A DNA stretch of 64,000 nucleotides, taken from Candidatus Fimousia stercorigallinarum. Its GTDB lineage: Bacteria > Bacillota > Clostridia > Lachnospirales > Lachnospiraceae. Below are positions 1-64,000 of the stretch, piece by piece. Under the pieces are notes generated by a model. It did not search any database and had not been told where the DNA came from. It saw nothing but the letters and a program-made list of their open reading frames with translations. The stretch's first letter is position 1. The number at the start of each line of letters is the position of its first letter. The stretch lies in NCBI GenBank assembly GCA_018715775.1, contig DVKZ01000092.1:1-64000 (forward strand), written 5' to 3'. A program made the position numbers and the translations under genes.

Positions 1-2
1 AA

Positions 3-185
3 GAAACGACGATTTTGCAAAAAATAATCTTTGGAATCGAAGTTATCGGTATTATTTTTATTGCGATGTTTATCGGCATTATCTTACGGATCATTTATGT
101 TCAGCATGAGAGAAAGAAAAGAAGACAGCGAAGAATAATGCAGAGAAGACGGCAAAGAGATGCAGAGAGAAAAAGACGGTCATAG
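3..185 (+). CDS. C-terminal end of a membrane protein (5' truncated by window edge); one TM segment followed by a basic tail
   Basis: Open frame from base 3 to TAG 183-185: ETTILQKIIFGIEVIGIIFIAMFIGIILRIIYVQHERKKRRQRR... Confidence 0.55.
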   Translation, partial: ETTILQKIIFGIEVIGIIFIAMFIGIILRIIYVQHERKKRRQRRIMQRRRQRDAERKRRS

Positions 186-201
186 ATTGACGGGATATAG
201 A

Positions 202-236
202 AAAGAGGGGGTATATCAGCATTTCCCCTCTTTTTT
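202..236 (+). terminator. Rho-independent terminator
   Basis: AAGAGGGG...CCCCTCTTTTTT stem plus T-tract. Confidence 0.8.
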
Positions 237-244
237 GTGCTTTT

Positions 245-1078
245 TTAATCAAATTTTAAAGATAATTGTTCAAAATCAGGCTGCTTTTGATAGTAAGCTA
301 CCCGCTTTTTTAAATCCTTCCAGGTCACATTGCCGGAGCGGTTTTTATGCAGCATACGGTGGCAGTTTGCACAGATGGGAATAAAATCCCTTGCCGGGTC
401 AATCTGTGATTCCGGAATATCACCGCCGATATAATGGATATCAATAAAATCCCTGGCAATATCAAGACCATAGGTTTCGGCAAAATTAAAACCACAGATC
501 GAGCAGTTTGTTCCGAGTTGTTCAATGACTTGTTCCCGGTTTCCGATATCCCGTTCGCATTTTAAATGATGTGTCAGTTTCTTTGCAGACTGGCACATAA
601 CATCTAGACTGACAGATGTATTTTCATCATAATGTATGATATAATCGAGCAGAGAAGTATCATCTTCAATCGATTCAAAATTTTCAATAAAAAATTCAAA
701 TTCGCTTGCAGTATCGGTATGGATCCAGCTCTGGATCAGATGAACTTTTCCAAGAAAAGTAAATGGCAGGGTATGTTTTTCCCGGTAAAATAAATAAATA
801 CGGTTGACAGGAGCGTCCAGATTCTTCTGCAGAAGCTGGTCTGTTCCGTGTTTATCCGCACCTTCAATTTTTATCATATTACCGCGGAGTTCATTTTTAA
901 ATTGGGTTAAGCCGGGCTGGCGCTGTTTGGTAACAAATAAGATCAAAATATCCGAACCTTTCGGATGAAATACTCCTTTTACAAGGGCATGATGGCTTTT
1001 ATAACCCCATAAGGCGGCTAACTGTTTGGCTGTATAAGTATGATTGATTTCTAATTGCTCGATATCAACGTGACCCAT
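245..1078 (-). CDS. HNH endonuclease with DUF3427-like N-terminal domain
   Basis: CSICGF...IDIHYI...PICANCHRMLH HNH core; N-terminal ILFVTKQRQ...NRIYLFYREK...PFTFLGKV resembles DUF3427. Confidence 0.75.
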   Translation of the reverse strand: MGHVDIEQLEINHTYTAKQLAALWGYKSHHALVKGVFHPKGSDILILFVTKQRQPGLTQFKNELRGNMIKIEGADKHGTDQLLQKNLDAPVNRIYLFYREKHTLPFTFLGKVHLIQSWIHTDTASEFEFFIENFESIEDDTSLLDYIIHYDENTSVSLDVMCQSAKKLTHHLKCERDIGNREQVIEQLGTNCSICGFNFAETYGLDIARDFIDIHYIGGDIPESQIDPARDFIPICANCHRMLHKNRSGNVTWKDLKKRVAYYQKQPDFEQLSLKFD

Positions 1079-1136
1079 AATCTCCTCCTGTGTATGATTG
1101 ACTATATTCTAAGTATATCACAAAAATCCGACTTTT

Positions 1137-1877
1137 TTAGCGTAGAAATGACTTGATTACCGCAAAAACTTCGCGGACATAACAATGGATCAGAATCGGA
1201 GCCGGTGTTTTTGCGGCAAGCCCGAATACATTGTGAAATCCGCATTTTTCTGCGAGCTTTATTATCCGGTACAGATGAAAATCGTTCGAAATCACGCATA
1301 CCTTTGGATTGCGCAGGGAGATATATTCTTTGGAAAACCGAAGATTTTCTTCTGTCGTACGCGCATGTTCTTCGACAAGAAGCCGATATGCCGGGATCCC
1401 CATCCGGATCAGTTCTTGCTGCATGCATTTTCCCTGAGATATTTTTGCATTTGCATTTTGATAGCCGGTTAAAATGGCAATCGTATGTTCATGAGCAGAT
1501 AAATAGTAAAAGGTTGTCTGAATACGTGCCAGGAGAGCATTGGACGGTTTTTCACCACGTACGATCGCACCCGGAACGATGAGATAGTCTGCCTCCACTT
1601 CCTGATTTTTGCAGAAATGCTGTGTATTCCATATTTTCAAAAGAATAATTAAGAAAAAAGCAAGAATTATGAAAGTAAATAACTTTATAATACGATGTAT
1701 GATAGAAGGAAGAGAAAGATAGATGCTGCTTTGCAAAAAAACAGCGGCAAATGCGCTTATGACAGCGGCAAAAAGCCAAAAACGAACAAAGGAAGTCCGA
1801 AGACCGGAATAAGCGATAATCACTCCATAATAAACAACGCAAAAAATGGATAATAAATAAAAAAATATTGAAATCAT
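1137..1877 (-). CDS. YdcF/DUF218-family membrane protein
   Basis: TM N-terminus then ADYLIVPGAIVRGEKPSNALLARI...EEHARTTEENLRFSKE...VISNDFHLYR, typical DUF218; likely start is the internal Met at 1877. Confidence 0.8.
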   Translation of the reverse strand: MISIFFYLLSIFCVVYYGVIIAYSGLRTSFVRFWLFAAVISAFAAVFLQSSIYLSLPSIIHRIIKLFTFIILAFFLIILLKIWNTQHFCKNQEVEADYLIVPGAIVRGEKPSNALLARIQTTFYYLSAHEHTIAILTGYQNANAKISQGKCMQQELIRMGIPAYRLLVEEHARTTEENLRFSKEYISLRNPKVCVISNDFHLYRIIKLAEKCGFHNVFGLAAKTPAPILIHCYVREVFAVIKSFLR

Positions 1878-1993
1878 AATAAAATCTCCCAGCAAATCTT
1901 TTTCATAATTATATTATAACATACTGGCAAAAAAGAACGGGTATTGAAAACGCGATTCTTATCATAAAATAGAATGAGCGGGTTACGGAAGGA

Positions 1994-2761
1994 ATGATCA
2001 TGACGAAAAAAATACAAAGAAGAAAAACAGATCCGGCCTTTTTGAAATTGCTTGTGATCCTTATCGTATTGATGATCGCCGGAACTTATTATTTTCAGAG
2101 GATGAGCAGCATCCATGTGGAGTCCGGGGATCAGATACAGGTGATTGATGTTTCAAGATGGAACGGTAAGATAAATTGGAAAAAAGTAAAGAAATCGGAT
2201 ATTTATTATGCAATGCTGCGAATTGGGAGAGGTGCGCAGGATTCATCCGGAATGGCGGAAGATTCGTATTTCTATCAAAATTATCAGAGTGGAAGATCGT
2301 ATAATATGAAAATGGGTGTTTATTTTTACTCTCATGCCGAAACGACAAAAGAAGCGAAGAAAGAGGCGGAGTATTGTCTGGGACTTTTGGAAAAGTATGG
2401 AATCAAGCCGAAAGATCTTGCAATGCCGGTCGCATATGATGTGGAAGAAGAGAGCATTTTTGCGACCGGGAAAAATAATGTAACAAAAGTAACCAAGACG
2501 TTTTGTGATGCGATCGAAGATGCGGGCTATACCCCGATGGTTTATTCATCGGCATCGTCGCTGATGCAGTATTTTAAGCACAGTACGATCAAGAATTATA
2601 AGATTTGGGTGGCACATTATGGAGTAGAGGAGAGCGGACCGAGTTATCCATATCATTATGATATGTGGCAATATACAAGTGAAGGCATCGTGCCGGGAGC
2701 GAATACGAGTAAAAAAGATCATGTCGGCAATTGCGATATTAATTATTACATAGTAGAATAG
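1994..2761 (+). CDS. Glycoside hydrolase family 25 lysozyme-like protein
   Basis: Signal anchor; IDVSRWNGKINWKKVKKSDIYYAMLRIGRG...YDVEEES...WVAHYG...WQYTSEG. Confidence 0.88.
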   Translation: MIMTKKIQRRKTDPAFLKLLVILIVLMIAGTYYFQRMSSIHVESGDQIQVIDVSRWNGKINWKKVKKSDIYYAMLRIGRGAQDSSGMAEDSYFYQNYQSGRSYNMKMGVYFYSHAETTKEAKKEAEYCLGLLEKYGIKPKDLAMPVAYDVEEESIFATGKNNVTKVTKTFCDAIEDAGYTPMVYSSASSLMQYFKHSTIKNYKIWVAHYGVEESGPSYPYHYDMWQYTSEGIVPGANTSKKDHVGNCDINYYIVE

Positions 2762-2797
2762 CAGGGTAAGAAAAAATAACTGCTGAAAGGAAAAAAC

Positions 2798-3733
2798 ATG
2801 AGAGAAATAAAAACAGTATCCCTGATCGGACTTGGAGCAATCGGAGCTTTTGCAGCACCGGGACTAAACCAGTTATTAGGAGAAAATTTTCGGATCATCG
2901 CGGGAAGCGACAGAAAAAAACGGCTGGAAACAAATGGCGTGATAATTAATGAGAAACACTATCAATTCCATGTTGTTGCACCAGAGGAAGAAACCGGATA
3001 TGCGGATCTTGCGATTTTTGCCGTGAAGAATACGCAGCTTTCGCAGGCGATAAAAGATATGAGAAATCAGATCGGCCCGGATACGATCGTGATGTCTCTG
3101 CTAAACGGAGTGACAAGTGAGAAGCATATCGGTGCTGCATTTTATCCCGAAAATGTATTAGTGAGTGTGATTCGCGTGCCATCTTTAAATCAGAATGGAA
3201 GGATCCGTTATCCGGAAGAAAGCGGGATGATTTCTTTTGGAGAAGCACGAAATGAAAAATTATCGGATAAGGTAAAAGCAGTGAAGCGGCTGTTTGATCT
3301 TGCAGATATCCGATACGAGATTCCGGAAGATATGTTAAGAAACATGTGGTTAAAGTATATGACGAATGTAAGTGAGAATCAGCTGTGTGCGATCCTGGGT
3401 GTCCCTTATAAGGGATTTGCTGTCAGCCTTGATCACATCGAGGTGATGCGTGAAACGGCTGCCCGGGAAGTGATCGCGATCGCACAAAAAAAGGGTATTC
3501 ATCTTAGCGATAGAGATCTGGAAGAACGGATCGGGATTGTCAGAAAACTGCTTCCGCAAGGGAAACCATCGACGCTTCAGGATATCGAAGCCGGCAGAAA
3601 GACAGAGGTTGAGACATTTGCCGGAGACGTGATCCGTATGGGCAGAGAAGTTGGCGTAGCAACTCCGTATAATGAGATTTTTTATCATATGATCTGTGCA
3701 TTGGAAGAGAAAAATGAAGGAAAATTTGATTAA
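2798..3733 (+). CDS. 2-dehydropantoate 2-reductase (ApbA/PanE family)
   Basis: N-terminal GLGAIGAFAAPGL nucleotide-binding motif and PanE-like C-terminal domain. Confidence 0.85.
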   Translation: MREIKTVSLIGLGAIGAFAAPGLNQLLGENFRIIAGSDRKKRLETNGVIINEKHYQFHVVAPEEETGYADLAIFAVKNTQLSQAIKDMRNQIGPDTIVMSLLNGVTSEKHIGAAFYPENVLVSVIRVPSLNQNGRIRYPEESGMISFGEARNEKLSDKVKAVKRLFDLADIRYEIPEDMLRNMWLKYMTNVSENQLCAILGVPYKGFAVSLDHIEVMRETAAREVIAIAQKKGIHLSDRDLEERIGIVRKLLPQGKPSTLQDIEAGRKTEVETFAGDVIRMGREVGVATPYNEIFYHMICALEEKNEGKFD

Positions 3734-3770
3734 GATAGCATTTTATTTACGGTTTTCTCTAATAAAATAA

Positions 3771-3820
3771 AGAGAGGGCATTGCTCCATTATTTGATGAT
3801 GGGGAGTGCCCTCTCTTTTT
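3771..3820 (+). terminator. Rho-independent terminator
   Basis: AGAGAGGGCA...TGCCCTCTCTTTTT. Confidence 0.85.
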
Positions 3821-3862
3821 GAGAAAGAATAAGATAAGAAAATGGTTTTGTGAAAAGAAGTA

Positions 3863-4015
3863 TTAATAGCGAATATAAATTCCCTGCTCTTCAATATAAT
3901 CTGCCAGTTCCTGATAGGCTTCTTCTGCCCAGTCTTCTTTTATCTCAACGTGTTCCGGTTCTTTTTTTTCTTCTGTTGATTTGGTTGTTTCCATTCGTTT
4001 CTTTTCTTCTGACAT
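3863..4015 (-). CDS. Small charged protein, 50 aa
   Basis: MSEEKKRMETTKSTEEKKEPEHVEIKEDWAEEAYQELADYIEEQGIYIRY; upstream GAGGTGAT RBS; not in supplied ORF track. Confidence 0.6.
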   Translation of the reverse strand: MSEEKKRMETTKSTEEKKEPEHVEIKEDWAEEAYQELADYIEEQGIYIRY

Positions 4016-4090
4016 GAAGATCACCTCGTTTCAAAATTATATCGTATCGTTGATGAGAAAATGAAAAATTGATATCGGTTATTGTTATGC

Positions 4091-4120
4091 AAAAAGGTGC
4101 CGCAGATCTGCGACACCTTT
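4091..4120 (-). terminator. Terminator of gdhA
   Basis: AAAGGTGTCGCAGATCTGCGGCACCTTTTT on minus strand. Confidence 0.75.
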
Positions 4121-4193
4121 GTCTTCTCTTGTTATATCATATTTTATGAAAAATTCAAACTCTGCTTTGCGTATTTCTACAAAAGATGAGATT

Positions 4194-5585
<1,392 letters not shown>

Positions 5586-5896
5586 TTAATGTCTCGTACA
5601 TCTTTGTCCTGTTGACTATTATATATAAAAACTGTCAATTTTACAAGTTTGAGTTTTAAAAATTGTAAAAAAAATTTGAAATTACTTAAAAAAATTAATT
5701 TTAAGCCAAAAAACAGAGAAAAAAATTAATTCATGAAGGATTGGATGTGGAAAAAATTCATTTTATAGAAAAAAATTCAGGCTTTGACCGGCAAAAAGAG
5801 ATGGATTTTGTGAATTCAATGTGAATTCAAATACAAAAGATTGTATAAATTTCCGAGCTCTTTTATAATAAGGGGGACTGGAAAGGGGAATTTTTT

Positions 5897-6727
5897 ATGA
5901 AAAAAGAAATAAAATTAATTGGACTTGATCTGGATGGGACAACGTTTACAAGTGATAAACGCATTACAGATCACACAAAATCGGTGATAGAAAAAGCCAT
6001 TGAACAGGGCGTGACAGTCTTGCCATGTACCGGACGTCAGTTATCGGGACTGCAGGAAGAATTCTTATCAATGAAAGGAGTCCGATATGCGGTCACATCA
6101 AATGGGGCGTCGGTTATCGATCTAAAGGAAAAGAAAAAGCTGTTTACCGATTATATTCCTTATGAAATTGCCGCGGATACGATGGAGAGGTTATTAAAGG
6201 AAGAGATTTTAACGGATATTTATATTGATGGCCTTTGTTATATCGAAGAAGAATTGATGGTGCTGTTTACATCTTTTCTTCCGAATCAGGAATCGGTAAC
6301 ATACTTTAAAAAGACAAGAACGCCGGTTAAAAATCTGCCGGAATTTATTCGGAAGAATCGGTTGGATGCAGAAAAGATCCACCTTCTGTTCCGTGACATG
6401 GAATTAAAAGCAGCACTGAAAAAAGAATTTGATGCGAATCCGCATTTTCTAACAACTTCTGCGGTGTCCTTTAATTTAGAATTGAACAATAGGACAGCTG
6501 ATAAAGGAACGGCCTTGCTTGTGCTTGCTGATCTTCTGGGAATTCCTCATGATCAAACAATGGCATGCGGGGATAGTTTTAATGATGAAGCGATGCTTCG
6601 AAAAGCAGGATTTTCTGTAGCAATGGGAAATGCAGATCCGGAAATTAAAAAAATCTGTGATTTTGTCACAAAGACAAATGATGAAGACGGCGTTGCCTAT
6701 GCGATAGAAACTTTTGTTTTATCTTAA
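5897..6727 (+). CDS. Cof-type HAD-IIB family hydrolase
   Basis: LIGLDLDGTTFTSDKRI and ACGDSFNDEAMLRKAGFSVAMGNA motifs. Confidence 0.92.
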   Translation: MKKEIKLIGLDLDGTTFTSDKRITDHTKSVIEKAIEQGVTVLPCTGRQLSGLQEEFLSMKGVRYAVTSNGASVIDLKEKKKLFTDYIPYEIAADTMERLLKEEILTDIYIDGLCYIEEELMVLFTSFLPNQESVTYFKKTRTPVKNLPEFIRKNRLDAEKIHLLFRDMELKAALKKEFDANPHFLTTSAVSFNLELNNRTADKGTALLVLADLLGIPHDQTMACGDSFNDEAMLRKAGFSVAMGNADPEIKKICDFVTKTNDEDGVAYAIETFVLS

Positions 6728-6747
6728 AAAAAGGAATGAAGTTGTAG

Positions 6748-9309
6748 ATGAATATGATAAAAAAATACAAATACGCATTTGCGGCATTTGCAGTACCGTT
6801 TTTATTTCTCACGGGGACTATGGTGGCATTGGAATGCGCACCGTTTGGAAGCCAGAGTTTTATGATCGTTGACGCTTTGCACCAGTATCTGCCCTTTTTC
6901 TCGGATTATCAGGAAAAATTAAAAAATGCAGATTCTTTGTTTTATTCATGGAATGGAGGACTTGGGTATAATTTTTATTCTTTGTGGGCCTATTATTTGA
7001 GCAGCCCTTTTAATTTGATCATAAAATTTGTGCCGAAAATGACGATCATATCGGTATTAAACTGGATGGTCGTGCTGAAGTTTTCTTTATGTTCACTGAC
7101 CGGATTTTTTTATTTTTCTTATCGGCAGAGAAAACAGAGTTTTCGCAATGTAGCCTTTGGGCTTTGTTATGCATTTAGTACATATATGACCGGATATTAC
7201 TGGAATATCATGTGGCTGGAAGTAATGATCCTGCTGCCGGTTGTTCTGATCGGCATGGACCGCATGATGAAAGAAGGGAAATCAAGGATGTACTGCCTTG
7301 CGCTGTTTGCATCGCTGTTCTGTAATTATTATATATCTTTTATGGTATGTGTTTTCCTTGCTTTATGGTATTTTACCTATTCCTTTGAGGGAGTCAAAGA
7401 TTTTTTCAAGAAAGGTATCCGGTTTGCCTGGAATTCCGTACTGGCAGCTGCAATGGCTGCGGTTGTTCTGCTCCCGGCATATCTCGGGCTCATGGATACA
7501 TCATCGGCAACGCTTGATTTTCCGGAATGGCAGCTATATGGAAAAACGGCAGAACTTTTTGCAACCCATATGGCAGCTGTCGCGCCTTATAATATGTCAA
7601 CAGACGACGGACTCGGCAACCTGTATTGCGGGATTCTTCCGGTTCTTGTATTCGTATTGCTGATCATTGATAAAAAAATGCCGCGGAAGGAAAAAATCAG
7701 GAAAATCGTGATCCTTGCCTTTATGGCGATCAGTTTTCAGGTAGAGATACTGAATTATGTATGGCATGGTTTTCATAATCAATACGGGATCCCGAACCGA
7801 TTTGCATTTTTATATCTGTTTTTAATGCTTATTATGGCATATGAGCAATTGCAGTATATGAACTATCTTGAGACAAAGCGGTGGAAGATTGTATTGGCAG
7901 CAGCAGTGCTCATAGCGGGAATCGTATATTGTTATGAAAATTCCGTTCTCGATCAGGAAGAGGCATACTGGATCTCCGGCGGACTGGTCATTATATATGC
8001 ACTTTTGTTATGCATTAGAAAGAAATGGACAGCAGGTGTGATTTCAGCGATCATGGTCATAGAGGTTATGGCAAATACCGCATATGGATTTTATCAAAGC
8101 GGACAGACAGATTCGGAGTATTTCTTTGGAGATACGGGTGCAATTGCTGAAATTATTGAAAAAGAAGAACCGACGATCGAGCAGAGGATGGAATTGATCA
8201 ACAGCAAGATGTTGGATGAAAGCATCTGGTATACAATGCCTAATGTAACAATGTTCGGCTCGACTGCGCTTGGAAACACTGTAGACGCTATGGATCAGCT
8301 TGGATTTTATACAGGTGTCAACGAGTATTTATATGAAGGAGCAACACCGGTGACGGATATGCTGCTCGGGGTAAAATCCGTCTTACTGCGGGAAGATGAT
8401 GTGAATCGCCGGTCCGATTATGAATATTATTATAAGAGAAAAAATGTCCGGCTGTATAAGAATAAGCTTTATCCGTCAATCGGATACTGGATGGGGGAAA
8501 ATGCACGAAACTGGAATGAGCAATCGTTGAATCCATTTTATGTACAAAATGACCTTGTGGAGAGCGCCTACGGCATTGAGGATCTTTATAAAGAAGTTCT
8601 GGTGGATACGCCGATCTCCGGAGGCTGTACGATTGAAGGACAGGGAAATAATAGTTATTATATTGAAAATGATTCGAAAGAGGATAATTTTATTACGTTT
8701 ATATTTCATGTGGAAGAAGATATGGATCTGTATCTGCACTTTGACTATGGCGGAGCAGAAAATGCGGAGCTTTTTGTAAACGGAATGAACATAAAAAGTG
8801 GACGCCTGAATTCTCAGATTTTATCTGCCGGAAAAGTATCGCAGGGTGATGAGGTAATGTTGCGGATTCAGATGGAATCCGGGGAAGAAGGAAATGGAAC
8901 AATTACTGTACGGGCTGCATCTTTGGATCAGAAAAAATATAAGGAACTGATCTCGACGATGGAAGGAAACCGTTTTCGTATGGAATCCTATACGAGTACA
9001 AGTATAAAAGGAAAGCTGGATGCAGAAGAAGATGGAGTAATTTTCTTTTCTATCCCGTATGATCAGGGATGGAGTGTCAGCATTGATGGAATAGAAACAG
9101 AACCAGAACCAATGGAAGAGGGATTTCTATCTGTTGCTGTGGAAAAAGGAAGTCATGATATTACATTAGCATATCGCTCTCCGGGCTTTTCGGAAGGATG
9201 GAAGCTATCTGCAGCTGGATGGTTGATATTTATTGTTTCTCAGATCATACATGAATGTAAGAAAAGCTTTAGAAATAATTCAGACTTAAAGAAAAAGGGT
9301 ATGTTATAA
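6748..9309 (+). CDS. YfhO family membrane protein
   Basis: 853 aa multi-TM; C-terminal IPYDQGWSVSIDG...F.SVAVEKGSHDITLAYRSPGF typical of YfhO. Confidence 0.88.
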   Translation: MNMIKKYKYAFAAFAVPFLFLTGTMVALECAPFGSQSFMIVDALHQYLPFFSDYQEKLKNADSLFYSWNGGLGYNFYSLWAYYLSSPFNLIIKFVPKMTIISVLNWMVVLKFSLCSLTGFFYFSYRQRKQSFRNVAFGLCYAFSTYMTGYYWNIMWLEVMILLPVVLIGMDRMMKEGKSRMYCLALFASLFCNYYISFMVCVFLALWYFTYSFEGVKDFFKKGIRFAWNSVLAAAMAAVVLLPAYLGLMDTSSATLDFPEWQLYGKTAELFATHMAAVAPYNMSTDDGLGNLYCGILPVLVFVLLIIDKKMPRKEKIRKIVILAFMAISFQVEILNYVWHGFHNQYGIPNRFAFLYLFLMLIMAYEQLQYMNYLETKRWKIVLAAAVLIAGIVYCYENSVLDQEEAYWISGGLVIIYALLLCIRKKWTAGVISAIMVIEVMANTAYGFYQSGQTDSEYFFGDTGAIAEIIEKEEPTIEQRMELINSKMLDESIWYTMPNVTMFGSTALGNTVDAMDQLGFYTGVNEYLYEGATPVTDMLLGVKSVLLREDDVNRRSDYEYYYKRKNVRLYKNKLYPSIGYWMGENARNWNEQSLNPFYVQNDLVESAYGIEDLYKEVLVDTPISGGCTIEGQGNNSYYIENDSKEDNFITFIFHVEEDMDLYLHFDYGGAENAELFVNGMNIKSGRLNSQILSAGKVSQGDEVMLRIQMESGEEGNGTITVRAASLDQKKYKELISTMEGNRFRMESYTSTSIKGKLDAEEDGVIFFSIPYDQGWSVSIDGIETEPEPMEEGFLSVAVEKGSHDITLAYRSPGFSEGWKLSAAGWLIFIVSQIIHECKKSFRNNSDLKKKGML

Positions 9310-9357
9310 TAGGAGAAAGGACAGTTCACAATACAAATTTATTAAGGAGGAAATCAA

Positions 9358-10221
9358 ATGAAGAGAAAAATTTGGAGAGTGATCGCATGTGCCCTGTGTG
9401 TTGTCATGCTGTCCGGGCAGGCGGTAATGGCCGATAGCGTGGATAACAGTGATGTTTATGTTTCTCTGGGAGCGGATCTGTCATCGAAAGAAAGAGCAAC
9501 GGTGCTGAGACTGCTTGGAATTGATAACATTGATGATTATAATGTGGATTATATTACAAATGAACAGGAACATGAATATCTGGATGATTATCTGGAAAAG
9601 TCGGTCATTGGTTCAAGAGCACTTTCATCGGTAATCGTAAAACCGGGGGATAATGGGATCAATGTAGAAACGTATAATATTACATTTTGTACTTCCGGGA
9701 TGTATCGAAATGCCCTGGCAACTGCAGGGATGGAAAATGCGGAAGTAACGGTTGCAGGACCGTTTAATATCTCAGGAACGGCGGCTCTGGTCGGAGCGAT
9801 GAAAGCCTATGAATCAATGACCGGAGAAAAAGTATCAGAGGAGCAGTTGGATGCGGCAAATCAGGAATTGGTCGTTACCGGTGAGGTAGCAGATACGATC
9901 GGTGAGGATGAAGCAGAACAGCTGATCGCTATGGTAAAGGAAAAGGTTGCCGCCGATAATCTGGATTCAGCGCAGGAAATCGGAGAGGTGATCGATGAGG
10001 CAGCAAATCAGCTGAATGTCAATCTGTCAGAAGAAGACAGACAGAAGATTGAAGATCTGATGCAGAAGATCAGCGATCTTGACCTGAATGTGGATCAGCT
10101 GAGAGAACAGGCGAAGGATATTTATAATAAGCTGGAAGATATGGGGCTGACTCTCGATGAAGGATTTTTTACCAGATTAAAAAACTGGTTTCTTTCCCTG
10201 ATCGATCGGATTTTCGGTTAA
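9358..10221 (+). CDS. DUF1002 domain-containing secreted protein
   Basis: Signal peptide; SLGADLSSKERATVLRLLGI, SSVIVKPGDNGINVETYNITFCTSGMYRNALATAGMENAEVTVAGPFNISGTAALVGAMKAYE. Confidence 0.88.
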   Translation: MKRKIWRVIACALCVVMLSGQAVMADSVDNSDVYVSLGADLSSKERATVLRLLGIDNIDDYNVDYITNEQEHEYLDDYLEKSVIGSRALSSVIVKPGDNGINVETYNITFCTSGMYRNALATAGMENAEVTVAGPFNISGTAALVGAMKAYESMTGEKVSEEQLDAANQELVVTGEVADTIGEDEAEQLIAMVKEKVAADNLDSAQEIGEVIDEAANQLNVNLSEEDRQKIEDLMQKISDLDLNVDQLREQAKDIYNKLEDMGLTLDEGFFTRLKNWFLSLIDRIFG

Positions 10222-10230
10222 GAAGGTATG

Positions 10231-10274
10231 AAACTCCCTTTCTTAAGCATAAGCTTAAGGAAGGGGGTTTTTTT
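10231..10274 (+). terminator. Rho-independent terminator
   Basis: AACTCCCTTTCTTAAGCATAAGCTTAAGGAAGGGGGTTTTTTT. Confidence 0.8.
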
Positions 10275-10541
10275 ATGTCACAAAATGAAATGATTTTTCT
10301 GATTGCCGGGATTTTAGGAGCTGCCTGTCTATTATGGGATGTGATCCGGCGGCCGCTGCATGGTTTTCTTATTCTGGTCAGGGGTATTTTTTTTATTTTA
10401 CTGCTCTATGCGGTTCAGCTGCTGGGATTGCGGCTGGGCTGGGAACATGTGGTTGCGGTAAATATGGTAACAGCATTGATCAGCGGGTGTCTGGGTGTTC
10501 CCGGTATTTTATTTTTATATGCAGTAAACTTTATTTTATAA
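10275..10541 (+). CDS. Pro-sigma-K processing inhibitor BofA-like small membrane protein
   Basis: 88 aa, TM segments, C-terminal GCLGVPGILFLYAVNFIL typical of BofA. Confidence 0.7.
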   Translation: MSQNEMIFLIAGILGAACLLWDVIRRPLHGFLILVRGIFFILLLYAVQLLGLRLGWEHVVAVNMVTALISGCLGVPGILFLYAVNFIL

Positions 10542-10565
10542 AATGGGATTTTTTGTAAAAAATGA

Positions 10566-10594
10566 TTGACATTTTTTGCAAAAAGAGATATAGT
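10566..10594 (+). promoter_or_regulatory. Sigma-A type promoter for the Tad locus
   Basis: TTGACA-N17-TATAGT just before the prepilin peptidase. Confidence 0.7.
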
Positions 10595-10629
10595 GATTTT
10601 AAACAAAAAAGGAGAAAAATGGAAAATAC

Positions 10630-11115
10630 ATGATCATAATCTTATATACAATACTGGCTGTCTTTTTTGACCTCAAGTTTTATAAAATACCGAATGTATT
10701 ATGCTTTTTTATTGCGGTAACCGGGATCTGGATCTCGGCTATGGAGTCTGGTGTATCTGGATTTGGCGGTCTGCTTCTGGGAATGGGAATTCCAATCATC
10801 ACACTCTATGGGTTCTTTTATTGCGGCATGATGGGAGCGGGTGATATTAAGGAGCTGGCAGCAGTCGGTACATTTTTTGGAAAAGATATCTGGAAAGTGA
10901 TGGTGCTGAGTTTTCTTTTTAACGGGCTGGCGGCATTTTGTAAGGTGTTAAAAGAAGGGAATTTTAAGGAACGTTTTTGTTATCTGAGTGGATATGTGAG
11001 GGATTGCAGGCTCGAAAAACGAATACTCGATGATTATGAAAGCGGCGAAAGGGACAGAATTCATTTTTCCATTGGAATTATGTGTGCGTCGATATGTATG
11101 GTGTGGATGAACTGA
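10630..11115 (+). CDS. Prepilin peptidase, A24 family (TadV/CpaA-like)
   Basis: FFDLKFYKIPNVLC and GMMGAGDIKELAAVG aspartyl motifs. Confidence 0.85.
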   Translation: MIIILYTILAVFFDLKFYKIPNVLCFFIAVTGIWISAMESGVSGFGGLLLGMGIPIITLYGFFYCGMMGAGDIKELAAVGTFFGKDIWKVMVLSFLFNGLAAFCKVLKEGNFKERFCYLSGYVRDCRLEKRILDDYESGERDRIHFSIGIMCASICMVWMN

Positions 11116-11137
11116 CAGGACAGATGAGGTGAGGAGT

Positions 11138-11971
11138 ATGGCAAAGATAAGAGTTGCGATTTATGACGAAGACGTGGATTATAGTTTGCGGTTGATGAAT
11201 TATCTGAATGGGAAATACGGCAGGCAGATCGATGCGGTTGCTTTTTCCAAGAAGGAGCATCTCATACGGGAGACGGCAGAGTATGGATTTGACTATGTTG
11301 TTACGACGGATGTGGAAGATATCGGAGCAGTTCCCGTTATACGGATTATTGAAGATGAGCGGGAAGACGGATATTACCGATATGGCTCTGCGAAAACACT
11401 GGCAGAACGGATTGTTACCGGTTTTCATTCGGATCCTGCATCGGTGGCAGCAACCAGCCGGGTCATTGGAGTCTTTTCTTTATCGGATATTGACCGGAGA
11501 ACCGCGTTTGCAATTCGGAAAGCCGGGCAATTACTTGGAATCTATATTGGAATGGAGGAATTTTGTACGCTGGATACGACAGAGTACTGGATGGAGGAAC
11601 TGTTGTTTCATATCCGGCAGAGAACAGAAGATATATGCCGGCAGATAGAGGAACATCTGTTGTGGAAGGATGGGGTGAGATATCTTCCGTCGGCACGCTG
11701 TTTTCTGGATTATCGCTTCCTGGATTATGAGGACTACCGGTGGTTTTCCGAAAAGCTGTCGGAAGGAATGGACGTACCTGTCGTTTTTGATATCGGAATT
11801 GGAAGCTTTCCGGATTTTCAAGTATTTTCTATGTTTGATACGCTGTATTTTCTGACGTCGGATGCAGAGAGAGGAAAGAGGAGGGAGAATATCTTCATGA
11901 ATCTTCTGGCTCAGGAAGTTCCGGATATCCATAAGAAACTTATATTTGAAAAAGAAGAGATGATGGAATGA
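11138..11971 (+). CDS. CpaE/TadZ-like protein with degenerate ATPase domain
   Basis: Position in Tad operon; receiver-like N-terminus; VIGVFSLSDIDRRTAFAIRKAGQ at the expected P-loop position lacks Walker A. Confidence 0.65.
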   Translation: MAKIRVAIYDEDVDYSLRLMNYLNGKYGRQIDAVAFSKKEHLIRETAEYGFDYVVTTDVEDIGAVPVIRIIEDEREDGYYRYGSAKTLAERIVTGFHSDPASVAATSRVIGVFSLSDIDRRTAFAIRKAGQLLGIYIGMEEFCTLDTTEYWMEELLFHIRQRTEDICRQIEEHLLWKDGVRYLPSARCFLDYRFLDYEDYRWFSEKLSEGMDVPVVFDIGIGSFPDFQVFSMFDTLYFLTSDAERGKRRENIFMNLLAQEVPDIHKKLIFEKEEMME

Positions 11972-13212
11972 AAGAGGAGATTATTCAAAGGGTTATTGAG
12001 AAGATCGATCTGACGGAAGAAGTTTCAGATGACGTTGTCCGTGCGAAGATCCGGCAGGTCGTTTTGGAGGAAACGAGAGACGCCTACCTTTCTTTGAATA
12101 AAAAGGAGCAAATATGTAACGAAATCTTTTATTCGCTTCGTGGATTGGATATTCTCCAGGATATGTTGGAAGATGATTCAGTCACGGAAATCATGATCAA
12201 TGGTTATGACAAGATTTTTATAGAGAGAGAAGGGCGGCTGTATCGCACGAAAGAGAAGTTTTCATCGAAAAAGAAATTGGAACAGGTGATCCAGCGGATC
12301 GTAGCAAAGACAAACCGCATCGTAAATGAATCTTCTCCGATCGTAGATGCGAGGTTAAGTGACGGATCGAGAGTGCATGTCGTGTTAGAACCGATCTCAC
12401 TGGATGGCTCGATCATGACCATCCGGAAATTTTCGAAAGAAATCACAAATCTGGAGCAGCTGCTGTATTATGGATCACTGAATAAAGAATTGATGGAGTT
12501 TTTATCCATCATGGTTCGGGCGCATATGAACATTTTTATATCGGGAGGAACCGGAGCCGGTAAGACGACGCTGCTGAATGCACTTTCGAACTGCATTCCG
12601 GCGGATGAGAGGATCATTACCATTGAGGATTCTGCGGAATTAAAGCTTTCCGGGATTGAGAATCTTGTGCGGTTGGAAGCGAGGAATGCAAATCTTGAGG
12701 GTGAAAATCAGATTCGGATCAAGGACCTGATCAGGGCGAGCCTTCGGATGAGACCGGACCGGATCATTGTAGGAGAAGTGCGCGGAGAAGAATGTATTGA
12801 TATGATTCAAGCCTGCAATACCGGCCACGACGGATCGATTTCAACCGGGCATGGAAACAGCAATCGGGACATGTTGTTTCGTCTGGAAACAATGGTTTTA
12901 ATGGGCGTCGATCTTCCGGTCAGCGCGATCCGCGGGCAGATTGCATCCGCATTTGATTTAATGATCCATATTACAAGGCTTCGGGATCGTTCGAGAAAGA
13001 TTGTACAAGTTTCCGAAATAACAGGAATAAAAAACGGAGAGATCTGTCTGCATTCTCTTTATGAATTTAATGAAATCGGAGAGAAAGATGGGAAGATAGA
13101 AGGCATGTTTGTACGTGAAGATCGGCTTCTTTTTACGAAAAAGATCAGAGAGAGGGGGCTGATGGAAGAATATGAAACATTATTGTCCCAATATGATCCG
13201 AAGGGGATATGA
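11968..13212 (+). CDS. CpaF/TadA family type II/IV secretion ATPase
   Basis: FISGGTGAGKTTLLNALS Walker A; RMRPDRIIVGEVRGEE; STGHGNS. Confidence 0.95.
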   Translation: MKEEIIQRVIEKIDLTEEVSDDVVRAKIRQVVLEETRDAYLSLNKKEQICNEIFYSLRGLDILQDMLEDDSVTEIMINGYDKIFIEREGRLYRTKEKFSSKKKLEQVIQRIVAKTNRIVNESSPIVDARLSDGSRVHVVLEPISLDGSIMTIRKFSKEITNLEQLLYYGSLNKELMEFLSIMVRAHMNIFISGGTGAGKTTLLNALSNCIPADERIITIEDSAELKLSGIENLVRLEARNANLEGENQIRIKDLIRASLRMRPDRIIVGEVRGEECIDMIQACNTGHDGSISTGHGNSNRDMLFRLETMVLMGVDLPVSAIRGQIASAFDLMIHITRLRDRSRKIVQVSEITGIKNGEICLHSLYEFNEIGEKDGKIEGMFVREDRLLFTKKIRERGLMEEYETLLSQYDPKGI

Positions 13213-13930
13213 GCGGATCAGGGAGGATTTTGGCATATGGGCGAGTGGGATTGCGCTTATAATTGTAATTGCTGAAATCTTTTTTGATCATATTGCGGCA
13301 GCCGCTTTTTTATCTCCATATCTGATCTTATGGTATCGGGAACAACGTGAAAAACGGGAGAAGAAGAAAAGGCAGAGATTTAAGCAGGAAGGAAAGGATT
13401 TTTTTCAGTCCTTTATGAATTGCCTGGAAGCCGGGTATTCTCTGGAAGAAAGTATACCGGTGATAATAGAAGAAATGTCGATGCTGTATGCGGACAGGCA
13501 GAGTATGATCCTTTCGGAATTAGTCGTTATGGAGCGAAAACTTCAGATGAATCAGGCATTTGACACGATTTTTTATGAGTTCGCCAGAAAGTCCCGGAAT
13601 GAGGATTTTATACAGTTTTCCTTTGTATTGAAAACGGCAAAAAAGCGAGGAGGTAATCTGATCCGGATCTTAGAGGAAACGATCAGGACCATTCATCAGA
13701 AAAATCAGGTGGAACACGAGATTGAAACAATTTTATCGGGGAGGGTGTTTGAAAAGAATATTATGAAAATGATTCCTATGTTTTTAATCTGTTATCTGAA
13801 GATTTTTAGCCCGTCGTACCTTGAGATCATGTATGACACATTGGCAGGGAGAGTGTGTATGGGAATCAGTCTGATCATTATGTATGCGGCAGGACGGCTG
13901 GCAGACCGCATTGTGGAAATTGAGGTGTAA
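13172..13930 (+). CDS. TadB-like type II secretion system F family protein
   Basis: Order after TadA; FFQSFMNCLEAGYSLEESI, KTAKKRGGNLIRILEETIRTI. Confidence 0.8.
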   Translation: MKHYCPNMIRRGYERIREDFGIWASGIALIIVIAEIFFDHIAAAAFLSPYLILWYREQREKREKKKRQRFKQEGKDFFQSFMNCLEAGYSLEESIPVIIEEMSMLYADRQSMILSELVVMERKLQMNQAFDTIFYEFARKSRNEDFIQFSFVLKTAKKRGGNLIRILEETIRTIHQKNQVEHEIETILSGRVFEKNIMKMIPMFLICYLKIFSPSYLEIMYDTLAGRVCMGISLIIMYAAGRLADRIVEIEV

Positions 13931-13932
13931 AG

Positions 13933-15261
13933 TTGAACAGATGGAAGAAGAGGATATGGAAGTGTCTGCCGTCACGATGGGTGTTATACCGAAAGCGAAG
14001 AATGCAGCATTATATGGCGGTATCTGATGAGGAATTGCGGCAGCATCTGAAGCGGCAGATACAACAGGAAATAAAGATTGGCTGTGTAATCTTGATGTTA
14101 TTGTTTTTGTGTATTGTTGGTGCGTGCATATCCGGCCGCACAGGGGAACAGACGACAGAGATTACGAGAAATCCGGCAGGTGGAGGGGAAGCAGAGGAAA
14201 ATGTCACCATCGATATCGAAGGAGAGCAGTTTGAATATAGCCTTACGGTTGAAGAAGAGTATTTGACAAAAGCGGAGCGGGAGTCATTATTTCAAGAAAG
14301 TTTTCAATATTTAGAGAAAGAGATGCTGTGTAAAAATCCGGGGCTTAATGAGGTAAGGAGTCACCTGAGATTTTTATGGGAAATACCGGACAAGCCGGTG
14401 GAAATCCGATGGGAGACAGAAGATGATACGTTGATCGACACGGAAGGCAATGTCTATAATCAAAGCATGAAAAGTGGCTCTAAGGTAGTTCATATAAAAT
14501 TGATGCTGTCATATCAGAATGATGAAGAAGAAAAAGTATATAAAATTACCATCTTTCCGAGACAAATATCAGGGAATCAGAAAGTGGCGGAAAACGTTTT
14601 GGCTAAGATCCGGGAACTGGAAAAAGAGAATCGGACAAGCAGCATCCTTAAAATCCCTTCGATGATTGAAGGTGCACAGATTAAGATCGGAGATACCGAA
14701 AACCCATGGGTTTTTCTGGCCGGGATGATTGCTGTATTTGGTGCATTACTCATTGCGAGACAGTGGGAGTATGAAAATCGACGGAAAAAAGAAGTCAGAA
14801 GAGCTTCGGAGATGGAATATTCCAACATTTTATGGCAGTTTGTATTATTTTTGGAAGCCGGATTTACGATTCCGATGGCATGGCTGAAGATCGTGTCGGA
14901 TTATGAAAAGAACAAAAAAGAAATGCCGGAAGAGAAACGATATGTATATGAACAGATGAGTTATGCGTGGAGACAGATGGAACTTGGATATTCTATGGAA
15001 GAAGTGTTTTTGTTCTTCAGTCGGAAGATGGGACTTCGGTCTTATGCAAAGCTGATGACATTATTTTTACAAAATATTACAAAGGGATCGAAGCATATGC
15101 TGGATATTTTAAAAACAGAAGAACATCAGGCATTTGTGGATCGTTGTGAACAGGCAAAGCGAATGGGAGAAGAGGCGGATACAAAATTGCTTCTTCCGAT
15201 GGGCATGATGCTTTTGAATATACTGCTGCTGTTAATGGTTCCTGCATATCTGCAGTTTTAG
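13933..15261 (+). CDS. TadC-like type II secretion F protein with a large N-terminal extracytoplasmic insert
   Basis: TM at about residues 50-70, hydrophilic/Ig-like insert, then T2SSF-like ILWQFVLFLEAGFTIPMAWLK...LFLQNITKGSKHMLDIL. Confidence 0.75.
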   Translation: MNRWKKRIWKCLPSRWVLYRKRRMQHYMAVSDEELRQHLKRQIQQEIKIGCVILMLLFLCIVGACISGRTGEQTTEITRNPAGGGEAEENVTIDIEGEQFEYSLTVEEEYLTKAERESLFQESFQYLEKEMLCKNPGLNEVRSHLRFLWEIPDKPVEIRWETEDDTLIDTEGNVYNQSMKSGSKVVHIKLMLSYQNDEEEKVYKITIFPRQISGNQKVAENVLAKIRELEKENRTSSILKIPSMIEGAQIKIGDTENPWVFLAGMIAVFGALLIARQWEYENRRKKEVRRASEMEYSNILWQFVLFLEAGFTIPMAWLKIVSDYEKNKKEMPEEKRYVYEQMSYAWRQMELGYSMEEVFLFFSRKMGLRSYAKLMTLFLQNITKGSKHMLDILKTEEHQAFVDRCEQAKRMGEEADTKLLLPMGMMLLNILLLLMVPAYLQF

Positions 15262-15300
15262 ACAGCAGGCGATCAGGAGATTACGAGGAGGTGAAAAAGT

Positions 15301-15462
15301 ATGAAACGTTTTATGGAGGATGAAACCGGTATGGGTGTCGTAGAAGTTATTTTGATTATTGTGGTTTTGATCGGGCTGGTCATTATTTTCCAAACACAGA
15401 TAGAAAAAATCGTAAACAATATTTTCAAAACGATTACTTCAAAAACAGGAAAAGTGAAATGA
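15301..15462 (+). CDS. Flp1-family type IVb pilin, 53 aa
   Basis: MKRFMEDETGMGVVEVILIIVVLIGLVIIFQTQIEKIVNNIFKTITSKTGKVK; G(X)nE prepilin motif; not in supplied ORF track. Confidence 0.85.
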   Translation: MKRFMEDETGMGVVEVILIIVVLIGLVIIFQTQIEKIVNNIFKTITSKTGKVK

Positions 15463-16859
15463 GAAAGGAAGAATGTGGACAAGTCACGATTTTTCTCAGT
15501 CTGTTGTTGATTAGTTTTTTTCTGATCTTGAGTGTCTGTATAGAAGGAATTTATGGACAGATGCAAAGAGCTGATTTTATGGAACAACAGCTTTTGATCG
15601 GGGAATATGCGCAGGCCAATTATCATAAAGAACTGGTGGAACAATTTCATCTGTTTGCCATTGACGGGCGTTATGCAGCGAAGATGGAAAAAGAGTTGAA
15701 AAGAAAACTGGAACAGAACGGTTGCAGCGTTACGAAATTTCTGATTACGGACCCAGTGAGTATCACGGCCATGGATGGGGAAATTTTGAAACATCAGATT
15801 CGGGAGTATATGAAATATAAAGAAATTTCTGATTTGTTTCAAATGCTGAAAAAGTCTTTAAGCGGCGTACAGGATGATGAAGATGTCAAACGAATGGAAG
15901 AGAGTATTCAACATGTTGAAGTCAAATCGATGGAGGAAAACTATGAGAATGAAAAAGATGTGGATATCAAAAAGGAGGATCCGAGAAAAGCGCTTTTGAA
16001 ATTGCTGAAATCGGACATTCTGGATTTAGTGATGCCGAAAGGAAGTTCAATATCAGAACGCAAAATTGCAATTGTCTATGGAGCAGAAGATACGAAAAAA
16101 GAGTCGAAAATTGATTTTTTCAGTAAAGAGTCGGTTTTGGATCTGATACCGGATTCGAAAAAGGAGAGTGCGTTCAATCAGATCAGCACGGAAGGACTGA
16201 GCGTGTTATATGCGGACTTGTGTTTTCGAAATGCACTGGATAAGAATGCCGGCGGCGGAGTGCAATATGAGATGGAATATTTGATTTCCGGGAAATCGAT
16301 GGATAGGGAGAATTTAAAATCCGTCGTATACCGACTGTCAGCGATCCGATTTGTCTCTAATTACGGATATTTGCTTTCCAACAGCAAATGTCAGGCGGAG
16401 GCTTATGCACTTGCAGCGGCAATCGCGAATGTAGGATCGGCGGTTCCGGGACTTGTTGAAGGGATCAAACTGCTCATTTTAGCGGCGTGGGCCTTTGGAG
16501 AAGCAATCGTTGATGTACGGACCTTGTTAAATGGAGGCTGTATTCCGTTTGTGAAAACAGAGACGACATGGCAGCTTCAGCTATCGAATCTCGCGACATT
16601 GACAGCGCAGGAAAAGACGGGACAAAAAGGAAATTCGTATGAAGATTATTTAAAAATTCTCTTGCTGCTTCAGTTGGATCCGGAAGAAAAATACGGAAGA
16701 ATGCTGGATATGATTGAACAGCGGATTCGGGAAAGCCAAAAGGGATTTCAGTTATCAGAATGTTTATTTTCTTATAAAATGACGGTGTCAAAAGAACAGG
16801 AATTTTTGTTTTATCGTATGAGCAGGCAATTAGAAAACAGCCGGATCTATACGTATTAA
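15459..16859 (+). CDS. DUF5702 domain-containing Tad-locus protein
   Basis: GQVTIFLSLLLISFFLILSVCIEGIYGQMQRADFMEQQLLIGEYAQANYHKELVEQFHLFAIDGRY; ATGA overlap with flp1. Confidence 0.75.
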   Translation: MRKEECGQVTIFLSLLLISFFLILSVCIEGIYGQMQRADFMEQQLLIGEYAQANYHKELVEQFHLFAIDGRYAAKMEKELKRKLEQNGCSVTKFLITDPVSITAMDGEILKHQIREYMKYKEISDLFQMLKKSLSGVQDDEDVKRMEESIQHVEVKSMEENYENEKDVDIKKEDPRKALLKLLKSDILDLVMPKGSSISERKIAIVYGAEDTKKESKIDFFSKESVLDLIPDSKKESAFNQISTEGLSVLYADLCFRNALDKNAGGGVQYEMEYLISGKSMDRENLKSVVYRLSAIRFVSNYGYLLSNSKCQAEAYALAAAIANVGSAVPGLVEGIKLLILAAWAFGEAIVDVRTLLNGGCIPFVKTETTWQLQLSNLATLTAQEKTGQKGNSYEDYLKILLLLQLDPEEKYGRMLDMIEQRIRESQKGFQLSECLFSYKMTVSKEQEFLFYRMSRQLENSRIYTY

Positions 16860-16903
16860 ATGCAGAGATTCTTTTAGATAAAAGCGAAGGGAGGGAAAAC
16901 AGC

Positions 16904-17782
16904 ATGCTCACATACCGAATATATCAAATAAAAAATAAAACTTCTCTCCAAGGCAAAAACATCTGCAATGGTTTCATTTATAATGATCACATGTTTGACA
17001 GAAAAGGAAATGATCAAAATGTGAATGGGGCATGCTGTTTTACCTCCCTTCGGGGAAGCATGACGATTGAAAGCAGTTTTGTGGTTCCGTTATTCTTAAT
17101 CGCAATGGTCATCAGCATGTTGTTTGGTGAGGTGATCGTAATAAAAAGCCAGATGCATCATGGACTTCTTGAAGCAGCTAAGATTGCTGCCGAAGAGCAG
17201 TATTATGCGGAAAAGAGAGGAAGAAGCCAGAGTCTTGCAAAAGTAAAACTCATGCAGAAAAAGTACTCAAACAAAGACAATTATCCGAAACTGATACAAA
17301 TTAGGCACTTGTCTTTTGCAGGAAGCAAGCTGTTAAATGATCAGGATGAGGTAGAACTCCATATGAAATATGATCTTTTGATCGAATATCCTTTTTTACC
17401 AGGTAAACAGGTAACTGTGACGGAGAGCGTATATCAAAAGGCATTTACCGGCTATAAGCCGACAGCATTTGAATCGGGGGAGGGATATGCCTATGTGACG
17501 AAGTACGGCAATGTATATCATCAATCCATACAATGCAGCCATATTATGTTGCGCATATCCGGAAGTAAAGAGGTGGATGCTTATCTTCAAGGAAAAACTT
17601 CTTATCAGCCGTGTTCCAAATGTGCAAAGAATTGTTCCGGAGAAGAAGAACAGCTGTATATACCAAAAGAAGGGGATTGTTATCATACATCCTTATCATG
17701 CAGCGGCTTAATAAGATTAGTCAGAAAAGTTACAATTTGGGAGATTGAGGGGATGAAACCGTGTTCAAGGTGCGGAAATTAG
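16904..17782 (+). CDS. TadE-like pseudopilin with two C-terminal Cys-rich modules
   Basis: RGSMTIESSFVVPLFLIAMVISMLF; C-terminal YHQSIQCSHI...PCSKC and YHTSLSCSGL...PCSRC. Confidence 0.75.
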   Translation: MLTYRIYQIKNKTSLQGKNICNGFIYNDHMFDRKGNDQNVNGACCFTSLRGSMTIESSFVVPLFLIAMVISMLFGEVIVIKSQMHHGLLEAAKIAAEEQYYAEKRGRSQSLAKVKLMQKKYSNKDNYPKLIQIRHLSFAGSKLLNDQDEVELHMKYDLLIEYPFLPGKQVTVTESVYQKAFTGYKPTAFESGEGYAYVTKYGNVYHQSIQCSHIMLRISGSKEVDAYLQGKTSYQPCSKCAKNCSGEEEQLYIPKEGDCYHTSLSCSGLIRLVRKVTIWEIEGMKPCSRCGN

Positions 17783-18276
17783 AAAAAGGAATGATGACAG
17801 TAGAAGCCTCATTTCTTTTGCCGTTGATTTTTTTTATCCTGGTGCTGATTTTGTATTTTTTTATTTTTTGTTATGAGAATGGACTCGCAGCCGGGATTTT
17901 GTTGGAAGAAATAGGAAAGGCCGGTAATGTTGTAAAGACGGAAGGAAATATCGATACAGGAGAATATCAGATTGATAGCTTGAATCAAAGAAATCTGACA
18001 GAGCTATTTCAACACGACAGTGAGAAAATCGTAAAACAATGCTGTTCTAATATCCGGGAGAAACTTTCCAGACGAAGTCTTTTCGGGACCAATAAAGAGG
18101 TTCGCGTGGAAATCAAACGAGAAGAAATTTCCGGAACGATTCGGGCGGATATTAAGATTCCGATTATTGGTGCCGTTGAAACCGGAGGTTTTTCTTTATT
18201 TCGTGTAGAACAGAAAGTGACAAAGACGATAAGGATACCGGCAGAACAGATACGGAGGTGGCAGCAAATTGAATAA
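17761..18276 (+). CDS. TadE-like pseudopilin
   Basis: KGMMTVEASFLLPLIFFILVLILYFFIFCYENG. Confidence 0.7.
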   Translation: MFKVRKLEKGMMTVEASFLLPLIFFILVLILYFFIFCYENGLAAGILLEEIGKAGNVVKTEGNIDTGEYQIDSLNQRNLTELFQHDSEKIVKQCCSNIREKLSRRSLFGTNKEVRVEIKREEISGTIRADIKIPIIGAVETGGFSLFRVEQKVTKTIRIPAEQIRRWQQIE

Positions 18277-19156
18277 TCATTTTTTGAGAGAGGGTTTTTC
18301 TTCTTACTATGTGGTAAAGAGAGAAAAAGAACATTCATATGAAGAGAAAATTTTGACAGATCAAAAATGCCGGTCAGTACTGCCATTTGAGATCCGAAGA
18401 GTCGACCATGAGAGTTATTATTATTTTAATGTGTCCGGGTATTGTTCTTTAAAACAAAAGATGGGAGATAAACAAAATTCTATAAAAGAATATCGGGAAA
18501 TGTATCGGAAGCTTCTTGAGTCGATTGCGGAAGTGGAGGAATATCTTTTGCCTCCGGAAGGAATTTTAATGGAAAGCGAAAATATTTTTTTTAAAGATGG
18601 AGATCAGGGAATTTGTTTTTGTTATTTGCCTGGAAGGAATAAGGATTTGATGCAGCAGCTAATGGATCTGACGGAGGAATTTCTGGAGATGATCAATTAT
18701 GAAGACCGATCATTAGTGGAATATTTATATCATATCCATGAGATGGTCTCAAAAGGAAAGCTTCCTGACTTTGCGGAACAGGATGAGATGTTAGAGGAAT
18801 CGGAAGAAAAGATTTTGTATCTGAAGGAATCAGAGGATGGAGAAGTATGGGAATATGAGGAAGAAGATATTCCATTCTTTCGAAATCGGCCGGAAGTAAA
18901 GAGATCCGGAAAATGGTATATGGAAATCGGTATTTTGGCAGCTGTTAGTGCGGTATTGGCATTTATGACAGGTTATCAGCTGTATGCTGCTTATGAATTC
19001 GGATGGAATGCGGAAAGAGGGAAGGTCATAGTAATATTGGCTGCAGGATTTATCGGGAATCTGCTCTACTTGTTAAAAAAGATAAAGATTCGATCGACGC
19101 CGGAAAAGTTTACAACGATATTGACGGAAGAAGAAAGCATTGATAAGATAAAGTAA
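18269..19156 (+). CDS. DUF6382 domain-containing protein (without C-terminal FHA)
   Basis: DUF6382-like N-terminus (YYYFNVSGYCSLKQK...FCYLPGRNKD...EFLEMINYEDRSLVEYLYHIHE), two TMs, Tad-locus context. Confidence 0.65.
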   Translation: MNNHFLREGFSSYYVVKREKEHSYEEKILTDQKCRSVLPFEIRRVDHESYYYFNVSGYCSLKQKMGDKQNSIKEYREMYRKLLESIAEVEEYLLPPEGILMESENIFFKDGDQGICFCYLPGRNKDLMQQLMDLTEEFLEMINYEDRSLVEYLYHIHEMVSKGKLPDFAEQDEMLEESEEKILYLKESEDGEVWEYEEEDIPFFRNRPEVKRSGKWYMEIGILAAVSAVLAFMTGYQLYAAYEFGWNAERGKVIVILAAGFIGNLLYLLKKIKIRSTPEKFTTILTEEESIDKIK

Positions 19157-19180
19157 TCTGAAAAGGCAGGAGGTTTTCGC

Positions 19181-20206
19181 GTGTATCAAAGTTTAATCAA
19201 TCTGCTGATAGAATCCGGCTATATCAAATATATGACGGCAATCGGCCCGGTCTATATACAGGAGAAAAAGGATGGGAATCAGATTATCTTCTTGACATAT
19301 CATAAAGATCAGAAAAAAGAACCGGTCTATATGCGACATTATGAAGATGAGCTGCAAAAGATGAAAGAAACAATTTTTCCGGATCAGCTGTCAAATATAT
19401 TATGCATTATGATCGTAGATGACGGGGAACTATTAGAGCAGCAGATGGCAAAGAGTGATGTGTTTTCCATGTGGGTAGTGGACGAGCAGACTGGAAAGCT
19501 GTATATAAGTAAAGAATCGAACACAAAGTTTGCTGAATTGTTTTCGGTCATTGAAAAAAAATCGATTGAGGCACAGCAGAGACTGGAAAAGGAAAAAATC
19601 CAATACGAAGAGGAGAATCCGGCAGAGGAATTGAAACAGTTTGTGACGCCTGCCAATATGATGATCATTGCAGTCAATAGTATTTTGTTTGTGATTTCTC
19701 AATTTGTGTTTCCGGATCTTACGGATGCCTGGGCATCGGAATGGTCAGCAATTTTGTTGGATCATGAGATTTATCGTCTTTTTACCGCCATGTTTATTCA
19801 TTTTGATTTGGAACATTTGCTTTCGAATATGCTCGTTTTGTTTTTGACAGGAAGTTTTGTAGAACGATATGTAGGTTCTCTTCCGTATACGTGTGCATAT
19901 CTTGTCTGTGGTCTGGCAGGAAACATGATTTCATTTTATTTTAATGTGGGAAATACATCTATCATTTTTTCTGCTGGTGCATCCGGAGCGATTTATGGCG
20001 TGCTTGGAATGCTTGCGGTTATATTGTGGAAGACGAAAGGGAGGATCAATGGGATCCAGGGTCCTGGACTTGTTCTTTTTGTGATCGGAATGGTCTTTCA
20101 CAGTTACCAGGCAGAGGGAATCGATAACCTGGCACACCTCGGAGGGCTGGCAGCCGGTGTTATTGCGGGAATCCTGCTGAAAAGAAAAAATAAAATCGTA
20201 GAGTAA
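19181..20206 (+). CDS. Rhomboid family intramembrane serine protease
   Basis: HFDLEHLLSNMLVLFLTGSFVER, GASGAIYGVLG, HLGGLAAG. Confidence 0.93.
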   Translation: MYQSLINLLIESGYIKYMTAIGPVYIQEKKDGNQIIFLTYHKDQKKEPVYMRHYEDELQKMKETIFPDQLSNILCIMIVDDGELLEQQMAKSDVFSMWVVDEQTGKLYISKESNTKFAELFSVIEKKSIEAQQRLEKEKIQYEEENPAEELKQFVTPANMMIIAVNSILFVISQFVFPDLTDAWASEWSAILLDHEIYRLFTAMFIHFDLEHLLSNMLVLFLTGSFVERYVGSLPYTCAYLVCGLAGNMISFYFNVGNTSIIFSAGASGAIYGVLGMLAVILWKTKGRINGIQGPGLVLFVIGMVFHSYQAEGIDNLAHLGGLAAGVIAGILLKRKNKIVE

Positions 20207-20220
20207 ATAAAATAGAAATG

Positions 20221-20277
20221 AAAAAGGAAACCTTTTCCGTGCTGTACAATGGCAGTACATCAGAGGTTTCCTTTTTG
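20221..20277. terminator. Bidirectional-looking terminator hairpin
   Basis: AAAAAGGAAACCT...AGGTTTCCTTTTT. Confidence 0.8.
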
Positions 20278-20308
20278 GTTTATGTGAAAGTATATGGTAT
20301 CCGTTTAT

Positions 20309-20974
20309 TTACAAAGGAAAGAGTAATGTAATGGTCGTGCCTCTTCCGGGTGAAGAAGAAATATGAAATTCTCCATGGATTGATTCCATGATTTCCAGAA
20401 CGAGCGGAAGACCGATGCCGTGTCCGTTCTTCTTATAAGTAACACCGGGATTTAATACCTTTGATAATTGTGGTTGAGTCATGCCGCATCCGGTGTCCTG
20501 CACTTTAATTTGAAGACTTTTGGGATGAAGCTCTGTCTGAATAGATATCGTATTTTTCGAATAACCAGATTCTGTTTTTTTGCAGATTGCGTCGTAGCTG
20601 TTAGTTAATATATTATGAAAAATGTGCTCTAATTGTTGTGTACTGACCGGAAGTTCCACGTGTTCGACTTCGGTTGGGATTGACAGCTGGATTCCCTGTT
20701 CTGAAAGCCGCGGGCTCCATGACTGATATAAATGCTTCAAAAATGAAGAAACCAAAGTTGGTTCTGTTGCTGCACATGTCAGATTTTCTTCTTCCATAAG
20801 TTCCTGAAGGAGACGAAATGCAGAGGAAAAATCCTCTTTCATGCGGATCCAATGTTCATCTTTTGATAAATATTTGTATAAATGTTCAATGTGCTGCAGC
20901 TGACTGTAAATGATCGTTAAGTAATTATTTATCTCGTGTGAAAGGGTAGGTGTTGTATGTAACATGTTTTCCAT
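20309..20974 (-). CDS. Soluble sensor histidine kinase-like protein (orphan)
   Basis: LSHEINNYLTIIYSQLQ H-box; ILTNSYDAI, DTGCGMT, GHGIGLPLVLEI, GRGTTITLLFP HATPase boxes. Confidence 0.85.
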   Translation of the reverse strand: MENMLHTTPTLSHEINNYLTIIYSQLQHIEHLYKYLSKDEHWIRMKEDFSSAFRLLQELMEEENLTCAATEPTLVSSFLKHLYQSWSPRLSEQGIQLSIPTEVEHVELPVSTQQLEHIFHNILTNSYDAICKKTESGYSKNTISIQTELHPKSLQIKVQDTGCGMTQPQLSKVLNPGVTYKKNGHGIGLPLVLEIMESIHGEFHISSSPGRGTTITLLFPL

Positions 20975-21133
20975 TGATAAAATCTCCTTTATTCCTTTCG
21001 TTCGTTGATAAAATAAGTTTATCAGAGAAAAATTGACGATTCAACGAATATCGAGAGAAAAAGTTCGATGGATTTTGTCCTTTTCCAATCGGAATACTTA
21101 TGGTAGAATACTCTAATGAAGGAGGAAACACGG

Positions 21134-22735
21134 ATGTCCTATATGGCTCTTTATCGAAAATTCAGACCCGATCAATTTGATGAAGTCAAAGGTCAGGAAC
21201 ATATTGTTACGACTTTAAAAAATCAGTTGATGGCGGATCGGATCGGACATGCATATTTATTTTGCGGCACAAGAGGGACCGGAAAAACAACGGTGGCGAA
21301 ATTGTTTGCAAAAGCAGTAAATTGTGAACATCCGATAGATGGAAGTCCCTGTGGAACGTGCAGCAGCTGCCGTGCGATCGCAGAAGGAAGTTCTATGAAT
21401 GTGATCGAAATCGATGCGGCATCGAACAATGGTGTAGATAACATCAGGGAAATTAGGGAACAAGTTCGATATTCTCCAACAGAAGGGAAATATAAAGTCT
21501 ATATTATTGATGAGGTGCATATGCTTTCCATCGGAGCGTTTAATGCACTGTTAAAGACATTGGAAGAACCACCTTCCTATGTTATTTTTATTTTGGCAAC
21601 AACCGAGGCGCATAAGATTCCGATCACGATTTTGTCACGTTGTCAGCGTTATGATTTCCGCAGGATTTCCATTCAGACAATCGCAGACCGGCTGCAAGAC
21701 CTGATGGAACGGGAACACGTATCCGTAGAGGAAAAAGCAATCCGTTATATTGCAAAAGCAGCGGACGGATCCATGAGAGATGCGTTAAGTCTGTTAGATC
21801 AATGCATCGCATTTTATCTGGGACAGAAATTAACTTATGATAAAGTACTGGAAGTACTGGGCGTTGTGGATACAGAGATTTATCAGAAGCTGATCGGACT
21901 TGTCATGGAACAGAATACTTCCGGCGTGTTGGATTGTATCGAAGAGATCATCTGGCAGGGAAAAGATCTGTCGCAGTTTGTTACAGACTTTATGTGGTAT
22001 TTGAGAAACATGCTGTTGATCAAAAGCGGCGATGTACCGGAAGATGCGCTGGATATTTCAGGAAACAATCTGGAGATCATGAAGCAGAATGCACAAAAAT
22101 TGGATTCAGAAGTATTGATGCGCTATATCCGCATTTTATCGGAATTATTGAATGAACTAAAACAATCCACATCAAAACGGGTTTTGACAGAAGTTGCATT
22201 TATTAAATTGTGCAAACCGCAGATGGAAAGAAATTATGACAGCATTTTAGACAGACTTCGTCAGATAGAAAAGCAGATGGAAGAAATGGCGAAAACCCCA
22301 CTGGCATCACAGACCGTTCTCCCTAAAGAAATGATGGAAGAACCGGCGGCTCCGGAAATCGATCTAAACGATGCTGTTCGCAAGAAATTTGAACCGGCCA
22401 CGATAAAAGAACTGCAGAAAATCGCAGAAGGCTGGAGTCAGATCCAGAGGAAACTCCCGCCAAGACTAAAGTATCTGATGAATTATTCGAAAATGGTGGT
22501 AAAAGAAGACAGTGAAAGCCTGTGTCTGCTTTTTCCAAATACTCCGGATGGAGAAGACGGGAAAATGACATTTGAACGAGCAGGCAGAATACAGCAGTTA
22601 GAAGAGGAAATCAGTAATCTCGTCCAAAGAAAAGTTCGTATTGAGTGCCGGTTAATGGAGAAAACTCAGGTGGAGAATCGAGATTATTTTGATTTAAGTA
22701 AAATAAAAATGGAAGTTGAATTTCAGGATGATTAA
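21134..22735 (+). CDS. dnaX: DNA polymerase III gamma/tau subunit
   Basis: MSYMALYRKFRPDQFDEVKGQEHI; GTRGTGKTTVAKLFAKAVNC; EVHMLS; start revised to ATG behind GGAGG. Confidence 0.97.
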   Translation: MSYMALYRKFRPDQFDEVKGQEHIVTTLKNQLMADRIGHAYLFCGTRGTGKTTVAKLFAKAVNCEHPIDGSPCGTCSSCRAIAEGSSMNVIEIDAASNNGVDNIREIREQVRYSPTEGKYKVYIIDEVHMLSIGAFNALLKTLEEPPSYVIFILATTEAHKIPITILSRCQRYDFRRISIQTIADRLQDLMEREHVSVEEKAIRYIAKAADGSMRDALSLLDQCIAFYLGQKLTYDKVLEVLGVVDTEIYQKLIGLVMEQNTSGVLDCIEEIIWQGKDLSQFVTDFMWYLRNMLLIKSGDVPEDALDISGNNLEIMKQNAQKLDSEVLMRYIRILSELLNELKQSTSKRVLTEVAFIKLCKPQMERNYDSILDRLRQIEKQMEEMAKTPLASQTVLPKEMMEEPAAPEIDLNDAVRKKFEPATIKELQKIAEGWSQIQRKLPPRLKYLMNYSKMVVKEDSESLCLLFPNTPDGEDGKMTFERAGRIQQLEEEISNLVQRKVRIECRLMEKTQVENRDYFDLSKIKMEVEFQDD

Positions 22736-22768
22736 GAATCATTCTTGTTATGAAGTAAGGAGGAAGTT

Positions 22769-23116
22769 ATGGCAAAAAGAGGTGGTTTCCCAGGCGGAAT
22801 GGGAATGGGAAATATGAATCAGTTAATGAAACAGGCACAGAGAATGCAAAAACAGATGGAAAAAACACAAAAAGAGTTAGAGGAATCGGTATATGAAGCA
22901 ACAGCCGGCGGTGGAGTCGTAAAAGTTCAGGTATCAGGCAAACAAGAAATCCTGTCCCTTTCTCTTGCAGAAGAGGTCGTTGATCCGGATGATATTGAAA
23001 TGTTAGAAGACCTGATCATTGTCGCTGTCAATGATGCATTGCAGCAAATGGCAGATGACAAAGAAGAAAAACTCGGCAAATTTACAGGTGGAATGGGCGG
23101 AGGACTGCCGTTCTAA
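22769..23116 (+). CDS. YbaB/EbfC family nucleoid-associated protein
   Basis: [25 protein letters not shown], between dnaX and recR. Confidence 0.95.
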
Positions 23117-23712
23117 TGAATTACTATAGTGATGCGATCACGGATTTAATCGATGAATTCAGCCATTTGCCTGGAATCGGAGCAAAATCCGCACAGAAAT
23201 TAGCATTTCACGTCATTAATATGCCGGAAGATCAGGTAAAAAAATTGGCGGATACGATTCTCTCTGCAAAGAAGAACATTCATTATTGCAAAGAGTGCTG
23301 CACGTTGACTGATCAGGAAATCTGTCCGATCTGCGCCAGTTCCAAACGCGATCACAGCACGATTATGGTCGTTGAAAATACGAGAGATCTGGCTGCCTAT
23401 GAAAAAACGGGAAAATACAACGGCGTTTATCATGTTCTGCATGGGGCAATTTCTCCTATGCTCGGAATCGGACCAAACGATATCCGGTTAAAAGAATTGA
23501 TGGAGAGATTGCAAAAAGATGTGAAAGAGTTGATTCTGGCAACGAATTCGAATTTGGAAGGCGAGACAACAGCGATGTATATCAGCAAGCTTGTAAAACC
23601 CACAGGAATCAAAGTCAGCAAGATCGCAAGCGGCGTTCCGGTCGGCGGAGATTTGGAATATATCGATGAAGTTACGCTTCTCCGGGCTTTGGAGGGGCGG
23701 ACGGAAATCTGA
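23116..23712 (+). CDS. recR: Recombination protein RecR
   Basis: [16 protein letters not shown], zinc finger C..C..C..C, Toprim domain. Confidence 0.97.
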
Positions 23713-23918
23713 TCTTTTATCAGATATATTTTATTTTAGATACTGATCATATGAGGGTGTCGTTAAATCATCAAATTAGGTGACGGAGCGATACCCTCGT
23801 TCCATCTAGAAGAAAATCCACCCGGTTTTGTGGACTATTTTGCAACAGTGCCTTTTGTATTTGATAAATTGCATAGAGAGATAATCGGTGGTAAAATAAC
23901 AATAAGGTGGTGATTTTT

Positions 23919-26051
23919 ATGAGACCGGAAGTGGGAAACGTACTAACACAAGATCAGGTAAATTATGTTCGTTATGGAGACAGTGATAATCCACAGAAAA
24001 TTTTGGGCCGTCATTTTGTAAATGGCGGACAAGTGATCAGTTTTTATCAGCCATATGCAAAATATGCGGAACTTTTTTTTGATGATGAATCCTATGTGAT
24101 GGAAAATATTGAACAGACTGATATTTTTTCCGTCTATGTTCCTCATCATAAAGAACTGCCTTATACGATCCGGCTGACGTTTGAGGATGGCTCTGTTCGT
24201 GAAACCAAAGATCCCTATTCTTTTAGTGTCGTGCTGACGAGAAAACAGCTGGAGCTTTGGAAAAAGGGTGAATGGACGGATGTATATCGTTATCTTGGTG
24301 CACATCCGATGACGTTAAATGGTGTAAAAGGCGTATTTTTTGCCGTGTGGGCGCCAAATGCAAAAAGAGTCAGTGTCGTAGGCGATTTTAACCGGTGGGA
24401 TGGAAGAGTAAATCCGATGATCCGCAGAAGTACGGGCGGTATTTTTGAACTGTTTTTACCGGATGCCAGAGAAGGCATGATCTATAAATATGAGATCAAG
24501 ACAAAATTAGGCGAAGTATTTTTAAAAGTCGATCCATTTGCAAATGAATTTGAAGTTACGCCGAAAAATGCATCGGTGATCGCTGATATGAGCGGATATG
24601 AATGGAACGATAAAAAATGGATGGTGGAAAGACATGATACCGATATTTATCGAAGTCCTGTTTTCATTTATGAAGTACACCTTGGTTCTTGGAAAAGAGC
24701 CGGAAATTACGGAGAATATTATTTATCTTACGAAGAACTGGCTCATCAGCTTGCAAAATATATGTCAGATATGGGATTTACCCACATTGAATTAATGGGA
24801 ATTCCCGAGCATTTGCGTGATGAATCGATCGGACATGAGATTCATGGCTATTATGCGCCGACTTCAAGATTTGGAAGCGTAAAAGACTTTAAGTTTTTTG
24901 TGGATTATATGCATCAGCATGAAATAGGCGTGATCTTAGACTGGTCGCCGGCGGGAATTACGAATGATCCGGTCGGAATATCCAGATTTGACGGCACTGC
25001 TCTGTTTGAATCCCTTGATGAAAATAAAAAGAGCATTATGCGTTGGAATACAGTTCCATTTGACTATTCTAAAAAAGAGGTTACGAACTATTTGTTGTCG
25101 AATGCGAGATTTTGGGCGGAAGAATTCCATATCGACGGGTTCCGCATTGCTTCACAGGACAGCGTGATCTATGAACGATATTATAAAGAAAATCGAGAAG
25201 GAAGAGAGTTTCTGAAAAAATTCGTTGATATGGCGAATGAAGAGATGCAGGGATGCGTTGTGATCACGGAAGAGATGCCGGATGACCTGCGAAATGAGAT
25301 GGGCAATTCTTTCCAGTGGGCAGGCAATCATATTTATTCGCTCATCCAGCATTTGCGAAAAGATGAATATTTTGAACGTCAGATTGAAAATGAAGAGATC
25401 AACCGGTTTAAGAAAATGAATAATACGGAAAAAGAGATCATTCGGTTATCCCAGAGATTTGGGGATACTGCAGGTTCCGTGATATCCAAAATGCCGGGCG
25501 ATTACTTTGGAAAATTTGCTTATCTGCGTACCATATGTGCATTTATTGTCGGTCTGCGAGGTAAGAAATATCTGTTTATGGGACAGGAGATCGGACAATG
25601 GAATGACTGGGATGTGAATAAGAGCATCGACTGGCATATTTTGCGCGAATCTCTGAATTTAAAATTCCAGAAATTTGTAAAAGATCTGCTTCATTTTTAT
25701 AAAAAACATAAAGTACTTTATGAAGCAGATAATAAAGAATCACCGTTAACATGGCTGACAAAAGTCGGAGTGAACGAAATTGTTTCATTCACGAGAAAAA
25801 GCCTGAAAACCGGAGAAAAATTAGTATTTATTTGTAATTTTACACCGGTTGATTATGGGGCATTTCAAATCGGTCTGGCGGAAGCCGGACGGTTCACCGA
25901 AGTATTTTCTACGGACAGACAGGAATACGGAGGCATCGGAAATTTAAAAAATGAAAATATAGAAACGCAAACGGAAGAATATGAGGGATTTCCATATTCA
26001 TTGACATTAAAAGTACCAAAACAATCTGTAATCATATTAGAAAAAAAATAA
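23919..26051 (+). CDS. GlgB-like (GH13_9) protein, predicted catalytically defective
   Basis: Overall GlgB architecture (YLGAHPM, FAVWAPNAKRVSVVGDFN, YEVHLGSWKR, GYYAPTSRFG, LFMGQEIGQW) but catalytic motifs substituted; start revised to ATG behind AAGGTGGTG. Confidence 0.85.
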   Translation: MRPEVGNVLTQDQVNYVRYGDSDNPQKILGRHFVNGGQVISFYQPYAKYAELFFDDESYVMENIEQTDIFSVYVPHHKELPYTIRLTFEDGSVRETKDPYSFSVVLTRKQLELWKKGEWTDVYRYLGAHPMTLNGVKGVFFAVWAPNAKRVSVVGDFNRWDGRVNPMIRRSTGGIFELFLPDAREGMIYKYEIKTKLGEVFLKVDPFANEFEVTPKNASVIADMSGYEWNDKKWMVERHDTDIYRSPVFIYEVHLGSWKRAGNYGEYYLSYEELAHQLAKYMSDMGFTHIELMGIPEHLRDESIGHEIHGYYAPTSRFGSVKDFKFFVDYMHQHEIGVILDWSPAGITNDPVGISRFDGTALFESLDENKKSIMRWNTVPFDYSKKEVTNYLLSNARFWAEEFHIDGFRIASQDSVIYERYYKENREGREFLKKFVDMANEEMQGCVVITEEMPDDLRNEMGNSFQWAGNHIYSLIQHLRKDEYFERQIENEEINRFKKMNNTEKEIIRLSQRFGDTAGSVISKMPGDYFGKFAYLRTICAFIVGLRGKKYLFMGQEIGQWNDWDVNKSIDWHILRESLNLKFQKFVKDLLHFYKKHKVLYEADNKESPLTWLTKVGVNEIVSFTRKSLKTGEKLVFICNFTPVDYGAFQIGLAEAGRFTEVFSTDRQEYGGIGNLKNENIETQTEEYEGFPYSLTLKVPKQSVIILEKK

Positions 26052-26065
26052 GAGAGGATAAGACC

Positions 26066-26482
26066 ATGAAAAAAGATGATTGTATTTTTTGTAAAATTGC
26101 GAATGGAGAAATTCCATCTGCGTGTATTTATGAGAATAAAGAATTCAGAGTGATCTTAGATGTGGGACCGGCAACCAGAGGACATGTGCTGATCCTGACA
26201 AAAGAACATTATGATAATATTTTTGAGATCGACGCCGAAACAGCGGGCAGATTATTTTCTCTTGCATCGGTCGTTGCACGTGCCATGAAAAAGACATTAA
26301 ATTGTGATGGCATGAATATTCTGCAGAATAATGGAACCATTGCCGGACAGACGGTATTCCATTTCCATCTGCATCTGATCCCGCGTTATGAAGGTGATCA
26401 GGTAAAAGTTACCTGGCCGCAGGGTGAGATCAGTGATGACGAAAAAACAGAACTTGTAAATATGATCAAGAAGGAAATTTAG
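26066..26482 (+). CDS. HIT family protein
   Basis: CIFCKIANGEIPSACIYE; HFHLHLIPR. Confidence 0.95.
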   Translation: MKKDDCIFCKIANGEIPSACIYENKEFRVILDVGPATRGHVLILTKEHYDNIFEIDAETAGRLFSLASVVARAMKKTLNCDGMNILQNNGTIAGQTVFHFHLHLIPRYEGDQVKVTWPQGEISDDEKTELVNMIKKEI

Positions 26483-26484
26483 CA

Positions 26485-27066
26485 ATGGCAAAAATTTCAT
26501 GGAAGCCGGGGAATATGATCTATCCCCTGCCCGCAGTGATGGTAACCTGTGCGAATGAACAGGGGGAGGATAATATCCTGACGATCGCATGGACGGGAAC
26601 GATCTGCACAAATCCCCCGATGACTTATATTTCGGTGAGACCGGAACGGCATTCTTATCATATGATAAAAGAAAGCGGTGAATTTGTGATCAATCTGACG
26701 ACGAAAAAGCTTGTAAAGGCAGTTGATTTCTGCGGTGTGCGTTCTGGAAGGACAATGGATAAGTTTGAACGGATGCATTTGACAAGGGAAAAAGCGAAAA
26801 TCGTGAAAGCGCCGATGATCGCGGAAAGCCCGGTCAATATCGAATGCAGAGTAACGGAGATCAAGGAACTCGGTTCTCATCATATGTTTCTGGCGGAAGT
26901 TGTGAATGTCAACGTGGATGAATCTTTGATGGATGCAAACGGAAAATTTCATCTGTCAAAATCCAACCCGCTCGTATATTCTCATGGAGGATATTATGAA
27001 ACGGGAAAAGAGCTGGGATATTTTGGATATTCTGTAAGAAAGAAAAAAACAAAAAAGAAAAAGTGA
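26485..27066 (+). CDS. Flavin reductase family protein
   Basis: VMVTCANEQGEDNILTIAWTGTICTNPPMTYISVRPERHSYHMIKESGEFVINL. Confidence 0.88.
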   Translation: MAKISWKPGNMIYPLPAVMVTCANEQGEDNILTIAWTGTICTNPPMTYISVRPERHSYHMIKESGEFVINLTTKKLVKAVDFCGVRSGRTMDKFERMHLTREKAKIVKAPMIAESPVNIECRVTEIKELGSHHMFLAEVVNVNVDESLMDANGKFHLSKSNPLVYSHGGYYETGKELGYFGYSVRKKKTKKKK

Positions 27067-27079
27067 AAGGAATATTGTT

Positions 27080-27571
27080 GTGAACAACGTTACATTAGTC
27101 GGAATGCCGGGAGCAGGAAAAAGTACGATTGGTGTTCTTCTTGCAAAAGCATTGGGATATGATTTTTTAGATACGGATCTGTTGATTCAAAATCGGGAAG
27201 GGATGCTATTGAGAGAGATCATAGCTCAGAAAGGATTAGACGAATTTAAAAAAATTGAAGAAGATGTGAATGCTTCCGTTCATGTGAGTAAGACAGTTAT
27301 TGCGCCGGGAGGAAGCGTCGTATATGGAAAAAGAGCAATGGAACATCTCGCATCGATCAGCAAAGTCGTTTATCTGGAACTTTCATATGAAGAACTCCAA
27401 AAGCGCCTGGGAGATTTAACAAAACGTGGTGTTGTGTTTGAAAACGGACAGACTCTAAAAGACTTATATGAAGAAAGAGTTCCGTTATACCAGCAATATG
27501 CACACATATCTATCCATACGGATGGCCTCGAGATTGGTGAGGTGTTAGAGAAATTATTACAGAATCTTTAA
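27080..27571 (+). CDS. Shikimate kinase-like P-loop kinase
   Basis: GMPGAGKSTIGVLLAKALGYDFLDTD; several shikimate-binding residues diverged. Confidence 0.75.
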   Translation: MNNVTLVGMPGAGKSTIGVLLAKALGYDFLDTDLLIQNREGMLLREIIAQKGLDEFKKIEEDVNASVHVSKTVIAPGGSVVYGKRAMEHLASISKVVYLELSYEELQKRLGDLTKRGVVFENGQTLKDLYEERVPLYQQYAHISIHTDGLEIGEVLEKLLQNL

Positions 27572-27650
27572 TTTTTAAAGATGAATCAAAAATTAATTTA
27601 CAAACAAAAATTGTATGCTATAATGGTATTGTTTTAGTATGTTAGCATCT

Positions 27651-27674
27651 ATAGCTATGCCTAATAATAGCTAT
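27651..27674. repeat. Two ATAGCTAT self-palindromes separated by 8 bp
   Basis: ATAGCTAT gcctaata ATAGCTAT. Confidence 0.6.
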
Positions 27675-27747
27675 ATTTTGAATAGATATAATAGAAAATG
27701 TACATGGATTGATTTTTTGATTTGAGATAGATATATTGAGGTGTAAA

Positions 27748-29046
27748 ATGGAACAAAAATATGTAGTCAAAGGTGGAAACCCTCTTGTTGGTGAAGTAGT
27801 GATCGGTGGAGCTAAAAATGCAGCACTTCCAGTTTTAGCGGCAGCAGTGATGACCGATGGATGTTGTCATATTGACAATGTACCGAATGTAAGAGATATC
27901 AATGTTTTATTACAGGCCATGGAAGGTATTGGCGCTGGTATTAATCGTATAAATGAAAATGAAGTAGTTATTACAGGTCAGAATATGAAACCTGATGAAG
28001 TTGTTGATAATGAATTTATCCGTAAGATCAGAGCATCTTACTATTTGATCGGAGCCTTATTAGGAAAATATAAAAAGGCTCAGGTCGTATTGCCGGGAGG
28101 TTGCGCGATCGGAGCCAGACCGATCGACCAACATATCAAAGGTTTTGAAGCGCTGGGCGCAACCGTTACGATTGAACATGGCATGATCAAGGCAGAAGCA
28201 GAGCGTCTGGTCGGCAATCATATTTACATGGATGTTGTCTCTGTAGGGGCAACGATCAATGTTATGATGGCAGCGTCGCTGGCAGAAGGCAATACGATCA
28301 TCGAAAATGCGGCAAAAGAACCGCATGTTGTTGATGTGGCAAACTTCTTAAACTGCATGGGCGCGGATATCCGTGGTGCAGGAACGGATGTGATCCGTAT
28401 CAATGGAAAAGAATCTTTTGGAAACTGTGAGTATTCCATCATTCCGGATCAGATTGAAGCAGGAACATTTATGACAGCAGCGGCAGTCACAAAAGGGGAT
28501 ATTACAGTGAAAAATGTGATTCCAAAACATCTGGAATCTATTACGGCAAAACTGATCGAGATCGGTGTAGAAGTACAGGAATTTGATGACGCTGTGCGCG
28601 TTGTTGCAACAAAACGCTTAAAACCGACACAGATCAAAACTCTGCCTTACCCTGGATTTCCGACGGATATGCAGCCTCAGATGGCGATTACATTAGCATT
28701 ATCTGACGGAATCAGTATGGTCACAGAAAGTATTTTTGAAAATCGTTTTCGTTATGTGGATGAGCTTACCAGAATGGGGGCAAAGATCCAGGTAGAGGGG
28801 AATACTGCAATTATTACCGGTGTAGAGAAATATACAGGAGCAGAAGTGAATGTTCCTGATCTGAGAGCCGGTGCGGCATTAGTGATCGCGGGACTGGCGG
28901 CAGAAGGAATTACACAAGTGAATAATATCGGATTTATCCAGAGAGGATATGAAAAATTCGACGAGAAGTTACGTGAACTTGGGGGACAAATCCAATTAGT
29001 GGAGACAGAAAAAGAATTACAGAAATTCATTCTGCAGGTTAGCTGA
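27748..29046 (+). CDS. murA: UDP-N-acetylglucosamine 1-carboxyvinyltransferase
   Basis: GGAKNAALPVLAA; LPGGCAIGARPIDQHIKGFEALGA; start revised to ATG 27748 behind GAGGTG. Confidence 0.96.
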   Translation: MEQKYVVKGGNPLVGEVVIGGAKNAALPVLAAAVMTDGCCHIDNVPNVRDINVLLQAMEGIGAGINRINENEVVITGQNMKPDEVVDNEFIRKIRASYYLIGALLGKYKKAQVVLPGGCAIGARPIDQHIKGFEALGATVTIEHGMIKAEAERLVGNHIYMDVVSVGATINVMMAASLAEGNTIIENAAKEPHVVDVANFLNCMGADIRGAGTDVIRINGKESFGNCEYSIIPDQIEAGTFMTAAAVTKGDITVKNVIPKHLESITAKLIEIGVEVQEFDDAVRVVATKRLKPTQIKTLPYPGFPTDMQPQMAITLALSDGISMVTESIFENRFRYVDELTRMGAKIQVEGNTAIITGVEKYTGAEVNVPDLRAGAALVIAGLAAEGITQVNNIGFIQRGYEKFDEKLRELGGQIQLVETEKELQKFILQVS

Positions 29047-29063
29047 TTGAGAAAGCGGGGGTT

Positions 29064-29705
29064 ATGGTAAAGAGAAGGTATTTAAAAGATAAAGTATATC
29101 AGATCGGCCAATGGATGGAGTTGCTGATATCATTTTTAATCATTATAGCGATCTGTTTTTACGCTTTTGTACTTGCGACAGAGTTGATCGCGTTAGTTAC
29201 AGGACATAATCCGAATATTGATGATTTAAGCGGATTTATCAATATGGGATTTGGATTAGTCATCGGGATTGAGTTTATCAAGATGCTTTGTAAGCATTCG
29301 CCGACAATTATAGTAGAGGTTTTGATCTTTGCAGTTGCACGTCAGATGATCGTAGAGCATACGACACCTCTCGAGAATCTGTTGTCGATCGGATGTATCG
29401 TTATCTTATTTGCGACGAGAAGATTTTTGTTCTTCCAGTTTGACGATACAAATCGAATGGTATTTTCGGCGAAGGAACCGGCAATTGAGGTTAATTATCT
29501 TTTGAATGTGAATATTCCGATTGACAATGTAGAAGATACGTTGTATGATGTTTTTCGCAGGCATTGTCCGGCAGAACGCATAGCGAAGGGCGTATGTATT
29601 TACTTCAGTGGATGTGCTCTCCGAGTTGCTAAAGTAGTGAAAGGAGAGATTCTTGAGATTGAGGTTGTAGAGGGCGCACAGTCCCATATGATGCCTGATC
29701 AATAA
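29064..29705 (+). CDS. Membrane protein with PsiE-like TM region and a soluble C-terminal domain
   Basis: Four predicted TMs (LLISFLIIIAICFYAFVLATELIALV etc.) then about 80 aa soluble tail. Confidence 0.5.
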   Translation: MVKRRYLKDKVYQIGQWMELLISFLIIIAICFYAFVLATELIALVTGHNPNIDDLSGFINMGFGLVIGIEFIKMLCKHSPTIIVEVLIFAVARQMIVEHTTPLENLLSIGCIVILFATRRFLFFQFDDTNRMVFSAKEPAIEVNYLLNVNIPIDNVEDTLYDVFRRHCPAERIAKGVCIYFSGCALRVAKVVKGEILEIEVVEGAQSHMMPDQ

Positions 29706-29720
29706 AAAAATAATGAACAG

Positions 29721-29872
29721 TTTCTTATTTAGAACGACGGAGGTTTAAGGGCCTGTGAAGTCGTGGCAACCCCTATATGGAAGGTGCCGGCCGGAGCCGT
29801 TTGATAAAACGGAGCAATAAGATAACTTGTAATAGCAAGTCACAGATCCGGTCAGTTCGACCGGATTTTTTT
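29721..29872 (+). promoter_or_regulatory. SAM-I clan (S-box) riboswitch with terminator, upstream of metK
   Basis: CTTATT...GGAGG...TGTGAAGTCGTGGCAACC...AAGGTGCC...GCAATAAGAT; terminator GATCCGGTCAGTTCGACCGGATTTTTTT. Confidence 0.85.
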
Positions 29873-29908
29873 AGTCTATTTACATGAAAGTAAAGGAAGG
29901 AGTTTACA

Positions 29909-31096
29909 GTGGAGAGATTATTATTTACTTCAGAATCTGTTACAGAAGGACATCCGGATAAGATGTGCGATCAGATTTCAGACGCGATTTTAGATGCATT
30001 ATTAGAAAAAGATCCGATGAGCCGTGTGGCATGTGAAACATGTACGACAACTGGTCTCGTTTTAGTTATGGGAGAGATCACAACAAATGCTTATGTAGAT
30101 ATTCAGAAAATTGTCCGTGATACAGTTAAGGAAATCGGATATACAAGAGGAAAGTTTGGATTTGATGCGGAAACATGCGGTGTCATCGTTGCGATTGATG
30201 AACAGTCCAGCGATATTGCCATGGGCGTCGATAAAGCGCTGGAAGCAAAAGAAAACAAGATGTCTGATGAAGAAATTGAAGCAATCGGTGCAGGTGACCA
30301 GGGTATGATGTTTGGTTATGCGTCCAATGAAACCGAAGAATATATGCCATATCCGATCTCACTTGCGCATAAGCTGGCAAGAAAATTAACAGAAGTTCGT
30401 AAAACAGGTGTTTTACCATATCTGCGTCCGGATGGAAAAACACAGGTGACGGTAGAATACGACGAAGAAGGAAAACCGGCAAGATTAGATGCGATTGTAT
30501 TATCGACACAGCATGATCCGGATGTGACACAGGCACAGATTCATGAAGATATTAAAAAATATGTGTTTGATGCGGTTATTCCGGCAGACATGGTAGATGA
30601 AAATACAAAGATGTTCATCAATCCGACCGGCCGTTTTGTAATCGGCGGACCACATGGGGATTCCGGTCTTACGGGCCGAAAGATCATCGTTGATACATAT
30701 GGCGGATATGCGCGTCATGGCGGCGGTGCGTTTTCCGGTAAAGACTGTACGAAGGTTGATCGTTCCGCAGCGTATGCGGCACGTTATGTTGCAAAAAATA
30801 TCGTAGCAGCGGGATTAGCGGATAAATGTGAGATTCAGCTTTCTTATGCGATCGGTGTTGCACAGCCGACTTCGATCATGATCGATACATTTGGTACCGG
30901 TAAGATCTCAGAGCATAAGCTGGTTGAAATCGTAAGAGAAAACTTTGATCTGCGTCCGGCAGGAATTATCAAGATGTTAGATCTGAGAAGACCGATCTAC
31001 AAGCAGACTGCTGCATACGGACATTTTGGAAGAAATGACCTTGATCTCCCATGGGAAAAATTAGATAAAGTAGATATTTTAAAGAGCTATTTATAA
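29909..31096 (+). CDS. metK: Methionine adenosyltransferase
   Basis: [46 protein letters not shown]. Confidence 0.98.
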
Positions 31097-31099
31097 AAG

Positions 31100-31144
31100 A
31101 AAGAAACTGTATATGTACATGAGTGCATGTGCGGTTTCTTTTCT
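31100..31144 (+). terminator. Rho-independent terminator
   Basis: AAGAAACTG...CGGTTTCTTTT. Confidence 0.65.
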
Positions 31145-31185
31145 TCTATATCATCAAAAATCGATATTACAAAGGAAGTAGGAAT

Positions 31186-32619
31186 ATGAAATTACAGAAA
31201 AATGATCTTCGCGTATATGCTGTGACAGACCGGCATTGGCTTGGCGGAGAAACAGTTGCGATGCAGGTGGAAAAAGCGCTGAGAGGAGGTGCAACGATGA
31301 TCCAGCTGAGAGAAAAAAAGCTGGATGAAGACGCCTTTTTGGAGGAGGCGCTGGAAGTAAAAGAAATCTGCAGGAAATACCACGTGCCGCTGATCATCAA
31401 TGATAATGTAGAAATTGCCCGAAAAGCAGATGCAGACGGCGTGCATGTTGGACAGAGCGATATGGCTGCTAAAAATGTCAGAGAAATCCTTGGCTCTGAT
31501 AAGATCATCGGAGTTTCTGCTGCGACAGTAGAAGAGGCCCGCACGGCACAGCTGCAGGGAGCAGATTATCTTGGTGTTGGTGCGGTATTTCCGACCAGTA
31601 CGAAAGACAATACAAGAGATGTGAACTATGAGAAGCTAAAAGCAATCTGTGAGTCTGTTGAAATTCCTGCCGTGGCGATCGGCGGAATCACAAAAGATAA
31701 TCTGAGTCTTTTAAAAGGAAGCAAGATCGCAGGGATTGCCGTTGTCAGTGCGGTCTTTGGCCAGCCGGATATTACCTGTGCGGCAATGGAACTGAGAAGG
31801 TCAGTGGAAAAAATGCTTGGAAAGCGTCCGACGGCATTATCGATCGCAGGAAGCGATTCCAGCGGAGGAGCAGGGATTCAGGCAGACATTAAAACAATGC
31901 TTGCAAACGGCGTGTATGCGATGACTGCGATCACCGCTTTAACGGCCCAAAATACGACAGGAGTAGCAGGAATCTTTGAAACGTCTCCGGAGTTTTTAGG
32001 ACAGCAGATGGACTGTGTTTTTCAGGACATTTTTCCGGATGCCGTGAAAATCGGAATGGTATCTTCGGATAAGCTGATCTGTATGATCGCAGATAAACTG
32101 GAACAGTATGCGGCAAGGCGTATCGTTCTGGATCCGGTTATGGTGGCAACGAGCGGATCGCGGCTGATTAACGAAGACGCAGTGTCCGCATTAAAAGAAA
32201 GACTGATCCCTCTGGCTGATCTCATCACGCCGAATATTCCGGAAGCAGAAGTACTGGCCGGCATTTCCATTGATTCTGTGGAAGATATGGCTGTGGCGGC
32301 TAAGATTATTCATGATCATTATCACTGTAATGTTCTCGTAAAAGGCGGTCATCATATGAATGACGCGAATGATCTGTTGTATACCGGAGATGGATGTCGC
32401 TGGTTTTACGGTGAACGCATTGACAATCCTAATACGCATGGGACCGGATGCACGCTTTCCAGCGCGATTGCTTCGAATCTCGCAAAGGGATTTTCTCTGG
32501 AGGAATCCGTAGGCAAGGCGAAGGCATATATTTCAGGGGCCCTACGATCGGATCTCAATCTTGGAAGCGGAAGCGGACCGCTGGATCATGGATTTGTCAT
32601 TGCAGATGATCAATGCTAA
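31186..32619 (+). CDS. Bifunctional thiamine-phosphate synthase / hydroxymethylpyrimidine (phosphate) kinase (ThiE-ThiD fusion)
   Basis: ThiE half VYAVTDRHWLGGE...GATMIQLREKKLDE...GADYLGVGAVFPTSTK; ThiD half ALSIAGSDSSGGAGIQADIKTM...NTHGTGCTLSSAIAS. Confidence 0.93.
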   Translation: MKLQKNDLRVYAVTDRHWLGGETVAMQVEKALRGGATMIQLREKKLDEDAFLEEALEVKEICRKYHVPLIINDNVEIARKADADGVHVGQSDMAAKNVREILGSDKIIGVSAATVEEARTAQLQGADYLGVGAVFPTSTKDNTRDVNYEKLKAICESVEIPAVAIGGITKDNLSLLKGSKIAGIAVVSAVFGQPDITCAAMELRRSVEKMLGKRPTALSIAGSDSSGGAGIQADIKTMLANGVYAMTAITALTAQNTTGVAGIFETSPEFLGQQMDCVFQDIFPDAVKIGMVSSDKLICMIADKLEQYAARRIVLDPVMVATSGSRLINEDAVSALKERLIPLADLITPNIPEAEVLAGISIDSVEDMAVAAKIIHDHYHCNVLVKGGHHMNDANDLLYTGDGCRWFYGERIDNPNTHGTGCTLSSAIASNLAKGFSLEESVGKAKAYISGALRSDLNLGSGSGPLDHGFVIADDQC

Positions 32620-32645
32620 GTATTAAAAAAAATACGTGAATATAG

Positions 32646-32674
32646 TTTACATCTTAACAATGTTTTGTTATATT
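32646..32674 (+). promoter_or_regulatory. Sigma-A type promoter
   Basis: TTTACA-N17-TATATT. Confidence 0.65.
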
Positions 32675-32687
32675 ACTACACATGGAT

Positions 32688-32711
32688 GGTATTCTGAAAA
32701 GAAGCTGTACC
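32688..32711 (+). promoter_or_regulatory. Leader hairpin upstream of pan operon
   Basis: GGTA-TTCT-GAAA-AGAA-GCTG-TACC. Confidence 0.4.
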
Positions 32712-32764
32712 AAGGACAGATCATTATAATTTTAAATTCAACAAGAAAAGCTTATATTCTAAAA

Positions 32765-32806
32765 AAGACCAGCAAAACGCGCTAAGCGTGTTTTGTCTGG
32801 TTCTTT
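32765..32806 (+). terminator. Terminator/attenuator hairpin upstream of pan operon
   Basis: GACCAG-CAAAACGCGC-TAA-GCGTGTTTTG-TCTGGTTCTTT. Confidence 0.75.
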
Positions 32807-32874
32807 CAAAGAGAAATAAGACTTAGAGTGTCACCGGATCCCGAGAAACAATCTCGAAGAGATGAGGTGATAGC

Positions 32875-33717
32875 ATGAAGATTGGATTTATCGGTGCCGG
32901 GAATGTTGGATGTTCTCTCGGCAGATATTTGAAACACAATCACATTATGGTTGCCGGATATTACAGCAGGAGCAGAGCGTCTGCAAAAGAGGCAGCCGAA
33001 TTAACAGATACAACACAGTTTGACACGTTGGAAGAAGTTGTGAAAACATGTGATACTCTATTTCTTACAGTGCCTGACGGACAGATTCAAAGCGTCTGGG
33101 ATCAGGTAAAAGATTTTCCGATTGAAGGGAAAAAAATATGTCATTGCAGCGGAGCAATGTCCGCTGAAGTCTTTTCAGGAATTCATGAGCTTGGTGCTTA
33201 TGGATATTCCATTCATCCTATGTTTCCATTTAACAGTAAAACAATTCCATACGAAAACATACAAAAGGCATTTATTTCAGTAGAAGGAGATGCAGAGAAA
33301 CGGGATGCATTTGTAAAGATGTTTGAAGGCTTTGGAAATCCAGTCAAAGTGTTAGATGGAAAAAATAAGACCAGTTACCATGCAGCGGCAGTTATGGCCT
33401 CGAATCAGGTGGTTGCACTTATGGAGCTGGCGGTTGAGCTGTTAGCGACGTGCGGTTTTACAGAAGAACAGGCATTACAGGCGGTTCGACCGTTAGCAGA
33501 AAGCAATCTGTTGAACATACTGGAAGCGGGACCGGCAAAGGCCCTTACGGGACCGGTCGAACGAAATGACGTGCAGACGGTCAAGAAGCATCTGGCAGTG
33601 CTGGATGGAGAACAGAAAGCCGTCTATCGAGCATGCTCGGACATACTAATGCATATCGCGGAACGGAAATATCCGGAACGGGATCACATGGAAATGAAGG
33701 AAATATTGGAGGATTAG
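32875..33717 (+). CDS. Rossmann-like/DUF2520 oxidoreductase, first gene of the pan operon
   Basis: [48 protein letters not shown]2520-type C-terminus. Confidence 0.85.
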
Positions 33718-33721
33718 CAAA

Positions 33722-34549
33722 ATGAAAACGACAGTTACAACGCTTCAGAAAATGAAAGAAGAAGGAAAAAAGATCACAATGTTAACAGCCTACGACTATT
33801 CCACGGCAAAATTAGAAGATGAAGCCGGAATTGATACGATTTTAGTTGGAGATTCTCTTGGCAACGTTATGCTGGGATATGAAAATACGATTCCGGTTAC
33901 GGTTGATAACATGATCACTTATGGAGCATCCGTTGTACGCGGAGCTAAAAATGCATTTGTTGTGATCGATATGCCTTTTATGTCATATCAGACATCCGTT
34001 TACGATGCAGTCTGTAATGCAGGCCGGATCATGAAAGAAACCGGATGTGACGCCGTCAAGTTAGAAGGAGGAGTAAAATTTGCACCTGTGATCGAAGCAA
34101 TTACGAATGCTTCCATTCCGGTGATCGCACATATCGGTTTGACTCCGCAGTCTATTAATGCATTTGGCGGACATAAAGTACAGGGTAAGACAGAAGCAGC
34201 TGCAAAACAGATTATCGAAGATGCTAAGGCAGTAGAAGCAGCCGGTGCATCTGCGATTGTCATTGAAGGTGTTCCGGCAGCGATCGGTAAATTAGCGACA
34301 GAAGCAGTAAAAATTCCGACCATCGGAATCGGAGCAGGGCCTGATTGTGATGGACAGGTTCTCGTATATCAGGATGTATTAGGGATGTTCACTGATTTTA
34401 CTCCGAAATTTGTAAAACGTTATGCAGATATCGGAAGCATTATGAAAGAAGCATTTGCTGATTACATTAAAGAAGTCAAAGAACAGAGTTTTCCGGAAGA
34501 GAAACACTGCTATACAATGAAGGAAGATGTTATTGAAAAATTATATTAA
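33722..34549 (+). CDS. panB: 3-methyl-2-oxobutanoate hydroxymethyltransferase
   Basis: [37 protein letters not shown]. Confidence 0.97.
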
Positions 34550-34582
34550 TCAGTCGTAACGAAGAGACAGGAGATTTGTAAA

Positions 34583-35440
34583 ATGAAAATCGCTTATACA
34601 GTAAAAGAAGTTAGAGAACAGGTAAAAGCCTGGAAAAAAGACGGGCTGACCGTCGGATTAGTTCCGACAATGGGTTATCTGCATGAAGGACATGCGAGCC
34701 TGATGAAAAAAGGTGTGGAACAGTGTGATAAAGTTGTTGTCAGCGTATTTTTAAATCCAATGCAGTTTGGTCCGACCGAGGATCTGGCAGCTTATCCGAG
34801 AGATTTTGAGAGAGATTCTAAGCTCTGTGAAGAAATGGGAGTGGCGATGATTTTTCATCCGGAACCGGAAGAAATGTATTCACCGCATTTTTGCTCTTAT
34901 GTAGATATGAGCGTGTTAACGGAGGATCTTTGTGGAAAAAGCAGACCGGTTCATTTCCGCGGAGTATGTACCGTATGCAATAAGCTGTTTAATATTGTGC
35001 AGCCGGATAAAGCATTTTTTGGTGAAAAAGATGCACAGCAGCTGGCAGTGATCAAACGAATGGTAGAAGATCTGAATATGGATCTGGAGATTGTCGGATG
35101 TCCGATCGTCCGTGAAGAAGACGGACTGGCAAAATCATCCAGAAATACGTATTTAAATGCAGAAGAAAGAAAAGCGGCCCTGATCCTGAGTAAGAGCATT
35201 TTCCTTGGACAGAAGATGGTAGAAGAAGGCGAAAGGGATGCACGGAAAGTAGTAAAAGCCATGACGGAGTTGATCGAAACAGAGCCTCAGGCACATATTG
35301 ATTATGTAAAAGTCGTTGATGGTCTGACAATGCAGCCGATTGATGTGATCGACCGTCCGATCGTAACTGCAATTGCCGTTTATATTAACGATACAGCACG
35401 TCTGATCGATAACTTCCATTTTGATCCGGAAGGAAAATAA
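34583..35440 (+). CDS. panC: Pantoate-beta-alanine ligase
   Basis: VGLVPTMGYLHEGHASLM; NPMQFGPTEDLAAYPR. Confidence 0.97.
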   Translation: MKIAYTVKEVREQVKAWKKDGLTVGLVPTMGYLHEGHASLMKKGVEQCDKVVVSVFLNPMQFGPTEDLAAYPRDFERDSKLCEEMGVAMIFHPEPEEMYSPHFCSYVDMSVLTEDLCGKSRPVHFRGVCTVCNKLFNIVQPDKAFFGEKDAQQLAVIKRMVEDLNMDLEIVGCPIVREEDGLAKSSRNTYLNAEERKAALILSKSIFLGQKMVEEGERDARKVVKAMTELIETEPQAHIDYVKVVDGLTMQPIDVIDRPIVTAIAVYINDTARLIDNFHFDPEGK

Positions 35441-35473
35441 AGCGGTTTGGAGATAGTTAAAGGAGAAGAAACC

Positions 35474-35863
35474 ATGCATGTTAATATGTTAAAAGCAAAG
35501 ATTCATCGTGCGACTGTCAAGCAGGCGGAACTCGATTACGTCGGAAGTATTACGGTAGATGAAAATTTGCTTGATGAAGCAGGAATTTTAGAATATGAAA
35601 AAGTTCAGATTGTAGATGTTAACAACGGAAGCCGTTTTGAGACTTATACGATCGCAGGTGAACGAGGAAGCGGTATGATCTGTTTGAATGGAGCGGCAGC
35701 AAGATGTGTTTCTACAGGTGATAAAATCATCATTATGTGTTATGCTGATTATACGCCGGAAGAGGCAAAAGGGCATAAGCCGAAAGTATTGTTTGTGGAC
35801 GAAGATAATAAGATCTCCCGTATCACAAACTATGAAAAACATGGAAGATTAGAGGATATGTAA
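35474..35863 (+). CDS. panD: Aspartate 1-decarboxylase
   Basis: [29 protein letters not shown], with GS processing site. Confidence 0.96.
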
Positions 35864-35865
35864 TT

Positions 35866-37056
35866 ATGTTAAGAGGAAAAACGGTTGTACTGGGAGTGAC
35901 CGGAAGCATTGCAGCTTATAAAATGGCAAATGTCGCCAGCATGTTAATTAAAAAACACTGTGATGTTCACGTGATCATGACAAAAAATGCAACGAATTTT
36001 ATTAACCCGATCACATTTGAAACATTAACGAATCACAAATGTCTGGTAGATACATTTGACCGAAATTTTCAATTTCACGTAGCACATGTATCATTGGCGC
36101 AGCAGGCAGACTGTATGCTGATCGCACCGGCATCCGCAAACGTGATCGGAAAGGTTGCAAACGGAATTGCAGACGACATGCTGACAACGACGATTATGGC
36201 GTGTGAAGCTCCAAAACTGATCGCACCGGCAATGAATACGCGGATGTTTAACAATCCGATCGTACAGGATAATTTAAGAAAACTGGAACGTTTCGGATAT
36301 GAAGTGATCCAGCCGGCAGCCGGAAGATTGGCCTGTGGAGATACAGGTGCAGGGAAACTCCCGTCGGAAGAGGTTATGATCGATTATATTGAAAAAGCAA
36401 TTGCGAGGGAAAAAGATCTGAAAGGGAAAAAACTTCTGGTAACCGCAGGGCCTACACAGGAAGCGATTGATCCGGTTCGTTTTATTACGAACCATTCAAC
36501 TGGAAAGATGGGATATGCGATCGCCAGAGCCGCAATGCTCAGGGGTGCAGAAGTAACTCTCGTAACGGGTCAGACAGCCATCGATCCGCCGCCATTTGTA
36601 AATGTGATTCCTGTTGTCAGTGCAGAAGATATGTTTGAAGCGGTAAAAGAACATTCCGATGCACAGGATATTATTATCAAATCTGCCGCAGTAGCGGATT
36701 ATCGTCCGGCAACTGTGTCGGATGAGAAGATTAAGAAAAAAGACGGGAATCTGTCAATTCCGATGGAAAGAACGACCGATATTCTTCAATATCTTGCAGA
36801 ACATCGAAGAGATGACCAGTTTATCTGTGGCTTTTCAATGGAAACACAAAATATGCTGGAAAACTCCAGAAAGAAACTGGAGAAAAAGAAGCTGGATATG
36901 ATCGTTGCCAATAATCTGAAGGTAGAAGGTGCCGGATTTGGTACCGATACCAATGTCGTTACTTTTATTACAAAAGAAGAAGAAAAGACATTAGAGATTA
37001 TGACAAAACAGGAAGTTGCGGATGAACTGTTAAGCTTTATCCGGTCCAAAATGTAG
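35866..37056 (+). CDS. coaBC: Bifunctional phosphopantothenoylcysteine decarboxylase/phosphopantothenate-cysteine ligase
   Basis: [62 protein letters not shown]. Confidence 0.97.
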
Positions 37057-37060
37057 GATA

Positions 37061-37115
37061 AAAAAGGGCATTGTCCCATCATCAGTTATGATGATGGATC
37101 AATGCCCATTCTTTT
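37061..37115. terminator. Terminator hairpin between convergent coaBC and padR-family gene
   Basis: AAAAGGGCATTG...CAATGCCCATTCTTTT. Confidence 0.7.
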
Positions 37116-37122
37116 ATTTCTT

Positions 37123-37446
37123 TTACATCCTGGGGTTAATAATGGATTCAATGGCACTCGTTAATTTATAGTAATCTTTGATAAGTGCAGCCAAATGTTC
37201 TTTACCGGCATCTTCCAGATGATAATAAACTCGTGTCTGGCGTTTGCCCACCAGTTTCTTATAATCGGAAATGTATCCCTGATCTTCTAATTTGTATAGA
37301 ATCGGATACATTGTTCCTTCTGCAATTTTTATCTGTCCATCAGAGCGCTTGTTCAAGGCCTGAGAAAGTTGATAACCATAACAGTCTTCTTCTTCTAAGA
37401 TTTTTAACAGAAGCATTTCCAGTCGATATAAATTACGATTAGCCAT
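37123..37446 (-). CDS. PadR family transcriptional regulator
   Basis: ILEEEDCYGYQLSQALN...GTMYPILYKLEDQGYI...RVYYHLEDAGKEHL. Confidence 0.93.
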   Translation of the reverse strand: MANRNLYRLEMLLLKILEEEDCYGYQLSQALNKRSDGQIKIAEGTMYPILYKLEDQGYISDYKKLVGKRQTRVYYHLEDAGKEHLAALIKDYYKLTSAIESIINPRM

Positions 37447-37687
37447 TTAATTATAATCCTTTCATTTATTACAAATCTATAAATATAATATGAATTTATT
37501 ATAACAATTTGAAAAAATGAAAACAATACCTATATTGAAAAAACATATCTGAAACAGAAAAGTAAGGGCTTCGATATGATGCTTCATATTAGGATTGTTC
37601 TTCATTTTATAGAAAATTTATGAAAATAAAGATACCGGTATGATATAATTATCTTTATAATGATAAATGATACGGAGGAGAATCGAT

Positions 37688-39178
37688 ATGAAGATCGTGA
37701 ACAAGATAAGAGTTATATTTTTACCGGCAATTGTATTACCCCTCATATTGATCATGATTTCGTTTGCCTTCCTGAGTTATTCCTATACCAGATCAGCATA
37801 TAATATCGGTTCGGGCATTACAGCCATTGACAGCTTTTTGAATACGACAGAGACGATGAATGCGCTGACGAGCGATATTTTTGAAGAGATCAAGCGTATC
37901 GCGAAAGATTCCCCAGAAAATTTTGAAAACCCGGATTATATAGAGAGAGTCAATGAATCTTTAAAAGGAAAAGATTCTTATCTGATCATCCGAAAGAATG
38001 ACCAGATCATCTATCGGGGGACAGAAGAAAAGCATGATAAGCTCGAAAGTATGCTCCCTGCTTATGGGTCTACGGTCAGTTCGGAAGACAGCGGGATTCT
38101 GATCGGAACACCGGAAAACTTTCTGATCAAACAGCAGGATTTTGAATTCAGCGATTCTTCACAGGGAACCATTTTTATTATGACGAGCCTTGAGAATATT
38201 AAACCACATTTTCGAAGGATCGTCGTTCAGCTGATGCTATCTGTCGTGTTGATCTTATTTATGACAAGTGCTCTGCTGACCTGGTATATGTATTATGAAT
38301 TTGTTCGTCCGATCAATTTATTAAAAGACGGAACGGACAGGATCCGGGAAGGAGATTTGGATACCGATGTGGAGGTATTGAATGATGATGAGATCGGAGA
38401 TCTTTGTACGTCATTTAATGAGATGCGCGCAGAGTTGAAAAAATCGATCAATGACCGTTTAAAATATGAAGAAGAAACGAGAGATCTGATCAGTAATATT
38501 TCTCATGATCTGAAGACGCCTCTGACGGCGATTAAAGGTTATTCAGAAGCGATCATGGATGGCGTTGCGGATACGCCGGAAAAGATGGAGCGCTATATTA
38601 AGACGATTTATAATAAAGCGAACGATATGGATGTACTGCTCAACGAGCTTTCCATCGCATCGAAGATCGACTGTAATACAGTGCCATATAATTTTACAAA
38701 GATTGATATCGAAGCGTATTTTGAGGACTGTATGGATGAGATCGGATCGGATCTGGAACAGAGAAATATGGACTTTGCTTTTTTCAATTATTGTCATAAT
38801 CGCTGCTTTGTAATGGCAGATCCGGAGCAGTTGAAGCGAGTGATCACCAATATTATCAGTAATGCCTGCAAATACAGCGGAAAAGAAAAGGGGCATGTGA
38901 ATATCCGTCTAAAGGAAATGGAAAATTATATCCAGGTAGAGATTGAAGACGATGGAATCGGAATCAGTGCCAAAGATCTGCCGAATATCTTTAATCGGCT
39001 ATATCGTGCAGATGCTTCCAGGGCAAGTTCCGGCGGAAGCGGTCTGGGACTTTCGATATCTAAGAAGATCATCGAAGATCATGGCGGACATATATGGGCG
39101 AGCAGTAAATTGAATACGGGAACAACCATTTATTTTACTTTAAATAAAGTGACAGAGGAGGATGAAGAATATGAGTAA
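37688..39178 (+). CDS. Sensor histidine kinase (HAMP, HisKA, HATPase)
   Basis: Two TMs, HAMP, LISNISHDLKTPLTAIKGYSEAI, HATPase boxes; start revised behind GGAGG. Confidence 0.95.
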   Translation: MKIVNKIRVIFLPAIVLPLILIMISFAFLSYSYTRSAYNIGSGITAIDSFLNTTETMNALTSDIFEEIKRIAKDSPENFENPDYIERVNESLKGKDSYLIIRKNDQIIYRGTEEKHDKLESMLPAYGSTVSSEDSGILIGTPENFLIKQQDFEFSDSSQGTIFIMTSLENIKPHFRRIVVQLMLSVVLILFMTSALLTWYMYYEFVRPINLLKDGTDRIREGDLDTDVEVLNDDEIGDLCTSFNEMRAELKKSINDRLKYEEETRDLISNISHDLKTPLTAIKGYSEAIMDGVADTPEKMERYIKTIYNKANDMDVLLNELSIASKIDCNTVPYNFTKIDIEAYFEDCMDEIGSDLEQRNMDFAFFNYCHNRCFVMADPEQLKRVITNIISNACKYSGKEKGHVNIRLKEMENYIQVEIEDDGIGISAKDLPNIFNRLYRADASRASSGGSGLGLSISKKIIEDHGGHIWASSKLNTGTTIYFTLNKVTEEDEEYE

Positions 39179-39860
39179 GATTTTAATTGTAGAAGATGAA
39201 CTTAGTATTGCAGAGCTTGAAAAAGATTATCTGGAACTTAGTTCATTTGAAGTCGATATTGAGACAGATGGCCAGAGTGGATTGGAGAGAGTACTGTCGG
39301 AAGACTATGACATGCTCATTCTCGATCTGATGCTTCCGGAGATAGATGGATTTGAGATCTGTAAGAGGGTGCGTGAGGAGAAGAATATTCCGATTTTAAT
39401 GGTTTCTGCCAAAAAAGATGATATCGATAAGATTCGGGGATTTGGACTCGGTGCGGATGATTATATTACAAAACCGTTCAGTCCGAGCGAACTGGTTGCG
39501 CGGGTGAAAGCACATCTGGCAAGATATGATCGGTTGGTTGGAAGCAGCATGCCGGAAAACGATATTATCGAGATCCGAGGAATTAAGATTGATAAGACAG
39601 CGCGTCGTGTCTATGTCAATGGTGAGGAAAAAGCGTTTACAACGAAGGAATTTGACCTCCTGACATTTCTTGCCAGTCATCCGAACAGAGTCTTTAAAAA
39701 AGAAGAACTGTTTAATAAGATCTGGGATATGGAATCAATCGGAGATATTGCAACTGTTACGGTTCATATTAAGAAGATCCGTGAAAAGATTGAATTTGAT
39801 ACTTCAAAACCACAGTATATTGAAACGATTTGGGGCGTGGGATACCGCTTCAAAATATAG
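39171..39860 (+). CDS. OmpR/PhoB family response regulator
   Basis: ILIVEDELSIAELEKDYLEL...LILDLMLPEIDGFEICKRVR...winged-helix VTVHIKKIREKIE. Confidence 0.96.
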   Translation: MSKILIVEDELSIAELEKDYLELSSFEVDIETDGQSGLERVLSEDYDMLILDLMLPEIDGFEICKRVREEKNIPILMVSAKKDDIDKIRGFGLGADDYITKPFSPSELVARVKAHLARYDRLVGSSMPENDIIEIRGIKIDKTARRVYVNGEEKAFTTKEFDLLTFLASHPNRVFKKEELFNKIWDMESIGDIATVTVHIKKIREKIEFDTSKPQYIETIWGVGYRFKI

Positions 39861-39877
39861 GATAAAAGGAACAGAAT

Positions 39878-40585
39878 ATGAGAAAACAGAAGAAACCGGA
39901 AATTTTATATTTGGATTCGGAGATTATTGTGTGTGTAAAACCACAAGGTATGCCGGTCCAGAATGATAAAAGCAGAGATTTGAGCCTGCTCAATTATCTG
40001 AAGAACGAGATCACAAAAAAAGAGAAACAGCAGCAGGAATTATATGTCGTACATCGTTTAGACCGTCCGGTTGGCGGCGTTATGGTGTTTGCGAGAACGA
40101 AAGATGCCGTGGCGCATTTAAGCGAACAGATGCAAAAAGGAAGTTTTGAAAAGTATTATCAGGCCGTACTTACGGGAGACCTTCCGGATGAACAGGGCAT
40201 GTTAACGGATTACCTGCTAAAAGATGGTAAAACGAATACGTCAAAAACGGTTTCGAAAGGAACGAAAGGCGCGAAAGAAGCCAGGCTGGAATATGAAGTA
40301 CTTGATCGGATCGAGACGGATCAGGGGGTTTATACGTATGTATTGATCCATCTTCTGACCGGACGCCATCATCAGATCCGGGTTCAGTGTGCATATGCAG
40401 GGGCCGGTATCTGGGGAGACACGAAGTATAATCCGAAATTTCAGAAAGTAAAGCGCAGATATATGCAGATAGGATTATATTCGACAAGACTGGAATTTCA
40501 ACACCCTTCAAGTGGGGAAAGGATGATCTTTAAGACGGAGCCGGAAGGGGAAGCATTTGAAATCCTGGAAGTAGATGAGTTTTAA
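39878..40585 (+). CDS. RluA family pseudouridine synthase
   Basis: VVHRLDRPVGGVMVFARTKDA; LLTGRHHQIRVQCA. Confidence 0.94.
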   Translation: MRKQKKPEILYLDSEIIVCVKPQGMPVQNDKSRDLSLLNYLKNEITKKEKQQQELYVVHRLDRPVGGVMVFARTKDAVAHLSEQMQKGSFEKYYQAVLTGDLPDEQGMLTDYLLKDGKTNTSKTVSKGTKGAKEARLEYEVLDRIETDQGVYTYVLIHLLTGRHHQIRVQCAYAGAGIWGDTKYNPKFQKVKRRYMQIGLYSTRLEFQHPSSGERMIFKTEPEGEAFEILEVDEF

Positions 40586-40620
40586 TAAGATTGTTCTGTT
40601 ATCGTTTTCCGGTATTGAGC

Positions 40621-40665
40621 ACAGCGGCACTGGATAAAAGGAAAGGACCAGTGCCGCTGTTAAAT
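40621..40665. terminator. Terminator hairpin
   Basis: ACAGCGGCACTGG...CCAGTGCCGCTGT, 13-bp perfect stem between convergent genes. Confidence 0.75.
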
Positions 40666-40701
40666 GATGATTATATAGTTTAACAGTGATATCTTTTATG
40701 A

Positions 40702-41724
40702 TCAAAGGATATCTCTGCCGACAATCTTTGCGATTCCACGTGCTTTTTCAATTACATTGTGGAATTTTTCCGGCTTCAGACATTGTGCTCCATCAGACCA
40801 TGCATAGTCCGGATTCTCGTGTACTTCGATGATCAGACCGTCTGCGCCTGCCGCAACTGCTGCTAAAGATGCTGATTCGACTAATTTCCAGTCGCCTGTG
40901 GCATGTGACGGATCGATGATGATCGGAAGATGTGTTCGTTCTTTTACAATCGGGATTACGCTCAGATCCAGGGTATTGCGCGTGGATGTTTCGTAAGTAC
41001 GAATACCTCTTTCACATAAAATGACGTTCATGTTGCCGTTTGCCATAATATATTCCGCGGACATGATCCATTCATCGATCGTATTGCACAGACCGCGCTT
41101 TAAAAGAATCGGTTTGGTCGTTCTCTTGCCAATTTCTTTTAATAATTCAAAGTTCTGCATATTTCTTGCGCCAATCTGGATCAGATCTACGTTATCTTCA
41201 AATTCTTCAATTTTATCTGCACTCATCAATTCGGAAACGATCGGGAGATTCGTCTGCTTTTTTGCTTCAAGCATGGCCATAATTCCTTTGGTCCGCATTC
41301 CCTGAAATGCATATGGGCTGGTACGGGGCTTGTAAGCGCCGCCGCGAAGCATATGCCCCCCGGCTTCTTTTACCTTTTTCGCAACGGAACATACCATCTC
41401 TTCGCTTTCTACCGAACATGGTCCTCCGATCACGACAACCGGTTCTTTTCCGCCTACTTTAATGCCATCTACGTCAATGACGGAATCTTCAGGGTGAAAT
41501 AGACGATTTGCTAATTTATATGGAGCAACGATTCGAACGACGTCATGAACAGCTTTATTCGCTTTGATCGTCTTGACGTCTAATTGAGAAGTGTCACCTT
41601 CAATGCCATAAACTGTATAAACATCTCCGATGCAGGCATGAATACGACAGCCTGCATCTGTAATTTCTTTATGTAAACGATTTACGTCATCCTGGGGTGG
41701 ATTTTGTTTTAACGTGATAACCAT
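40702..41724 (-). CDS. aroF: 3-deoxy-7-phosphoheptulonate synthase
   Basis: VVIGGPCSVESEEMV; LRGGAYKPRTSPYAFQG; IDPSHATGDW. Confidence 0.95.
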   Translation of the reverse strand: MVITLKQNPPQDDVNRLHKEITDAGCRIHACIGDVYTVYGIEGDTSQLDVKTIKANKAVHDVVRIVAPYKLANRLFHPEDSVIDVDGIKVGGKEPVVVIGGPCSVESEEMVCSVAKKVKEAGGHMLRGGAYKPRTSPYAFQGMRTKGIMAMLEAKKQTNLPIVSELMSADKIEEFEDNVDLIQIGARNMQNFELLKEIGKRTTKPILLKRGLCNTIDEWIMSAEYIMANGNMNVILCERGIRTYETSTRNTLDLSVIPIVKERTHLPIIIDPSHATGDWKLVESASLAAVAAGADGLIIEVHENPDYAWSDGAQCLKPEKFHNVIEKARGIAKIVGRDIL

Positions 41725-41745
41725 GATGAATACTCCTTTTATTTT

Positions 41746-42759
41746 TTAGATTGGTTTGTTTTGTAATATTGTCAATATCTCTTCCTGCTGCAGTTCCTTC
41801 ATGTATGATTTTCCAGGTTCATCTACCCACACAGTGCTGATCGTTCCACCGGATGCTTTTTTATCCATTGTGGTCAGTTGATATACTTTCTGAATATCAA
41901 AATGAGCGGAAATCGGAAGACCCATGCGGATACAGATATTTTTTAACCGCTCTTTTACTTCGTTAGAAGTGATAAAGTAAAACATGCCCATAGTAACGGC
42001 TTCGCCATGCAGATAGGTATCCAGGTTATAATAAGATTCAATTCCGTGGCCGATCGTATGGCCGAAATTCAAAAGCTTACGCAGACCGGATTCTTTTTCA
42101 TCCTGTTGGACGATATCGCGTTTCATGCATAAAGAACGATAAATGATCTCTTCCAGGCTGGAATCAATATCGCCTTGTTCAAAAAGTTCAAATAATTCGG
42201 GATCCCGTATCAAACCCGCTTTAATGGCTTCTGCCAGTCCGTTGATCTTTTGTCTTTCAGGCAGAGTGGATAAAGTATCAAAATCGATCAAAACGAGTTT
42301 CGGTTGATAAAAGGCTCCGACAATATTCTTTACATTGCCTAAGTTGATCGCGGTTTTCCCGCCGATACTGCTGTCAATCTGGGAAAGTGTTGATGTCGGA
42401 ATTGACATATAGGCGATGCCGCGCATATAACTTGCCGCAACAAAACCACCGAGATCACCGATCACCCCTCCGCCAAGAGCTATGATCAGATCTTTTCGGC
42501 CCATATGAAATTCCAGACAGGCTGTCAGTACTTCTTCAAATACCGGGATGCTTTTACTGTTTTCCCCGCCAGGAACACGGTAAACCATCGAAGTCGGACA
42601 CTGCTCTTTTACGATGTTGATCCAAATATCCGGGATATTCTGGTCGGTCAGGATAAAGACTTTACGATCCAGACTAATATAAGAAGCAATTGAATGAATA
42701 CAGCCGCGTTCCAAAATAATGTCATATTCGTCATTCTTGGTTCGCATAGTCAACTTCAT
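41746..42759 (-). CDS. aroB: 3-dehydroquinate synthase
   Basis: ALGGGVIGDLGGFVAASYMRGI; PTSTLSQIDSSIGGKTAINLG. Confidence 0.97.
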   Translation of the reverse strand: MKLTMRTKNDEYDIILERGCIHSIASYISLDRKVFILTDQNIPDIWINIVKEQCPTSMVYRVPGGENSKSIPVFEEVLTACLEFHMGRKDLIIALGGGVIGDLGGFVAASYMRGIAYMSIPTSTLSQIDSSIGGKTAINLGNVKNIVGAFYQPKLVLIDFDTLSTLPERQKINGLAEAIKAGLIRDPELFELFEQGDIDSSLEEIIYRSLCMKRDIVQQDEKESGLRKLLNFGHTIGHGIESYYNLDTYLHGEAVTMGMFYFITSNEVKERLKNICIRMGLPISAHFDIQKVYQLTTMDKKASGGTISTVWVDEPGKSYMKELQQEEILTILQNKPI

Positions 42760-42803
42760 ACTATGTCACCTTCTTTTTGTTTGTTTGTGTTTGGTTTTCG
42801 CAT

Positions 42804-42824
42804 ACTAAAGTGTCACGCTTTAGT
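42804..42824. promoter_or_regulatory. 21-bp operator-like palindrome near the predicted aroB transcription start
   Basis: ACTAAAGTGTCACGCTTTAGT: 9 of 10 symmetric pairs complementary. Confidence 0.6.
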
Positions 42825-42835
42825 GTGTTAAAGTG

Positions 42836-42864
42836 ATTATAGTATGTCAGAGGAAAAATGTCAA
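42836..42864 (-). promoter_or_regulatory. Consensus sigma-A promoter for aroB-aroF
   Basis: Minus strand TTGACA-N17-TATAAT. Confidence 0.85.
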
Positions 42865-42894
42865 CATCCAAATCCAAATTATTTTCATATATAT

Positions 42895-42923
42895 TTGACA
42901 AAGAAAATAGGATGTCTTAAAAT
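42895..42923 (+). promoter_or_regulatory. Sigma-A promoter for T-box-proS
   Basis: TTGACA-N17-TAAAAT. Confidence 0.8.
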
Positions 42924-42927
42924 GGAG

Positions 42928-43169
42928 ATACTGACGATGAAAAGGATCAGTATATGGAAGGAACTGTTTTCAGAGAGGGAGCCCGGAGGTGTGAAGCTTC
43001 TAACAGGTCACCGTAGAACCTACCTTGGAGTCACTGTTCGAAAGAACGGCGCAGATCAGCGTTACGGATCGTTTGAGTGAATTTTGACGACTGACAGTCA
43101 AAATTAATCAGGGTGGTACCGCCGATATTTTCGGTCCCTTTTTGGGAATGAAGATAGCGGCGGTTTTTG
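42928..43169 (+). promoter_or_regulatory. T-box leader (Pro specificity proposed) with terminator, upstream of proS
   Basis: AGGGTGGTACCGCCG T-box at 43110-43123; specifier-like GAA-CCT-A at 43016-43022; terminator ACCGCCG...CGGCGGTTTTT. Confidence 0.93.
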
Positions 43170-43196
43170 TATCATGAAAAAACGGAGGATATTAGA

Positions 43197-44936
43197 ATGA
43201 AACTCAATCAATTAGTAAGTCAGAGATTTAAAGAAAGACCGGCGGACTGTGTAGTAGAAAGTCATGCATTGATGATCCGCGGCGGTTATATGAAATATGT
43301 TGGAAATGGTATTTTTTCAGAATTTCCGATTCTGAGAAGGATCACATCGAAGATCGAAGCAATCATCCGTGAAGAAATGAACCGGATTGACGGGCAGGAA
43401 GTTTTGTTTCCGGTTGTAATGCCGGCGGATTTGTGGGATCAGTCCGGACGATATGAAAGTGTCGGAAGCGAGTTGTTAAGATTTACCGACCGCAATAATT
43501 CCAGAATGGTGCTCGGAATGACGCATGAAGAGGCTGCTGTACATCTTGTGCGTGAATATGCGCAGTCCTATCAACAGTATCCATTTATGATCTATCAGAT
43601 CCAGAGAAAATTCCGTGATGAAGCCCGTCCTCGTGCCGGTATGATTCGTGTTCGGGAATTTACGATGAAAGATGCTTATTCTTTCCACACCTCCCAGGAA
43701 GATCTGGAAAAGTACTATGATAAATGTTATCAGGCATACAACCGAATTTTCCAGAAAGCCGGTGTACCAGAAGTCATTACAGTTGCTTCCGATTCCGGAA
43801 TGATGGGAGGAAGCGTGTCGCATGAATATATGCTTCTGACACCTGCGGGAGAAGATTCTATCGTTATCTGTGAAGACTGCGGCTATAAGGCAAATATGGA
43901 AGCGGCCCCAACAATTGTAGAAAATGTATTTGGTGAAACAGAAGAATTACAGTGCGTGGAAACGCCGGACTGCAAGACCATTGAAGATGTATGTGCATTT
44001 TTGCAGAAGCCGGTTGAAAATTCATGTAAAGCGGTTGTATATCAGAGAAATATGGACGATACATTTGTGGTTGCTTTTGTCCGCGGAGATTATGAGATCA
44101 ATGAAACAAAACTCCGCAATCTGGTCGGTGAAGAGATTCATGCGGCTGAAATTACGGAAGATTCTCCTCTCGTTGCCGGATACATTGGTCCATATAGCAT
44201 TTCTGATAAAGTGACTTATTATATTGATGAGTCCCTGAGAGGAATCGGAAGTCTGGTTGCCGGTGCCAATAAAGAAGGTTACCACTATACCGGACTGAAT
44301 CTGGAAAGAGAACTGGGAACAGTGGAATACGTAGATGTTTCCAAAATTCAGGAAGGCGGGATCTGCCCTTGCTGCGGCAAGAAGACGATCACGATCAAAC
44401 GAGGCATTGAAGTTGGTAATATCTTCCAACTTGGAACAAAATATACGGAGAGCATGGGCATGCTTTATACAGATAAAGATGGAAAAACGCATCATCCGAT
44501 TATGGGATGCTATGGTATCGGCGTCGGACGTCTGGCAGCCTCTGTATGTGAAGAAAGACATGATGAATACGGACCGATCTGGCCAATCTCTATTGCGCCA
44601 TGGGAGGTGCAGTTATGCTGTCTGCGTGCAGATAATGCAGAAGTAAAAGAAGTTGCGGACGGACTGTATGATCAGCTGCAAAAAGCAGGAGTGGAAGTCA
44701 TTTACGACGACAGAAATGTTCGTCCGGGTGAAATGTTTGCGGATGCTGATCTGCTTGGTGTGCCGATCCGTGTCGTTGTCAGTCCTCGGAACCTGAAAAA
44801 CGGCTGTATTGAAATTTCCACAAGAGATAAATCCGTAAAAGAAATGATTGCATTAGAAGATGCGTTCGCATATGTAACAGATCTGAAAGAAAAATTATTT
44901 GCAGAGATCAATGAGAAGGTAGAAGAATATAAATAA
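43197..44936 (+). CDS. proS: Prolyl-tRNA synthetase
   Basis: MKLNQLVSQRFKERPADCVVESHALMIRGGYM; YQIQRKFRDEARPRAGMIRVREFTMKDAYSFH. Confidence 0.97.
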   Translation: MKLNQLVSQRFKERPADCVVESHALMIRGGYMKYVGNGIFSEFPILRRITSKIEAIIREEMNRIDGQEVLFPVVMPADLWDQSGRYESVGSELLRFTDRNNSRMVLGMTHEEAAVHLVREYAQSYQQYPFMIYQIQRKFRDEARPRAGMIRVREFTMKDAYSFHTSQEDLEKYYDKCYQAYNRIFQKAGVPEVITVASDSGMMGGSVSHEYMLLTPAGEDSIVICEDCGYKANMEAAPTIVENVFGETEELQCVETPDCKTIEDVCAFLQKPVENSCKAVVYQRNMDDTFVVAFVRGDYEINETKLRNLVGEEIHAAEITEDSPLVAGYIGPYSISDKVTYYIDESLRGIGSLVAGANKEGYHYTGLNLERELGTVEYVDVSKIQEGGICPCCGKKTITIKRGIEVGNIFQLGTKYTESMGMLYTDKDGKTHHPIMGCYGIGVGRLAASVCEERHDEYGPIWPISIAPWEVQLCCLRADNAEVKEVADGLYDQLQKAGVEVIYDDRNVRPGEMFADADLLGVPIRVVVSPRNLKNGCIEISTRDKSVKEMIALEDAFAYVTDLKEKLFAEINEKVEEYK

Positions 44937-44970
44937 TAAAGCGGAAGAATGCCGGAAAGGAGAGCGGAAG

Positions 44971-46314
44971 ATGAAAATTCACATGCCGGATAATGCAAGG
45001 TATATAATCGATAGATTAACAGAACATGGATATGAAGCATACATTGTCGGTGGCTGTGTGCGGGATTCTTTGCTGGGAAATGAACCAAAGGACTGGGATA
45101 TTACAACTTCAGCATCTCCTTTCGAAGTAAAAGCGCTGTTTTCCCATACGGTGGATACGGGACTCCAGCATGGCACGGTAACGGTATTAAGAGATGGGGA
45201 ACCGTATGAGGTAACGACCTACCGCGTCGATGGAAAATATGAAGATCACAGGCGCCCTTCGGAAGTTACCTTTACGAAATCCTTGGAAGAGGATGTCCTT
45301 AGAAGGGATTTTACGATCAATGCGATGGCATACAATGATGAAGAGGGATTGATCGATCTGCATGGCGGTGCAGAAGACTTGAAAAATGGGGTGATCCGAT
45401 GTGTAGGAACGGCTGCTCAGCGCTTTGATGAAGATGCGCTCCGGATCCTCCGCGCGCTTCGATTTGCGGCGCGATTTGATTTTCAGATCGAGGATACTAC
45501 GAAACAGGCGATGATCGGGAAAAGGAGCTTTTTAAAGGACATCAGTGCGGAAAGGATCCGGGAAGAATTGACAAAGATCCTCATTTCTGATCATCCGGAA
45601 ATATTATTGACAGCATATGAGATGGGAATTACAAAGATCATTCTTCCGGAATGGGACCGGATGCTGGAAACAGAGCAACACAATCCCCATCATAAATATT
45701 CTGTCGGAATCCATACGCTGAAAGGGATTCAGCATGTTCCGCCAACCGTCGTTTACCGGTACGCAATGCTGCTTCATGATACCGGAAAACCGGATTGCAA
45801 GACGACCGATGAAGAAGGAGTGGATCATTTTAAAAAGCATCCTCTAAGGAGCAGGGAGATTGCCAGAGATGTGATGCATCGGCTGAAGTTCGATAATGAT
45901 ACTTTGAAAAAGGTGTTAACGCTTGTTGCCTGGCACGACTGGAGATTTATGTCGAAGAAGGAAGTCAATAAAAGAGCCGTCCGCCGTCTGGCAAACCGGA
46001 TCGGTGTGGATTCCTGTTATCAGTTGTTTGAAATACAGAGAGCTGATATTCTGGCACAGAGTGAGTATCAGAAGGAAGAAAAGCTGGAAATCCTTACTAT
46101 GACGCATTCTCTTCTGGATGAGATCGTCGCGTCCGGAGACTGTCTGACGCTGAAGGATCTGAGGGTAAATGGGAAAGACCTGATTGCACTCGGAGTCTCT
46201 CAGGGAAAGGAAATCGGCCGTATTTTAAACACTTTGCTTGCAATGGTGCTGGAACAGCCGGAATTGAATCAGCGTGATGTTCTTCTCAAAAAAGCGAAAG
46301 AAGAAATCAAGTAG
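44971..46314 (+). CDS. cca: CCA tRNA nucleotidyltransferase
   Basis: AYIVGGCVRDSLLGNEPKDWDITTSA; RRDFTINAMAY; RILRALRFAARF; HD domain. Confidence 0.95.
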   Translation: MKIHMPDNARYIIDRLTEHGYEAYIVGGCVRDSLLGNEPKDWDITTSASPFEVKALFSHTVDTGLQHGTVTVLRDGEPYEVTTYRVDGKYEDHRRPSEVTFTKSLEEDVLRRDFTINAMAYNDEEGLIDLHGGAEDLKNGVIRCVGTAAQRFDEDALRILRALRFAARFDFQIEDTTKQAMIGKRSFLKDISAERIREELTKILISDHPEILLTAYEMGITKIILPEWDRMLETEQHNPHHKYSVGIHTLKGIQHVPPTVVYRYAMLLHDTGKPDCKTTDEEGVDHFKKHPLRSREIARDVMHRLKFDNDTLKKVLTLVAWHDWRFMSKKEVNKRAVRRLANRIGVDSCYQLFEIQRADILAQSEYQKEEKLEILTMTHSLLDEIVASGDCLTLKDLRVNGKDLIALGVSQGKEIGRILNTLLAMVLEQPELNQRDVLLKKAKEEIK

Positions 46315-46323
46315 AAGGAATGT

Positions 46324-46360
46324 CCCACAGGAACGTTTGTAAAAATAACGTTTCTGTGGG
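46324..46360 (+). terminator. Rho-independent terminator
   Basis: CCCACAGGAACGTT...AACGTTTCTGTGGGTTGTTTT. Confidence 0.85.
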
Positions 46361-46365
46361 TTGTT

Positions 46366-47145
46366 TTATTGTACAGGGAATTCCGGCATATGTTTTCGAT
46401 ACCAAAGTGGGAGAAGATTGCGCTGGCAAACAGGATTCTGCCGCTCTTTGATCGCAATGGAATCGAAAAAAATTCTCCAAAGATCCGTAAATGGATCATC
46501 CGGCGGCTTAGAAAGGCGCTCTGTTTCTTCAGGGGTCAAAGAAGTCAGATAGTATTCGGTATCGCAGGGATGAACGACCGCAGTCATGCGGCGCAGATCA
46601 ATGATCATCCAGTTTTCGGAAGGCATCCGGTCTGCAAAATGTGGTGCGATCAGCGTCAGAACATCGCATTTTGGCTCGATACAGCCGACCAGCACGTTAT
46701 GTTCCATGTTGGAAAAGCGGATAAATTCCCGATGAGAATGTGCTTCATTCGAAGTCTTTCTTGCCAGTTCCATAAGTCTCATGACTGGCGGTTCCTGTAA
46801 AAATCCGGTGACAGCAGATCCGTAGTGAAATCCGATGACAAGAAAACGATAAATCGCATCAAGCTTATCTTCTTCATCGGACATGGCTGCCTGATAGACC
46901 ATACGGTATGCGTGGGATGAAATTTTCCGGCAGATCGAGCGGATTACGCTTTGCGTCTTTCGCCGGTCCGCTTCAATATGGCGGTAGGTACAAAATAATT
47001 CCAGATTACCGACTGGTTCCGTCATAAGGCGGATGTTCGAATGTCCGAGCCTGGCAGCCCAGGCATCGTAAATACACGTCATCATAGCATCAAACTCATT
47101 CCGACACGTAAAAACAGTTGTTGCATGAATAACAGGTTCTAACAT
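46366..47145 (-). CDS. TIGR03915-type/DUF4130-like putative DNA repair partner protein
   Basis: Adjacent to the rSAM gene; HSHREFIRFSNMEHNVLVGCIEPKCDVLTLIAPHFADRMPSENWMIIDLRR; start placed at ATG behind GAGGTG. Confidence 0.8.
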   Translation of the reverse strand: MLEPVIHATTVFTCRNEFDAMMTCIYDAWAARLGHSNIRLMTEPVGNLELFCTYRHIEADRRKTQSVIRSICRKISSHAYRMVYQAAMSDEEDKLDAIYRFLVIGFHYGSAVTGFLQEPPVMRLMELARKTSNEAHSHREFIRFSNMEHNVLVGCIEPKCDVLTLIAPHFADRMPSENWMIIDLRRMTAVVHPCDTEYYLTSLTPEETERLSKPPDDPFTDLWRIFFDSIAIKERQNPVCQRNLLPLWYRKHMPEFPVQ

Positions 47146-47168
47146 AATGGCACCTCGTAATGTTGAAT

Positions 47169-48659
47169 TTATAATTGTCCCAGACATGATTTCTGAGCAT
47201 CTTCCAAAGTTGAATCCTTGTGAAAATGAAAATCATCGAATAACGACAGCTGGCGGTAAGTCTGAGGATGTTCGATATCCCAGTTTTGTCTGCTTTCTTC
47301 TCCGAGCAGCTGTCTTGTAATGAAATCCTCATGGATTGGAATGGAGTACATCATCCGTCCCCCGCATGTAATGAAATACTTAGCCCGCTTCAGTACGACG
47401 CCGATCTTCTTTAAATGAGAAAAATCAAGGCTGCTCTGTCTTCTCGCTTTGATAATCCTCATGGCGGATCTGGTACCGAGTCCCGGCACACGAAGCAGCG
47501 TTGCATAATCTGCAGTGTTGATTTCAACCGGAAATTGTTCCAGATGCCGGAGCGCCCAGTCGCACTTTGGATCGAGCAGGATATTAAAATTGGGATGCTC
47601 TTCGTTTAACAACTCCTGTGCATGAAAGCCATAAAATCGAAGCAGCCAGTCCGCCTGATATAAGCGATGTTCCCTCAGAAGAGGAGGAGCAGTTCCGGGA
47701 GCCGGAAGTGCCCGGTCTTCATTCAGAGAAACATAAGCAGAAAAGAATACTCTCTTTAAATCAAACTGCTGATATAGATTTTGGGTGGCCGTCAGGAGTT
47801 GGAGATCACTTTCGCCAGAAGCACCGATGATCATCTGCGTACTCTGCCCGGCAGGAACAAAAGAGGGCTGTTCCTGTCCGGAGATTGGAGGGACGGCAGA
47901 AATTCCGATGGACGCTTGTGCTTGGAGCTGTTTATACGGATTATCTTTAAAAATGGTATGGCGAAGATAACGGTTTCCGGAGGAACGTTCCATCTGTGGG
48001 GATTTTCCTGTCAGCAAACGGTGTTCGATAATCCCGTCTCGGATATGACGGATCGGGCGGATCAGGTTTTCCGGTTTTTTATGTGGAGCAAGTTTCTTCA
48101 GGCTGTCGGTGGTCGGCAGTTCCAGATTCACGCTCATGCGGTCTGCCAGATAACCGGTCTTTGTAATCAGCTCTTCGGAGGCTCCCGGAATGGCTTTTAC
48201 ATGAATATAACCATGAAAGCGGTAAAACGTCCGAAGCAGATGGAGCGTGCGGTAAATCTGTTCCATCGTGTAGTCGGGGCTCTTTACGATGCCGGAACTT
48301 AAAAACAGGCCTTCAATATAATTTCTTCGATAAAACTCGATCACAAGCGTGCAGATCTCTTCCGGCGTGAACATCGTACGCATCTGGTCATTGCTGGAAC
48401 GGTTTAAGCAGTACTTGCAGTCATAAATGCATTCATTACTCAGTAAGATCTTCAACAGGGAAATGCATCTTCCGTCGGAAGAGAAGCTGTGGCAGATGCC
48501 GGCGGAATCGGCGTTTCCGAGAAAACCCTTTTTGCCGCGGCGGTCAGAACCGCTGGATGTGCAGGCAACATCATACTTGGCGGCATCGGATAATATCATT
48601 AATTTTTCTTGTAAAGATAAATCAGAAGTCATCGTATTCATTAAATCATCTCCGAACAT
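47169..48659 (-). CDS. Putative DNA modification/repair radical SAM protein (TIGR03916-like)
   Basis: LKILLSNECIYDCKYCLNRSSND CxxxCxxC; helix-hairpin-helix YATLLRVPGLGTRSAMRIIKARR. Confidence 0.9.
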   Translation of the reverse strand: MFGDDLMNTMTSDLSLQEKLMILSDAAKYDVACTSSGSDRRGKKGFLGNADSAGICHSFSSDGRCISLLKILLSNECIYDCKYCLNRSSNDQMRTMFTPEEICTLVIEFYRRNYIEGLFLSSGIVKSPDYTMEQIYRTLHLLRTFYRFHGYIHVKAIPGASEELITKTGYLADRMSVNLELPTTDSLKKLAPHKKPENLIRPIRHIRDGIIEHRLLTGKSPQMERSSGNRYLRHTIFKDNPYKQLQAQASIGISAVPPISGQEQPSFVPAGQSTQMIIGASGESDLQLLTATQNLYQQFDLKRVFFSAYVSLNEDRALPAPGTAPPLLREHRLYQADWLLRFYGFHAQELLNEEHPNFNILLDPKCDWALRHLEQFPVEINTADYATLLRVPGLGTRSAMRIIKARRQSSLDFSHLKKIGVVLKRAKYFITCGGRMMYSIPIHEDFITRQLLGEESRQNWDIEHPQTYRQLSLFDDFHFHKDSTLEDAQKSCLGQL

Positions 48660-48801
48660 ATGTTTGATATTATCTTATCACAAGAAGGAAGAAGATGCAA
48701 GAGAAAAAACAAACAAATGTTCGAACGCTTGTATTGCGCGGGGATGAAAAAATATGCTATAATCATTTCAACAAATTTGAGAGAACGAAAGGTGAAAATG
48801 C

Positions 48802-49785
48802 ATGAAGACGATCAACGAACATATAAAAAAGCAGGAATTTGTTTCGTTCTATCTCTTGTATGGCGAAGAAGATTATTTAAAAAAACAGATGAAGGAACGT
48901 CTGGTCAACGCTCTCGTACAGGATGGGGATACGATGAACCTTACGAGTTTTGAAGGAAAGAAAGTGGATAAGGAAGAAATTCTTGATCTTTCCGAAACGC
49001 TTCCATTTTTCAGTCCCCGCAGGGTGATCGTACTGGAAGATACGGAGCTGGGAAAAAAGTGTGACGAGCTATTTTTAAAAAGACTTGAGACGCTGCCGGA
49101 TACGACGGTTATGATCTTTATGGAAAAGAGCATTGATAAACGCTCTAAGATCTATAAATTTATCAAGAAGAATGGGTATGCGGCGGAGATGAAGATCCAG
49201 GATGAAAAGCAGCTCATGCAGTGGATTGCATCTATTTTAAAGAAAGAAGGAAAAGCGGTCACAAATGCAAATGCAGCATATTTTCTTCATAAAGTGGGAA
49301 CGGAGATGAATCAGATCCGAAATGAACTGGAAAAGCTGATCATCTATACGGCCGGTAGAAAAGAGATTACGCGCAAAGACATAGATGCGGTCTGTTCAGA
49401 GGAGATTACCGGTAAGATTTTTGATATGCTGGAAGCAATCGGACTCAGGCAGCAGAAAAAGGCGCTAAATCTCTATTATGAGCTTCTGGAATTGAAGGAA
49501 CCGCCGCTCAGGATCCTGGCACTTCTCGTACGGCAGTGCAATCAACTGATCCTTGTAAAATCAATGAGCGCAAAAGGCATGCAGAACCGGGAGATTGGAA
49601 AGGCAGCAGGTATCCATCCCTTTGTCGTAGGAAAACTTCAGAAGCAGACGAGAAATTTTTCGATTGACCAGTTAAAACATATGGTGCGGGCATGCGGAGA
49701 GATGGATGAAGGGATCAAGACGGGAAGATACGTGGATCGTATAGGAATCGAACTGTTGATCGTGGATTTTTCTGCTGCAGTCTGA
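48802..49785 (+). CDS. holA: DNA polymerase III delta subunit
   Basis: FYLLYGEEDYLKKQMKERLV...NQIRNELEKLIIYTAGRKEIT...EPPLRILALLVRQCNQLI. Confidence 0.93.
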   Translation: MKTINEHIKKQEFVSFYLLYGEEDYLKKQMKERLVNALVQDGDTMNLTSFEGKKVDKEEILDLSETLPFFSPRRVIVLEDTELGKKCDELFLKRLETLPDTTVMIFMEKSIDKRSKIYKFIKKNGYAAEMKIQDEKQLMQWIASILKKEGKAVTNANAAYFLHKVGTEMNQIRNELEKLIIYTAGRKEITRKDIDAVCSEEITGKIFDMLEAIGLRQQKKALNLYYELLELKEPPLRILALLVRQCNQLILVKSMSAKGMQNREIGKAAGIHPFVVGKLQKQTRNFSIDQLKHMVRACGEMDEGIKTGRYVDRIGIELLIVDFSAAV

Positions 49786-49826
49786 GGGTCGGATCATGGA
49801 AAAAGCAGAATGGCGGTGAAAAAAAG

Positions 49827-52800
49827 ATGATATGGGATATTTTAGGTATTTCTCCGACAACGGAGGAAGAAGTGATAAAAACAGCATACAGAACAAAATT
49901 GGTGAATGTCAATCCTGAAGACGATCCGGAAGGGTTTAAACAGCTGCGCCAGGCGTACGAACAGGCATGTGCGTGGGCACAGGAAGAAAAAAAGGGAAAA
50001 GGTCCATTAGAGCAATGGATATATGAGGTGGAACAGGTATATGCCGATTTTTACCGCAGGATCGACGAAGAGGAATGGGATGATCTGTTTGACAATGCGG
50101 TCTGCACGGATCTGGATACATTTGAAGAAGCTAGAATTTTGATCCTCCATTTTCTGATGGGACATTATTTTGTCCCGGGCTTTGTTTGGAAAAAGGCATG
50201 GGATGTCTTTGAGATTGACGAGGACCGCGACATGCTGCGGGAAAAAGTTTCGAACGATTTTATCGTCTATATGGAATTTTGCGCACAGGAAAAAGAATAT
50301 TTTGATTATCAGCTTTATGAAGGACCGCCGGATGCCGATTATGACAGTTATATAAAAAAACTATATGTATTTCGGTCGCTGATTGATCAGGAGCGGATGG
50401 AAGAGGCCGGATCGCTTGCAGCAGAGGTGAGAGCTTCGGAGATTTTTCATCCATACGCGAAGGCGGAGCTGATTCGTTATTATTTGTATGCGGGCGTCGA
50501 AGATTGGAAGCCATTATGGCGGGAATTGCAGGACGAGCTCTATGATGATCCGGTTTTAACGGAAATTACCGGCGAGATCCTGATGGAAGAAGGAGATTTT
50601 GAAAAAGCCAGGGAACAGTTTTTGGGTGTTCTGGAAGAGAAGCATACTGCTGTTTATGCAAGCAGAAAGCTTGTGGAATTATATCAAAAGACAGGGGAAT
50701 ATGAAGAAGGGAAAAAGATCTGTCTGAAAGTACTGGATGGAAAGTTTCCGGATGAGAAAATCTGTCAGGAGATGCTCGTGATCAATGAGAAGCTGATCGA
50801 ACAGTGGAAAGATAAAAAAGAGAGACAATTGGATCTTGCCTGGTGTTATTATCAAAATCAGAATTTTGAAGACTGCCTTGCTGTACTGCGTAAAATGAAG
50901 CCGGAAGGGGATGTGGCATTTGATTACTATAATCTTATGGCGCGGATTCTATTAGAAACAGGCAATTTTGAAGAAGGGCTTCAGATGACAAAGATCTGGA
51001 TTTCGAATATAGAACATCTGACCGGCAAAGAAAAAGATTATGACAGAAAGAAGAAGCGATATGGATTTGCGCATTTTATTGCATCTATGCATTGTCTGGA
51101 ACTTGGTATGTCAGAATCGTGTGAAGCGTATTTGAAACGGTCTCTGGAGTTGGACAAAGACTGGACCGATCTGTTGATGTATCGGGAACGGCGGATGTCT
51201 TCTTTTTTAAAGAGAAAAGAGTATGAAGAATGTATCCGGGAAGCAAACAGAGCGATTGAGGAGAGTGAATTTTTTTATCCGGCTTATATCTATCGTCAGG
51301 AAGCCAACTATCATCTTTACCGCATCCAGCAGGTGATCGATGACTTCTATCGTGCCATCGAAATTGATCCGGTGCAGGGAAAACCATATGTGACGGCAGT
51401 AAAAATGCTGCTGGAATTAAATCTGACCGAGGATGTGGAAAAAATTCTGGAAATCGGAAAACATCATCATGTAGAAGATCCGGAATTCAGGTTTTATTTA
51501 TTGGACCATGCAGTATTGCAGGAAAAGCAGCCGGAATCCATGGCAAAACTGGCACAGAAGATGGAAACCATGATGCCGCAGCTGTCCGAAGACAGCGGTC
51601 CTTTCTGTTATCGTCTCGGATTGATCTTTGGCAGGCTGGAAGAAGAACTTCCGGGCAGGAATTATATTAGGACGGCCTTGAAATACGCACAGGAAGCAGT
51701 GGAGAATCATCCGGATGTGATCGAATATGAATGGCTGTTGGCAGATTTGTATAAGAAAAATAGAAATTTTGAGCAGGCGGTCATTTTTTATAAGAAGATT
51801 CTGCAAAAGGATCATACGCTGTATGATGCCTGGATCGATCTCGGATATACCTATGATGAATGTGGGAAAACAGATCAGGCAATTGATGCATTGGAACGGG
51901 CAGCAGAATCTGCCGATCGGCATCCGTATGTGCATAACAGCCTGATGAATCTTTATTTGAAACGGTTTGAAAAGACAAGAGAACGGTCTGATTTTGACCG
52001 GGGGCTTTGGCATGCGGACAGGCAGCTGGAAATTGTAGAAAATGATTATTATTACAGAGAACGGGCCTATTTTTATCTGGAAGATATGCAGTTGGAACCG
52101 GCTCTTGCGGATATTATAAAATCCTATGAACAAAATCCGGAGGATTTGTATGCATTGAGCAGTATGGGATATATTTATTGTCTGCTCGGCGAATATAAAA
52201 AGGCAATCGAGTATTATACTTTGGCAGAAAAAAAGACAGAGACATCAGAGCAGCAGTTTTCGCTGTACCGATGGTGGGGACCGATTTATGAAAGAGACGG
52301 GCAGTTTGAAAAAGCGCTGAGCTGTTATATGAGATGCCTGATGGTCCGGCCGGATTCTCTGGATGCGCTGGAACAGGCGGCAAATATCTTTATGCGCCGG
52401 AATCAGTATGCAGAAGCAGCACGGTATTACGAAAAAGTGATGATGCGGAAAAAGAGAGGCAAGGCCGATCTGATGATCAAGACCGCTAAAGCGTTGCATT
52501 ATGCGAAAAACCGGTTAAAAGAGAAAAAAATACTCAAACAAGTGGAACTGAATTTTGGGCATATACCGGAAGTGAAGTGTCAGCTGGGTGATTACTATCT
52601 GGATGAGAAGCAGGATCTGAAGAAAGCCTACCGGTGTTATATGGATGCGTGCGGATATGATCTGGAAAAGCCATATATTCGTCTTGTTGAAGTATACAGT
52701 CGAATGGGAAAAACGGAAGATGCCATAAAGATGCGACGTCTCGCAGAAAAGAAAATAAAGGAAATTTACGGTTCCATCGGGGATTATTTTCGCATAAAGG

Positions 52801-53078
52801 GAAAGCAAAAGTATATTTACTATCATATTTTCATGATGTATTATTATAATTGGGAGATAGATGCAGCCATGCAGTATCTCCGGGAAATGAAAGAAAGACC
52901 GATGTGCAGTTTTTGTCCGTATGGGTTTTGTTTTGAAGAACTGCTTGCAGAGGCGCGGATTTTGGAGTTTCAGGGTAAAAGAGAGACGGCAATGCGGTTG
53001 TGCAGGAAAATTTTGAGACAAGATCAGAATCTCGGTCAAGTACGTCATTTGATCAAGGAACTGGGAGAGAGACGATAG
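49827..53078 (+). CDS. J-like domain plus large TPR protein, 1083 aa
   Basis: N-terminal MIWDILGISPTTEEEVIKTAYRTKLVNVNPEDDPEGFKQLRQAYEQA resembles a J domain without HPD; multiple TPR-like repeats; next to Hsp70. Confidence 0.8.
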   Translation: MIWDILGISPTTEEEVIKTAYRTKLVNVNPEDDPEGFKQLRQAYEQACAWAQEEKKGKGPLEQWIYEVEQVYADFYRRIDEEEWDDLFDNAVCTDLDTFEEARILILHFLMGHYFVPGFVWKKAWDVFEIDEDRDMLREKVSNDFIVYMEFCAQEKEYFDYQLYEGPPDADYDSYIKKLYVFRSLIDQERMEEAGSLAAEVRASEIFHPYAKAELIRYYLYAGVEDWKPLWRELQDELYDDPVLTEITGEILMEEGDFEKAREQFLGVLEEKHTAVYASRKLVELYQKTGEYEEGKKICLKVLDGKFPDEKICQEMLVINEKLIEQWKDKKERQLDLAWCYYQNQNFEDCLAVLRKMKPEGDVAFDYYNLMARILLETGNFEEGLQMTKIWISNIEHLTGKEKDYDRKKKRYGFAHFIASMHCLELGMSESCEAYLKRSLELDKDWTDLLMYRERRMSSFLKRKEYEECIREANRAIEESEFFYPAYIYRQEANYHLYRIQQVIDDFYRAIEIDPVQGKPYVTAVKMLLELNLTEDVEKILEIGKHHHVEDPEFRFYLLDHAVLQEKQPESMAKLAQKMETMMPQLSEDSGPFCYRLGLIFGRLEEELPGRNYIRTALKYAQEAVENHPDVIEYEWLLADLYKKNRNFEQAVIFYKKILQKDHTLYDAWIDLGYTYDECGKTDQAIDALERAAESADRHPYVHNSLMNLYLKRFEKTRERSDFDRGLWHADRQLEIVENDYYYRERAYFYLEDMQLEPALADIIKSYEQNPEDLYALSSMGYIYCLLGEYKKAIEYYTLAEKKTETSEQQFSLYRWWGPIYERDGQFEKALSCYMRCLMVRPDSLDALEQAANIFMRRNQYAEAARYYEKVMMRKKRGKADLMIKTAKALHYAKNRLKEKKILKQVELNFGHIPEVKCQLGDYYLDEKQDLKKAYRCYMDACGYDLEKPYIRLVEVYSRMGKTEDAIKMRRLAEKKIKEIYGSIGDYFRIKGKQKYIYYHIFMMYYYNWEIDAAMQYLREMKERPMCSFCPYGFCFEELLAEARILEFQGKRETAMRLCRKILRQDQNLGQVRHLIKELGERR

Positions 53079-54767
53079 ATGATCATAGGAATTGATTTAG
53101 GAACAACAAATAGCCTTGCGGCATATTTTACAGAGGATGGACCCCAAATCATCCCCAATCGTCTGGGGAACCATATGACTCCGTCGGTAGTCAGCGTCGA
53201 TGGAGAGCAAGTGTACGTTGGAGAAACTGCGAAAGAACGACAGATTCTATTTCCGGACAGTTCGGCCAGCGTATTTAAAAGAAATATGGGCAGTCAGAAG
53301 GTTTATCAGCTTGACGGAAAACGGTTTACTGCAGAAGAACTATCGTCGTTTGTTCTCAGAAGTCTGAAAGAGGATGCAGAACATTATCTGCAGGAGCCGG
53401 TAAAGGAAGCGGTGATCAGTGTTCCGGCATATTTTAATGAGGCAAGGAGAAAGGCAACGAAACGCGCCGGGGAACTTGCCGGATTGAAAGTGGAAAGGAT
53501 CATCAGCGAGCCGACCGCTGCGGCGATTGCCTATGGGCTGTATCAAAAAAAAGAAAATACAAAATTTCTTGTGTTTGATCTGGGAGGAGGAACTTTTGAT
53601 GTTTCAATCCTGGAGTTATTTCATAATATTTTAGAAGTAAGAGCTGTTGCAGGGGATAACTATCTCGGCGGGGAAGATTTTACAAAAGTGATCCGTGATT
53701 TGTTTTTAAAAGATACCGGGCTGTCAGAGGAAGAACTCGATCACCGGGAACTTGGCCTGTTACGCAAACAGGCAGAACAATGCAAGCTGGCATTTGCGAC
53801 AGAAAGCAGTTTTATGATGAATTGTCAGATCAAAGGAGAAGTAAAAACGGCATTGATCACACGCGGCCGTTTTGAGAAACGGTGCGAACCACTGCTGGAT
53901 CGGATTAAAAAACCTGTAAAGAAAAGCTTGTCTGATGCCAAAATTAAGATTTCAGATATTGATGAGATCGTTTTAGTCGGCGGAGGTACGAAGCTGCGCC
54001 TGGTCAGAAAATATGTAGCTAAATTATTTAAAAAAATGCCGAATACAAGCGTAAACCCGGATGAAGCGGTTGCGCTCGGAGCAGCGATCCAGGCAGCGAT
54101 GAAAGAACGCCGGGAAGCGATCAAAGAAGTAATATTAACCGATGTCTGTCCGTTTACGCTTGGAACCGAAGTCGTAGTGGAGCGAGGAAAAGATAAACAT
54201 GAAGCCGGGTATTTCGCCCCGATCATCGAGCGGAATACAACGATTCCGGCGAGCAGAACGGAGCAGTTCCGCACAGTCTACGATCAGCAGACAAAATTGA
54301 ATATCCACATTTTACAGGGAGAAAGCCGGTTTGCAGCGAATAATATTTCCCTTGGAAATTTGGAAGTCGAAGTTCCGCCGAATAAAGCAGGCGCGGAAGT
54401 GATCGATATTACTTATACATATGATATTAATTCTCTGCTGGAAGTGGAAGTGAAAGTAGTATCGACCGGCGAAATAAAGAAGATGATCATTAAAAATCAG
54501 GAAGTGGATATGACAGATGAGGAAATCGAGGCTCGAATGAAAGAGCTGAGTTATCTGAAGATTCATCCGAAAGATCAGGAAGAGAATCAGCTGCTTTTGC
54601 TTCGTGGAGAACGATTATATGAAGAAAATACCGGAGAAGTGAGATTACGGATCGAATATGAATTAAGGGAATTCGAAAAAGTGCTCAACGAAAGGAATGA
54701 AGTAGAAATCGCCAATGCAAGAAAAGTTCTAAAAGATGTATTGGATGAAATTGATGAAGAGTGGTAA
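53079..54767 (+). CDS. Hsp70 family chaperone, HscC-like
   Basis: IIGIDLGTTNSLAAYFTEDGPQIIPNRLGNHMTPSVVS; VISVPAYFNEARRKATKRAGELAGLKVERIISEPTAAAIAYG; FDLGGGTFDVSILEL; 562 aa. Confidence 0.93.
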   Translation: MIIGIDLGTTNSLAAYFTEDGPQIIPNRLGNHMTPSVVSVDGEQVYVGETAKERQILFPDSSASVFKRNMGSQKVYQLDGKRFTAEELSSFVLRSLKEDAEHYLQEPVKEAVISVPAYFNEARRKATKRAGELAGLKVERIISEPTAAAIAYGLYQKKENTKFLVFDLGGGTFDVSILELFHNILEVRAVAGDNYLGGEDFTKVIRDLFLKDTGLSEEELDHRELGLLRKQAEQCKLAFATESSFMMNCQIKGEVKTALITRGRFEKRCEPLLDRIKKPVKKSLSDAKIKISDIDEIVLVGGGTKLRLVRKYVAKLFKKMPNTSVNPDEAVALGAAIQAAMKERREAIKEVILTDVCPFTLGTEVVVERGKDKHEAGYFAPIIERNTTIPASRTEQFRTVYDQQTKLNIHILQGESRFAANNISLGNLEVEVPPNKAGAEVIDITYTYDINSLLEVEVKVVSTGEIKKMIIKNQEVDMTDEEIEARMKELSYLKIHPKDQEENQLLLLRGERLYEENTGEVRLRIEYELREFEKVLNERNEVEIANARKVLKDVLDEIDEEW

Positions 54768-54809
54768 CGATGCAAACGAAAGACTTATATAAAAAGGGGA
54801 TGGAGCTTT

Positions 54810-56735
54810 ATGCTGGTAAAGGAATATTTAAAAGCCAGGAAGATGGCAGTCAAAGATTTTCGGATGCGTTCTAGCAGAGGAGAGTATCCATATTTACAGG
54901 TATTAGATGAGATTTTAAAATATGCGGGAACTACAAAAGAGCAGAAATTAGGACTGGTTGATATACCGCTCGATCAGATCGTTGGAACAAAGAGCATGGG
55001 AAGGACCAATGCGTTTGCGAGCAATTTTATGCCGCTAATGGATGAAGAGACAGAGTTTGCTTCTAAGTGGATGAATTTATACAGGGCACATATGGATGAA
55101 GGAATCCGCGATCCGATCGTTGCGTATGAATTTATGAACCATTTTTATGTTGTGGAGGGGAATAAGCGGGTAAGTGTTATGAAATACGTGGATGCAGTCA
55201 GCATTCCCGGAAATGTGACCCGTATCATTCCGCAAAAAAATGATTCGAAAGAGTCTACGATTTATTATGAATTTTTGGATTTTTATGAGATCACCCATAT
55301 TAATTTTATTAACTTTTCCCAGCCGGGCGGTTATAAGAAACTGTTAGAATATGTATGTCCGGACAGCAAAGAACCGTGGGATGATGATATGCAGACGTAT
55401 TTTACTACGGCATACTATCGTTTTGATGATATTTTTCAAGAGCGGGCAGCGGGTAAGAAGATGCCGTTGACAGTTGCCGATGCATTTTTGATCTATCTGG
55501 ATTATTATGGTTATGAGTCGTTTTTGAATAAAAAGCAGAAAGAAATCAAAAGTGAAGTTGCGAAACTCTGGAAAGATTTCATGATCTTCCCGAATAAGCG
55601 ACAGCTGAACTTAAAGATGGATTCGGAAACAATGGATTCTTCGACAGTCATCGACCGTACGATCCATCTGCCGATCACAAAACTGAAAATCGCATTCATT
55701 AACCATAAATCACCGGAAACGTCCAAATGGGTATATATGCATGATCTTGGAAGAAAGCAGATGGAAGAAACGTTTGGCAATAAAGTGTCTGTTCTTGTCT
55801 ATAATGATGTGAATACGACGGCAGCAGGAATTGAAGCGATGGATGAAGCTGTGAAAAAAGGATGCACGTTGATCTTTGTAACGACGCCGAGCCTGATCAA
55901 GGCATGTACATCGATCGCGGTAAAACATCCGAGTGTAAAAATCTTAAACTGTTCTTTGAGTACTTGTTATGGACACATTAAAACGTATTATGGACGGTTA
56001 TATGAGGCCAAGTTCCTGATGGGAATCATTGCCGGCATTATGACAAAATCAAAAAATATCGGATATCTGGCTGATTATCCGATTTCCGGAGCGATCGCGA
56101 ACATTAATGCGTTTGCTTTGGGTGCCAAGATGGTGAATCCGGAAGCGGTCGTTCATCTTCACTGGTATACGAAAAAGGAGATTAATGTCGATGAAAATCT
56201 CTGGGAGGATAAGGTATCGATCGTATCCGGTTATGACAGCCTTATTCCGAACAGTGATGCATTTCGCTTTGGTATTTATGATTTTAATCAGAAAGATACC
56301 CCGCCGCTTGCCATGCCGGTATGGGAATGGGGAATCTTTTATTCCAAGATTGTTGCTTCGGTATTTAATAATACATGGAAGAAGGAAAAGTTGAAATCGG
56401 ATGAAGCGATTAACTATTGGTGGGGAATGTCATCCGGCATGATTGATATCATCGTGTCAGGAACGCTGCCTCCGGAAGTGCGTCATCTGGTCGCAACTTT
56501 AAAATTGGCGATCCAAAAAGGGGTTTTAAATCCGTTTGCGGAAGAAATCCGTGCCCAGGACGGCACGTTAAAAAATAAAGCAGGAGAATCTATGACACCA
56601 TATGACATTATGCAGATGGATTGGCTTGTGGACAATATTAAAGGAGAAATACCATTCCGGGACGAACTGGTGGATGAAGCGAAGACGATCGTTGAGATCC
56701 AGGGAGTTAAGAAGGAAGACAGAAAAACACAATGA
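54810..56735 (+). CDS. Leaderless BMP/PnrA-like ligand-binding protein with N-terminal ParB/Srx-like domain, 641 aa
   Basis: N-terminal VDIPLDQIVGTKSMGRTNAFASNFMPL...DPIVAYEFMNHFYVVEGNKRVSVMKYV; C-terminal WVYMHDLGRKQMEETFGNKV...YYGRLYEAKFLMGIIAGIMTKSKNIGYLADYPISGAIANINAFALGAKMVNPEA; no signal peptide. Confidence 0.82.
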   Translation: MLVKEYLKARKMAVKDFRMRSSRGEYPYLQVLDEILKYAGTTKEQKLGLVDIPLDQIVGTKSMGRTNAFASNFMPLMDEETEFASKWMNLYRAHMDEGIRDPIVAYEFMNHFYVVEGNKRVSVMKYVDAVSIPGNVTRIIPQKNDSKESTIYYEFLDFYEITHINFINFSQPGGYKKLLEYVCPDSKEPWDDDMQTYFTTAYYRFDDIFQERAAGKKMPLTVADAFLIYLDYYGYESFLNKKQKEIKSEVAKLWKDFMIFPNKRQLNLKMDSETMDSSTVIDRTIHLPITKLKIAFINHKSPETSKWVYMHDLGRKQMEETFGNKVSVLVYNDVNTTAAGIEAMDEAVKKGCTLIFVTTPSLIKACTSIAVKHPSVKILNCSLSTCYGHIKTYYGRLYEAKFLMGIIAGIMTKSKNIGYLADYPISGAIANINAFALGAKMVNPEAVVHLHWYTKKEINVDENLWEDKVSIVSGYDSLIPNSDAFRFGIYDFNQKDTPPLAMPVWEWGIFYSKIVASVFNNTWKKEKLKSDEAINYWWGMSSGMIDIIVSGTLPPEVRHLVATLKLAIQKGVLNPFAEEIRAQDGTLKNKAGESMTPYDIMQMDWLVDNIKGEIPFRDELVDEAKTIVEIQGVKKEDRKTQ

Positions 56736-57328
56736 ATATACTAGTTGTAGCAGATGTGGAATCAAAATATCTTTGGGATTATTTTGATTCCTCACAGAAA
56801 GAAAAAGTTGATCTGATCATCTCCTGCGGAGATTTGGATGCGGATTATTTATCGTTTTTAACGACCATGTATAATTGTGATGTATTATATGTACATGGGA
56901 ATCACGATGAAGGATATGAGACAAAACCGCCGGAAGGATGCATCTGCATTGATGATCAGATCATCAATTATCAGGGAATACGGATACTGGGCCTGGGCGG
57001 GTCAATGAGATACAACAATGGGAAGTACCAGTATACGGAAGCGCAGATGCGAATGAGATATATGAGACTCTGGCTGCAGATACAGTTGTGTCGTGGGTTT
57101 GACATTCTGGTCACACATGCACCTGCCAGAGGGATGAACGATGCGGACGATCCTCCGCACCGTGGTTTTGAATGTTTTCACGACCTGATCTCAAAATATA
57201 AACCGGCTTTTTTTCTGCATGGACATGTTCATTTAAATTACGGATATGATATTCCGCGGATAGAGAAGCTTGGAAATACGACCGTGATCAACGGATTTGA
57301 AAAATATCAATTTGAATACAAAATTTAG
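56732..57328 (+). CDS. Metallophosphoesterase family protein with variant first motif
   Basis: ISCGDLDADYL, VHGNHDEG, THAPARG, FLHGHVHLNYG; first motif is ADVES instead of DxH; ATGA overlap with previous gene. Confidence 0.88.
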   Translation: MNILVVADVESKYLWDYFDSSQKEKVDLIISCGDLDADYLSFLTTMYNCDVLYVHGNHDEGYETKPPEGCICIDDQIINYQGIRILGLGGSMRYNNGKYQYTEAQMRMRYMRLWLQIQLCRGFDILVTHAPARGMNDADDPPHRGFECFHDLISKYKPAFFLHGHVHLNYGYDIPRIEKLGNTTVINGFEKYQFEYKI

Positions 57329-57397
57329 GGGATGAATTGAAAATTGCAAAGTTAGAGAAATTCGTTCTGCGCTTTGCTTTCTGTAAGTCAGCCTCTT

Positions 57398-58417
57398 TTA
57401 CTGTCCTGCTCTTCCGCAGCTGTCGCGTTTCATTAATTCACATGGAAATGTGATCTGTATCGGCAGATCAATCGAGGAGTCCAGGATGATCTTCTGATAT
57501 AAGAACTTCACGGCTGCTTTTCCCATGAGCTCTGCAGGAGCATGAATGGTCGTCAGCGGCGGATTTGTATAAGATGCAACGCTGATATCATCAAATCCGA
57601 CAATGGAAATATCCTGTGGAATTTTCAGTCCGGCCTGATGGAGCGCACGCATTGCACCGATCGCAATCGGATCGCTTGCTGCAAATACAGCGGTTGGGAG
57701 AGTTTCTTTTTCAAGCAGTTCATTCATCATTTGGAATCCGGATTCTGCCGAGAATTCTTTTTCGATCAAATATGGTTCATATTCCAGATGATGTGCGGTA
57801 CAGTAGTCAATAAAATGCTGTTTCCGCTGTTCAAAATAAATCATATCTCCGATATATTCAATACCGCCGAGATAGGCGATCCGCCTGTGGCCAAGAGAAG
57901 TCAGATAATTCATAATATTAAAAACGGCCTGACGAAAATCCAGGGTGACGCAGTTGAATGTAATCTTGGGAGAAACCATATCAACAATGACAAAATGTTT
58001 TGTCGATGTCTGAAAATTGATGATATCATCGGAAGAGTACTTTCCTACACAGATCAGGCCGTCAACATTTGCAAGTTGTTTTTCATAATCCTGATCTGTT
58101 TTAAAAATACGGAGCACCCGTATGTTCAGATTTACACAGCATGCCTCAATTCCGTTTCGTATATTCTGATAATAAGGATCCTCCAACTCTTGAAACATGG
58201 AATACCATTGTAACAGTCCGATCGTAATAGAAGGCATCTTTTGTATTTTTCGGGAAGGGGCTTTCGTCCTTTTTTTATACCCCAGTTTCTTCGCAGCAGC
58301 GATTACCTTTTCACGTGTCTCATCTGTAACACTTAAAGAGGCGTCGTTGTTTAAAATACGTGAGACTGCTGCCGGAGATACTTGGGCAAGTTCAGCAATA
58401 TCTTTTAAAGTCGCCAT
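57398..58417 (-). CDS. LacI family transcriptional regulator (probable galactose regulator)
   Basis: ATLKDIAELAQVSPAAVSRILNNDASLSVTDETREKVIAAAKKLGY; divergent from galK. Confidence 0.93.
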   Translation of the reverse strand: MATLKDIAELAQVSPAAVSRILNNDASLSVTDETREKVIAAAKKLGYKKRTKAPSRKIQKMPSITIGLLQWYSMFQELEDPYYQNIRNGIEACCVNLNIRVLRIFKTDQDYEKQLANVDGLICVGKYSSDDIINFQTSTKHFVIVDMVSPKITFNCVTLDFRQAVFNIMNYLTSLGHRRIAYLGGIEYIGDMIYFEQRKQHFIDYCTAHHLEYEPYLIEKEFSAESGFQMMNELLEKETLPTAVFAASDPIAIGAMRALHQAGLKIPQDISIVGFDDISVASYTNPPLTTIHAPAELMGKAAVKFLYQKIILDSSIDLPIQITFPCELMKRDSCGRAGQ

Positions 58418-58424
58418 TGGTTAC

Positions 58425-58445
58425 CTCACTAAATCTTTAAGTAAA
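58425..58445. promoter_or_regulatory. LacI-type operator candidate O1
   Basis: CTCACT-N9-AGTAAA. Confidence 0.5.
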
Positions 58446-58521
58446 TGAATAGTTATACTATAACAGATTTTAAATAAAAGTAAAGAACTTTTAGTTATTT
58501 TACTAAATTTTTATTTAAATA

Positions 58522-58542
58522 TTTACTAAAAATATAAGTAAA
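58522..58542. promoter_or_regulatory. LacI-type operator candidate O2
   Basis: TTTACT-N9-AGTAAA, perfect 6-bp arms, just upstream of the galK -35. Confidence 0.65.
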
Positions 58543-58547
58543 AATAG

Positions 58548-58576
58548 TTGACAAATAGAGATTATTTACATAAAAT
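58548..58576 (+). promoter_or_regulatory. galK promoter
   Basis: TTGACA-N17-TAAAAT. Confidence 0.8.
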
Positions 58577-58634
58577 AAAGCCATAAGAACAGAAACGGTG
58601 TAACAAAAAAATTTATGAAACTGAGGTGGTTGAA

Positions 58635-59918
58635 GTGAAAAATACCAAAACATTTATCCGCGAACTAAAAGAGCATGCACATGTTGATCTTCTGAAGGAT
58701 ATTTATCTTGATGATTCGTTGATCGGCTATCAGGAAGAGCGATATGTCAAAGCAATTGAAACGTATGAAGCACTGTTCGGCGAAGGAGATGTTGAGATCT
58801 ACAGTGCTCCGGGACGAAGTGAAGTCGGGGGGAATCATACAGATCACCAGTATGGATGTGTACTGGCAACTTCTATCAACTTGGATGCTCTGGCAATTGT
58901 CGGCATGAATGAAGGAAGTATTCGTCTGGTATCCGAAGGATATGATAATATACTTGAGGTTGATCTGAATGATCTGGAAAAGAAACCGAAAGAAGAAGGT
59001 ACGACACTGGCTTTGATCAGAGGTATGGCTGCCAAATTAAGAGAAGAGGGATATGCGATTGGCGGATTTAATGCCTATGTGACAAGCGATGTACTGGTTG
59101 GTGCGGGATTATCTTCTTCTGCAGCGTTTGAAACGATCATCGGAACCATTCTTTCCGGTCTGTATAACGATATGAAAGTAAGTTCAGTGTTTATTGCTCA
59201 GGCAGGTCAGTATGCAGAAAATGTATACTTTGGAAAACCTTGCGGCCTGATGGATCAGATGGCCTGCTCGGTAGGAGGATTGATCAATATTGATTTTGAA
59301 GATCCGGCAAATCCGGTTATGAAAAAAGTAGAAGTCGAATTTGAAGATTATCATCACAGTTTATGTATCGTAGATACAAAAGGATCTCATGCGGATCTGA
59401 CAGATGAATACGCAGCAGTGCCTGCAGAGATGAAAGAAGTTGCAGAAAAATTAGGAAAACCGGTTCTCAGACAGGTTGATCCGAAAGAATTTTATCAAAA
59501 ACTTCCTAAATTAAGAGAAGCATTAGGAGACAGACCAATCTTGCGTGCGATCCACTTTTTCAATGAAAATGCGAGAGTTGGAAAACAAGTTGCAGCATTA
59601 AACGAAGGCCGTTTCCAGGATTTCCTTCAGTTAGTAAAAGAATCCGGAAATTCTTCTTACAAATATCTGCAAAATGTATATACAAATAAAGACGTGCAGA
59701 ATCAGGCAGTATCGATTGGACTTGCCGTAGCAGAAACCGTTTTGGACGGACATGGTGTCAGCCGGGTTCACGGGGGTGGATTCGCAGGAACTATCCAGAT
59801 TTTTGTAGATAATGAATATGTTCCTCAGATTAAATCTGCCATGGACGGAGTGTTTGGAGAAGGATCCTGTCACGTATTGAAAGTCCGTAAATATGGCGGC
59901 ATGAAAGTATTAGCATAA
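58635..59918 (+). CDS. galK: Galactokinase
   Basis: APGRSEVGGNHTDHQYGCVLA; VLVGAGLSSSAAFE; GLMDQMACSVGG; GTG start behind GAGGTGG. Confidence 0.95.
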   Translation: MKNTKTFIRELKEHAHVDLLKDIYLDDSLIGYQEERYVKAIETYEALFGEGDVEIYSAPGRSEVGGNHTDHQYGCVLATSINLDALAIVGMNEGSIRLVSEGYDNILEVDLNDLEKKPKEEGTTLALIRGMAAKLREEGYAIGGFNAYVTSDVLVGAGLSSSAAFETIIGTILSGLYNDMKVSSVFIAQAGQYAENVYFGKPCGLMDQMACSVGGLINIDFEDPANPVMKKVEVEFEDYHHSLCIVDTKGSHADLTDEYAAVPAEMKEVAEKLGKPVLRQVDPKEFYQKLPKLREALGDRPILRAIHFFNENARVGKQVAALNEGRFQDFLQLVKESGNSSYKYLQNVYTNKDVQNQAVSIGLAVAETVLDGHGVSRVHGGGFAGTIQIFVDNEYVPQIKSAMDGVFGEGSCHVLKVRKYGGMKVLA

Positions 59919-59956
59919 AAGTAATTGGCTTGAAGAAATATAAAGAGGGATAGGAT

Positions 59957-61450
59957 ATGAGAATCAATGAAAGAATTGCACAATTAGTGCAATATGGTAT
60001 GACAACAGGATTAGTTGCAAAGGAAGATAAGATTTATACGACAAATCAGATTCTGGAGGTTATGCAGCTGGACAGCTATGATGAACCGAAAGAGATAAAA
60101 GAGGCTCCATTAGAAGAAATCCTGGAAGATCTGCTGAAAGATGCATATGAAAGAGGGCTTATGGAGAATGACGGCATCGTTCAGAAAGATCTGTTTGATA
60201 CGAAGATCATGAACTGCCTGATGCCTCGGCCAAGCGAAGTGGCAAAAACATTTTGGGGTCTTTATGCAAAGTCTCCGGTTGAGGCAACCGATTATTACTA
60301 TAAATTAAGCCAGGACAGCAATTATATCCGTCGCGACAGAATCAAAAAAGACATGAGATGGTCCGTAGAAAGTCAATATGGAACAATTGATATCAGTATC
60401 AATCTGTCGAAACCGGAAAAAGATCCGAAGGCGATCGCGGCAGCAAAACTGCAGAAACAAAGCAGCTATCCGAAATGTCAGCTGTGCAAGGAAAATGAAG
60501 GATATGCCGGAAGAGTCAATCACCCGGCAAGGCAAAATCATAGAATTATCCCGATTACGATCAATGGAAATCCATGGGGCTTCCAGTATTCTCCTTATGT
60601 GTACTATAATGAACACTGCATCGTATTTTCCGGAGAGCATACTCCGATGAAGATCGACCGGGCAGCATTTCAGAAATTATTTAGTTTTGTAGAACAATTT
60701 CCACATTATTTCCTCGGATCCAATGCGGATCTGCCGATCGTAGGAGGATCGATCCTGACACATGATCATTTTCAGGGAGGAAATTATACATTTGCAATGG
60801 CCAAAGCTGAGATGGAAAAGACATTCGTCGTTCCGGGATATGAAGATGTAGAAGCCGGAATTGTAAAATGGCCATTATCCGTGATCCGCATTCGAAGCAG
60901 ACATGCGGACAGATTGATCGACCTTGCCGATCATATTTTAAATAAATGGCGTGGGTATACAGATGCAGAAGCGTTTGTATTTGCAAATACAGATGACGAG
61001 CCTCATAATACGATCACACCGATCGTTAGAAAGAAAGGTGAGATTTTTGAACTTGATCTTACCTTAAGAAATAACATTACAACGGAACAATACCCACTCG
61101 GCGTATATCACCCACATGCGCAGTATCATCATATCAAAAAAGAAAATATTGGTCTGATTGAGGTTATGGGGCTCGCTGTTCTGCCTGCCAGATTAAAGCA
61201 TGAAATGGAACTTCTGGCGGATTGTCTGGTGAATGGCAAAGAAATATTAGACTTTGAAGAGTTGGTCAAACACGCGGAATGGGTAGAAGGTTTTCTTCCG
61301 AAATATGATGAGATTACAGAAGAGAATGTCTGGAATATAATTAAGGAAGAGATCGGACAGGTTTTCGTAAAGGTGTTAGAAGATGCCGGTGTATATAAAT
61401 GCACAGAAGAAGGCAGAAAGTTCTTTGACCGCTTTATTGCAGTCTTATAA
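59957..61450 (+). CDS. galT: UDP-glucose-hexose-1-phosphate uridylyltransferase
   Basis: Firmicutes-type GalT: RRDRIKKDMRW, NHPARQNHRIIPITING, LPIVGGSILTHDHFQGGNY. Confidence 0.96.
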   Translation: MRINERIAQLVQYGMTTGLVAKEDKIYTTNQILEVMQLDSYDEPKEIKEAPLEEILEDLLKDAYERGLMENDGIVQKDLFDTKIMNCLMPRPSEVAKTFWGLYAKSPVEATDYYYKLSQDSNYIRRDRIKKDMRWSVESQYGTIDISINLSKPEKDPKAIAAAKLQKQSSYPKCQLCKENEGYAGRVNHPARQNHRIIPITINGNPWGFQYSPYVYYNEHCIVFSGEHTPMKIDRAAFQKLFSFVEQFPHYFLGSNADLPIVGGSILTHDHFQGGNYTFAMAKAEMEKTFVVPGYEDVEAGIVKWPLSVIRIRSRHADRLIDLADHILNKWRGYTDAEAFVFANTDDEPHNTITPIVRKKGEIFELDLTLRNNITTEQYPLGVYHPHAQYHHIKKENIGLIEVMGLAVLPARLKHEMELLADCLVNGKEILDFEELVKHAEWVEGFLPKYDEITEENVWNIIKEEIGQVFVKVLEDAGVYKCTEEGRKFFDRFIAVL

Positions 61451-61545
61451 TTCCATCATTTTATCAAGAGAGGATTTGTGAGACAAATTCTCTCATGAAA
61501 TAGCTCTCCTACTTTTTGTAAAATTTTATTTATAGAGAGTAAAAT

Positions 61546-61574
61546 GCCGTCTGAAACCCCTCAGGCGGTGTTTT
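61546..61574 (+). terminator. Rho-independent terminator
   Basis: GCCGTCTGAAACCCCTCAGGCGGTGTTTT. Confidence 0.75.
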
Positions 61575-61604
61575 GCTGTGTAGAGATTTTAAATAGTAAA
61601 TAAT

Positions 61605-61657
61605 TATGGGCATATGTCCATAAAGTTATTGATATATGCCCGAAACAGGGGTATAAT
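61605..61657 (+). promoter_or_regulatory. Promoter with palindromic operator for the DUF134-NifX gene
   Basis: TATGGGCATATGTCCATA 18-bp near-palindrome at 61605-61622; TTGATA-N17-TATAAT at 61629-61657; second half-site ATATGCCC over the -35/spacer. Confidence 0.7.
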
Positions 61658-61691
61658 TACAGTATTAGAAATTTACAGGAGGGGGAGTCTT

Positions 61692-62459
61692 ATGCCGAGA
61701 CCAGTAAAATGTAGAAAAGTGTGCCATTTTCCGCAGATATTAGAATTTATACCGTTGCAGAAGGATGAAGAGTCGGAGGAAGCGATTATTTTGTCGGTAG
61801 ATGAATATGAAGTAATCCGACTGATTGATAAGGAGGGGCTGTCGCAGGGACAGTGTAGTGAATTTATGCAGATTGCACGGACGACGGTTCAGAGGATTTA
61901 TGAATCTGCAAGAAAAAAACTGGCAGATATGCTGGTGGAAGGGCAACCGCTTCGTATTGAAGGCGGGGAGTTCTGGTTGTGCGATGGGCGAAGCTCCGAA
62001 TGTGGATATGATGGTTGTTTTAAACAATTGTATCATCAACAATATAAAAAACCAAAAGGAGGGCATATTATGAGAGTGGCAGCAGCTTATGAGGATGGTC
62101 GGATTTTTCAGCATTTTGGCCGTACGGAACAATTTAAAGTATATGATATTGATAATGGAACGATTCTTTTTTCGGAAGTGGTCGGAACAGATGGAAAGGG
62201 ACATGGGGCACTGGCCGGAGTGCTTGGCGCTTTGAATGTGGACGCATTAATCTGTGGCGGTATCGGCGAAGGAGCTCGGGCGGCATTATCGGCGGCCGGT
62301 ATTCAGTTATATGGTGGAGTAACCGGCGATGCTGATCAGGCGGTCAGAGATCTGGCGGATGGAAAACTCCGATTTAATCCGGATATCCAATGCGATCATC
62401 ATGGCCGTCATCACGGAGAAGGACATGCCTGTGGCGATCACGGATGCGGAAATTATTAA
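61692..62459 (+). CDS. DUF134 HTH domain fused to dinitrogenase iron-molybdenum cofactor (NifX/NifB-like) domain
   Basis: MPRPVKCRKVCHFPQILEFIP...DEYEVIRLIDKEGLSQGQCSEFMQIARTTVQRIYESARKKLADML; VAAAYEDGRIFQHFGRTEQFKVYDI; His/Cys-rich tail. Confidence 0.93.
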   Translation: MPRPVKCRKVCHFPQILEFIPLQKDEESEEAIILSVDEYEVIRLIDKEGLSQGQCSEFMQIARTTVQRIYESARKKLADMLVEGQPLRIEGGEFWLCDGRSSECGYDGCFKQLYHQQYKKPKGGHIMRVAAAYEDGRIFQHFGRTEQFKVYDIDNGTILFSEVVGTDGKGHGALAGVLGALNVDALICGGIGEGARAALSAAGIQLYGGVTGDADQAVRDLADGKLRFNPDIQCDHHGRHHGEGHACGDHGCGNY

Positions 62460-62492
62460 AAGATGCAAACTACATGTGAATAAATCATAGAA

Positions 62493-62541
62493 GAGAAAGG
62501 CTGTTTTGTGTGATATGATATGCAAAGCAGCCTTTCTTTTT
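62493..62541 (+). terminator. Rho-independent terminator
   Basis: AGAAAGGCTG...CAGCCTTTCTTTTT. Confidence 0.8.
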
Positions 62542-62694
62542 AGATTCTGAATGGTTTTAAGAGCAATTCTTGGATCGAAGACAGGACTTTTAGCAAAAAA
62601 ACGGACGTTTCCACGCTCCTGGAATTATGATAGAATGGGATAGGAAAATCAATAAATCAGAAGTTGAAAGAGTATAAAGGGAAGTTGGATCATT

Positions 62695-64000
62695 ATGAAT
62701 CAAAGATATACAAGAACAAGGCTGATTCTGACATTTGCACGAGGTGCCAGAGGGTATTTTTTCATCGTTTTGCTCGCCTCACTGGCATCCACTTGTCTCA
62801 ATGCGCTCATACCGAGGATTTTTAGTTTTACGATCGATTTCGTTTTGGGAGTGGATGGAATTGGATTTTTTAAGGAGCATCTGTGGGTGCTTGCTTTTGG
62901 AGTCATTGCGATTGCGCTGCTGAATGGGTTTTCGGTCTTTTTTTATCGCACGTATACAGCGAAAGCGGGAGAGACGTTTGCTAAGAATATGAGAGATCTG
63001 TTGTTTTCGCATGTGCAGCGGCTTCCGATGAAGTGGCACAGCAAAAACCAGACCGGGGATATTATCCAGCGGTGTACCGCGGATGTAGAAGTGATCCGGA
63101 ATTTTGTTGTAACTCAGGTACTCGAAGTGTTCCGGACGGTATTTCTCGTAGTGATTTCGTTGACGATGATGTTTTCCATGAATTTCAGATTGACTTTGAC
63201 AGCGCTTGTCTTCATACCGGTGATCGTCGCTTATTCTGGCGTCTTTTTTCATTTGATATCCAGAAATTTTACCGCTGCAGACGAGGCGGAAGGGGAGTTA
63301 TCAACTGTTGTACAGGAAAATGCGACTGGAGTGAGGGTGATCCGGGCGTTTGGACGGGAAAAGTTTGAGATTGATCAGTTTGATCAGAAAAATCATATTT
63401 ATGCTAATCTGTGGATCCGGCTCGGAACGCTGTCCGGGCTGTACTGGGGGATCGGAGATCTGATCACTGGATTTCAGATCATCTGCATCATCGTTCTTGG
63501 TGCGGTGCAGGCAGTCTCCGGAGAGATAACAGCGGGTGAATTTGTCGCTTTTGCTTCCTATAATACGACGCTTGCATGGCCGGTCCGCGGTCTCGGACGC
63601 ATTTTGTCAGAAATGAGTAAAGCCGGCGTTTCTTTTGACCGTGTCAATTATATTCTGGCATCGGCTGAAGAAGAGATGAGTGAAGAAGGCCAGGTGCCGG
63701 ATTCGCTTGATATTGCATTTCATGGAGTGACATTTGCTTATGAAAATGGGCAGAATGTATTGGAAGATATTTGCTTTCATATAGAAGAGGGAACGACCTG
63801 CGGGATTCTTGGCGGAACCGGCAGTGGAAAATCGTCGCTCATCCATCTGTTGGATCGTTTGTATGAGCTTGAAGAGGGACAAGGAGAAATTACAATTGGT
63901 GGAATCCGTATACAGGATATTCCGAAAAAATGGCTGCGGGAGCATATCGGTATGGTGCTGCAGGAACCGTTTTTGTTTTCCAGGACGATTCGGGAAAATA
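62695..64000 (+). CDS. ABC transporter permease/ATP-binding protein (exporter type), 3' truncated by window edge
   Basis: MNQRYTRTRLILTFARGARGYFFIVLLASLASTCLNAL...CGILGGTGSGKSSLIHLLDRLYE...GMVLQEPFLFSRTIREN; absent from supplied ORF track. Confidence 0.93.
   Translation, partial: MNQRYTRTRLILTFARGARGYFFIVLLASLASTCLNALIPRIFSFTIDFVLGVDGIGFFKEHLWVLAFGVIAIALLNGFSVFFYRTYTAKAGETFAKNMRDLLFSHVQRLPMKWHSKNQTGDIIQRCTADVEVIRNFVVTQVLEVFRTVFLVVISLTMMFSMNFRLTLTALVFIPVIVAYSGVFFHLISRNFTAADEAEGELSTVVQENATGVRVIRAFGREKFEIDQFDQKNHIYANLWIRLGTLSGLYWGIGDLITGFQIICIIVLGAVQAVSGEITAGEFVAFASYNTTLAWPVRGLGRILSEMSKAGVSFDRVNYILASAEEEMSEEGQVPDSLDIAFHGVTFAYENGQNVLEDICFHIEEGTTCGILGGTGSGKSSLIHLLDRLYELEEGQGEITIGGIRIQDIPKKWLREHIGMVLQEPFLFSRTIREN

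Follow-up and report, generated by a model that had tools for sequence, protein, structure and literature searches.

A GlgB-family pseudoenzyme between recR and a HIT-domain gene in a Lachnospiraceae genus: an inactivated, retained descendant of a branching enzyme with a probable non-catalytic role

The window analysed here is a stretch of 64,000 nucleotides of Candidatus Fimousia stercorigallinarum (Lachnospiraceae; contig DVKZ01000092.1, positions 1 to 64,000). It carries, downstream of recR, a gene of the glycogen branching enzyme family that we call pseudo-glgB. An earlier note on this DNA had described its product as a GlgB-family pseudoenzyme that keeps the overall architecture in an intact frame of about 710 codons. 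Both statements hold: the frame is open throughout behind a good ribosome-binding site, and the protein is a full-length GlgB homologue with all four domains, from which catalytic residues are gone. The features of the locus are as follows.

23116..23712, + strand: recR, upstream border of the slot, a neighbour in five genomes of the genus and in three genomes of another genus
23904..23912, + strand: ribosome-binding site with the sequence AAGGTGGTG, 6 nt upstream of the ATG, from direct reading of the sequence
23919..26051, + strand: pseudo-glgB, 710 codons and a stop, with orthologues in four other genomes
23949..24218, + strand: GlgB_N domain (PF22019), amino acids 11–100, 80.2 bits (cut-off 27)
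24294..24542, + strand: CBM48 (PF02922), amino acids 126–208, 101.3 bits, the best-conserved domain among the five orthologues
24594..25733, + strand: degenerate GH13 barrel, about amino acids 226–605, matched by PF00128 at just 42.5 bits
25773..26045, + strand: alpha-amylase C-terminal beta domain (PF02806), amino acids 619–709, 66.4 bits
26066..26482, + strand: HIT-domain protein (PF01230), downstream border of the slot, supported by synteny

The domain order is thus GlgB_N, CBM48, barrel and C-terminal domain, with four Pfam families above cut-off, the barrel match being absent from one orthologue (L038). The N-terminus MRPEVG that follows the ribosome-binding site is the same in all five proteins. 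The best relatives of solved structure are bacterial GlgBs (5gqw, E 2.9e-132, over a nearly full-length alignment); AlphaFold2 models built from few sequences were of low confidence (mean pLDDT 45.5 and 54.7). Among the NCBIfam models, TIGR01515 gives 532.6 for a cut-off of 463.95, while two stricter GlgB models, PRK12313 (543.5 vs 577) and PRK05402 (558.3 vs 741), remain under theirs. Because the TIGR01515 cut-off is passed, pseudo-GlgB would probably be listed among the branching enzymes by automatic pipelines, and a dead GlgB labelled in this way is a warning for annotation.

Gene order around pseudo-glgB is shared within the genus and reads dnaX-ybaB-recR-[pseudo-glgB]-HIT-flavin reductase-aroK-murA. 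Opposite dnaX, on the minus strand, positions 20309-20974 encode a short histidine-kinase-like ATPase (PF02518) that has no obvious sensor domain and is also conserved in two other genomes of the genus. Elsewhere in the window an ordinary SAM riboswitch (RF00162, 64.5 bits, 29722-29823, + strand) lies directly upstream of metK (29909-31096), and the region from about 13933 to 18276 contains genes which, by reading only, resemble a Tad or type IV pilus-type assembly and pseudopilin cluster, with short proteins that show MTVEASFLLP or MTIESSFVVP stretches near their N-terminus.

The state of the active site was read from an alignment that joins pseudo-GlgB and its four orthologues to 35 canonical GlgBs and the E. 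coli K-12 enzyme, whose numbering is used. The stretches that differ are listed below.

24831..24860, + strand: GHEIHGYYAP where the canonical sequence is GYQVTGYYAP
24939..24959, + strand: motif I, DWSPAGI (D335 kept, H340 replaced by Gly)
25140..25166, + strand: motif II, FRIASQDSV (R403 kept, D405 replaced by Ala, new invariant Asp at residue 414)
25185..25190, + strand: site of a 13-amino-acid loop deletion after residue 423 (region of E. coli GEWIPNEFGGRENLEA)
25260..25274, + strand: motif III, VITEE (first Glu, E458, kept in 5/5, the second not)
25290..25295, + strand: site of a 7-amino-acid loop deletion after residue 458, after motif III
25446..25478, + strand: motif IV, LSQ-RFGDTAGS (D526 deleted, H525 replaced by Gln, E527 replaced by an invariant Arg, Arg513)

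At the three catalytic positions D405, E458 and D526, an acidic residue is missing from two in all five orthologues: the nucleophile is Ala, or Ser in L038, and the column of the transition-state Asp is deleted in every one of them, while the general acid/base Glu persists (Glu451 in pseudo-GlgB). Other canonical positions have changed as well. H340 is Gly here and Gly or Ala among the orthologues, H525 is Gln here and Gln or His among them, W298 is Ile here and Ile, Leu or Met among them, and the changes of Y300 to His (His306) and of Q301 to Glu (Glu307) are invariant in the five proteins. The two loops, which are present in active GlgBs and missing from all five pseudoenzymes, had escaped the earlier note, whose codon positions were otherwise correct (Gly at residue 346, 24954-24956; Ala at residue 411, 25149-25151; motif IV from residue 510, 25446). 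Its description of motif IV stands for the loss of His and Asp and fails in treating the motif as letter changes only, since one residue is deleted, and its view of the motif III Glu as the only survivor has to be abandoned: the motif I Asp (D335, Asp341 here) and the motif II Arg (R403, Arg409 here) are also kept in 5/5. Chance or assembly error as the source of the losses is ruled out by their identity in the five genomes. The alignment that the earlier note had named as a possible refutation leaves its reading standing: pseudo-GlgB is very probably a catalytically dead GlgB descendant and not a functional GH13_9 enzyme.

Where this protein comes from is indicated by a second genus of the family, in which a catalytically complete GlgB lies between recR and the HIT gene in the three genomes that represent it. 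In the tree the five pseudoenzymes form one clade (support 100/100), carried by a long stem branch of about 1.15 changes per site, and stand beside the three slot-active GlgBs (support 81/74). This support is moderate taken alone, but the tree and the gene order agree, and we conclude that an active GlgB of the recR slot became the pseudoenzyme. When the pseudoenzymes were forced to group with the short GlgBs of the genus, the tree was rejected (p-AU 0.00045), and with it an origin by duplication of that gene. The remark in the earlier note that the locus is not a glycogen operon is correct, and the position of pseudo-glgB is the one inherited from an active glgB of the same slot. A genus whose RecR is close (87% identity) has no glgB between recR and the HIT gene. 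About 4 kb of other genes stand in this place (L113, G248, 4995-9131); by reading, they suggest the breakdown of a sugar or of inositol, with a dehydrogenase, an isomerase and a transporter beside an AraC-like regulator, and some of the frames are apparently broken. Outside the genus, no pseudo-GlgB was found among the best 30 loci of a search of 200 genomes of the family or among the best 30 loci of a profile search of 392 genomes of the order: the proteins from other genera in both sets are catalytically complete, as are all other full-length GlgBs that were compared. Judged from these two sets of best 30 matches, the catalytic loss appears confined to one genus. A scan of a general contig collection returned only two distant Chryseobacterium GlgBs, and viral contigs three GlgB relatives.

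Within the genus, one of anaerobic bacteria of the gut type, pseudo-GlgB has an orthologue in 5/5 genomes, with intact frames and the same catalytic losses, the four other proteins being 80, 64, 62 and 50% identical to that of the window. Across the five, dN/dS (omega, codon model) is 0.041, close to the values of the genus's active short GlgB (0.034), of its GH13_8 branching enzyme (0.032) and of the slot-active GlgBs from the second genus (0.035). Synonymous sites are near saturation, which makes the values rough, and the pseudoenzyme is represented by five orthologues only, but all values lie a long way from neutrality and indicate purifying selection. Neither mark of a pseudogene, a broken frame or a dN/dS near 1, is seen. 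On these sequence grounds we regard pseudo-GlgB as an inactivated and retained descendant of a true GlgB.

The distribution of conserved residues shows on which part of the protein selection acts. Residues invariant in canonical long GlgBs are kept by the pseudoenzymes at 7/8 positions in the N-domain, 26/34 in CBM48, 57/147 in the barrel and 8/14 in the C-terminal domain. Within the genus, invariant columns of pseudo-GlgB are denser in the CBM48 region (residues 111–225, 66/115) than in the barrel (128/376, P = 1e-5), whereas the pattern is the opposite in the active short GlgBs of these genomes (55/115 vs 263/377, P = 3e-5). Constraint has shifted away from the barrel and onto CBM48, in keeping with a non-catalytic partner that binds glucan or has a regulatory task, and this inversion is the best evidence presented here for a function that would use the glucan-binding module rather than the active site. 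New invariant residues are also found in the old pocket region (His306, Glu307, Asp414 and Arg513), with no significant clustering of newly fixed residues at the old active site (7/50 vs 8/119 conserved barrel columns, P = 0.14). For changed residues, too, no significant concentration at that site was seen (P = 0.12 and 0.14), the whole barrel having drifted. The main surface glucan sites of E. coli GlgB (I, II and VII) are reported to be conserved only in Enterobacteria (PMC10254366), and for this reason the residues of these sites were not transferred to pseudo-GlgB.

The genome of the window carries further glycogen genes. Its short GlgB (G000:C36) is catalytically complete and is the second canonical glgB that the earlier note had proposed to look for; a GH13_8 branching enzyme (G000:C127), adjacent glgC and glgD, and two glgA are present as well. 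With all these present, glycogen is probably made without any activity of pseudo-GlgB. A catalytically complete short GlgB and a GH13_8 enzyme are found in each of the five genomes of the genus. Two genomes of the genus, L043 (G154:C8) and L044 (G201:C13), carry an extra short GlgB paralogue in which the catalytic Asp, Glu and Asp are present and motif IV reads SHDNFGH where the canonical sequence is SHDEVVH.

We consider it rather likely that pseudo-GlgB has a non-catalytic, glucan-binding or regulatory role in glycogen metabolism. The proposal of the earlier note that a pseudoenzyme is under selection for a non-catalytic role gains support from the catalytic losses in 5/5 genomes together with the omega of 0.041; its more specific suggestion of glucan binding or GlgB regulation is favoured by the shift of constraint to CBM48, while the specific role itself is still an inference. 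In the model that we propose, the recR-HIT slot passed on a GH13_9 branching enzyme that lost catalysis in the ancestor of the genus and was then kept. Descent, loss of the nucleophile and of the transition-state Asp, loop shortening, purifying selection and the stronger constraint on CBM48 than on the barrel can be read from the sequences; the further step is that pseudo-GlgB would act as a non-catalytic partner, with CBM48 and other surfaces holding alpha-glucan (glycogen). Its partner might be the active GlgB, a synthase or another glycogen enzyme, which it would dock on, position or regulate, or it might occupy chain ends, or shield and organize chains, and in this way set branch length or granule structure, as an ISA2-like protein.

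What counts against a non-catalytic role is that the general acid Glu, the motif I Asp and the motif II Arg are kept in 5/5, a retention that pure loss of function would not require. These same residues (Glu451, Asp341 and Arg409), together with the new His306, Glu307, Asp414 and Arg513, could form a neofunctionalized pocket for another sugar or a sugar phosphate, and the GHE stretch, Asp414 and Arg513 are indeed new and invariant among orthologues down to 50% identity. We nevertheless hold such a pocket to be unlikely, as residues of this newly fixed type show no significant concentration around the old active site, the active-site loops are deleted, and a barrel less conserved than CBM48 would be unusual for a new active site. 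Likewise unlikely is a rebuilt pocket that serves as a sensor or as a new enzyme and links a small sugar ligand to the binding of glycogen by CBM48, and a rebuilt active site is a minority reading because the new residues are not significantly concentrated there. Residual branching or glucan hydrolase activity, in which a residue such as Asp414 or Glu307 would stand in for the lost nucleophile, could be envisaged from the conserved general acid and the acidic residues newly fixed nearby, but the nucleophile, the transition-state Asp, the motif I His, the subsite Tyr and Trp and the loops are all lost, and Asp414 lies three residues beyond the nucleophile position, within the motif's own alignment; this makes such activity very improbable.

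The neighbourhood of recR, dnaX and murA, conserved in five genomes, could point to a role outside glycogen metabolism, for instance one linked to recombination or to the cell wall. In the second genus, however, an active GlgB occupies this slot, so that the position of pseudo-glgB is inherited and uninformative on function, and we judge a role of this kind improbable. Finally, the long stem branch and the faster change (mean identity 61%, against 75% for the active short GlgB of the genus) would fit a decaying relic, a third branching enzyme that is no longer needed and drifts towards loss, but a frame open in 5/5 genomes at 50-80% identity, a dN/dS of about 0.04, uniform catalytic losses and a tightly conserved CBM48 make decay the least probable of these explanations. 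A non-catalytic role in glycogen metabolism thus remains the reading that we prefer.

Pseudoenzymes of the GH13 family are already known as a kind. A catalytically dead bacterial branching enzyme was not found in a full-text literature search of open-access papers, and the non-catalytic job that pseudo-GlgB probably performs in glycogen storage is seemingly undescribed. The active and the dead relative, which occupy the same chromosomal slot in two genera, form a natural before-and-after pair with which roles of branching enzymes apart from catalysis, such as organizing glycogen or recruiting enzymes, can be probed.

Compared with known systems, pseudo-GlgB shares the domain order GlgB_N-CBM48-barrel-C of the bacterial GH13_9 branching enzymes (E. 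coli, Cyanothece BE1, M. tuberculosis), in agreement with descent from a syntenic active GlgB, and differs from them by the absence of the nucleophile, the transition-state Asp, the motif I His and the subsite Tyr, Gln and Trp, and by two shortened loops. GH57 'like' proteins, reported to have incomplete catalytic machinery (PMC6037648), show that amylase-type proteins without catalytic residues occur, but they belong to a different glycoside hydrolase family. GlgD, the regulatory subunit of GlgC, the bacterial ADP-glucose pyrophosphorylase (PMC10395257), is with ISA2 a precedent for a non-catalytic subunit in the pathway, and is comparable as a paralogue that regulates one of the pathway's catalytic enzymes, a place that pseudo-GlgB would also hold; its fold and step are unrelated, and GlgD adjoins GlgC whereas pseudo-GlgB is not beside glgB. 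The plant protein ISA2 (GH13_11), the non-catalytic partner of ISA1 (PMC12510319), differs by subfamily and kingdom and by an extra N-terminal domain of its own, and its physical partnership is demonstrated whereas for pseudo-GlgB we only infer a partner. Like ISA2, pseudo-GlgB is a CBM48-bearing GH13 paralogue from which most catalytic residues, the nucleophile among them, are gone; it is maintained by selection, changes faster than its active relative and occurs alongside it (PMC12510319). The loss of most catalytic residues is fixed in 5/5 genomes, and each of the five carries the short GlgB as an active paralogue.

Follow-up and report, generated by a model that had tools for sequence, protein, structure and literature searches.

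In the 64,000-nucleotide stretch of contig DVKZ01000092.1 from Candidatus Fimousia stercorigallinarum analysed here (hereafter the window), an intact open reading frame (54810..56735, + strand) encodes a 641-aa protein that joins an N-terminal half with a predicted ParB/Srx fold to a C-terminal BMP half of the PnrA/AtzT type. By computation, the ParB/Srx-fold domain and the cytoplasmic BMP domain are established as a fixed fusion, and the metallophosphoesterase encoded next to it is established as its obligate partner. Because the fusion was never found without this enzyme, they probably work together as a sensing or signalling module inside the cell. The fusion is previously undescribed. We found no paper on a BMP-ParB fusion in the literature, and the main text of a 2025 survey of ParB-CTPase-fold fusions (PMC12704722) makes no mention of BMP, substrate-binding, periplasmic-binding or metallophosphoesterase partners.

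The BMP domain (residues ~290-615; 55677..56654, +) was delimited by Pfam, PDB search, Foldseek and mapping of its pocket, which is remodelled. Pfam Bmp (PF02608) matches residues 293-453 with E 5.2e-15 and 55.7 bits against a cut-off of 24.1, and is the sole Pfam domain found in the fusion. In a phmmer search of the PDB, the nearest solved proteins to this half were the purine-binding solute-binding proteins 3s99 from Brucella (E 4.1e-38) and AtzT (6pi5; E 3e-34), aligned over residues ~280-615. These matches bear out the BMP/PnrA-like domain claimed in a preliminary description of this DNA, as does the Foldseek comparison it had proposed for the C-terminal part, which recovered a BMP fold (TM-scores by target of 0.78-0.81 to AtzT and 3s99, with sequence similarity across the whole domain). 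Unlike these two proteins, however, the fusion is predicted to be cytoplasmic, is joined to a ParB-fold domain and lacks a transporter. The BMP fold is also tied to regulation by name in B. halodurans Med (2hqb), called an activator of comK in the PDB, although the sequence similarity of Med to the fusion is weak (E 0.36) and it has no ParB-like domain.

The prediction of a cytoplasmic location comes from the N-terminus. No lipobox or hydrophobic N-terminus was detected in any of 81 fusions (maximum 13-aa Kyte-Doolittle value 1.53); the N-terminus is hydrophobic in all 10 plain BMP proteins examined from the same bacterial family (minimum 2.12). The start is conserved among relatives (M...Y.KA.K.G.K) and thus, taken with the absence of these features from all 81 homologues, a mis-called start hiding a signal peptide could be ruled out. 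Cysteine content was uninformative as a sign of cytoplasmic location, plain BMPs being equally rich. Furthermore, the ORF list contains no ABC permease or ATPase near the fusion, no permease is a conserved neighbour across loci, and no other BMP protein is encoded in its own genome (87% complete). The earlier reading of a protein with neither signal peptide nor lipobox, without an adjacent ABC permease and outside any transporter therefore stands, on the N-termini of the 81 fusions, the ORF list and the neighbour survey.

The guanine ligand of AtzT is held by Tyr45, Trp194, Ser97, Glu165, Asn218, Asn220 and the Phe98 backbone (PMC6834077). When these positions were mapped onto the 81 fusions, the stacking aromatic was found to be kept, with Trp (W307) at the Tyr45 position in every one; the Asn220 position is kept as Asp (D476) in 72, and the Ser97 position is Thr or Ser in 71. 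By contrast with AtzT, Glu165 is replaced by Gly (Gly427) in 79 and Trp194 by Lys (Lys456) in 71, although the latter position adjoins a gap and its assignment is less certain (the invariant Trp452 is an alternative equivalent in the phmmer alignment), and loops are shortened. Glu and Trp are kept at these two positions in 10/10 plain BMPs. W307, D476, K401 and many other residues of the BMP domain are invariant or nearly so in the fusions. Judged from these residues, the pocket is constrained but rebuilt. As the purine/guanine site has been rebuilt, a purine ligand cannot be assumed, and the pocket may instead take some other metabolite of the cytoplasm, perhaps an anionic one.

The N-terminal half has no direct match in Pfam, NCBIfam or phage-protein profile libraries, the last of which gave no match to the fusion as a whole. 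An AlphaFold2 model of residues 1-292, made with 70 homologues as input, has a mean pLDDT of 89.6. Its best solved structures by Foldseek are Noc (E 5.6e-5), ParB (E 1.1e-4), KorB and sulfiredoxin (E 7.4e-4), all with probabilities of 0.97-1.0, followed by SbnI and SerK. The ParB/Srx-like nucleotide-fold domain occupies residues ~41-162 (54930..55295, +), with strands at 41-53, 103-108, 111-116 and 131-141 and a helix at 147-162. A helical region (residues ~173-259; 55326..55586, +) includes a G.Y.kLL helix common to stand-alone ParB/DUF4032-like proteins and contains no recognisable HTH.

These stand-alone proteins, most of them ~320 aa, were found in other classes by a phylum-wide search with residues 1-292, and are closest in sequence to the N-terminal half (L034-L047; 25-34% identity, E down to 2.5e-12). 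Their sequences contain VDGNHRVAAA or near variants; the best of them matches ParB_N weakly (E 0.006, 17 bits against a cut-off of 26.3), and several also match DUF4032 and 4Fe-4S families. In hhalign comparisons, the fusion profile aligned with that of the stand-alone relatives (98.6%, E 9e-16) and theirs with that of ParB (84.7%, E 7e-6), the C motif (GIRDPI / GIIQPL) and the P motif (EGNKR / AGERR) staying in register along the chain; neither was matched by the BMP half, which served as control. Compared directly with ParB, the fusion profile aligns in register but only weakly (2% probability, E 0.023), and homology to ParB rests on the stand-alone intermediates and on the fold. The model and the profile homology together support a ParB/Srx fold for the N-terminal half. 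Because AlphaFold, Foldseek and the profile chain agree, the ParB/Srx domain suggested in the preliminary description was correctly called at fold level, and the fold appeared at the N-terminus in the structure prediction it had named as a check; Pfam ParB_N (PF02195) itself does not match the fusion. The stand-alone ParB-fold/DUF4032-like proteins from other classes of the phylum (L034-L039, L041-L044, L046 and L047), several of which have C-terminal 4Fe-4S motifs, represent another uncharacterised ParB-fold architecture; we found no literature on DUF4032.

The C-motif (Box I) equivalent, GIRDPIVA (residues 98-105; 55101..55124, +), is in register with GIIQPLIV of ParB in hhalign. In the P-motif (Box II) equivalent, EGNKRVSVMK (residues 116-125; 55155..55184, +), E116, G117, K119 and R120 are invariant among 70 aligned homologues. 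GNKR (residues 117-120) falls at the place of ParB GERR and Srx GCHR, in line with its earlier identification as a signature resembling G-N-x-R. The fusion therefore shares its fold, the positions of both motifs and GxxR with the ParB-CTPase-fold proteins ParB, Noc and KorB, but differs from them in having GNKR rather than GERR, no recognisable Box III, no Pfam/NCBIfam match to an HTH or a C-terminal dimerisation domain, and no parA among the neighbours of its loci. Sulfiredoxin, SerK and SbnI have the compact fold in common with it; however, the catalytic Cys of sulfiredoxin GCHR is absent, and the DGHxR-type motif of these proteins has become EGNKR. The stand-alone relatives, for their part, lack a BMP domain and have DGNHR or DGHHR at this place.

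According to the 2025 survey, ParB-CTPase-fold domains can bind CTP, ATP or GTP, and mutating the GxxR arginine abolishes NTP binding in those that bind NTPs (PMC12704722). Since this phosphate motif is invariant in the fusions (G117 and R120, n=70 sequences), NTP binding by the ParB-like half appears likely. Two points count against an NTP switch, namely the lack of a recognisable Box III in the fusion and, again from the survey, the finding that 17 of 28 purified ParB-fold proteins bound no NTP and 11 bound one (PMC12704722). The intracellular nucleoside or nucleotide sensor proposed earlier is thus upheld in part: its intracellular location stands; a nucleoside ligand is not supported, given the changes at AtzT Glu165 and Trp194; and the ParB-like half, with its invariant GxxR, is the more plausible place for a nucleotide.

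The fusion is widespread among gut Clostridia. It was present in 77 of 200 sampled genomes of the source's family, Lachnospiraceae, and in a class-wide sample it occurred in 27 genomes from 10 families of the class Clostridia (f1, f130, f144, f145, f161, f163, f174, f178, f180 and f181), always as an open frame of ~630-680 aa. At least 578 relatives are present in the genome collection, among them Roseburia, Anaerostipes, Blautia, Dorea and Gemmiger records. Within the class, we saw no N-terminal half without a BMP domain.

The partner, a calcineurin-like metallophosphoesterase of 198 aa (56732..57328, +), was identified from Pfam (Metallophos, 2.7e-9), neighbourhood, co-occurrence and motifs. 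Its start overlaps the fusion stop (ATGA) in the window, and it is the only conserved neighbour, lying downstream in 78 of 80 loci with a median gap of 8 bp as counted by tblastn (antisense ORFs mask it in an ORF-based count, which gave 74/81). Both genes were found in 77 of the 200 family genomes and neither in the other 123, with no genome carrying one alone (Fisher p 2e-57, a value that ignores phylogeny, and co-occurrence is no proof of contact). The class-wide sample gave 27 genomes with both, none with the fusion only and 3 with the phosphoesterase only. As the two samples share four genomes, the fusion is present in 100 different genomes in total, and each of these has the phosphoesterase. 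Linkage has been lost in G013, G044 and G109, yet both genes are retained there, and in several families (f130, f144, f145 and f181) the two genes are neighbours but converge. GD, GNHD, H129 and GHxH are conserved in essentially all 74 phosphoesterases compared; motif I, usually DxH, is DxE in 65 and has P, K or R in the 9 others. The closest solved relative, MPPED2, is a weak match (E 0.007). This partner, the strongest functional clue, had been missed in the preliminary description.

Several further observations concern the pair and its surroundings. Of the two proteins, only the phosphoesterase has a match in the defence library, to the PADLOC candidate family PDC-S10 (E 3e-18); nothing beyond this match supports a defence role, and PDC-S10 was not found in literature text. 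In a genome with 6% contamination, a second, decayed fusion copy (G005:C25:1079-3210) lies beside a decayed phosphoesterase fragment, which may reflect joint duplication or transfer of the two genes. Just upstream of the fusion in the window (49827-54767) are genes for a J-domain/TPR protein (1083 aa) and then an Hsp70-type chaperone (562 aa; PF00012, E 1e-135). A functional link to these genes was ruled out because the arrangement is not conserved in 80 loci, and no upstream neighbour of any kind is. No riboswitch or known RNA was found near the gene in 8 loci. By eye, a promoter-like CTTGATTTC...TATAAT of sigma-A type lies upstream of many fusion genes (L065, L072, L076, L109, L123 and L126).

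We propose, as a tentative reading that we rate as nearly an even call, a two-gene cytoplasmic module made up of a ligand-responsive NTP-binding regulator and a dedicated phosphoesterase. The BMP-type clamshell would bind a small cytoplasmic ligand, the ParB/Srx-like fold would bind a nucleoside triphosphate, and the state of the fusion would be set by ligand-driven closure of the clamshell together with NTP binding or hydrolysis. As its output, the fusion would control the co-encoded metallophosphoesterase or act jointly with it, through physical or regulatory coupling, and the enzyme would break a phosphodiester or phosphomonoester linked to the BMP ligand. Two features of the enzyme count against this model. 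One is the missing usual histidine of motif I; the other is the presence of the phosphoesterase without the fusion in three genomes (L203 in G571, L204 in G701 and L205 in G725, with absence of the fusion rechecked using a second query), which indicates that it can act alone.

The same obligate partner would also suit a reversal cycle, in which the BMP domain selects a metabolite, the ParB/Srx-like domain phosphorylates it as a SerK/SbnI-like kinase, and the metallophosphoesterase undoes that step. Foldseek matches to SerK (5x0g) and SbnI (5ujd) agree with such a kinase/phosphatase pair, as does the SerK NCBIfam model being the best weak match of one stand-alone relative (E 1.7e-4). We nevertheless consider it unlikely, given that the D-G-H-x-R type motif is E-G-N-K-R in the fusion and that ParB and Noc score better than SerK in Foldseek; in addition, the region of the SerK catalytic Glu would presumably fall at an insertion in the fusion, which also counts against it. 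We give about the same low weight to a fusion that is only a scaffold, with neither half binding a small ligand any longer and the protein serving to chaperone the phosphoesterase or to support it structurally. The loss of two purine-contact residues, the unrecognisable ParB motif and the enzyme's presence in every genome with the fusion would fit this role, but the pocket residues of a pure scaffold would be expected to go without a common pattern, whereas W307, D476, K401 and many other BMP residues are invariant or nearly so and E116, G117, K119 and R120 are invariant.

Less probable again is a role on DNA, in which the fusion would act as a ParB-like clamp or a DNA-bound regulator and the BMP ligand would govern its loading. 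Foldseek alignments to Noc, KorB and ParB span ~230 columns and reach the helical region, where the G.Y.kLL helix aligns by hhalign with the ParB helix that precedes the HTH; however, rmsd values of 14-19 A in these long alignments mean that the helical part is not superposed, Pfam and NCBIfam find neither an HTH nor a C-terminal dimerisation domain, and there is neither a parA nor a conserved upstream neighbour. Finally, the genuine BMP domain is what would be seen if the start were mis-called and the protein were an ordinary BMP lipoprotein serving a nucleoside ABC transporter, but this reading is very improbable, as the N-terminal half is conserved in every homologue, none of the 81 has a signal peptide, the pocket is altered, and there is no adjoining permease and no other BMP in the genome.

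A more specific and more doubtful form of the two-gene module would be a previously undescribed means of intracellular signalling in gut Clostridia: a ParB-fold NTP switch, gated by a ligand and bearing a captured solute-binding domain, would control a dedicated phosphodiesterase whose substrate would be a messenger or metabolite of nucleotide type. Solute-binding domains join the partners of the ParB fold through the fusion, whose obligate phosphoesterase offers a concrete enzymatic output. The fusion is common in abundant gut bacteria, where its BMP domain probably leads to its annotation as a transport protein.
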